Shown here: piece by piece, positions 1-32,447 of the stretch
How the letters are laid out: the number at the start of each line of letters is the position of its first letter
Position numbering within the stretch: position 1 is the stretch's first letter
NCBI GenBank assembly: GCA_030041215.1
Contig: JASHOH010000177.1
Coordinates: 1 to 32,447, forward strand
Length of the DNA: 32,447 nucleotides
Origin: Candidatus Sulfotelmatobacter sp.
GTDB taxonomy: Bacteria > Acidobacteriota > Terriglobia > Terriglobales > Acidobacteriaceae
Direction of reading: 5' to 3'
Position numbers and translations under genes: made by a program
The notes under the pieces: generated by a model
The model's input: the letters and a program-made list of their open reading frames with translations, nothing else
Database searches by the model: none
Told to the model about the DNA's origin: nothing

Positions 1-486
1 GGAACTCGGCGGCAGCTTGCGTTCCCTGCCCAGCAGCGAGATATGCCTCGCCGCGAATGTAAGTTGGATAGAGGCAAGAGACATTATTTTCGAATTCCAT
101 GCCGCCAAATTCAATCGGCGGGACGGTGAGTTGCAGATCGGTTAGGGCTTCAGATGCATTCTTTCTGTTGAGTGCTAACTGTGCCTTAATTGCAGGCAGC
201 CAGAGAAGTTGCATCTGGGTATCCGAGGGGAAGCGCTTATTCAGATCTTCAGCAAGCTGTTCAGTTCGTCCCGCATCCCCCGCAATGGCAAATGCAAGAG
301 CCGCTTCGCTATCGACGGCTTGACTTGACGGTGTGAGTTTGATGCCAGCCAGAGCCACCTGGTTTCGCCATCGTCGCCTCACCAACAGCTGCTTCGTAGA
401 TCGCAAAATTTTCCAACCATATCGCTCCGTTTTCTCTGCTATCAGCACGTATGGCGGCATCCTTCGCTCGCAGGCTGAGTTCGTTA
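1..486 (-). pseudogene. TPR-like C-terminal tail of a Ser/Thr kinase gene, out of frame with the kinase ORF and running off the window edge
   Basis: Directly downstream of the kinase stop codon the reverse strand encodes helical, alanine-rich sequence typical of the TPR tails of acidobacterial kinases (for example AIRADSRENGAIWLENFAIY, then AFAIAGDAGRTEQLAEDL, then YIRGEAYLAAGQGTQAAAEF). It lies in two different frames. Removing one G from the GGG run at 487-489 makes the kinase frame read [15 protein letters not shown] without a stop. Removing one C at 361-362 (GG on the + strand) joins that frame to the next as AKQVALAGIKL. The coding signal is therefore continuous apart from two single-base insertions. 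This could be real decay or assembly error at short homopolymers. The tail continues beyond position 1. The TPR assignment is from pattern recognition only. Confidence 0.6.
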
Positions 487-1920
487 CCCTTTCGCAAACC
501 GCAAAACCCCGGGAGTTCCTGGAACCGTGACCAGTTTTCTCGGTTCCGAGCCGTCAGCATTGGCCTGGTAGATATCGTCTCCTTTCGCGAACAGCAAGTG
601 CCTGCCATCAGGGGACCATGTGCCATCACGCCCATTTACATCCCCGAGATGGCGGGGAGTGCCGGAAGGAAGAGGAACGCTCCAAAACTTCGAATCTGGC
701 GCAGTGGCGACGGTATCGAGGACCAGCATTTGACTGTGATCGCCGGAAATATCGAGGGCGATCGGGCTTTCGAAGGGAGTGGGAATCACCGACGTCTCAC
801 CGCCGCTGGTGGAGGCTTGAACGATCTGGAAGGCGGTTGGGGTTTCCGTTACGTACATCCGTGAACCGTCAGTTATGAGATTCACCTTTGCCACGCCGTC
901 GCGCGTGAGTTGCGTGGTGCTCAGCACCTTTGGCGGTGCAAGGGGAGAGTAATACCACGCGAGTCCCACAGCAAGCGCAATGACCGCCAAAACTGCGGCG
1001 GAGAACCAAAGCATGCGGGAGCGGGAGCGGCGCGTGGTTATGGTGGCGGCCTCGACTTTTCCGGAAGTCGTGTCGCGTTTGAGGCGCTTCAGGTCGGCGC
1101 GCATCTCGGCCGCGCTCTGATAGCGGACATCGCGATCTTTCTCAAGGGACTTCTGCAGGATTCGCTCAAGATCGGCTGGAACTTCGGGATTTGCCCGCGA
1201 GGCCGGAGGCGCCGGTTTATTCAAAATCGCATTAAAGATGGCGGCGCTGGTATCGCCGCGAAAAGGTGCAATTCCGGTGGCCATTTCGTAAAGCACGACA
1301 CCGAAGGAGAACAGATCGGTGCGGGCGTCGAGCTCCTTGCCCAGCGCCTGCTCTGGCGACATGTAAGCCACAGTTCCCAATGCGCTGCCTGGGCTGGTGA
1401 GGTGCTGTTCACTCAGGGTGCGCGTTTCGCCGGATTCAGGGCCGGTGCGGGCGTTCACCTTGGCCAATCCGAAATCCAGAATCTTGGCGTGGCCGCGATC
1501 GGTGACAAAAAGATTGGCGGGCTTGATGTCACGATGAACGATGCCTTTGGAGTGGGCGGCGTCGAGCGCGTCGGCCACTTCGATGCCGAGGTCGAGCAGG
1601 CGTTCGATTTCGAGAGGACGGCCGAGGACGATGTCGCGCAGGGTGCGGCCTTCGAGATACTCCATGACAATGAACGACTGATTGCCGCTCTTGCCGATCT
1701 CGTAGATGGTGCAGATGTTGGGATGATTCAAAGCTGATGCGGCGCGGGCTTCGCGGCGGAAGCGTTCGAGAGCCTGGGGATCCTGAGCCACATCGTCAGG
1801 CAGGAATTTCAACGCGACGAAGCGGCCCAGTTCGGTGTCTTCGGCTTTGTAGACTACGCCCATTCCGCCACCGCCCAGCTTTTCGACGATGCGATAGTGC
1901 GAGATGGTATGGCCGATCAT
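484..1920 (-). CDS. Membrane-anchored PknB-type Ser/Thr protein kinase with truncated propeller segment
   Basis: Probably phosphorylates Ser/Thr of unknown cytoplasmic partners. I chose the ATG at 1920 because the product then begins [16 protein letters not shown], the usual start of this family, with AGGGG a few bases upstream; an in-frame TTG at 1971 gives an unlikely 17-residue extension. The kinase domain covers about residues 9-275: Gly-rich loop [13 protein letters not shown], catalytic-pair Lys38 (VALK), HRDIKPAN with Asp131, DFG at 149-151, and MSPEQ in the activation segment. A single membrane helix lies at about 305-328 ([20 protein letters not shown]). After it come about 130 residues of TolB/WD40-like propeller ([17 protein letters not shown]), then a stop at 484-486 straight after [12 protein letters not shown], where full propellers continue RFSPDG. 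The kinase domain looks intact; the extracytoplasmic part is short and frameshifted (see 1-486). Confidence 0.85.
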
Positions 1921-2126
1921 GAGTGCCCCTGGCGTGCGACCAATGGTAGGACCGGGGGTGGACCAAGTCAATTCTTGCCCAATCTGAGCTGTGCAGCGCC
2001 GTAACTGGAGGCTACTCGAAAGTAACCTCCCTTTATAGTTTTTGCAGATTGGGTGTTTCTCGCCGCCAATATAATTAGCGTTCAGTCATTATCTTTTCGC
2101 ATACAGACCGGACCCAGGGGGCCCCA
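1921..2126. other. Divergent intergenic region between the kinase and PAS histidine kinase genes
   Basis: The region must hold the promoters of both divergent genes. It contains an imperfect hairpin at 2007-2030 (GGAGGCTAC / GTAACCTCC, one mismatch) and a consensus -10 hexamer at 2070-2075 on the + strand. No coding signal was seen. Confidence 0.5.
2070..2075 (+). promoter_or_regulatory. Probable -10 element for the PAS histidine kinase gene
   Basis: A perfect TATAAT lies 51 bases before the start codon in an AT-richer patch. No good -35 is seen at 16-18 bp spacing, so the promoter may need an activator. Confidence 0.4.
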
Positions 2127-4259
2127 ATGAACCAATCCAGCGCCGACGGGGCTCGGCGTACACGCGCTCCGCAGAACCTGGAGCGCGAAGAATCCCAGCT
2201 TTGGCGATTGATTTTGCTTTTTATGGTACTGCTGGCCGCCGGCTTCGCCGCGCTGGCCTGGGAGCGCCTGGAAAGTCTGCCGTTCCATTTGGGGCCGGCG
2301 GCCATTGGGGTCCTCATTCTCTCGATCCTGCTGGCGGCGTACGCGTATGGCCGTCGGCGCGAAGTCGGCGAACTCAAAGTGCTGCTTCAGGATCTGCAGC
2401 AACACGTGGGCGCCGCTCCCTCGGAGGAGCAACTCGATCAGCTCAACGAATTGATTGCGCGATCGCAGCGCAGCTTCAAGGAACTGATTGACTCCTTCGA
2501 CGATGCCGCCTGCGCCATGTCGCTGGATGGCACGCTGCGCACGGTAAATAAGAGTGTCAGCCTGTTGCTGGGTTTGCCGTACACACAAATTGTTGGAAAG
2601 AAATTTACCGACTTCCTGGAAGAACCGTCGCGCAGTGTTTTGGAGGCTGGGTTACCGCGATTTTTGGAGAGGAGGCATTGGGCGGGAAATATTCGTGTGC
2701 GGCTGAAGGACAATCCGGGCGCGCTGTACTTTGATTGCGTGTTGAATGGCATCCTCAAGGGCGGTGAGGTGGTGGGGGTCAGCGTTCTGGGCCGGGATGT
2801 CACCGAGCAGCATGAAAAAGAGCTGCGCTTCACCGAGCTTTTCGAAACTTTGCAGGAAGGCGCGTACTTCAGCAATCCCGAAGGAAAATTGCTGGACGCC
2901 AATCCTGCACTGGTAAGCATTTTGGGTTATGCGAATCGAGAAGAGTTGCTGGCAGTCGACCCCAGCCAATTGAATTTCGATTCGTCGCAGCCCCCGATGC
3001 TGGGCCGCGCGCCCGGCGATCAGGGAGGCGTGCGAGCAAGAGAGATCACGCTGCGTAAGAAAGATGGATCGGCAGCGGTTTTTCTCGATTCCTCGCGCGC
3101 GGTGTGGGATTCAGCCGGCAAACTGATCCGCTATCAGGGAACGCTGATCGACATCACGGAACGGCGCAAGCTGGAGCGGCAGCTTCAACAGCAGGAGGAG
3201 TTCCGCCGGCGCCTGTTGGAAAGCTTCCCCGATCTCATTCTGGTGATCGACTTGGCCGATCGCTACACATTTGTCAGCTCGCGAGTGCGCGATTCCCTCG
3301 GGCGCGAGCCAGAAGATCTGCTGGGGAAAAAGATTTCTGCGGCGGAGGACCAGTCGCCCGAGTTGCTGGCGCTATATAAGGAGGTCGTTTCGGGGGCGAA
3401 GAGCTTTGGCGCAGCCGAATATGCCGCGAGGCACCGCGATGGCAGTTGGCGCACGATGCGCGCTACAGCCAGCCAGTTATTCGACGCTGAATCGCGGCTG
3501 GCGGGCGTAATCATGTCGGTGCGCGACATCACGATGGAGAAGAAGCTCGAGCAGCAGATCGTGCAGAGCGAACGACTGGCAGCCATGGGCGCGATGATTG
3601 GCGGCGTGGCGCATGAGCTGAACAATCCTTTGACCAGCATTCTGGGAGTCAGTGAACTTTTGCAGGACAGCCAGACCACGGAGGCCGCGCACAAGCAGGT
3701 TGGCATCCTGCAACAGCAGGCGCGACGCGCGGCGGAGATTGTTCAGAACCTGACCTATTTTTCCCGCCCGCCTGCCTCAGGCAAGATCCGCGCCAGTCTT
3801 GCGGAAATCATCGAGCGCACCCTCAACCTGCATGCCTATGCGCTGCGAAAAAACAATATTGCCGTGGATTTTCTTCCGCAGCCGGGTTTGCCGCAGGTGG
3901 AGGCGGATCCGCATCAATTGATGCAAGTGTTTCTGAACCTGATTTTGAACGCAGAGCAGGCAATTCGCGAAGTGCGCGAGCGCGGAACTCTGCGAATTCG
4001 TCTGGGAAGCAGCGACAATTCCGTCTGGGCCAGTTTTCGGGATGATGGACCGGGAATTCCGGCTGAGATCGTAGGAAATATTTTTGATCCGTTTTATACC
4101 ACCAAACGCCCGGGCCGCGGAACCGGACTTGGGCTGAGCATTTGCAAAGCTGTGATGAAGGAACATAACGGGACGATCGACGTAGCGAATGCGCCGGATG
4201 GGGGAGCGATATTTACGGTCACGATGAAAGCAGCGTCAGCTGCGGGACAGGGAGCGTAG
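2127..4259 (+). CDS. Membrane-bound triple-PAS sensor histidine kinase
   Basis: A 710-residue orphan sensor kinase. Two membrane helices near the N-terminus (about 27-45 and 55-74) leave only a short loop outside, so sensing is probably cytoplasmic. Three PAS domains follow at about 112-228, 232-350 and 360-478; the junctions after each carry typical PAC ends such as GVSVLGRDVTEQ, YQGTLIDITERRKLE and IMSVRDITMEKKLE. The HisKA box is AMGAMIGGVAHELNNPLTSI with phospho-acceptor His496. The ATPase domain shows the N box NLILNAEQAI, G1 FRDDGPGIP, the F box FDPFYTTK and G2 GRGTGLGLSICKAV. The H box and the short HisKA region match the NtrB/AtoS-like class. No response regulator lies next to it, so its partner and ligand are unknown. 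AGGGGG upstream could serve as ribosome binding site. Confidence 0.93.
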   Translation: MNQSSADGARRTRAPQNLEREESQLWRLILLFMVLLAAGFAALAWERLESLPFHLGPAAIGVLILSILLAAYAYGRRREVGELKVLLQDLQQHVGAAPSEEQLDQLNELIARSQRSFKELIDSFDDAACAMSLDGTLRTVNKSVSLLLGLPYTQIVGKKFTDFLEEPSRSVLEAGLPRFLERRHWAGNIRVRLKDNPGALYFDCVLNGILKGGEVVGVSVLGRDVTEQHEKELRFTELFETLQEGAYFSNPEGKLLDANPALVSILGYANREELLAVDPSQLNFDSSQPPMLGRAPGDQGGVRAREITLRKKDGSAAVFLDSSRAVWDSAGKLIRYQGTLIDITERRKLERQLQQQEEFRRRLLESFPDLILVIDLADRYTFVSSRVRDSLGREPEDLLGKKISAAEDQSPELLALYKEVVSGAKSFGAAEYAARHRDGSWRTMRATASQLFDAESRLAGVIMSVRDITMEKKLEQQIVQSERLAAMGAMIGGVAHELNNPLTSILGVSELLQDSQTTEAAHKQVGILQQQARRAAEIVQNLTYFSRPPASGKIRASLAEIIERTLNLHAYALRKNNIAVDFLPQPGLPQVEADPHQLMQVFLNLILNAEQAIREVRERGTLRIRLGSSDNSVWASFRDDGPGIPAEIVGNIFDPFYTTKRPGRGTGLGLSICKAVMKEHNGTIDVANAPDGGAIFTVTMKAASAAGQGA

Positions 4260-4299
4260 GCCAGATTTGCATCGCTATTGCGTTTGCCTACGAAACTCA

Positions 4300-4346
4300 G
4301 TCGAGCTTCGCTCGACCGGACAGCCGAGGGCGGCTGTCCCTACATG
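4300..4346 (+). repeat. Short copy of dispersed GTCGAGCTTCGCTCGAC repeat
   Basis: It contains the palindrome GTCGAGCTTCGCTCGAC, then CGGAC, then CAGCCGAGGGCGGCTGTCCC and TACATG. The same two blocks recur at 14801-14880 with extra sequence between them. The copy sits between the convergent ends of the histidine kinase and thiolase genes, where its hairpins could also end transcription, although there is no U-tract. Confidence 0.8.
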
Positions 4347-4348
4347 CT

Positions 4349-5545
4349 CTAGTCTCGTTCTACGGCCATTGCTACCGCGTTGCCTCCGCCTAAGCACAGG
4401 GCTGCGATGCCGCGCTTCACGTTACGGCGGGCCATCTCGTAAATCAGAGTCACCAGAATGCGCGCGCCGCTGGCGCCGATGGGATGGCCGATGGCGACTG
4501 CGCCGCCATTCACGTTGACTTTGCTCATATCCAGCCCCAGCTCGCGGATAACGCCCAGCGCCTGCACTGAAAAGGCTTCGTTAAGTTCGTAGAGATCGAC
4601 ATCTTCATTCTTCCAGCCCGTCTTCTTCCAGATTTGGCGGACGGCGTCGACGGGAGCCATCATTACCCACTTGGGCTCGACGCCGCTGGTCGCCTGGGCG
4701 ACGATTCGCACCATCGGCTGCGCACCAAGCTCTTTTGCACGTGATGCGCTTGTGACGACCACGGCCGCGGCGCCATCGTTTACACCTGGAGCATTGCCCG
4801 CCGTCACGGTTCCATCTTTCTTAAATGCGGGCTTGAGCGAACGCAGGGTTTCGGCGGTCGTGTCTTCGCGCGGAGACTCGTCTTTATCGAAGATCACCGG
4901 CGCTGCGCCTTTCTTCTTCGCAGGGATCTCGACGGGAACGATTTGAGATTTGAAGCGGCACTCTTTGATGGCGGCCACGGCTTTGCGATGGGAGTTGACC
5001 GCGAACTCATCTTGCTCTTCGCGAGTGATGCCGTACTTTTCCGCTACGTTCTCACCCGTGATGCCCATGTGGTAGTCGTTGTAGACATCCCACAGCCCGT
5101 CATGAACCATCGAGTCGATGACTTGGCCGTTGCCCAAACGATACCCTTTGCGAGCCTGCGGCAGAAGATAAGGAGCATTGGTCATCGACTCCATGCCGCC
5201 AGCCACGACGACCGAGCTGTTGCCGGTTTGAATCGCCTGCGCGGCGAGCGCGACTGCTTTCAATCCTGAGCCGCAGACCTTGTTGATTGTCATGGCACCT
5301 GTGGCGGGAGACAATCCTCCGAATATGGCGGCCTGGCGCGCAGGATTTTGTCCGAGTCCAGCGCTGACCACGTTGCCCATGATGCACTCGTCGACTTGTT
5401 CGGGATTGATGCCGGCACGCTTTACGGCTTCGCGCACCACGATCGCGCCGAGCTGTGGCGCGGTGAAATCAGTGAGACTTCCCTGAAATTTTCCTACCGC
5501 TGTACGACAACCGGAAATGATGACCACATCATCGAAAGCCGCCAT
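4349..5545 (-). CDS. Acetyl-CoA C-acetyltransferase (thiolase)
   Basis: A 398-residue biosynthetic-type thiolase that condenses two acetyl-CoA to acetoacetyl-CoA or runs the reverse thiolysis; cytoplasmic. The N-terminal half has the acyl-carrying Cys91 in [11 protein letters not shown]. The C-terminal half has [10 protein letters not shown] with His354 and the second catalytic Cys384 in [12 protein letters not shown]. The start [18 protein letters not shown] is typical of the AtoB/PhaA group. GGGAG lies upstream of the ATG at 5545. The gene stands alone, with no beta-oxidation or PHB genes beside it, so the physiological direction cannot be told from context. All catalytic residues are present. 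Confidence 0.95.
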
Positions 5546-5823
5546 AGATCATGCTCCCGCGAGATTTCGCCACTGCCATTATAGATGCGCGGACGTTAAA
5601 AATGATCTGGAAGGTAAGACTTGCATGGGATGCGTTCGTAAGAAATCGTATCGGGAGCGGCTGCTCGTTTTCGACGAAGAGAACTATCGTTGACGATTTA
5701 AGTTTTGCGGTTGCTGCGTTGTGAAATTCGTCGCGAACAAAAAGTTCTTGACTTTTCTTCTTCACTTTCATCGTTCGGGTGACTTTGGTACAACAACGCT
5801 TGTTCACAACGTACATTTTTTTC
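5546..5823. other. AT-rich intergenic region upstream of the small lysine-rich ORF
   Basis: No gene is visible in about 280 bases. The segment 5690-5823 is clearly more AT-rich than the surrounding genes. It holds a second TTGACT (5751-5756) without a matching -10 at 17 bp. It probably carries upstream promoter or regulatory sequence for the unit starting at 5824. Confidence 0.4.
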
Positions 5824-5852
5824 TTGACTTCATTTTTCATTGACTCTATACA
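5824..5852 (+). promoter_or_regulatory. Strong sigma-70-type promoter of the small lysine-rich ORF
   Basis: TTGACT at 5824-5829 and TATACA at 5847-5852 are separated by exactly 17 bp. The surrounding DNA is AT-rich. Predicted transcription start is near 5859. Confidence 0.75.
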
Positions 5853-5920
5853 ATCAAGTAGTTGCAACAAAACATCGTTGCAGAATTTTCCATGAAGAAT
5901 GGAAGGGAGAATAGAAACCA

Positions 5921-5962
5921 ATGGCAACCAAGAAAAAGGCAAAGAAGAAAAAGAAGCACTAA
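5921..5962 (+). CDS. 13-residue lysine-rich peptide (putative small protein)
   Basis: ATG to TAA encodes MATKKKAKKKKKH: nine of 13 residues are lysine. I do not recognise a characterised family. Support for a real gene comes from its surroundings: a near-consensus promoter at 5824-5852, a leader of about 62 bases with a purine-rich GGAAGGGAG 11 or so bases before the ATG, and a perfect intrinsic terminator 19 bases after the stop. The whole predicted transcript is only about 150 nt. The peptide would be extremely basic and could bind nucleic acid or ribosomes, but that is inference from charge alone. Alternatively the transcript is a small RNA and the ORF is incidental. Confidence 0.55.
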   Translation: MATKKKAKKKKKH

Positions 5963-5981
5963 CGAGGTGTACGAAGTCAAA

Positions 5982-6012
5982 GGGGGACGCAGAGAGCGTC
6001 CCCCAATTTTTT
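5982..6012 (+). terminator. Perfect rho-independent terminator after the lysine-rich ORF
   Basis: A 9-bp perfect stem, GGGGGACGC (5982-5990) with GCGTCCCCC (5996-6004), and loop AGAGA are followed by AATTTTTT. On the opposite strand the hairpin lacks a good U-tract, so it serves the + strand unit, not the helicase gene ending at 6050. Confidence 0.92.
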
Positions 6013-6049
6013 CCCACATAATTTGGGATCGACATGCGCCCAGCAGCGG

Positions 6050-9037
6050 TCAGTGCGCAGTTTGCGTTCGCGTTCGATTTTGCCTCTTCGAAATATTTGG
6101 AAGCATCTTCTCCTGTGCCGGGCACAATCCGCTAAACGCGCAGAAGCTGCAGTGATAGCCGGTTTTCGGTTTGAAGTTCGCGGCGGCAATGCCATTCACG
6201 ACTTTCATGACGCGCTCGCGCGCATCCTCCAGTTGGAACTCAGTGCGTCGCGAAGAAACAGGCACGTTGCCCTCAAGATTGTGGAAGACCAGTTCGCTGA
6301 CGCGATATCCCCACTTCTCGCGCGCGGCCATGGCGTAGATGGAAAGCTGCAAGCTTTCGTCCGCATCTTCCTGTGACCGCGCTTTGCCGGTTTTGTAGTC
6401 AATGATTCGCGCGCTGCCATCAGGCGCCCGGTCAATGCGGTCGATTCGCCCCGCCACTTTCGTCCCAGCAATTTGAAAATCGAACCATCCCTCTGTGTGC
6501 AGGACTTCGGGCGCAGGAGCGGAACGCGCCGCAGCGAGAAATTCGCGCAACTGCTCTAACCCCTGCTTAAGATACAAGCTGCGCTGATAATCATCCTCGA
6601 TTGCCATCATGCCCGGATCTTCCGCGAACAATCTCAGCAGCTCGTCGTCGCTCTTCGGGCGCCGATGCCGGGCGGAATCATAATACGTAAGCAGCACGCG
6701 ATGCATGGCCGCACCATACTGCATGGCGGCGCTGACTTCGTGCGCCAGCTTCCACTCGCGCTCGAACTTGAATTGCAACGGGCAGGTTTCGTAAGTTTCG
6801 ATGGTACTGGCACTGAGTTGCGCGCCCAGCCCGTCAGTCGGCGCAAGTTCAAGCCACGCCAGCAAATGCGAACCATCACACTGCACCGGCTCTGCAACTG
6901 CCGCAATTTCTATCAATTCGGCTTGCAAGGGCAACGCCGAGCGCGATCTGAGCCATGGTTGCAGCGGGTGGTTCGTCATCAGTTCGCGCATATAACCCGC
7001 GGGAGTTTTATCGCGCCCGAGCCCCTGCCGTCCGTAAATGTGCAAGGAGTCTTTCGCGCGCGTCATGGCGACGTAAAAAAGCCGGCGCTCTTCCTGATCG
7101 TGAAGCATCTTGTCGTCGCTGGCGCTAGCCGAGTCAGGGTCGAGTAAGTCCCGCGGAAACTCCACAAGCATTTCACGATAGGCAACCGGGAACGACCCGC
7201 TGGTTGCGCGCAGAATGAACACATGCGGGAATTCGAGCCCCTTCGCTCCATGCGCAGTCATCAGACGTACGGCGTCTTCATCGTCATTCGAGGGCAGCGG
7301 AATGACTCCTCCAGCCTCGCGAAAATACTCCAGGTGCTCCACCCATTCGCGAAGATCTTTGTTCTTGCTGGTTGGCTTTTCTTCCCAGCCAGCGGCAAAG
7401 TTCAGGGCGGCTTGCAATGCGAAGGAATCGAGATCAAGCTGAAACTTCGTTGCAACTAATTCCATAGCCTCACGCGCCGATGCACTTCTCCGCTGGATTT
7501 CTTCGCGCGCCTGATGCACACATTCCAAAACGGCGTGCCCACCTGGAACTGTGTCAAGCACCGTAGCAAGCGGCGCGACTTTCCCATCTTTTTCCTTCGA
7601 TTCGCGAGCGATTGCGCGCAGCGCGATACGAAGCTGCTGGGGATCAACATCAAACTGCGGCAGCGCCGCCACGCGAAACAGATCGGCATCCGATGTCAGA
7701 TCAACCACGACCGAGACACAAGCGAAAAGATCACGCACCTCAGGCGTCTTGCTTACATCCATGTTCTCAATCGAGAAGGGAATCTGCCGCTCAGCCAGCA
7801 GCCGCACGACTTCGTCACGATTGGTGTGCGAGCGGTAGAGAATGGCGAAATCTTTCCACCTGCAATGCCGCCGGCGCCTGGTTTGCTCGATCACGCTCAC
7901 CACATCGGGCGACTCAGCGTCCTTGCCGCTGAACGCAACGGCTTCGACGGGAACGGAAGCCAACGAAGTCCCGTTCTTCCTCGCTTCCTCCTCGCGTGCC
8001 GATTCGAGCGGAGTGCGTTGGTAACCAATTGAACCACGCTCGTTCCTTCTAAACACGGGAGGGTTCTTATCGATCAGGGCGAAAGCGCATTGCAGAATCG
8101 GCGTGGTCGAGCGGCGGTTCTTGCCTAGCACCACCAGTTTGCTCGCGGGGAATTGCCGTCGAAACAACTGAAAAGCCGCACTGGAGGCGCCGCGAAAACG
8201 ATAGATCGATTGATCGGGATCGCCGACGCCGAAGACGTTGGCTTCAGGTCCGGCAAGCGCGGCGAGAATCTTGACCTGCGCAAAATTGGCGTCCTGAAAT
8301 TCGTCAACAAGAATGAAGCGTGCCCGCGCGCGCTCGGCGGCGAGTATTTTGGAATCGGATGTGAGAAGCGCATGAGCGCCGGTAATCATGTGGCTGAATG
8401 TTCCCAGGTTTTCTTCGCGCAGCCAGCGTTCAGTCATCTCGAAGACCCGAGCAATCTCCCGGCAGCGACCGATGACTTCCACATCGCTCAAGTGGTCTTT
8501 CGATTTCGCCACGCGGGGAATTTGCACTTCTCCGCGCTGCAGCCGGTCCACGTATGCGGCATACTTTTCTGGCATCACCAGCTCGTCATGGCAGCGGCTG
8601 AGAAAGTCGAGCAAACTTTTGAGAAACTGGCCGACGTTGGCCGCGCGAACGTAATACTGCAGATGAAACTCGTGGATTCTTTTGCGCAGGTAAATCCAGA
8701 GATCGGTCTCGTCGAGCACGTCGAAACCCTTGCCAGTACGCTTCAGCAAGCCATTGCAGTAATCGTGAAATGTGGCCGCGTGAATGTCCTTGCGAACGAG
8801 CGCCCGGACGCGACTTCGCATTTCATTGGCCGCGGCAACGGTGTACGTGAGGGCAATTACTTCATCAGGCTTGGCATGCCCCTCAGCAATGAGCCGGGCG
8901 ATGCGATGAATCAGGACGGATGTTTTTCCTGTGCCCGCGCCCGCAATTACGAGCATCGGGCCGTGAACGTGCTCAATCGCCTCGCGCTGGCGCTCGTCGG
9001 CAAGGAACGGTTGAGATGGCGGCTTGGGGAGGGGCAT
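6050..9037 (-). CDS. UvrD/AddA-type helicase fused to a RecB-type PD-(D/E)XK nuclease with Cys cluster
   Basis: A 995-residue SF1 DNA helicase-nuclease, probably acting in double-strand break processing. Helicase motifs in order: Q17, Walker A GAGTGKT (33-39), ALTYTVAAANEM, Walker B FILVDEFQD, motif III GVGDPDQSIYRFRGA, motif V TAHGAKGLEFPHVFI and motif VI YVAMTRAKDSLHIYGR. The nuclease part begins near 739 with LSASTIETYETCPLQFKFE and contains GRIDRID...IIDYKTGK near 860-885, the metal-binding Asp and Asp-X-Lys. One Cys in TCPLQF and three in CSFCAFSGLC (C-x2-C-x5-C, about 962-971) match the arrangement that holds a 4Fe-4S cluster in AddB-like nucleases. Both activities are in one chain, and no addA/addB or recC partner is adjacent. 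The ATG at 9037 has only a weak Shine-Dalgarno. Confidence 0.92.
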   Translation of the reverse strand: MPLPKPPSQPFLADERQREAIEHVHGPMLVIAGAGTGKTSVLIHRIARLIAEGHAKPDEVIALTYTVAAANEMRSRVRALVRKDIHAATFHDYCNGLLKRTGKGFDVLDETDLWIYLRKRIHEFHLQYYVRAANVGQFLKSLLDFLSRCHDELVMPEKYAAYVDRLQRGEVQIPRVAKSKDHLSDVEVIGRCREIARVFEMTERWLREENLGTFSHMITGAHALLTSDSKILAAERARARFILVDEFQDANFAQVKILAALAGPEANVFGVGDPDQSIYRFRGASSAAFQLFRRQFPASKLVVLGKNRRSTTPILQCAFALIDKNPPVFRRNERGSIGYQRTPLESAREEEARKNGTSLASVPVEAVAFSGKDAESPDVVSVIEQTRRRRHCRWKDFAILYRSHTNRDEVVRLLAERQIPFSIENMDVSKTPEVRDLFACVSVVVDLTSDADLFRVAALPQFDVDPQQLRIALRAIARESKEKDGKVAPLATVLDTVPGGHAVLECVHQAREEIQRRSASAREAMELVATKFQLDLDSFALQAALNFAAGWEEKPTSKNKDLREWVEHLEYFREAGGVIPLPSNDDEDAVRLMTAHGAKGLEFPHVFILRATSGSFPVAYREMLVEFPRDLLDPDSASASDDKMLHDQEERRLFYVAMTRAKDSLHIYGRQGLGRDKTPAGYMRELMTNHPLQPWLRSRSALPLQAELIEIAAVAEPVQCDGSHLLAWLELAPTDGLGAQLSASTIETYETCPLQFKFEREWKLAHEVSAAMQYGAAMHRVLLTYYDSARHRRPKSDDELLRLFAEDPGMMAIEDDYQRSLYLKQGLEQLREFLAAARSAPAPEVLHTEGWFDFQIAGTKVAGRIDRIDRAPDGSARIIDYKTGKARSQEDADESLQLSIYAMAAREKWGYRVSELVFHNLEGNVPVSSRRTEFQLEDARERVMKVVNGIAAANFKPKTGYHCSFCAFSGLCPAQEKMLPNISKRQNRTRTQTAH

Positions 9038-9090
9038 TGCGGCTCAGAATAACACCGGAGGGGCTGTGTAGGGATCTGCGAAATCCGTCA

Positions 9091-9145
9091 AAATCTTAAA
9101 CTGCGGAGTTCGCGAAGGAAGGCCACAGAGGGCGCGGAGAAAACC
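9091..9145 (+). repeat. Dispersed low-complexity filler repeat (CTTAAACTGCGGAGTTCGCGAAG type)
   Basis: Related sequence occurs in reverse orientation at 19325-19386 and 31855-31912 (TTCTTCGCAAACTTCGCAGTTTAAGA). It lies between rsmE and the helicase gene. Confidence 0.55.
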
Positions 9146-9169
9146 GCACAGTCATCCCTCTCAGCGTAT

Positions 9170-9889
9170 TTACGAAGGGTTAAGTGCAGAGACCACGATC
9201 GCTGTGGCGGCAATCGCGGCGGTTTCGGCGCGCAGGATAGTGTTGCCGAGCGAAGCAGGAATCCAGCCGGTGTCGCGGAATGATCGCTCTTCGTCTTCCG
9301 TCCAACCGCCTTCGGGGCCGATTGCTAGAACAATCTCATTAACAGCCTGCTGCGACTGGAGAACGTGGAGAAGCATCGTTTGGTCTTCGGATTCCGAGAG
9401 AAGGATTCGCAAGGAACCGGCGAAGGTTACTGCGTCAGCAATCTTGATGTGAGAGGAAATTTCTGGCGCGGATGAGCGGCGCGATTGTTCGGCGGCTTGC
9501 TGCGCGATGCGACGCCAGCGCTCGACCCGCTTAGCTGAGGCGGCAGCAAGATGGGAATCAGTGCGGCGCGCGATTAGGGGAACGATTTGCGAGACGCCGA
9601 GCTCTGTGCATTTTTCGATCGCCCACTCCATGCGGTCAAACTTGAATATGGAGAGAAGGAGAGTGATTCGTACGGAAGCGGGAGTAGAAATTTCTTCTCC
9701 GAGTTCGAATTCGACGCGGCCGTTTGCGATGGAAGTGATTTTTCCGCGGCGAACATGGTCTCCGGTGGCGATGTCGAATTCCTGGCCGACGCGGGCGCGC
9801 AAGACGCGGATCAGGTGATCGGCATGATCGCCGGTGAGAGCGGCGAGATCTGCAGAGAGTTCGTCGGCTATGAAGCGGCGGCGGGTCAA
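9170..9889 (-). CDS. rsmE: 16S rRNA (uracil-1498-N3)-methyltransferase RsmE
   Basis: A 239-residue SPOUT-class RNA methyltransferase that modifies U1498 of 16S rRNA with S-adenosylmethionine. An N-terminal PUA-like domain starts RRRFIADEL. The C-terminal trefoil-knot motifs are LAIGPEGGWTEDEE and SLGNTILRAETAAIAA, both diagnostic for RsmE. The central block MEWAIEKCTELGVSQIVPLIARRT is also typical. The only usable start at the conserved N-terminus is TTG at 9889. It directly abuts a low-complexity repeat (9892-9936), so no ribosome binding site is visible. That suggests repeat growth replaced the native upstream region. Length is normal for the family. Confidence 0.93.
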   Translation of the reverse strand: MTRRRFIADELSADLAALTGDHADHLIRVLRARVGQEFDIATGDHVRRGKITSIANGRVEFELGEEISTPASVRITLLLSIFKFDRMEWAIEKCTELGVSQIVPLIARRTDSHLAAASAKRVERWRRIAQQAAEQSRRSSAPEISSHIKIADAVTFAGSLRILLSESEDQTMLLHVLQSQQAVNEIVLAIGPEGGWTEDEERSFRDTGWIPASLGNTILRAETAAIAATAIVVSALNPS

Positions 9890-10355
9890 AAGTCAGTTGT
9901 CAGTTCCCAGTTGTCGGTTCTCAGTTACGTCCCCCAATGTCGCCTAGTCCGCGGATGAAGTTAATTCATTCCGTGCAGAACCGGTCTTACAAGTCGATCC
10001 AACAGCAAACAGCATCAGTCTCAGGAGCTGGGACCCACTGAGCACAATCCCTTTTATCGGAGCGCTGAGGCTGCTGCGCCACCAAGAATACCTGGGGTTT
10101 GACGACACGGCTGGAAGCTATGTTCTTCTCGGATGCCGTCCCCAAACTACCCCAAAAACAAAGGACCTCAGGGGCTAAAGCCCAATTCTTACCTGGCGCT
10201 TAACGGCACGGCTGAAGCCGCGCCCTCCCACAAATCGCATTAAAGTTTTTGAGCTAGCGGCTCGACTGACAGTTGGGTATTGCCGGTCTTCAGTAGTAAT
10301 AACGCATCGAGATCCTCAGCCAACAAGTATTGGCAACTGAGAACTGGGAACTGTT
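9890..10355. other. 466-base intergenic region built largely of repeats
   Basis: Next to rsmE is CAGTT/TCAGT-type filler (9892-9936). A degenerate palindrome region with GACGACACGGCTGGAAGC follows (10100-10120), then a good copy of the GGGGCTAAAGCCC element (10166-10235), and again CAACTGAGAACTGGGAACTG filler (10331-10350) close to the dnaJ stop. No gene was seen. Confidence 0.6.
10166..10235 (+). repeat. Dispersed two-palindrome repeat, copy A
   Basis: CTCAGGGGCTAAAGCCC, a spacer including CTTACCTGGCGCTTAA, then CGGCACGGCTGAAGCCGCGCCC and CCACAAATC. It shares order and sequence with the copy at 11552-11621 and in part with 24130-24197 and 23288-23408 (inverted). Confidence 0.85.
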
Positions 10356-11486
10356 TTATCCGAACATGTCTTTTACTTTGCCCAGCAGGGTGCGCATCAT
10401 CGGCTGGTTGTCGATCTTGGCGGTGGTTTCGAGTTCCTGGAGCAACTCTTTTTGACGCTTGGTCAGCTTGCTGGGAATCTGGACGCGCACCTCGACGTAG
10501 AGATCGCCTTTGCCGTGTCCATGGAGCACGTGCACGCCCTTGTTGCGAATGCGAAATGTGGTGCCAGGCTGGGTGCCCTCGGGAATTTTCAGCGTATGTT
10601 CGCCATCGAGCGTGGGCACCTGGATTTCGGCGCCGAGAGCCGCCTGCGTCACCGAAAGCGGAATCGCGCAGTGCAGATCGTTGCCTTCGCGCACGAAGAA
10701 GGGATGATCTTTCACGTGCAACACGATGTAGAGATCGCCTGCGGGACCGCCGTGCGGGCCGGCTTCGCCTCCACCGGCGAAGCGGATGCGCGTGCCATCC
10801 TCGACACCCGCAGGAATTTTTGCGTCGACCGGGCGCTGGCGCAGAATGCGGCCTTCGCCTTTGCACTTTGGGCAAGGATCGGTGATCACGTTGCCGGTTC
10901 CCTGGCATGTGGGGCAGGTTCGCGCAATGCTGAAAAATCCCTGCTGATAGCGCACTTGGCCGCGGCCATTGCAGGATCGGCAAGTCGTGGGCTCTTTGCC
11001 CGGAGCAGCGCCCGAACCGTGGCACTCTTCACAGACTTCGTGGCGGCGAACTATGACGCGCTTCTCCACGCCGAAAGCCGCTTCTTCAAATTCGATGGTC
11101 AGGTCTTCGCGCAGATCAGCGCCGCGCTGCACGCGGCTGCGGCGGCGGCCGCCCCCGAAGACATCGCCAAATCCGAAGAACTCGCCGAAGATGTCGCCCA
11201 GGTCCTGAAAGGCCGAAGCGTCAAAGCCAACACCATTACCGGCGGCGGCGCTGCCGACCCCGGCGTGACCGAAGCGGTCATAGAGCGAGCGTTTTTCGGA
11301 GTCTGCGAGGATAGCATAGGCCTCGGTGACTTCTTTGAAACGTTCCTCGGCGTCAGGATTGTTGGGGTTGCGGTCGGGATGATACTGCATGGCGAGCTTG
11401 CGATAAGCGCTCTTCAGCTCGGCTTCATTCGCCGTGCGGCCTACACCGAGGACCTCGTAATAGTCGCGTTTTCCGTTGGTGGCCAG
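10356..11486 (-). CDS. dnaJ: Chaperone DnaJ, apparent CTG start
   Basis: A type I Hsp40 that delivers clients to DnaK and stimulates its ATPase. The J domain reads KRDYYEVLGVGRTANEAELK, then the HPD motif in MQYHPDRNPNNPDAEE. A Gly/Phe region (FGEFFGFGDVFGGG) and four zinc-binding repeats follow: CEECHGSG, CRSCNGRG, CPTCQGTG and CPKCKGEG. The C-terminal client domains end TLLGKVKDMFG. No ATG, GTG or TTG exists in frame between the upstream stop (11517-11519) and the Met inside the J domain (11390), which would delete helix I. The best full-length start is CTG at 11486 (LATNGKRDYYEV, 376 residues), with GAAAGG about 8 bases upstream. Last gene of hrcA-grpE-dnaJ, separated from grpE by a repeat. 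Confidence 0.93.
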   Translation of the reverse strand: MATNGKRDYYEVLGVGRTANEAELKSAYRKLAMQYHPDRNPNNPDAEERFKEVTEAYAILADSEKRSLYDRFGHAGVGSAAAGNGVGFDASAFQDLGDIFGEFFGFGDVFGGGRRRSRVQRGADLREDLTIEFEEAAFGVEKRVIVRRHEVCEECHGSGAAPGKEPTTCRSCNGRGQVRYQQGFFSIARTCPTCQGTGNVITDPCPKCKGEGRILRQRPVDAKIPAGVEDGTRIRFAGGGEAGPHGGPAGDLYIVLHVKDHPFFVREGNDLHCAIPLSVTQAALGAEIQVPTLDGEHTLKIPEGTQPGTTFRIRNKGVHVLHGHGKGDLYVEVRVQIPSKLTKRQKELLQELETTAKIDNQPMMRTLLGKVKDMFG

Positions 11487-11551
11487 ATCAAATACCTTTC
11501 TGGTTAGTTTCGTTAATTAGGAACGAGGCTTCGCGTTAATTGGCGCGGCAT

Positions 11552-11621
11552 TCCTCAGGGGCTAAAGCCCCAGTCCTTCCATATCCTATCGGCACGGCTG
11601 AAGCCGTGCCCTTCCACAAAT
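11552..11621 (+). repeat. Dispersed two-palindrome repeat, copy B
   Basis: The best-preserved copy: GGGGCTAAAGCCCC at 11558-11571 and GGCACGGCTGAAGCCGTGCC at 11591-11610, then CTTCCACAAATCACG. It lies between grpE and dnaJ inside the heat-shock operon, so its hairpins would be in the operon mRNA. Confidence 0.9.
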
Positions 11622-11679
11622 CACGTCAGAAGCTCTGCCCTACCCAAAGCATGAGAAAAATTCCAATTGGCGGGAGGAC

Positions 11680-12252
11680 TTACTTACCTGGATTCCTTGG
11701 GACCTTGACCATCGCCGGGCGCAGCAGGCGGTCTTTGAACTTGTAACCGCGCTGCAATTCCTCGATCACCTGATGATCTGGCGCTTCAGTCGTGTCGACG
11801 ACTTCGATCGCTTCGTGATAGCGAGGATCGAAGGGCTGGCCCTGTGCAACGATGGGAGTGACGGAAAGCTTGTTAAGCACCGCTTGAAGCTGCTTATAGA
11901 TCAGCTCGATTCCATTGCGCAGGTCGCCTGGATCGGATTTCATCTGCAAAGCGCGCTCAAAGCTGTCGAGGACGGGCAACAGCAACTTCAGCGCGTCAGC
12001 GAGGGCGTAATCGCGATAGTCCTGCTGCTCTTTACTGGCGCGTTTGCGCGCATTGTCGAACTCGGCCTGCATGCGGGCCAGACGATCAAGCAGCGCGTCA
12101 CGCTCGGCCTTTACCCGTTGCAGTTCGGACTCCGGCATGGGGGGTTCTACTGCGGTAGCTGTCGCGTCCTCGCTGCCATCGCCGGCCGGCAATTCATGGT
12201 CAAGATCGAGTTGTGCATTTCTTGCTTCTGTCTTTCCATTTGCTTTGCTCAT
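11680..12252 (-). CDS. grpE: Nucleotide exchange factor GrpE
   Basis: A 190-residue co-chaperone that releases ADP from DnaK. The N-terminal third is acidic and disordered. A long coiled coil follows (ELQRVKAERDALLDRLARMQAEFDNARKR, about residues 42-70), then the helical dimer region with LLLPVLDSFERAL. The C-terminal beta domain carries FDPRYHEAI and LQRGYKFKDRLLRPAMVKV, the GrpE signature. The ATG at 12252 is 9 bases after the hrcA stop, and a GGAG inside the last hrcA codons could be its ribosome binding site, so the two are probably translationally linked. Confidence 0.96.
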   Translation of the reverse strand: MSKANGKTEARNAQLDLDHELPAGDGSEDATATAVEPPMPESELQRVKAERDALLDRLARMQAEFDNARKRASKEQQDYRDYALADALKLLLPVLDSFERALQMKSDPGDLRNGIELIYKQLQAVLNKLSVTPIVAQGQPFDPRYHEAIEVVDTTEAPDHQVIEELQRGYKFKDRLLRPAMVKVPRNPGK

Positions 12253-12261
12253 ATCAGCTGA

Positions 12262-13302
12262 TTACTCCGATTCGTTGAGAATTTTGTCGAAGAGGCGCGC
12301 TATGTAGGAGACGGCCGTCATCGTGTGCTGATAGTCCATGCGCGTCGGGCCGATGACGGCGAGCGAACCAAACATGTCTTTGCCGGAGCGAGCAGGCGCT
12401 CCGATCAGTACGAAATTCTGCATGGAGGGCAAGGCGTCATCGAGACCGATGACCACCCTGACCGCTTCCTGCTTCACGTCCAGATAGGCGCTGAGAAGTT
12501 GCGCGACTTTCTCTTTCTCTTCCAAAGTTTTCAGCAGTTCCTGCAGGCGCTTGCGATCTTCCTGGCCCGCCAGCAGATTGGCCGCGCCTTCTACGAACAC
12601 GAAATCGGCGCCTGATTCCGCGGGGAGCGCGCCCTGTTTGTATAACTGCTCGAGAGAATTCATCAGGCGATCGTATTCGCTGCGCTCCTGCTCGATTCTG
12701 CGGGCCAGTTCGGCGCGCGTCGATTCCATCGTCCAGCCGCGAAAATTTTCGTTGATGTAGCGGGCGGCCAGATCGAGTTCCGACTGCGCCAAGTCGAGGC
12801 GCAGCACGCGATCGCGGACCAGGCCTGACCGAGTCACGACGACCGCCAGTACTTTCTGATCGCCCAACCGCGAGAAGTACACGTGCTCGAGAGCATTCTT
12901 GGCGCCAGTGCTGGCGACGGTGACGCCGACGTTGCGCGAGATGAGTGAAAGCACGTGCGAGGTTCGCTCCATGAACTCCTGAACGTCGGTGATGCCGGCG
13001 AGCGACCCGGAAATGAGCTTTTCTTCCTGCGGAGCCAGGTGAGCCTGGCCGCTGATCTGCTCGACGTAGTAGCGGTAAGCATCAGTTGTCGGCACCCGGC
13101 CGGATGAAGTGTGGGTCTGCTCGAGAAAACCTGCTTCGGAAAGATCGGCCATCACGTTGCGGATAGTGGCCGCGCTCAGCCCCTCGCGATTGTGGCGCGC
13201 AAGCGTGCGCGAACCGACGGGCTCACCGGTGGAGATATACGTCTCCACGATCGCGGTTAGAACTTCGCGCTCGCGCTTTCCGATGTTGGTTTCAGGATGC
13301 AT
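12262..13302 (-). CDS. hrcA: Heat-inducible transcription repressor HrcA
   Basis: A 346-residue repressor of class I heat-shock genes whose folding depends on GroEL. The N-terminal winged helix (KREREVLTAIVETYISTGEPV, LSAATIRNVMADLSEAGFLEQTHTSSGRVPT) is diagnostic. A GAF-like core and C-terminal region with VVIGLDDALPSMQNFVLIGA and GSLAVIGPTRMDYQHTMTAV follow. The start is the ATG at 13302. It leads hrcA-grpE-dnaJ. I find no CIRCE operator (TTAGCACTC-N9-GAGTGCTAA) in the 270 bases upstream, so autoregulation through the classical site is not evident, although a strong promoter is present. Confidence 0.96.
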   Translation of the reverse strand: MHPETNIGKREREVLTAIVETYISTGEPVGSRTLARHNREGLSAATIRNVMADLSEAGFLEQTHTSSGRVPTTDAYRYYVEQISGQAHLAPQEEKLISGSLAGITDVQEFMERTSHVLSLISRNVGVTVASTGAKNALEHVYFSRLGDQKVLAVVVTRSGLVRDRVLRLDLAQSELDLAARYINENFRGWTMESTRAELARRIEQERSEYDRLMNSLEQLYKQGALPAESGADFVFVEGAANLLAGQEDRKRLQELLKTLEEKEKVAQLLSAYLDVKQEAVRVVIGLDDALPSMQNFVLIGAPARSGKDMFGSLAVIGPTRMDYQHTMTAVSYIARLFDKILNESE

Positions 13303-13350
13303 TCCAGTAAGGGCTTTTGTTGTCCAGGCTGATCCACGCTAACTATTTTA

Positions 13351-13376
13351 GATGCAAAAACTTAGCTTAGGATGCA
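13351..13376 (-). promoter_or_regulatory. Direct-repeat motif in the hrcA leader (possible operator)
   Basis: GATGCA occurs at 13351-13356 and 13371-13376 (20-bp period), each preceded by TTAG, with CTTAGCTTAG between. It is downstream of the hrcA promoter, where a repressor could act. It does not resemble CIRCE. Confidence 0.3.
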
Positions 13377-13395
13377 CACACAATGCCCTCTTTGG

Positions 13396-13424
13396 ATTCT
13401 AGGAACGGTTTTTCGTCCTGTCAA
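13396..13424 (-). promoter_or_regulatory. Sigma-70-type promoter of hrcA-grpE-dnaJ
   Basis: On the reverse strand a perfect TTGACA (13424-13419) is followed after 17 bp by TAGAAT (13401-13396), one mismatch from consensus. Predicted start near 13389 gives a leader of about 85 bases before the hrcA ATG. Confidence 0.85.
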
Positions 13425-13576
13425 GAACTCGGAGAGCTGCGAGACACGAGCCGCGAGCGATCAATTAACTCGGTCTGTGTTCATTAGCGAATCTTAACTG
13501 CCTTGTTGCTTATCGGAGTGGTTCGCTCGCAGCTCGAAGCTCGTCGCTCGTAGCTTTTAGTGCGAAACTATTGCGG

Positions 13577-14749
13577 ATGAAATCCAGACCTCATGTTGCG
13601 GTTGTCGGTGCGGGAGCGTTTGGCGGTTGGACGGCGCTTCATTTGCTGGAACGCGGAGCACGGGTCACTTTGCTAGATGCCTGGGGGCCGGGGAATTCGA
13701 GGGCATCTTCTGGCGGCGAGACGCGAATCATGCGGGGGACGTATGGTCCTGACCAGCCTTACACGGAATTGGCTGCGCGCGCTCTGAAGCTGTGGACGAA
13801 ATATGAACGGCGATGGAAGCGCCAGTTTCTGCACCGAACCGGCGTGCTGTGGATGGTCAGCAGCCGGGAGGATGAGTATGAGCGCGGTTCGATTGATGTG
13901 CTGCGCCAGGCGAAGATAAAGTTTCATGAACTTTCTGCGGCTGAGATGAAAAAGCGCTGGCAACAGGTGAATTTCGATGATGTTCGCTGGGGAATTTTTG
14001 AATCGGAGTGCGGATATCTCGACGCCCGCGCCAGCTGTCAGGCTGTTGTGGATGCGTTTGTCGCCACGGGCGGCGTGTATCGGCAGCTCGCGGTTTTGGC
14101 GGATGGACTGGAAAACACGCCTTTGCGAGAACTGAAGCTTTCCGACGGATCGCGGCTGAAGGCAGATGTTTATGTGTTTGCCTGTGGGCCATGGCTGGCG
14201 AAGCTGTTTCCTGAAACTCTGGGCAAGGTTATTCATGCGACCAAGCAGGACGTATTCTTCTTTGGGCCGCCGGCGGGAGATTCCCGGTTCTGCGATTCGT
14301 CGCTTCCCGTGTGGGGCGATCATGGGAAGCGGTTTTTCTATGGCATACCGGGCGGTGACCGGCGCGGGTTCAAGGTTGCGGACGATACGCGCGGGTCGGA
14401 GTTCGATCCGACGAATGGAGAGCGGGTGATCACTCCGGCTGCGCTAAAACGGGTTCGCGAATATGTTGCGTATCGCTTCCCGGCGATGAAAAATGCGCCT
14501 CTGATCGAATCCCGAGTGTGTCAATACGAGCAGACAGCGGATTCGCACTTCGTTCTCGATCGGCATCCGCGAATGGAGAATGTTTGGTTGTTAGGAGGCG
14601 GATCGGGGCATGGGTTTAAACATGGACCAGCGCTGGGGGAAGTGATCGCGGAGTTGGTTTTGGGGGATGACGTGACGAGGGATGTGTGGAGATTGGCGCG
14701 CTTTGGGAAAAAATCTGAAACACAGGGGACACAGAGGAACACAGGGTAG
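13577..14749 (+). CDS. Monomeric sarcosine oxidase-like FAD-dependent oxidoreductase
   Basis: A 390-residue DAO-family flavoenzyme, probably oxidising an N-methyl or secondary amino acid and producing H2O2. The dinucleotide-binding fold is VAVVGAGAFGGWTALHLLERGA, followed by SRASSGGETRIMRGTYG, similar to the SS-HG..RI.R region of sarcosine oxidase and N-methyltryptophan oxidase. Near the C-terminus, ESRVCQYEQTADSHFVLDRH and GGGSGHGFKHGPALGEVIAEL match the segment that carries the covalently bound flavin. With the ATG at 13577 the candidate cysteine is residue 315, the number of the flavin-linked Cys in the Bacillus enzyme. An in-frame TTG at 13571 is less likely. The last residues (SETQGTQRNTG) come from an ACACAGGGGACACAGAGG repeat running into the gene end. 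The substrate is not known. Confidence 0.88.
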   Translation: MKSRPHVAVVGAGAFGGWTALHLLERGARVTLLDAWGPGNSRASSGGETRIMRGTYGPDQPYTELAARALKLWTKYERRWKRQFLHRTGVLWMVSSREDEYERGSIDVLRQAKIKFHELSAAEMKKRWQQVNFDDVRWGIFESECGYLDARASCQAVVDAFVATGGVYRQLAVLADGLENTPLRELKLSDGSRLKADVYVFACGPWLAKLFPETLGKVIHATKQDVFFFGPPAGDSRFCDSSLPVWGDHGKRFFYGIPGGDRRGFKVADDTRGSEFDPTNGERVITPAALKRVREYVAYRFPAMKNAPLIESRVCQYEQTADSHFVLDRHPRMENVWLLGGGSGHGFKHGPALGEVIAELVLGDDVTRDVWRLARFGKKSETQGTQRNTG

Positions 14750-14800
14750 TTCAGGGAAGGACTTCTTCCCGAGCGGCGTTGCATGTAAACCTAGCTCGCT

Positions 14801-14880
14801 GTCGAGCTTCGCTCGACCGGACCCTTCGGCGCGCTTCGCTTGCTCAGGGCAGGCTCTCGGGGGCGGCTGTCCCTACATGG
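14801..14880 (+). repeat. Long copy of dispersed GTCGAGCTTCGCTCGAC repeat
   Basis: It starts GTCGAGCTTCGCTCGACCGGAC and ends GGGCGGCTGTCCCTACATGG like the copy at 4300-4346, but carries about 35 extra bases (CCTTCGGCGCGCTTCGCTTG and more) between the conserved ends. Confidence 0.8.
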
Positions 14881-14907
14881 TCAGCGGCGACTTCGGAGTT
14901 GGTTGTT

Positions 14908-14938
14908 CCCACCTTTCGCAAAAGCGGCGAAAGGTGGG
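14908..14938. repeat. 12-bp perfect hairpin
   Basis: CCCACCTTTCGC (14908-14919) pairs with GCGAAAGGTGGG (14927-14938) around a 7-base loop. There is no U-tract on either side, so it is a palindromic repeat unit rather than a classical terminator, though it lies downstream of the flavoenzyme gene. Confidence 0.8.
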
Positions 14939-14942
14939 GCAC

Positions 14943-15079
14943 CCGCAGCGAGGAATCCCTCAAAGAGCAGTCTGTGCACAGGGAGATCCTTCGCCCCGCC
15001 TGAGGTCCTCGCTATGCTCGGGATTCCGGCGCGCGGCCCGGACGCCGCGCAGGCGCCTCAAGCTGCGCTCAGGATGACG
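14943..15079 (-). repeat. Degenerate copy of the GGCGTCAT element
   Basis: Read on the reverse strand it begins GGCGTCATCCTGAGCGCAGC, later has GGCGGGGCGAAGGATCTCCC and GAGGGATTCCTCGC, as in the copies around nadK, but with an internal insertion and no clear right end. Confidence 0.7.
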
Positions 15080-15096
15080 CCATTTGGCTTATTCGC

Positions 15097-15948
15097 TTAC
15101 TGGATCTGAATTACGCTCGCGCCCTCGCCGGCCTTGATCTCTGCCACGCGCGCGGTAACCTTCCTCGCAAATTCGTAGATCGATTTAGCGTGGGGCGAGG
15201 ATTCGCCTTGCAGCACGACGGGTTTACCGCCGTCGCCGGATTTGCGCACTTCGGGATCAAGCTCGATGCTTCCCAGAAAGGACACGCCAAAATTCTGCGC
15301 CATCTTTTCCGCGCCGTGGCGCGAGAAGATATCGATTTCATGATGGCAATGCGGACAGGTGAAAAAGCTCATGTTCTCGACCACGCCCACGAGATCGACT
15401 TTCATCTGGCGGAACATTTCAATCGCCTTGCGGGCATCTTGCAGAGAAACATCAGAGGGGGTTGAAACCACGATTGCTCCGGTGAGCGGAACTGACTGCA
15501 CCAGCGACAGCGCAACATCTCCTGTGCCGGGGGGGAGATCGACCACCATGTAGTCGAGGTGTCCCCACTCGACCAGGCCGAGGAACTGTTTCACGATCTG
15601 ATGCAGCATGGGGCCGCGCCAGATGATGGGTTTGTCGCCGGGATTCAGGAATCCTACGGAAATTACTTTCAGCCCGAAAGCCTCGAGCGGCTCGATGCGG
15701 TTTTCGCCTATCATGCGCGGCTGAGCGTTCACGCCCAGCATCAGCGGGACGTTCGGGCCGTAGACATCGGCGTCGAGCAGGCCGACTCTGTGTCCCAGCC
15801 TTGCGAGAGCGACGGCGAGATTTACAGCCAGCGTGGTTTTGCCAACGCCACCTTTGCCGGAACCGACGGCAATGATGGCATCGACTCCCGGCAAGGGTTG
15901 CGGCGCGGGCGCAGGCTGCCCCGGATGATGAGGCATATGTGCAGACAA
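15097..15948 (-). CDS. Mrp/NBP35-family P-loop ATPase, iron-sulfur cluster carrier (ApbC-like)
   Basis: A 283-residue cytoplasmic ATPase expected to carry and deliver Fe-S clusters. The deviant Walker A is GSGKGGVGKTTLAVNLA; the switch regions are LLDADVYGPNVPLMLG and MVVDLPPGTGDVALSL. The CxxC that bridges the cluster between subunits is in ENMSFFTCPHCHHEIDIF. The short His/Pro-rich N-terminus (HMPHHPGQPAPAPQPLP) replaces the DUF59 domain found in longer Mrp proteins. TTG at 15948 is the best start: a strong GGGGTGAT lies just upstream, while the ATG at 15936 is too far from it. No sufBCD or isc genes are adjacent. Confidence 0.92.
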   Translation of the reverse strand: MSAHMPHHPGQPAPAPQPLPGVDAIIAVGSGKGGVGKTTLAVNLAVALARLGHRVGLLDADVYGPNVPLMLGVNAQPRMIGENRIEPLEAFGLKVISVGFLNPGDKPIIWRGPMLHQIVKQFLGLVEWGHLDYMVVDLPPGTGDVALSLVQSVPLTGAIVVSTPSDVSLQDARKAIEMFRQMKVDLVGVVENMSFFTCPHCHHEIDIFSRHGAEKMAQNFGVSFLGSIELDPEVRKSGDGGKPVVLQGESSPHAKSIYEFARKVTARVAEIKAGEGASVIQIQ

Positions 15949-16047
15949 GGAATCACCCCACAGATCAGTCTAGATAGCTCAAACAACGATTATAAGGGAA
16001 GAAAAGCGATGCAGGACGGTGCGAGCGATTTGGCTGCAGCCATGGGT

Positions 16048-16551
16048 CTATTTCTTCTTCCTCCGCTCCGACTCTGCCCGCCGAATCTCGCGCCGGTGGC
16101 CGGCATCCTCATATCGCCGCCGCTGCTCCTCAGTTTCAGGGATAACGGGCGCAACTTCCGTGCGATTGCCCTTTGCATCAATAGCAACAAAAGTCAGGTG
16201 AGCCGAGGCAACGTGCTGCACAGTATCGGCAATATAGTTCTCGACGAATACCTTGACTCCGACCTCCATCGAGGTTCGAAATACGCGGTTCACTGACGAT
16301 TTCAGAATCACCAGATCACCGACGCGCACGGGCACAAGAAAATCAATGTGGTCGACTGACGCCGTCACTGTGTAGCTGCGCGAGTGCCGGTGGGCGGCCA
16401 TTGCACCAGCAAGATCGATCCAGTGCATCAAGCGGCCGCCCAGAAGAGCGCCGAGGGGATTGGCGTCGTTTGGCAGAACGATCTCTGCCATCTCTGATTG
16501 TGAGTCACTGACCGGACGGGGTACGAGCATTTCTTCGTTCGTTGCGTTCAT
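16048..16551 (-). CDS. Hotdog-fold acyl-CoA thioesterase
   Basis: A 167-residue single hotdog domain that hydrolyses acyl-CoA to free acid and CoA, of the YciA/BACH type. The signature is NPLGALLGGRLMHWIDLAGAMAAHRHS, with the conserved Asp of the active site, then VTASVDHIDFLVPVRVGDLV. The C-terminal 30 residues are a charged helix (EEQRRRYEDAGHRREIRRAE) ending in Lys. It starts 15 bases after the stop of the Cys-rich gene at 16567-17019, so the two probably form an operon. Chain-length preference cannot be told. Confidence 0.93.
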   Translation of the reverse strand: MNATNEEMLVPRPVSDSQSEMAEIVLPNDANPLGALLGGRLMHWIDLAGAMAAHRHSRSYTVTASVDHIDFLVPVRVGDLVILKSSVNRVFRTSMEVGVKVFVENYIADTVQHVASAHLTFVAIDAKGNRTEVAPVIPETEEQRRRYEDAGHRREIRRAESERRKKK

Positions 16552-16566
16552 TGCGGCCTTTCAGTT

Positions 16567-17019
16567 CTACGCGATCGCTTCTTCGACCTCACCGCGTTTC
16601 AACTTCTCCAGGTAAGACTGGAGAAAACATTCCGCCATCTTTTGCAGGCGAGCGTCGGGATGAGATTGCTCGCATCTTGATTGCGCATCGAAGACCAGCA
16701 CTCCTTGCGCAGCGGGGCGATGGTCGTGTTCGCAGATGTAGCGAATCTGAATGCGTCCGTTGGCAAGATCCTTCTCGCTGCCTCCGAGGGCTCTGGCGCC
16801 AAAGCGCACGGAATCCCAGGCGCGATCTCGCGGTAAACGAGCGCAGCCGTGCGCATAACCGAGATTGCAAAACTGCCGCAATTCTTCCTCCGAGGGACTT
16901 TCGCCCTCATGACCGGGAGCGGTGCACTGGCCTTTCCATCCGCATCCGAGGGGAAGCCGCTGCGCATGAAGCCAGTTTCCCTCAAGTTTTTCTATCGGCA
17001 GAAAATAAGGACAGGCCAT
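16567..17019 (-). CDS. Conserved-looking Cys-rich protein of unknown function
   Basis: About 150 residues from the ATG at 17019, which gives the N-terminus MACPYFLPIEKLEGNWLHAQ; a longer TTG start at 17085 is possible but adds an unlikely leader. I do not recognise a named family. Cysteines cluster as in a metal or Fe-S site: MACPYF at the N-terminus, GCGWKGQC, CNLGYAHGC, then ICEHDH. The C-terminal third has HPDARLQKMAECFLQSYLEKL, a helical segment. No signal peptide or membrane helix is seen. The gene precedes the thioesterase and points the same way. A metal-binding role is inferred only from the Cys spacing. Confidence 0.75.
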   Translation of the reverse strand: MACPYFLPIEKLEGNWLHAQRLPLGCGWKGQCTAPGHEGESPSEEELRQFCNLGYAHGCARLPRDRAWDSVRFGARALGGSEKDLANGRIQIRYICEHDHRPAAQGVLVFDAQSRCEQSHPDARLQKMAECFLQSYLEKLKRGEVEEAIA

Positions 17020-17249
17020 CGATTCGCAACCGAAAGCAAGGATAATCGGACTGGCTATTCTACTCAGCGGCGAATCGCAAGCCAACTAGCTGGCATGATT
17101 GATGGCATCCCGACTAGAGCAGCCGCTCTCGGAGGGACGTTACGATGTGTCGTTACCGCCCTTGCCGCGTGCGGGGGTCCTTCCCGGCGTATGCAGCAAT
17201 GATGTTCCTGGCAGCGCAACTTCGTGGTGAAATAGGAACCGGGAAAAAC

Positions 17250-17999
17250 TTGAAAGTTCGACTCGACAAGCTCCTGGTTGATCGCGGATTAGCAGGCTCG
17301 CGCGAGCGAGCGCAGGCTCTGATTCTGGCGGGCAAAGTTATCGTCGACGAGCAAAAGATCGATAAATCGGGCGCGCAGGTTGGCTCCGGTGCTGTAATTC
17401 GCCTGCTCGGCGATGACTTGAAATACGTCAGCCGCGGCGGGCTGAAGCTCGAACGTGCGCTCGAGCATTGGAACATCGACGTTAGTGGCAAAATTTGTCT
17501 TGACGTCGGCGCTTCCACAGGCGGTTTTACCGATTGCCTCTTGCAGCATGGTGCGTTCCGGGTGATTGCCATCGATACGGGTTACGGGCAAATAGATTTC
17601 CGTCTGCGCCGGGATTCCCGCGTGCGCCTGATGGAAAAGACCAACGCCCGCTGTCTGACGAAAGATCTTATCGGCGAAATTGTTGATCTCATCGTGGTGG
17701 ATGTTTCGTTCATTTCAGCAGCATTGGTTTTGCCTGCGGTTATTAATGCTGCTTTTCCCGAGTCGGCGGAAAAACGAAAAGGCCGGCAGGTAATCGTCCT
17801 GGTGAAGCCGCAGTTTGAAGCCGGCAGGGAATTCGTGGGCAAAGGAGGCATTGTGCGTGACGAGGCAGCGCAAGCCGCAGCCGTTCGGAAAGTAAGAGCA
17901 TGTATGGAGGAATTGGGTGCTACCAGCACGGACGTTATTGACTCTCCGATTCTTGGAGCCGAAGGGAATCGGGAGTTTTTGCTTCTGGCAGTTTTCTAG
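17250..17999 (+). CDS. tlyA: TlyA family rRNA 2'-O-methyltransferase (S4 + FtsJ domains)
   Basis: About 249 residues. The N-terminal S4 RNA-binding domain (VRLDKLLVDRGLAGSRERAQ, then LILAGKVIVD) is followed by an FtsJ/RrmJ Rossmann methyltransferase domain: SAM motif LDVGASTGGFTDCLLQHGA, IDTGYGQIDFRLR, VDVSFISAALVLP and VLVKPQFEAGREFVGKGG. TlyA proteins methylate cytidines in 16S/23S rRNA; some were annotated as hemolysins. The family start is (M)KVRLDKLL, so I chose TTG at 17250, which has GGGA about 6 bases upstream. The open frame extends back to 17145 with ATG codons near 17200 that would add a non-conserved leader. nadK follows downstream after a repeat. Confidence 0.92.
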   Translation: MKVRLDKLLVDRGLAGSRERAQALILAGKVIVDEQKIDKSGAQVGSGAVIRLLGDDLKYVSRGGLKLERALEHWNIDVSGKICLDVGASTGGFTDCLLQHGAFRVIAIDTGYGQIDFRLRRDSRVRLMEKTNARCLTKDLIGEIVDLIVVDVSFISAALVLPAVINAAFPESAEKRKGRQVIVLVKPQFEAGREFVGKGGIVRDEAAQAAAVRKVRACMEELGATSTDVIDSPILGAEGNREFLLLAVF

Positions 18000-18069
18000 T
18001 CCTCCTGTTTCCTATTGTGCGCCGGGAGTGGGTCGCTTGAGATTTTGGAAACAAATGTTCTCTTGCAAT

Positions 18070-18188
18070 GGCGTCATCCTGAGCGGAGCCGCTTTCCAGG
18101 CGGAGCGAAGGATCTCGCAGTCCACGGGCCATTCTCCAGGAGATTCCTCGCCCCCGCTAGTGAATACGCGGGGCTTCGGAATGACGCC
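18070..18188 (+). repeat. MITE-like element, full copy upstream of nadK
   Basis: 119 bp with inverted ends GGCGTCATCC...GGAATGACGCC. Internal landmarks are GGCGGAGCGAAGGATCTC, GGAGATTCCTCGCCCCCGC and GCGGGGCTTCGG. The reverse complement of 19184-19301 matches it along nearly its whole length. Confidence 0.88.
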
Positions 18189-18255
18189 GCATTTAAGGCA
18201 GGTTTCAAGCTAAGCTGCTCCACCACTGTGTTTCAGCTTTTCTCTGCGAATTCTG

Positions 18256-18261
18256 TACAAT
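18256..18261 (+). promoter_or_regulatory. Possible -10 element of nadK
   Basis: TACAAT lies 18 bases before the nadK start codon. The -35 candidate (TTCAGC at 18 bp spacing) is poor. The very short leader has no Shine-Dalgarno, so the mRNA would be nearly leaderless. Confidence 0.35.
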
Positions 18262-18278
18262 CTTTCTTTTCCGTCCCC

Positions 18279-19169
18279 ATGGCAAGTTCGCGCCCATCTT
18301 CCTCATCGAATCCATCAAAATGCGCTGCCATTATTTCGCGGCCGGGGCGGCCCGAAGTGGCACGCACCCTCCCCGAACTGCTGAAGTGGCTGCACAGTCA
18401 CGGGTATCACGTGCTTGTCGATCCCGAAACAGCCAAATATTCCGACGGTCAGGAAGAAGTGCTGCGCTCGCAGATGTCTTCGCGGCTGTTGGATCTGGTG
18501 ATCGTGCTCGGTGGGGATGGAACCCTGCTATCGGCAGTACGCGAAACGGCTGCCACGGACGCTCCGCTGCTGGGCGTGAACCTGGGTTCGCTGGGATTTC
18601 TCACCGATGTGCCGCTGCAATCGCTGTTTTCCATGCTCGAATCGATCACGCGCGGCCGGGCCGCGGTTGAGAAACGCGCGATGATGCAGTGTGAACTGCT
18701 GCGCGGGGAAAAAGTCGTGGGAGTTTACTCGGCGTTCAACGATGCTGTCGTGAATAAGACGGCGCTGGCGCGGCTGAATGATTATGATCTGTTCGTCGAT
18801 AAAATCTTCGTGTCGCGCTATCGCGCTGACGGAATGATTGTAGCTACGCCAACCGGCTCAACGGCATACTCTCTTTCCGCCGGCGGCCCCGTGGTCATGC
18901 CGACGGTGCATGCCTTCGTGATTACTCCGGTTGCGCCGCATTCGCTGACCCATCGTCCGCTGGTGGTGCCGGATTCGTCTGTCGTCGAAGTGCTCACCTG
19001 TACCGATGGGGAACTGGCGTATCTCAGCCTCGACGGCCAGCCAGGCCTCGACTTGCGCGATGGCGACCGCGTCCGCTGCAGGAAGTCAGACCATGTTGTT
19101 ACTCTATTTCGCACCGAGGCCGACTTCTTCCACGTGCTGCGCAGCAAAATGAAGTGGGGAGAAAGATAG
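18279..19169 (+). CDS. nadK: NAD kinase
   Basis: About 296 residues. It phosphorylates NAD to NADP using ATP or polyphosphate. The diagnostic motifs are VIVLGGDGTLLSAVRE (GGDG), GVNLGSLGFLTDVP, RYRADGMIVATPTGSTAYSLSAGGPVV and FVITPVAPHSLTHRPLVVPD, with the C-terminal LSLDGQPGLDLRDGDRV. The ATG at 18279 was chosen because the frame upstream runs through a repeat (18070-18188) and encodes nothing conserved. After a Ser-rich leader (ASSRPSSSSNPSK) the domain begins CAAIISRPGRPEVARTLPELL. There is no clear Shine-Dalgarno. The gene is enclosed by two inverted copies of a 118-bp repeat. Confidence 0.95.
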   Translation: MASSRPSSSSNPSKCAAIISRPGRPEVARTLPELLKWLHSHGYHVLVDPETAKYSDGQEEVLRSQMSSRLLDLVIVLGGDGTLLSAVRETAATDAPLLGVNLGSLGFLTDVPLQSLFSMLESITRGRAAVEKRAMMQCELLRGEKVVGVYSAFNDAVVNKTALARLNDYDLFVDKIFVSRYRADGMIVATPTGSTAYSLSAGGPVVMPTVHAFVITPVAPHSLTHRPLVVPDSSVVEVLTCTDGELAYLSLDGQPGLDLRDGDRVRCRKSDHVVTLFRTEADFFHVLRSKMKWGER

Positions 19170-19183
19170 GGAGTGATTGAGTC

Positions 19184-19301
19184 GGCGTCATTCCGAAGCC
19201 CCGCACTTTTACGAGCGGGGGGAGGAATCTCCCGCCCAATGACCTGTGGGTAGGGAGATCCTTCGCTCCGCCTGAGAAACGGCTGCGCTCAGGACGACGC
19301 C
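19184..19301 (-). repeat. MITE-like element, inverted copy downstream of nadK
   Basis: 118 bp, the reverse complement of the 18070-18188 element: ends GGCGTCATTCC...GGACGACGCC on the + strand, with GAAGCCCCGC, GAGGAATCTCCCGCCC, GGAGATCCTTCGCTCCGCC and CTGCGCTCAGGA in the expected inverted order. Confidence 0.88.
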
Positions 19302-19324
19302 AGGAATCTGAATTTCTTCCAGGA

Positions 19325-19386
19325 GTTAACTTTTTCTCAGCGATCTTCGCGGAGTTCTTCGCGATCTCGGCGGTCTAAGATTTTGC
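19325..19386 (-). repeat. Filler repeat related to 9091-9145
   Basis: Contains GATCTTCGCGGAGTTCTTCGCGATCTC then CTAAGATTTTG, the inverted version of the CTTAAACTGCGGAGTTCGCGAAG filler. No coding signal. Confidence 0.5.
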
Positions 19387-19435
19387 TTTTTTCGCGCAGG
19401 CAGGGTCAACGCATCCCGTAGATCAAATGCGGGAT

Positions 19436-20791
19436 TCAAACCCTTTCATTCCCCAATAATTGCTGCACGCTTTCGCGACGCCGAATGACTTTGACCGACT
19501 TTCTGCTGACCAGCAATTCCGCCGGACGCGGACGCGTATTGTAATTCGACGCCAGCGCCATTCCATACGCTCCCGCGTCGAGAATCGCCAGCAGATCGCC
19601 CTCCTTCACTTCCGTCAATTCGCGGTCGCGGGCGAAGAAGTCTCCGGACTCGCATACCGGGCCAACGACATCGACCATTTCTCTCTTTACCGAATTGCCA
19701 TCCGTTTTGCGCGATCCCAATTGCACCACAGGGACGATTTTGTGGTAGGCGCCGTAGAGCGCGGGCCGGATCAGGTCGTTCATGGCGGCATCGACAATCA
19801 GAAACCGTTTGCTATCGTTTTGTTTTCTGTACAGCACAGAGGTGAGCAACACGCCGGCAGGGCCAACGATGGCCCGGCCAGGCTCCAGCAGAAGCTGTAC
19901 GTTAAGATCACGCAAAGGCTGAGTGACAGCACGCGCATAGTTCTCGACGTAAGTCTCAAAATCGTTTTCTGCTTCCTGATACGAAATTCCCAGCCCGCCG
20001 CCGGTATCGACATAATCGATGGTGTGACCGTCAGAACGCAAAGCTTTGACGAGATCTGCGACGCGGGCCATGGCTTCTCCAAAGGGAGCCGGATCGGTGA
20101 TCTGCGACCCAATGTGAACGCTAACGCCGGCAACCTTCAAATATTTTGCCGCCGCAGCTTTCGCATATAGAGTGCACGCGCGGTCGATGGGCACTCCGAA
20201 TTTGTGTTTGTGCAGACCGGTGGCGATGTAGGGATGAGTATCGGCCGCGACGTCGGGATTCACGCGAAGCGCCACGCGAGCCATTTTTCGCAGCCTTGCC
20301 GCGCACTCTTCCAGCGCCCCAAGCTCCGACTCGCTCTCGACATTGAAAATCAGAATGCCAGCTTTCAGTGCCGCGGTGATTTCCTCTCGCGTCTTGCCCA
20401 CGCCCGAAAACACGGTCTTTTTCGCTGCGCGCCGCTCTGCAGCCAGCACGCGCTCGAGTTCACCACCGGAAACCACGTCGAAACCGCACCCTTCTCGCGC
20501 GAGCAGACGCAAAATGCTTAGATTGGAATTGGCTTTAACTGAATAGCAGATGGCGTGCCGGAAGTTGCGAAATGCTTTTTCAAATGCCCCAAGGCGCGCG
20601 CGAATTGCGCTTGTGGAATAGACATACAGCGGCGTTCCATACCGCTCGGCAAGCTTCGGCAGAGGAAGATCCTCGCAATGCAGCACGTTATCCGAATCCC
20701 GTTGGGCTGATTTAGCCGCGCGATAGACGAACCCCGGCGGTCGCTCGAAATCAGTATACGGAGATTTCGCCACCTCGCTGCCCGGGCTCAT
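19436..20791 (-). CDS. lysA: Diaminopimelate decarboxylase
   Basis: 451 residues from the ATG at 20791. It converts meso-diaminopimelate to L-lysine with pyridoxal phosphate. Lys86 in AICYSVKANSNLSIL binds the cofactor; GFDVVSGGELERVLAA, VSVHIGSQITDPAPF, YVDTGGGLGISY, LLEPGRAIVGPAGVLLT, CESGDFFARDREL and GAYGMALASNYNTRPRPAELLV are the family blocks. The start is fixed by an ATGA overlap with the upstream phosphatase gene (stop 20788-20790), so lysA is likely translationally coupled to it; an open frame continues upstream but encodes nothing conserved. The N-terminal extension of about 40 residues before the family core is longer than usual. No dapF or dapA is nearby. Confidence 0.95.
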   Translation of the reverse strand: MSPGSEVAKSPYTDFERPPGFVYRAAKSAQRDSDNVLHCEDLPLPKLAERYGTPLYVYSTSAIRARLGAFEKAFRNFRHAICYSVKANSNLSILRLLAREGCGFDVVSGGELERVLAAERRAAKKTVFSGVGKTREEITAALKAGILIFNVESESELGALEECAARLRKMARVALRVNPDVAADTHPYIATGLHKHKFGVPIDRACTLYAKAAAAKYLKVAGVSVHIGSQITDPAPFGEAMARVADLVKALRSDGHTIDYVDTGGGLGISYQEAENDFETYVENYARAVTQPLRDLNVQLLLEPGRAIVGPAGVLLTSVLYRKQNDSKRFLIVDAAMNDLIRPALYGAYHKIVPVVQLGSRKTDGNSVKREMVDVVGPVCESGDFFARDRELTEVKEGDLLAILDAGAYGMALASNYNTRPRPAELLVSRKSVKVIRRRESVQQLLGNERV

Positions 20792-22566
20792 TTTTTCTTG
20801 GGAGAAGCAGATGGTGCGCCATCTTTGACCTTGATCGCCACGACGGTTTGATCGTCGAACGTCTCGACTCCGGCGGAGTGTTCGGCAACGGCCTTGAATA
20901 TGGAATCGACCACGCAATCAGCCGGCCGGCCGGCGCAACTGGCAATGATTTGCTCCACACGGCTGCGTCCAAACAATTCGCCGCTGCGGTTGCGCGCATC
21001 GAGAATGCCGTCGGAAAAGAACACGAACAAATCTCCCGGCTTCATCTGAAAGTGGAACTCGTCGTAGCTCGCGTCATCAAAAAGGCCGAGGGGCAATCCA
21101 GTGGCCTCGATCACCTGAATGGTTTGATTGTGCAGGTAAACCGGTCGCGGTAACCCGGAATTGGCGACAGCCAGCGTGCGATGAGAATCGTCCCACACTG
21201 CATAGATCAGCGAGACAAACTGACCTTCAATTCGCCGGTCCGCCAAAGATAAATTCACCGCAGAAAGCATTTCGCTTGGACCCGGTTCGGTGGGAGCATG
21301 CGAGCGCAAGATTCCGCTCACAAGCGCGGCGTAAATCGCTGCCGGCGCACCTTTGCCGCTGACATCACCGACTACGATGCCCAGCCGGGAAAGAGCGTAG
21401 GGAACGAAGTCGTAAAGATCTCCGCCGATGGTGCGTGCGGGAACGAATTTGGCGGCCAGCTCTAGATGATCCAGCTTGGGCAGCGTCTGCGGCAGTAACC
21501 GCATCTGCAACTCGCGCGCCAGTGACAAATCGCGCTCCAGCCGCCGCTCCTGGCGCGCGATTTCTTCATAGAGGCGCGCGTTCTCAATGGCAATAGCGAC
21601 TTGCGCGGCGAGAGTCATCATGGTGCGGCGATGTTCGTCTGTGAAAAATCCCCGGCGCGTGTGCTCGAGGTCGAGAACGCCGATCACTTTATCTTTGTAG
21701 ATCAGCGGAACCGCCAGCTCTGATTTCGTTTCCGGATTGCCTTCGATGTAGCGGGGATCTTTACTAACATCGGGAACCAGAACTGCCTGCCGCGATTCGG
21801 CCGCGTATCCAACCACACCGCGCCCAACAGGGATGTCCCCCTTTCTTTGAACATTTTCATTGAAGCGCAAAGAAAAGCGATGCTGTAGCATCTGGCCTGA
21901 AGAATCCAGCAGCAGAATGCTGAACATCTGATAGTCGATCAAACGCCGCAACAGCTCGGCGATGCGGCCGAACAGTTCGTCCAAATTGAGAATCGACGTA
22001 AGCTCACGCGCAATCTCGTTCAGCAGAAGCAAAATGCGCGCCTGCTTCGTGCTGCGGGTGTAGAGTTGAGCATTCTCAATCCCAGCCGCCATGCGCGAAG
22101 CGATCAGCGTGAGCAGGCGCATGTGTTCCTGGTTGAAATAGCCAGCATCGCGCGCTTCGAGATCGATCACGCCGATCACGCGGTTCTTAGTGATGAGCGG
22201 AACTGCCAGTTCCGAGCGCACATTGGGAACAGCAGGGATGTATCGCGGGTCTTGGGTTACATCATCGATCAGAATGGCTTGGCGTAACTTAGCAGCCTGG
22301 CCGACGACTCCCTCGCCCAGCTTTACCCGCGCTTTTTCTGCGAACTCGCGCGGATAGCCAACCTGAAAACGAAAGCGCAGCTCCTGGTTTTTTTCGTTGA
22401 GCAGAAGGATGGCGAAGATCTCGTAATCGATGACTTTGCGCACGACCTCCGCGACCCGGCGCAGAGTGGTATCCAGGTCGAGCGACGTCGCCAGAACGTC
22501 GGCGACCTCGAGCAACAATTGCTCGGTAGGCAGTTGGGTTTCATGCTTGATTAGAGCGGTGCCCAT
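20788..22566 (-). CDS. GAF-GAF-PP2C (SpoIIE/RsbU-type) serine phosphatase
   Basis: 592 residues from the ATG at 22566, preceded by AGGAAG at good spacing. Two GAF domains at about 20-165 and 185-345 are tandem homologues (compare DDVTQDPRYIPAVPNVRSELAVPLI with the DVSKDPRYIEG...KSELAVPLI block). A coiled linker (ARQERRLERDLSLARELQMRLLPQTLP) leads to the PP2C domain: FVPARTIGGDLYDFVPY, VVGDVSGKGAPAAIYAA, FFSDGILDARNRSGELFG and FDDQTVVAIKV, with the metal-binding Asp residues present. Such proteins dephosphorylate anti-sigma-factor antagonists in partner-switching systems. No STAS or RsbW-like partner is in the window. It overlaps lysA by 4 bases. The GAF ligand is unknown. Confidence 0.93.
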   Translation of the reverse strand: MGTALIKHETQLPTEQLLLEVADVLATSLDLDTTLRRVAEVVRKVIDYEIFAILLLNEKNQELRFRFQVGYPREFAEKARVKLGEGVVGQAAKLRQAILIDDVTQDPRYIPAVPNVRSELAVPLITKNRVIGVIDLEARDAGYFNQEHMRLLTLIASRMAAGIENAQLYTRSTKQARILLLLNEIARELTSILNLDELFGRIAELLRRLIDYQMFSILLLDSSGQMLQHRFSLRFNENVQRKGDIPVGRGVVGYAAESRQAVLVPDVSKDPRYIEGNPETKSELAVPLIYKDKVIGVLDLEHTRRGFFTDEHRRTMMTLAAQVAIAIENARLYEEIARQERRLERDLSLARELQMRLLPQTLPKLDHLELAAKFVPARTIGGDLYDFVPYALSRLGIVVGDVSGKGAPAAIYAALVSGILRSHAPTEPGPSEMLSAVNLSLADRRIEGQFVSLIYAVWDDSHRTLAVANSGLPRPVYLHNQTIQVIEATGLPLGLFDDASYDEFHFQMKPGDLFVFFSDGILDARNRSGELFGRSRVEQIIASCAGRPADCVVDSIFKAVAEHSAGVETFDDQTVVAIKVKDGAPSASPKKK

Positions 22567-22686
22567 GGACTTCCTATGATAGCAGTCGCGGCGAGTCCCG
22601 AGTTCCAAGCCGACGAGGTTCTCAGTTGACTATTCGACACTGGCCACTTGTCGATTTGCTCCGGACTCCGGACTCGGGACTCAGGA

Positions 22687-23244
22687 CTAACTGCTATTCC
22701 GCGGGATAACGCAGATGTCGGACAGATTGCGGTAGCGCTCGGCATAGTCGAGGCCGTAGCCGACGACGAATTCGTCGGGAATGGTGAATCCTACATAGTC
22801 GCCTTGCAGCGGCAGCTTGCGCCGCGAAGGCTTGTCGAGAAGAGCGGCAATCTTGAGCGTCTTCGGCTGATGCGCCAGCAGCAATTTTTTCAGCACGGTT
22901 AACGTCAGTCCAGTATCCAGAATGTCTTCGACCACGATTACGTTTTTGTCCTTCATGGTCTGATCGACGTCTTTCGTCAGCTTCACTTCGCCGGTGGAGT
23001 CCCAGCCATTTTTCAGCTCTTGCGTGGGATGCGGACGGTTGCCGTAACTCGATATTCCGATAAAGTCAAATGTGGCGTCGAGTTTAATCTGGCGCGCCAA
23101 ATCGGCGAGAAAGACCGCCGATCCCTTCAACACGCCGACAAGTATGATGGACTGGCCGGCGAAGTCGCGCGTGATTTCGGCGCCAAGTTCCGCCACCCGC
23201 CTCTGAATCTGGTCGCGCGTAAGCAGCACTTTGAGTTCAGTCAT
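22687..23244 (-). CDS. hpt: Hypoxanthine(-guanine) phosphoribosyltransferase
   Basis: 185 residues. It salvages hypoxanthine and guanine to IMP and GMP with PRPP. The signature VIVVEDILDTGLTLTVL is the PRPP-binding loop; LVGVLKGSAVFLADLAR is the pyrophosphate loop; FIGISSYG and DYVGFTIPDEFVVGYGLDYAERYRNL are HPRT-specific. The ATG at 23244 precedes TELKVLLTRDQIQRRVAELG. It stands alone and is separated from the phosphatase gene by about 120 bases of CGGGACTCAGGACT-type filler. Confidence 0.95.
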   Translation of the reverse strand: MTELKVLLTRDQIQRRVAELGAEITRDFAGQSIILVGVLKGSAVFLADLARQIKLDATFDFIGISSYGNRPHPTQELKNGWDSTGEVKLTKDVDQTMKDKNVIVVEDILDTGLTLTVLKKLLLAHQPKTLKIAALLDKPSRRKLPLQGDYVGFTIPDEFVVGYGLDYAERYRNLSDICVIPRNSS

Positions 23245-23287
23245 GGCGTTTCATATTAAACTAGAACTCGTCTCACAAATAGCTTTG

Positions 23288-23408
23288 AAGGGGCCCGGCT
23301 TCCAGCCGGCCGTCAGCAGCCAATAAAGAGGAAGACAGTTTTGAAAGGGTTCGGCTTCCGCCGAGCCGCTTGTGTGCAACAAGACACGTGGGCTTTAGCC
23401 CCCGAGGT
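23288..23408 (-). repeat. Dispersed palindromic repeat, copy C (inverted, variant)
   Basis: Ends with GGGCTTTAGCCCCCGAGG (23390-23407), the inverted form of the CTCGGGGGCTAAAGCCC head. Upstream are two further small palindromes, CCGGCTTCCAGCCGG and CGGCTTCCGCCGAGCCG. It lies between divergent hpt and the methyltransferase gene. Confidence 0.65.
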
Positions 23409-23438
23409 ACTTATTCAGGCTCCCAGCAGGGAAATCCA

Positions 23439-24116
23439 GTGACCCAGACCAAAAAGAAAAAAGACAAGCCGCGCTGGCGGCACCATAACCTCACCACCGC
23501 CGGTCCGACCGACGATTATCTCTACTCCATGCTGCCCCCGCGCGATCCGGTTCTAGCAGAGATGGAAGAATACGCCTCGCAACACAACGTTCCCATCGTC
23601 GGCCCGGTCGTAGCGCGAGTGTTGCAACAACTCGCCATGATGATCGAAGCGAAAACCGTGTTCGAATTAGGCTCAGCCATCGGATATTCGACCATCTGGT
23701 GGGCGCAGGCCGTGGGGGAGAAAGGCCGGGTCTTTTATACGGATGGAGATGCGAAGAATGCCGAGCGGGCACGCCGCTATTTCGATCGCGCCGGTGTTTC
23801 AAATCGAATTACTTTGCACGTCGGTGATGCGCTTGAGGTGTTGTCGGAACAGAAGCAGCAGTTCGATGCGATCTTCAACGATATCGACAAAGAAGATTAT
23901 CCGCGCGTGCTGCGGTTGGCTCCGCCGCGGTTGCGCAAAGGTGGTTTATTTATTACCGACAACGTGTTGTGGAGCGGACGCGTGGCCGAGAAAAATCCGA
24001 AAGACCCGCGAACCAAAGCCATTCTCGAATTCAATCGTGCGCTCTACAACTCGCCAGAATTTTTCACGACCATTTTGCCGATCAGGGATGGGTTAGCCGT
24101 GGCGGTCAAGAAGTAA
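23439..24116 (+). CDS. SAM-dependent O-methyltransferase (CCoAOMT-like family 3)
   Basis: About 225 residues from a GTG at 23439, with CAGGGA at good spacing; an in-frame start further up would run through a repeat. It transfers a methyl group from S-adenosylmethionine to an unknown hydroxyl acceptor. Motif I is VFELGSAIGYSTIWWAQAVG, followed by GRVFYTDGDAKNAERARRYF, FDAIFNDIDKEDYPRVLRLA and LRKGGLFITDNVLWSGRV, where the metal-binding Asp pairs of the catechol OMT fold lie. The basic N-terminus (TQTKKKKDKPRWRHHN) looks disordered. No pathway neighbours show the substrate. Confidence 0.9.
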   Translation: MTQTKKKKDKPRWRHHNLTTAGPTDDYLYSMLPPRDPVLAEMEEYASQHNVPIVGPVVARVLQQLAMMIEAKTVFELGSAIGYSTIWWAQAVGEKGRVFYTDGDAKNAERARRYFDRAGVSNRITLHVGDALEVLSEQKQQFDAIFNDIDKEDYPRVLRLAPPRLRKGGLFITDNVLWSGRVAEKNPKDPRTKAILEFNRALYNSPEFFTTILPIRDGLAVAVKK

Positions 24117-24129
24117 GCGGAGAGCATGA

Positions 24130-24197
24130 ACTCAGGGGCTAAAGCCCGGGTTTTTCCTGGCGCTTTACGCGGCCCTGAAGGGCCGCTCTTCCACGGC
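24130..24197 (+). repeat. Dispersed two-palindrome repeat, copy D
   Basis: ACTCAGGGGCTAAAGCCCGGG, then CCTGGCGCTTTACG and a variant second palindrome GCGGCCCTGAAGGGCCGC, then TCTTCCAC. The second hairpin differs from copies A and B by compensating changes that keep the stem. Confidence 0.85.
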
Positions 24198-24198
24198 G

Positions 24199-24972
24199 CT
24201 AAATCGATTTCACGGGAATCGCCAGCAAATCCTCCACCAGCCCCACTTCCTTCTGTAAGAACGGCTCGGCATGAGCGACGCCTCCTAACATGCCGTAGTA
24301 GCGCGCCATCGACTCTACACGCGCGCGAATCTCGACTTGTGCGGGGAACAGATCTTTGCCCGCCTCCTGATCGCAGAACTGCGATTTGTACGCGAGGATG
24401 GATGCGAACTTTTTCTCAAACTGTTCGCTAATCTCGACCACAAAGCTAGGCCGCACGTCGTAGTACAAAGTGGCGTAGATGATTTTGAACGGCCGATGCG
24501 GACTAAACGGCCCGCCGGTTCGTTCTTTGCTGAGTTCTGATTGCTGACTGCTGAGTGCAGCAGCCGGATCCAGTTTTGCCAGTCCGGCGAGAAAGCACGC
24601 CTCATACCCCAGCACCGAGCACGTGTAGTGATCGGGATGCCGCCCCTTCCAATACGGCAGGATCACCATCCGCGGCCGCGTCTCTCGAATGACGGCCGCA
24701 ACTTTCAACCGATTCTCCCACGTGTTCTCGACCCGTCCGTCGGGTATGTCGAGTGCCCGCCGCCAGCCCACGCCAAGAATTTTGGCGGCATCGGCAGCTT
24801 CCCGCGCGCGATCTTCTGCCGTGCCGCGCGTGCCCATTTCGCCTTGCGTCAGATCGAGAATGCCGGTGCGCTGTCCACGCTGGGCGGATTTCAGCAACGT
24901 GCCGCCGCAGGTTTGTTCCACGTCGTCACGGTGGGCGGCGATGGCGAGGATGTCGAGCGGAGCTGAAGACAT
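24199..24972 (-). CDS. LmbE/PIG-L family deacetylase, BshB1-like
   Basis: About 257 residues. Zn-dependent deacetylase; the BshB1 branch removes acetate from GlcNAc-malate in bacillithiol synthesis. The metal site is AHRDDVEQTCGGTLL (H-x-DD-x-E, with Arg in place of the usual Pro) and KGRHPDHYTCS. DILAIAAHRDD at the N-terminus and GEMGTRGTAEDRAREAADAAKILGV are typical of BshB1. The segment ALSSQQSELSKERTG (about 24510-24560) is encoded by low-complexity repeat of the kind found between genes here, apparently inserted in frame. The ATG at 24972 is 2 bases after the DUF190 stop, so the gene is last in the crcB operon. No bshA or bshC is in the window. Confidence 0.85.
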   Translation of the reverse strand: MSSAPLDILAIAAHRDDVEQTCGGTLLKSAQRGQRTGILDLTQGEMGTRGTAEDRAREAADAAKILGVGWRRALDIPDGRVENTWENRLKVAAVIRETRPRMVILPYWKGRHPDHYTCSVLGYEACFLAGLAKLDPAAALSSQQSELSKERTGGPFSPHRPFKIIYATLYYDVRPSFVVEISEQFEKKFASILAYKSQFCDQEAGKDLFPAQVEIRARVESMARYYGMLGGVAHAEPFLQKEVGLVEDLLAIPVKSI

Positions 24973-24974
24973 GG

Positions 24975-25304
24975 TTAGTCCAGATTCCCCTGCTCCAGCA
25001 CCACGTTCTCCCGCACAATCAGCCGGTGCGCCGCCATTTCCTTCAGAGTAGGCAACACGCGGCTGACGTGCTCGTCGGTATCGACAAAGATGATGATCAC
25101 CGGCAGCTTGCCGCCGGCTTCGACCAGATGTGCTGTTTCCACGCGGTGCCGTCCCAGAAATCCGGCAACCGCATGAAGCGTGGTCGCGGCATAGACACCT
25201 TCTTTGCGCAGGTAATTGAGAATCTCCAGATGAAGCGGACGATGACGCCACTGGTCGGCTTCGTTGAGATAAATCGTGACCTGAACGGCCATAGCATTAG
25301 GCAT
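24975..25304 (-). CDS. DUF190 family (PII-like) protein
   Basis: 109 residues from the ATG at 25304; MAVQVTIYLNEADQWRHRPL could also start at 25292. The pattern IYLNEADQWRHRPLHLEILNYLRKEGVYAATTLHAVAGFLGRH and LPVIIIFVDTDEHVSRVLPTL is characteristic of DUF190, a small ferredoxin-like fold related to PII proteins. Genes of this family are often found beside crcB fluoride exporters, as here. Its exact role is not established; a trimeric regulator of the channel is a fair guess. GGAGG stands 12 bases before the ATG inside the preceding GNAT gene, whose end it overlaps by 8 bases. Confidence 0.9.
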   Translation of the reverse strand: MPNAMAVQVTIYLNEADQWRHRPLHLEILNYLRKEGVYAATTLHAVAGFLGRHRVETAHLVEAGGKLPVIIIFVDTDEHVSRVLPTLKEMAAHRLIVRENVVLEQGNLD

Positions 25305-25845
25305 TGTACGCGCCAGCCTCCCATTCGTGTCGTAGAATGCCGTAGAGGTGGAGGTCCAGAAACTCTCCCCACTTGCGTATGTGCTGCCTTTGGCAGCCTT
25401 CGTGCCGCATGCCGAGTTTGACCAGAACACGCTGCGACGCCGGATTGTTGCCGAAGTGCGAAGCAAAGATGCGGTTCAATTGAAGCTCATCGAATCCGTG
25501 GCGCAACATTGCGCGAGCAGCTTCGGTCGCGTAACCATGTCCCCAATAAGGCACTCCGATCCAGTAACCGAGTTCGGCGCGGCGCTCGTCTGGTTCAACG
25601 TTTAAGCCCACGCCACCGATCAGAATACTGTTGCTGCGCAACCTCACGCCGCGCCCTTCGAGATTGGGCTGCTGGGTCGCCAGGATAAAATCTCTTGCAT
25701 TTTGCTCTGTATAGGGATGCGGAATTCGCAGCGTAGTGGCTGCAACTTCGCGCGCGCCAATCAACGGCACAAGTTCAGCGATATCAGCCTCGGTATAGCG
25801 CCTCAATACTAGGCGCTCTGTTTCGAGCATGGAATGCGTAGACAT
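25297..25845 (-). CDS. GNAT family N-acetyltransferase (RimJ/RimL-like)
   Basis: 182 residues. Acetyl-CoA-dependent acetyltransferase of unknown substrate. The start LETERLVLRRYTEADIAELV, then ELGYWIGVPYWGHGYATEAARAML (acetyl-CoA-binding loop), LNRIFASHFGNNPASQRVLVKLGMRHEG and the C-terminal strand LHLYGILRHEW match the RimJ/RimL group. The ATG at 25845 is 6 bases after the crcB stop, and the end overlaps DUF190, so it is embedded in the fluoride operon. RimJ-like proteins acetylate protein N-termini, but many relatives act on small molecules or antibiotics. Confidence 0.9.
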   Translation of the reverse strand: MSTHSMLETERLVLRRYTEADIAELVPLIGAREVAATTLRIPHPYTEQNARDFILATQQPNLEGRGVRLRSNSILIGGVGLNVEPDERRAELGYWIGVPYWGHGYATEAARAMLRHGFDELQLNRIFASHFGNNPASQRVLVKLGMRHEGCQRQHIRKWGEFLDLHLYGILRHEWEAGAYNA

Positions 25846-25851
25846 AAGTAA

Positions 25852-26226
25852 TCAAAGCACCCGCGCCAGCGCCATCCCTGCCAAAGCTCCGCCCAGGCAG
25901 AGCAGGTTATTGCCGAGAACATTCGCCAGCATCAGCCCCCATTGTCCTTGCTCGAAGAAAGCCATGGATTCAAAAGAATAGCTGGAGAACGTTGTGAATG
26001 ATCCGCAGAAGCCGACTACAACCAATAGTCGCCAGCGGGGATCGACCAGCGCGCGTTCAGTGGTCCAGATCACAAAGAAGCCGACGATAAAGCTGCCGAT
26101 GACATTGATGAAAAGTGTTCCATAAGGGAACACTGGGCCAAGCTCTCTAGCGGCGAGGCGGCTGACAAGGTAACGCAGATTAGCGCCTACGACGGCGGCG
26201 ACAGAAATAGCAAGAAAATCTTTCAC
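25852..26226 (-). CDS. crcB: Fluoride channel CrcB/Fluc
   Basis: 124 residues and four predicted membrane helices; exports F- as a dual-topology dimer. Motifs: GANLRYLVSR near the N-terminus, YGTLFINVIGSFIVGF (the conserved Asn), and VVGFCGSFTTFSSYSFE, the hallmark break in helix 3 with polar-track Thr/Ser and Phe residues. The start is GTG at 26226; TGTAGGAG ending 10 bases upstream supplies the ribosome binding site and is the 3' arm of the riboswitch expression platform. First gene of the crcB-GNAT-DUF190-BshB1-like operon. Confidence 0.95.
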   Translation of the reverse strand: MKDFLAISVAAVVGANLRYLVSRLAARELGPVFPYGTLFINVIGSFIVGFFVIWTTERALVDPRWRLLVVVGFCGSFTTFSSYSFESMAFFEQGQWGLMLANVLGNNLLCLGGALAGMALARVL

Positions 26227-26236
26227 GATGGAGTTT

Positions 26237-26267
26237 CTCCTACAAACCGATCCGAATTTTGTAGGAG
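26237..26267 (-). promoter_or_regulatory. Shine-Dalgarno-sequestering hairpin (riboswitch expression platform)
   Basis: On the reverse strand CTCCTACA (26267-26260), the conserved 3' end of the aptamer, can pair perfectly over 8 bp with TGTAGGAG (26244-26237), which contains the crcB Shine-Dalgarno. No U-tract follows, so control is probably at translation initiation, with fluoride freeing the site. Confidence 0.8.
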
Positions 26268-26319
26268 TTATCAGCCTTGGGCAAACCGGCCGCAGGCGGT
26301 TATGGCGAACTCCATCGCC
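26260..26319 (-). promoter_or_regulatory. Fluoride riboswitch (crcB motif)
   Basis: The reverse strand reads GGCGATGGAGTTCGCC, then ATAACCGCC, a short stem (GCCT...AGGC) and GGCTGATAACTCCTACA, the crcB-motif consensus. Stem GGCG/CGCC is closed by a loop whose GGAGTT pairs with downstream AACTCC to form the expected pseudoknot. It is directly upstream of crcB. Confidence 0.93.
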
Positions 26320-26359
26320 GTAATTATTCTTATCATGAAAGTGGGGTGATTACGATGGC

Positions 26360-26471
26360 GGCGTCATTCCGAAGCCCCGCGCTTTCAGGTAGACTTCCGG
26401 CTTCTAGCCGGGGGCGGCGAAGCCGCGGGACTAGGAATCCCCCAGAATAACCAGCCCAAGGGCTGCGCTCA
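26360..26471 (+). repeat. Diverged copy of the GGCGTCAT element
   Basis: Begins GGCGTCATTCCGAAGCCCCGCGC like the nadK-flanking copy and ends near GGCTGCGCTCAG, but the middle is replaced by CTTCCGGCTTCTAGCCGG-type palindromes. It lies between the fluoride operon leader and the polyprenyl synthase stop. Confidence 0.65.
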
Positions 26472-26474
26472 GCT

Positions 26475-27356
26475 CTACTTCTTTCGCTCAATCAAAAATT
26501 TTGCCAGTTCCTTCAACGTCCCGGCCCGTTCCCCAAAGCGGTCAAGCTCTGTGAACGCGCTTTGCACCAGCGCATCTGCCTTGCGCACAGATTCTTCAAT
26601 CCCAAACAAGGCAGGATAGGTTGCTTTCTGCGCCGCCGTATCTTTGCCTGCAGTTTTGCCAAGCTGTTCGGAAGTTTGGGTCACATCGAGCACATCATCC
26701 ACAATCTGAAATGCCAAACCGATGGACTTGCCGAACGCGCGCAATTTTTCTACGTCGCGATTGCTCGCCCCTGCATAAAGTCCGCCGCTTACCAGGCTCG
26801 CCGTAATCAGGGCGGATGTTTTCGCGCGATGAATGTACTCCAACATCTCAGCCGTAGGCTGAGTATGTTCGGCTTCAAGATCGACGACCTGGCCGCCGAT
26901 CATGCCGTCAACCGTGCCTGTTCCGCGCGCAATCTCTTCGATGATGCGCACACGCGCCTCGGGCGAACACGCAAGCCGTGCCAACACCTCGTAGGCCTGT
27001 GTTTGCAAGGCATCGCCAGCCAGGATCGCCAGCGCCTCGCCGAAAACTTTATGGCATGTGGGACGGCCGCGTCTCAGGTCGTCATTGTCCAGGGCAGGAA
27101 GATCGTCATGGATTAGCGAATAGGTGTGCAGCATCTCGATCGCCGCCCCTAATTCTTCGATCCCGCCGGGCAGGGATCCCGCAATCATCCGGCCGGCCTC
27201 CATGCACAGGATCGGGCGCAGGCGCTTGCCACCAGCGAATACGCTGTGGCGCATGGCCTTGTGAATCGAAACCGGTTGCTGTGTTTCTTTGGGAATCAGC
27301 CGATCGAGTGCCGCATCAGTGATCGTCTGGCCTTGTCGGAGAGTTTCTTGCAGCAT
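26475..27356 (-). CDS. ispA: Polyprenyl (farnesyl/geranylgeranyl) diphosphate synthase
   Basis: About 293 residues from the ATG at 27356. It condenses allylic diphosphates with isopentenyl diphosphate to make farnesyl or geranylgeranyl diphosphate. Motifs: FAGGKRLRPIL, first Asp-rich LIHDDLPALDNDDLRRGRPTCHKVFG, GGQVVDLEAE, KTSALI, and second Asp-rich FQIVDDVLDVTQTSEQLGKTAGKD, all as in IspA. The open frame extends upstream to 27416 with a hydrophobic leader that is not conserved. xseB, which often neighbours ispA, is two genes upstream. A terminator at 27411-27440 separates it from the receiver gene, so it may have its own promoter or depend on readthrough. Product chain length is not certain. 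Confidence 0.92.
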   Translation of the reverse strand: MLQETLRQGQTITDAALDRLIPKETQQPVSIHKAMRHSVFAGGKRLRPILCMEAGRMIAGSLPGGIEELGAAIEMLHTYSLIHDDLPALDNDDLRRGRPTCHKVFGEALAILAGDALQTQAYEVLARLACSPEARVRIIEEIARGTGTVDGMIGGQVVDLEAEHTQPTAEMLEYIHRAKTSALITASLVSGGLYAGASNRDVEKLRAFGKSIGLAFQIVDDVLDVTQTSEQLGKTAGKDTAAQKATYPALFGIEESVRKADALVQSAFTELDRFGERAGTLKELAKFLIERKK

Positions 27357-27410
27357 TGCGCTGTGAGTATAACAAGGGAGCGCCGGGACATGAGACACGA
27401 GGATGGCAAT

Positions 27411-27440
27411 TAACAAAAAGAGGACGCTGACAGCGTCCTC
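27411..27440 (-). terminator. Rho-independent terminator after the receiver gene
   Basis: On the reverse strand GAGGACGCTG and CAGCGTCCTC form a near-perfect stem with a minimal loop (27440-27420), followed by TTTTTGTTAATT. It lies 23 bases after the receiver stop and upstream of ispA. Confidence 0.88.
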
Positions 27441-27463
27441 TCAATGGAAAATAATGCTCTGAC

Positions 27464-27832
27464 TCAGGCCGCGGCGCTGCTTGATAGCTCGACATTCCTC
27501 AGCACCGAAATCAGGACATGCTGCACATCGTCGGCGGCACACACGTCACTGGCACCCGCTTCCATTGCGGCAATCCACAATTTCTCATCAGGTATGCGAT
27601 GCGTGCACACGATCGGCAGCGAAGGAAAATCGTGATGCAGGTTCTGTACGTCGCTCAGGCCGGAATATTCTATGTCGAGAATTACCGCCTGCGGCTTGTT
27701 CTTGGCGATTCTTTCCCGCAGTTCCTCACCAGACCGGGTCAACTGCACGGAATGAAAGTGAGAAGCAAGACCGCCAGCCAGCGATTGCGCGAGCTTGGGA
27801 TCGCGCTCCACTACCACAACACTGATGCCCAT
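27464..27832 (-). CDS. Single-domain receiver-like protein lacking the conserved lysine
   Basis: 122 residues, receiver (CheY) fold only. Strand 1 VVVVERDPKLAQSL has an acidic E-x-D pair; the phospho-acceptor position is Asp53 in AVILDIEYSG; Thr77 lies in PIVCTHR. After GASDV, where active receivers have K-P, the sequence reads CAADDVQHV, so the conserved Lys is absent. It may be poorly phosphorylated or work as a constitutive or protein-binding module. There is no output domain. AGGAGG with good spacing marks the ATG at 27832. It is between xseB and ispA, and a terminator follows it directly. Confidence 0.82.
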   Translation of the reverse strand: MGISVVVVERDPKLAQSLAGGLASHFHSVQLTRSGEELRERIAKNKPQAVILDIEYSGLSDVQNLHHDFPSLPIVCTHRIPDEKLWIAAMEAGASDVCAADDVQHVLISVLRNVELSSSAAA

Positions 27833-27947
27833 GGATCCTCCTGACCTAATGCATGTCAGCTACAGCGGATTTGGGCTGCGGGGGAAGGGGTTCCGAACCA
27901 CTTACCACACAGACATTACACCCACGAACGCCAATGGCGATTCGTAC

Positions 27948-28184
27948 TTACTTGCGAACGGCGGTCTTTTCCTGAGCCTCAAATGGCTCAGCCTGGAGTT
28001 TCCCGTTCTTCTTCAGCAATATCTCCACTTTGCCTTCGGCTTGCTCAAGTTCCTTGCGGCAATTGGAGGAAAGCTGCATCCCCTCTTCAAAGAGAGTTAA
28101 GGACTGGTCCAGGGGGACGTCTCCCTTTTCCAGTTCCTGAACAATTTTTTCCAGTCGCTGGAGGCACTCTTCAAATTTTGCCAA
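27948..28184 (-). CDS. xseB: Exodeoxyribonuclease VII small subunit
   Basis: 78 residues, normal for XseB. It binds XseA to form the nuclease that degrades single-stranded DNA to oligonucleotides. The pattern FEECLQRLEKIVQELEKGDVPLDQSLTLFEEGMQLSSNCRKEL is the family signature of two antiparallel helices. The start is TTG at 28184, with AGGAG 10 bases upstream; no ATG is available before the conserved region. xseA, normally adjacent, is not in the window. Confidence 0.93.
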   Translation of the reverse strand: MAKFEECLQRLEKIVQELEKGDVPLDQSLTLFEEGMQLSSNCRKELEQAEGKVEILLKKNGKLQAEPFEAQEKTAVRK

Positions 28185-28257
28185 CGGAAAATTACTCCTA
28201 CATTAATTGTATGCCGATTTTTGCGCAGTGTGTCCAGTGTTTTCTTGTAAATAGTTT

Positions 28258-28464
28258 GTGAACTTAAGTGTTGGCTGCTCCGGAATGGGAACTTCGCCCT
28301 CTCCAACACCTGCGCCGGCACGAGCTGCGCCAGGCGACTTACTTAGGGATGTCCGAAGGCCTGGCGCAGAGCGAGACAGAGAAGTGGACGTGGACACCGA
28401 TAGAATGACTATGACGTTCTACGACAAGGCCGGCAGGGAGATGCTGGTCAAGCAGATCAGCTAA
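28258..28464 (+). CDS. Possible small ORF or gene remnant, unknown function
   Basis: 68 codons from a GTG at 28258 to TAA. The last 27 residues, EVDVDTDRMTMTFYDKAGRE then MLVKQIS, read like a genuine folded C-terminus, while the first half is Pro/Ala/Arg-rich and repeat-like. No Shine-Dalgarno or recognised domain. An 11-bp inverted repeat (CTGCGCCAGGC at 28325-28335, GCCTGGCGCAG at 28359-28369) lies inside. It could be the decayed end of a larger protein gene. No better gene explains the 310 bases between xseB and the methyltransferase fusion. Confidence 0.35.
   Translation: MNLSVGCSGMGTSPSPTPAPARAAPGDLLRDVRRPGAERDREVDVDTDRMTMTFYDKAGREMLVKQIS
28325..28369. repeat. 11-bp inverted repeat
   Basis: CTGCGCCAGGC and GCCTGGCGCAG are perfect complements around a 23-base loop inside the small ORF at 28258-28464. 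No U-tract. Confidence 0.7.
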
Positions 28465-28494
28465 TTCAGTGTTTCACCACGGGCTGCTAGACTG

Positions 28495-30357
28495 CTAAGC
28501 CCCCGCGGAACTCTTCGTCCCCAACGCCTCGAGCACATCGACCGCCGAGCCATAACGCCCCATCGGGGCGCTTATTTGCACTCCCTGCACGGCATCGCGA
28601 ACCGCGAGCAGCATCTCTCGGGCAATGGCAACGCCTTCGTCTCTTGCTGCCTGCGGCGTGGAGGCCCGTTGCATGCGCTCGACGATCGAATCCGGCACTG
28701 ACACCCGCAGCTCATTTTTCATGAACTCGGCATTGCGCACGCTCACCAGCGGCCAGATTCCCGCAATGACCGGAATCCGGAACTGCTCGATCCGGCGCAG
28801 GAAATTCTCCAACAGCCGGATATCAAACACTGGCTGCGTCACCGCATATTCCGCACCGGCGGCCACTTTATATTCGAAGCGCCGAATTTCCTCGTCCAGA
28901 TCGGTCAGACCGGGGTTTGCGCCCACGCCGATCACAAAGCTGGTGCCTTGCCCGATTGGGTTCGCTCCAATATCCATGCCAAGGTTCAAATTGTGGACGA
29001 TATTAACCAGACCGATCGAATCCACGTCGAAAACCGCGGTTGCATCGGGATAGTTTCCCATCTTCGGCGGATCACCGGTGATGCAGATCAGGTTCTTGAT
29101 GCCAACTGCGGCCGCTCCCAGCAAGTCGCTCTGAATGCCCAGCACGTTGCGGTCGCGGCAGGTGTAATGAAGAATGGTTTCGATCCCCGCCTCGCGCTGT
29201 ATCAGCAATGAAAGCGCTTGGTTGCTCATGCGGGCGGAAGCGCGTGGGCTGTCAGGAATGTTGATGGCGTCCACTCCCACGGATTTCAAGAATCGCGCGC
29301 CTTCCAACTCTTTGCGAATGTCGGTGCCCTTGGGAGGAACCACTTCCACCATGGTCAGGAATTCTCCGCGCGCGATTTTCCTTCCCACAGCCGATCGTTC
29401 TTCCAAAGGTTGGGCCGGAGTTGCCGTCGGCGTAGCCGCGGCCGTCACTACCTGCACAGAAGTTGTCTTCCCTCGGGCCTCTCCCACGCGTAGGGCAGAT
29501 TTCATTACGCGGATGTGGTCTGGCGTTGTTCCACAACATCCCCCTACAATTCTCACGCCCGACGCGACGAACTTGCGTGAGTAGCTTGCCATGTATTCGG
29601 GCGAGCAAAGATAAATATTTCTGCCTTCCACCGATCGTGGAATGCCGGCGTTAGGTTGGGCCGAAAGCGGCAGAGAGGTGCGAGCACGAACGCGCTCGAT
29701 GGCTTCCAGCATGGCAACCGGGCCGACGCTGCAATTGCAACCGATCACGTCGGCGCCCCATTCCTCTAGGCGAGGCGTGAACGTCTCGGGATCGGATCCG
29801 TCCAAGCAATTGCCTTCTTCGTCAATGGTGACCTGGGCGACGAGCGGCAACTTAGGAGCCACCTCACGCACCGCCAGCATGGCCTGATGCAGTTCCTCGA
29901 CATATCCAAAGGTTTCCAGAATCACCAGATCGACGCCGCCCTCCACCAGCGCGGCAATCTGCTCGCGGAACGCCTGTCGTGCCTCATCGAATGAAGTTTT
30001 GCCCAGCGGTTCGATTCTGGTTCCCAGCGGGCCAACCGATCCCGCCACCCACACATCGAAGCTCTTGGCAGCCTCCCGGGCAAGCCGCGCTCCCGAGTAA
30101 TTGATTTCGTGGACCTTGTCGGCAAGGCTGTGCCGTGCCAGACGAAAGGCATTGGCCCCGAACGTATTAGTTTCAATGATTTCCGCCCCGGCCTGGAGAT
30201 AGTCGTGGTGTATACCGCGGATCAAGTCCGGCTGGGATAGATTCAACTCGTCATAACAGCGGTTAATAAACACGCCCTTGGCGTAGAGCAGGGTGCCCAT
30301 GGCTCCGTCGCAGAGGACGGGCGATTGCTTGATCCGTGTAAGGAGGTCGGCCACCAT
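28495..30357 (-). CDS. Bifunctional homocysteine S-methyltransferase / 5,10-methylenetetrahydrofolate reductase
   Basis: 620 residues. The N-terminal half (to about 285) is a zinc-dependent homocysteine methyltransferase domain: VLCDGAMGTLLYAKG, EIIETNTFGANAFRL, the first zinc Cys in VIGCNCSVGPVAML and the double Cys in RIVGGCCGTTPDHIR. After a Thr/Ala-rich linker (VVTAAATPTATPAQP) the C-terminal half (about 330-612) is MTHFR: FLTMVEVVPPKGTDIRKE, ILHYTCRDRN, NLICITGDPPKMGNYPDAT, VTQPVFDIRLLENFL and PVIAGIWPLVSVRNAEFMKNEL. It makes methyl-folate and may pass it to homocysteine for methionine synthesis, as in the YitJ-type fusion. No B12-binding domain is present. The ATG at 30357 has no clear Shine-Dalgarno. 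Confidence 0.94.
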   Translation of the reverse strand: MVADLLTRIKQSPVLCDGAMGTLLYAKGVFINRCYDELNLSQPDLIRGIHHDYLQAGAEIIETNTFGANAFRLARHSLADKVHEINYSGARLAREAAKSFDVWVAGSVGPLGTRIEPLGKTSFDEARQAFREQIAALVEGGVDLVILETFGYVEELHQAMLAVREVAPKLPLVAQVTIDEEGNCLDGSDPETFTPRLEEWGADVIGCNCSVGPVAMLEAIERVRARTSLPLSAQPNAGIPRSVEGRNIYLCSPEYMASYSRKFVASGVRIVGGCCGTTPDHIRVMKSALRVGEARGKTTSVQVVTAAATPTATPAQPLEERSAVGRKIARGEFLTMVEVVPPKGTDIRKELEGARFLKSVGVDAINIPDSPRASARMSNQALSLLIQREAGIETILHYTCRDRNVLGIQSDLLGAAAVGIKNLICITGDPPKMGNYPDATAVFDVDSIGLVNIVHNLNLGMDIGANPIGQGTSFVIGVGANPGLTDLDEEIRRFEYKVAAGAEYAVTQPVFDIRLLENFLRRIEQFRIPVIAGIWPLVSVRNAEFMKNELRVSVPDSIVERMQRASTPQAARDEGVAIAREMLLAVRDAVQGVQISAPMGRYGSAVDVLEALGTKSSAGA

Positions 30358-30406
30358 ATGTGTGCTTCAGGATACAGCATCGCTCGCGGAGCGTGCATCT
30401 GTGCTC

Positions 30407-30415
30407 TGTTATAAT
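30407..30415 (+). promoter_or_regulatory. Extended -10 promoter of the lipoprotein gene
   Basis: TGTTATAAT (TGn plus a perfect TATAAT at 30410-30415) lies 35 bases before the start codon; the -35 region is poor, as expected for an extended -10 promoter. Predicted start near 30422. Confidence 0.7.
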
Positions 30416-30450
30416 GCGCTATTTCACACGGTAATTTAGCTTCTCCGACG

Positions 30451-31797
30451 ATGCCACCGATCCTGTTGAATAGAATCGCAATTTTACCCGCTTGTCTGAT
30501 GGCGGTTGCCTTTATCCTCTCCTGCGGCGGGGGCAAACACTCGACAGTGACGCTGAGTGGACTGAACGACCGCAGACTGGTCGCTTCCCAGAGCGTACTG
30601 AGCCCAACGGCGTTCCCCGGCCTGGTGATCGTCAATGGCGCCAACGATACCGTCGCCCGGGCAGCAACGATTCAGGCCGGCAGTTCCCCCGGATTAATGA
30701 CCGTTTCGCCTAATCGCGCCACGTTGCTCTCTTTCGATTCCGCCAGCAACAGCGTCGACATCATCAGCACTGCGAAAGAGAGCGAGACTGGCTCGATTCC
30801 AGTCTCCGGTCTGACCATCAGTATGGTGGCCACGGCCGCATCGACTGGATACGCCGCCGTTGCTTCTTTTCCATTCGCCAGCGGCCAAACGCCGGGCGCC
30901 GTGGTCGCTATGAATCTCAGCTCCGGCAGTCTTATTCAAAACATCCCCATTCCGGATGTCCAGATCATCGTGGCCAGTCCCACGGGTGATCAAATTCTCG
31001 CCTTTCAAACACCGAGCAACAATGTTACCGGCACGGTAACGGTCCTTTCGCAGCTTCTGGTAAACACGGGCAACCCGGTGACCACGGTTCTTAGCGGATT
31101 TGACCACCCCGCCTACGCCGTCTTCAGTTCCGATGGCAGCACAGCCTACGTGATGAATTGCGGCCCCGAGTGCGGCAGCGCCAGCGCCAGCGCGAGCGTG
31201 CAAGTGGTCAACATGACTTCAGCCACAGGTCCTGTCCTGGTGGGATCTCCAGTTGCTGTTGATGGCGCCAGCATCGGCTTATTGAGTGGTTCCACACTGT
31301 ACGTCGCAGGTACTCCGACCGCCTCGCCCAGCAATCCCACACCAAACAATTCCTGCGCAGGTGAGATGACCGCGGCTACCATCTGTGGTCGCGTCGACAT
31401 TCTCGATGTCTCTACTGCCCCGCTGGCCATAATCGGCAGCACCACGATCACCGACGGCTATCACGACCGTATCGACATGAGCGTCAACGGCCAGCTTTTC
31501 ATCGGCTCGTATGACTGTACTGAGGTCGGGAATGTCTACAATCCCGTGGGCGAAGTGCGGGGCTGCCTTTCTATCTTGAATACGACCAATGGCGCCGTTG
31601 TCATCCCGCCCGACAACGGCGATGTGACCGGTCTCCAGATGCTCACCAGCAGATATGTGGAATACGTCGCCGAGGGCGGAAACCTGCGCGTCTACGACAC
31701 TCTGACCGACAGCCTGCTGATTGACACATATATTTCCACCGGAACCATCACCATCTCGGGCCAGGTCATCGATGTGAAAGCCATCGACTTCTTCTAG
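30451..31797 (+). CDS. Putative lipoprotein with YVTN-type beta-propeller repeats
   Basis: 448 residues. A signal peptide with hydrophobic core ILPACLMAVAFILSC and a lipobox-like ILSC at about 22-25 is followed by GGGKHSTVTL, suggesting a lipid-anchored envelope protein. The rest is beta-rich and repetitive, with blades such as GLMTVSPNRATLLSFDSASNSVDIIS, VFSSDGSTAYVMNCG and RVDILDVSTAPLAIIGST, like the propeller surface proteins common in Acidobacteriota. Cys pairs (CGPEC, CAGEM...CGRVD, YDCTE...GCLSIL) may form disulfides outside the cytoplasm. Binding partner unknown. No Shine-Dalgarno is seen before the ATG, and the gene stands alone. Confidence 0.82.
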   Translation: MPPILLNRIAILPACLMAVAFILSCGGGKHSTVTLSGLNDRRLVASQSVLSPTAFPGLVIVNGANDTVARAATIQAGSSPGLMTVSPNRATLLSFDSASNSVDIISTAKESETGSIPVSGLTISMVATAASTGYAAVASFPFASGQTPGAVVAMNLSSGSLIQNIPIPDVQIIVASPTGDQILAFQTPSNNVTGTVTVLSQLLVNTGNPVTTVLSGFDHPAYAVFSSDGSTAYVMNCGPECGSASASASVQVVNMTSATGPVLVGSPVAVDGASIGLLSGSTLYVAGTPTASPSNPTPNNSCAGEMTAATICGRVDILDVSTAPLAIIGSTTITDGYHDRIDMSVNGQLFIGSYDCTEVGNVYNPVGEVRGCLSILNTTNGAVVIPPDNGDVTGLQMLTSRYVEYVAEGGNLRVYDTLTDSLLIDTYISTGTITISGQVIDVKAIDFF

Positions 31798-31854
31798 CAG
31801 TAGTCGTTAGCTGCTGGCCGTTAATTTAGTCAACAACCAACGACAGCATGATTT

Positions 31855-31912
31855 TTCTTTGCGAACCTGGCAGCCTTTTCTTCGCAAACTTCGCAGTTTA
31901 AGATTTTCTTCC
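31855..31912 (+). repeat. Filler repeat TTCTTCGCAAACTTCGCAGTTTAAGA
   Basis: Inverted relative of 9091-9145. It lies between convergent genes. Confidence 0.5.
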
Positions 31913-31931
31913 CTCCAGAGCCCTTGGTTCC

Positions 31932-32447
31932 CTACTTCGCCGGTTCCAACACCAGCCGGTGCACCCCACTTGACTCCACCGCCTGCGAACTAAACGCCAG
32001 CTGGAACGTTGCTCCCTCATACCACGCCGGCCACTGGTCCATGTAATAGGGACTCAAAAAATTCCCGCTCTGCCCGGTGACGATATTGAAAGTGGGTTGA
32101 TCCAGGTCGGCCAGATTCGCCGTGAACCGCTCCGACGGCCCATGCGTAGGAGTCACCGCCTTCACGCAGTACTTGCTGCCGGACTGTTCCTGAATGCCCG
32201 TGCCCGCCCAGCGGCGCATGACAGGAATTTTTCCCAGCACCGGATGTTCAATCTCCACCGCATTCACTTTACCCCAGTGCCAGGACGCCAAATCTTTGGG
32301 AGCATCCGCGCCATCCACCGACGCCTCCACTGCCGCGGTGAGCAGTTCATCATAGTTCGCATATTTTTCCGGCAGCCAGCGTTTCGGTTGATGCAGCAGG
32401 ACGTTTTGCAGCCAGACGGTGTGCATCTCCCAGAGATAGGTCCGCCA
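31932..32447 (-). CDS. Penicillin acylase family protein, C-terminal part (cut by the window edge)
   Basis: The reverse frame is open to the window edge (WRTYLWEMHTVWLQN...), so the true start lies outside. The visible 171 residues are the C-terminal end of an Ntn-hydrolase beta subunit: LASWHWGKVNAVEIEHPVLG matches the typical W.WG..H...F/HP.L segment of penicillin acylases, followed by GTGIQEQSGSKYCVKAV, HGPSERFTANLADLDQPTFNIVTGQSGNFLSPYYMDQWPAWYEG and a short tail, as in the family (S-R-V..D..D......L..GQSG.P.S.HY.D....W..G). These enzymes hydrolyse acyl amides, including acyl-homoserine lactones, in the periplasm. The nucleophile Ser and signal peptide are not in the window. Confidence 0.88.
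   Translation of the reverse strand, partial: WRTYLWEMHTVWLQNVLLHQPKRWLPEKYANYDELLTAAVEASVDGADAPKDLASWHWGKVNAVEIEHPVLGKIPVMRRWAGTGIQEQSGSKYCVKAVTPTHGPSERFTANLADLDQPTFNIVTGQSGNFLSPYYMDQWPAWYEGATFQLAFSSQAVESSGVHRLVLEPAK

Follow-up and report, generated by a model that had tools for sequence, protein, structure and literature searches.

The window, that is, the whole stretch of 32,447 nucleotides of Candidatus Sulfotelmatobacter sp. DNA analysed here, contains what is apparently an unannotated tiny gene of soil Acidobacteria. Direct reading of the plus strand between 5824 and 6012 located its features as the original prediction had claimed. A sigma-70-type promoter (5824-5852) consists of a -35 box TTGACT (5824-5829), a 17-bp spacer and a -10 box TATACA (5847-5852). 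Promoter type and spacing were thus confirmed, but the boxes are not "near-perfect", as had been claimed, with five of six consensus matches at -35 and four of six at -10. An automated promoter scan of the window listed none at the locus because it demands a T at -10 position 6. Downstream of the promoter lie leader hairpin 1 (5862-5883), near the predicted 5′ end, and leader hairpin 2 (5886-5906), both recognised from the fold and from paired changes, followed by the leader motif AAGGGAGAATAG (5903-5914), which includes the likely Shine-Dalgarno sequence GGAG. The ORF extends from the ATG at 5921 to the TAA at 5962 and encodes the 13-aa peptide MATKKKAKKKKKH, which is lysine-rich as predicted but contains eight lysines instead of nine. 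It is followed by the intrinsic terminator GGGGGACGC-AGAGA-GCGTCCCCC-AATTTTTT (5982-6012), whose 9-bp stem (5982-6004; eight G-C pairs, loop of five), AA and six T's (6007-6012) agree with the earlier description. G-C-rich hairpins comparable to this terminator were seen by eye 3′ of the ORF in other genera.

The predicted RNA (5858-6012) had a folding energy of -41.2 kcal/mol (z -4.74), and none of 200 dinucleotide shuffles was equally stable. Its fold is composed of the two leader hairpins and the terminator, with the ORF mainly open. An Rfam search of the locus in the window and of six related loci yielded no family at gathering score, only two sub-threshold matches (E 1.3 and 5).

In the window, the gene is flanked by a divergent thiolase gene (4349-5545) and a convergent gene for a UvrD-type helicase/PD-(D/E)XK nuclease (6050-9037). 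Across 95 loci with flanks of unequal length, the thiolase cluster was divergent upstream in 66, and 45 had the helicase-nuclease cluster on the minus strand further downstream. A short ORF followed by a terminator, at a conserved position next to the thiolase gene, might be read as a leader peptide or attenuator by which an adjacent gene is controlled. However, with the thiolase divergent and the helicase-nuclease convergent there is no same-strand operon downstream in the window, and the gene downstream differs among the other loci, some of which have a plus-strand frame there. Gene orientation led us to reject leader-peptide attenuation, which we regard as scarcely credible.

A conserved motif further upstream, GTGACTTTGGTACAAC (5779-5794, no strand assigned), is a candidate operator. 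Its match begins 45-47 nt upstream of the -35 box in 35 of 36 genus loci, and it is a possible operator of either the peptide gene or the divergent thiolase gene, as the distance from the thiolase to the promoter is also narrow (268-290 nt in 35 loci). A palindrome-like TGACTTTGGTGTCA is present in some relatives. As a separate observation, the window carries a fluoride riboswitch (crcB motif, RF01734) on the minus strand at 26255-26328 (58.7 bits; gathering score: 34).

The gene is conserved in the genus. Absence of the ORF or hairpin from close relatives would have argued against it, but with a 221-nt DNA query we found matches of 83-95% identity in 35 of the 36 other genus genomes (one of the matches, in G025, is cut at a contig end). 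Outside the genus, the same query matched 1 of 24 genomes, and weakly. When the 36 genus loci including that of the window were aligned, promoter, leader, ORF and terminator stood out from diverged flanks, so that the gene's own promoter and terminator are present and conserved as sequence signals. TTGAC was unchanged in all 36 loci; it likewise showed no variation across a mixed alignment (A1) of 37 rows, which had been trimmed to begin at a TTGA[CGA] match.

All but one of the 36 genus ORFs encode MATKKKAKKKKKH, the remaining peptide being one residue shorter. Comparison of synonymous and non-synonymous change, which the original prediction had proposed, favoured the peptide: in the 35 ORFs, stop codon included, the variable sites numbered 0, 0 and 8 at the first, second and third codon position, and we therefore conclude that the peptide is selected. 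The lysine codons were quiet, with a single codon at four of the eight ORF positions vs none of the 17 Lys columns that are conserved in the neighbouring thiolase gene (35 loci). The corresponding single-codon columns were 1/2 vs 1/46 for Ala, 0/1 vs 2/14 for Thr and 0/1 vs 1/3 for His, positions that are too few to show frozen codons clearly and do not settle the matter. Quiet codons beside the start codon may reflect initiation.

Beyond the genus, the pattern AAGGGAGAATAG-N2-6-ATGGC was found in 51 of 399 class genomes, and its reversed control in one. At least one of the 51 is different, as the match in G041 (family f2) lies in a 181-aa frame without lysine richness and was rejected as a homologue. 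A covariance model built from promoter and leader matched 165 of 200 family genomes (E≤0.001) and 73 of 79 genera, mostly in one copy, and gave no match in 35 of the 200 at this threshold. In a phylum sample, 36 of 396 genomes matched (E≤0.01), every one in the same family; one homologue outside the family, MAKKPAKKAAKKKK, was found in G051 (family f3). Among named genomes, a stricter exact pattern yielded at least 80 loci. Among the matches listed, 74 have acidobacterial titles and all of these carry lysine-rich ORFs of 12-30 aa, the six non-acidobacterial loci are frames of 63 aa or more, and the identical 13-mer occurs in four records titled Candidatus Sulfotelmatobacter (L184, L210, L218 and L222).

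Covariation in the leader, a further point raised by the original prediction, was found in both hairpins. In a covariance alignment of 96 loci, which were selected from the matches and are not a random sample, and with the alignment fitted to the structure and hence leaning towards it, nine of ten scored leader pairs were changed on both sides (0/500 shuffles as high) and 96.1% of cells were paired, vs 21-47% in slid controls. Hairpin 1 contributed changes on both sides in five of six pairs (96.0% of cells paired) and hairpin 2 in four of four scored pairs (96.2%). With a 23-row MAFFT alignment, four of the ten pairs were changed on both sides (hairpin 1: 3/6; hairpin 2: 1/4). RNAalifold found no consensus structure in the first mixed alignment (A1), which was superseded by a better-registered alignment and the covariance model. 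The segment AGGGAGAATAG was present in 91 of the 96 model-aligned loci, 28 of these loci having been found via the motif itself. The genus matches, the family-wide covariance-model matches and the hairpin covariation rule out chance signals.

According to a script tally, the Lys/Ala-rich ORF is intact, with a length of 12-30 aa, in 95 of the 96 model-aligned loci and is cut by a contig end in the remaining one. An ORF of up to 37 aa was also seen in 18 of 20 weaker loci (L424 was read by eye), and none in the other two. Excluding the first Met, the 96 peptides consist of 55.5% K, 28% A and 7% T, with His, Pro, Gly, Ser and Val among the remainder and 0.1% Arg; D, E, F, W and Y are absent from all 96. 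The peptides drift from MATKKKAKKKKKH via MATKKAAKKATKKAAKKTAKKK to KPAA-like repeats, as in L410 (32 aa) and L428 (37 aa), and this drift indicates that charge and low complexity are kept and no fixed sequence. Pfam returned no family at E≤1 for four members of 24-30 aa, a PDB sequence search no match for one 30-aa member, and the titles and abstract beginnings among the literature matches listed no description of the peptide or the RNA. Because it occurs in 73 of the 79 sampled genera and matches no Rfam or Pfam family, the gene is a plausible core component of its family.

Small ribosomal proteins were recognised late, and gene callers missed some of them, such as bTHX. A clade-specific ribosomal or rRNA-binding peptide, like bTHX, bS22 or bL37, would agree with the size and charge of our peptide and with its family-wide, mostly single-copy occurrence, and the available part of one report gives a precedent of unidentified ribosomal proteins (PMC5876184). 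The variation in length (12-37 aa), the Lys/Ala composition with almost no Arg, the PDB result for the 30-aa member and the lack of the lysine ORF in one group of genomes (g22, described below) speak against this explanation, and we consider it improbable.

The gene also has a paralogue encoding nearly the same peptide. In the window's own genome, two further loci (G000:C204 and C240) match over the ORF only. Both are members of a second gene type, which combines a TTGACA-17-CAATAT promoter, another leader, the Shine-Dalgarno sequence GGAGG and another terminator, and encodes MATKKKAKKKK(K)H. A 311-nt query from it matched all 41 genus genomes, with a long match in 35 and one confined to the shared ORF in six, and a motif search (≤3 mismatches) gave matches in 30 of 150 family genomes. 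We fetched 29 of the latter loci and found a short lysine-rich ORF in 24 and none in five. Overall, the second gene was represented by 54 fetched loci with 48 distinct sequences and peptides of 12-17 aa such as MPAKKKAKKKKKH. We conclude that the locus in the window is very likely a peptide gene, because its ORF is under purifying selection as a protein and recurs in a paralogous gene. This supports the first of the two alternatives that the original prediction had offered, a peptide gene or a functional RNA.

Of 30 genus loci examined for the second gene, 27 contain the segment AAGGGARAATCG; it lies upstream of a separate Shine-Dalgarno sequence there and for that reason probably does more than mark a ribosome-binding site. 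Genome-wide, AAGGGARAATMG showed no clear enrichment (nine sites vs four for the reversed control), and we rejected a regulon defined by it. RNAalifold predicted only three pairs in the alignment of the second gene (type B), and we therefore claim no structure for the type B leader. In five loci (L039-L041, L043 and L044), the second gene is seemingly divergent from a candidate hydantoinase B family gene, the start of which was read by eye.

The second alternative, a functional RNA, gained support from homologues that keep a conserved RNA without the lysine-rich ORF. In genus g22, a locus beside the thiolase gene was recognised by eye that has promoter, hairpins and terminator and lacks the ORF. 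A BLAST query from this locus matched 27 of 28 g22 genomes, and none of the 27 loci has a lysine-rich frame (at least 30% Lys and at least 9 aa) from ATG, GTG, TTG or CTG; one of them (L403) also lacks hairpin 2. An 18-nt segment, GGGAGCGCAGGCAAACGC, is invariant in all 27 loci, with no synonymous change. It is followed by AGGCAAAGC in 25 of 27 loci and then by AAGGCAACAC (24/27) or TGGCAACAC (3/27). An alternative frame through the invariant segment reads GAQANA behind ATG (11 of 27 loci), TTG (13) or TCG (3); it is not lysine-rich and diverges via 1-nt indels, and its start directly follows hairpin 2, no Shine-Dalgarno sequence being apparent. We think that this frame is probably untranslated because its third positions are invariant too and because of its start directly behind the hairpin.

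Model R1 missed both g22 genomes tried (E≤0.1) and found 11 more loci without a lysine-rich ORF, in nine genomes of g24, one of g162 and one of g20, with E-values between 4×10−5 and 0.1 (7 of 11 only 0.01-0.1). AGGGAGARTA is kept in all 11 of these loci and in none of the 27 of g22. Each of the 38 loci without the lysine ORF has a leader stem (≥5 pairs) and a terminator-like stem (≥8 pairs). AGGCAA occurs in 37 of these 38. Among the 95 loci with the ORF, 33 have it in the 3′ UTR, vs 1.4 expected from shuffles. Where AGGCAA lies upstream of the terminator (L142, L144, L076 and other A3 loci), it accompanies 25 of 38 peptides of at least 19 aa vs 8 of 57 shorter ones. In the g22 RNA (L381-L407), repeated GGCAA units form a U-poor, apparently unpaired segment that is a candidate pairing or protein-binding region.

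These homologues, the AGGCAA motifs in the 3′ UTRs and the quiet Lys codons could be taken to mean that the gene makes a non-coding small RNA alone, in whose unpaired, AAG/GCA-rich part the lysine ORF arose by accident. We judge this to be highly improbable, as variation in the genus is confined to third positions, the frame is kept across length changes from 12 to 37 aa (95/96 and 18/20 loci), an independent gene encodes the same peptide, and five amino acids are missing from all 96 peptides.

In a tree of the thiolase, the 20 usable loci without the ORF were nested among ORF-bearing rows, with a minimum of one change and a branch support of 41. We do not claim repeated loss of the ORF, because one change of state suffices in this tree and the tree covers 20 of the 38 loci. 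Loss appears likelier than gain, since the homologue outside the family (G051) has the ORF. The loci without it could be decaying relics.

Relics, or genes for some other short peptide, would indeed be expected if the gene were an ordinary small mRNA, with the peptide as its sole product, hairpins that stabilise the message and a leader that optimises translation. Coding selection agrees with this, as do the frame, intact in all but one of 96 loci, the paralogue, which retains the peptide and not the leader, and the ATG- or TTG-headed short frame in 24 of 27 g22 loci. However, a relic should lose the 18-nt segment, which is unchanged in g22 even at third positions before 1-nt indels set in, and AGGGAGARTA is kept in the 11 other loci. 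An ordinary mRNA therefore seems unlikely to us.

Since g22 and the 11 other loci keep the RNA without the lysine ORF, we prefer a dual-function RNA, combining a polycationic micropeptide resembling a histone H1 tail with a role at the RNA level, over a simple small mRNA, and assign it a probability of roughly 0.6. The stand-alone small gene, kept through one acidobacterial family, would be expressed as an RNA of ~155 nt that comprises two covarying 5′ hairpins, the AAGGGAGAATAG segment, an ORF of 12-37 aa and the intrinsic terminator. Where the ORF is present, its translation would yield a free polycation, disordered and built of lysine and small residues. This peptide would resemble the C-terminal tail of histone H1 in detached form and may bind the cell's polyanions (DNA, RNA or polyphosphate) by electrostatic attraction. 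A second role, independent of the ORF, would belong to the RNA itself, which some lineages would have kept after losing the lysine ORF. In the simplest case the RNA would be a trans-acting small RNA with AGGCAA-type motifs in an unpaired segment.

In dual-function RNAs, the contributions of RNA and peptide are usually difficult to tell apart, and lineages with the RNA and without the lysine ORF offer a natural experiment for doing so. With somewhat less than even confidence, we propose that coding and RNA functions have become naturally separated, one genus keeping the RNA without the lysine peptide and the paralogue keeping the peptide with another leader, in a family-wide dual-function RNA, and that the peptide it encodes may be the smallest H1-tail-like peptide to exist on its own. 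For a protein that is conserved, 12-13 residues is a very small size. Should the peptide prove to pack DNA, RNA or polyphosphate, it would represent a minimal H1-tail-like polycation that can be synthesized. Soils are rich in Acidobacteria, and to our knowledge only a small number of the small RNAs and micropeptides of these bacteria have been characterised.

Known systems share single aspects of the proposed gene. The available parts of two reports describe SgrS/SgrT and VcdRP as short transcripts with an RNA function and an ORF, of 43 aa for SgrT and 29 aa for VcdP, and attribute a conserved genomic context and a terminator to SgrS (PMC4021124, PMC8672173). Our gene likewise would combine a small ORF with an RNA function on a short transcript. 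In contrast to both, its peptide is a Lys/Ala polycation and its ORF directly follows the 5′ hairpins; no homology is expected. The peptide would share its small size with bL37 and bS22, ribosomal proteins that came to light late and one clade at a time; it is nearly Arg-free and repetitive and has no evident sequence similarity to them.

The peptide itself is best compared with the KPAA repeats of AlgP and PhaF and with histone H1-like tails. The available part of the AlgP report describes a disordered KPAA C-terminal domain, binding of KPAA peptides to DNA in vitro and a requirement of AlgP for even spacing of polyphosphate granules (PMC9239181). Lys/Ala/Pro low-complexity repeats of variable number recur in our gene family, L410 reading MAAAKKPAAKKAAPKKAAAKKPAAKKPAAKKR, and by this analogy we predict the peptide to be a DNA-binding H1-like polycation. 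AlgP, as described there, joins an N-terminal helical domain to a C-terminal domain of 195 aa; in contrast, an additional N-terminal domain is absent here, and the tail-like stretch makes up the entire product of 12-37 aa.
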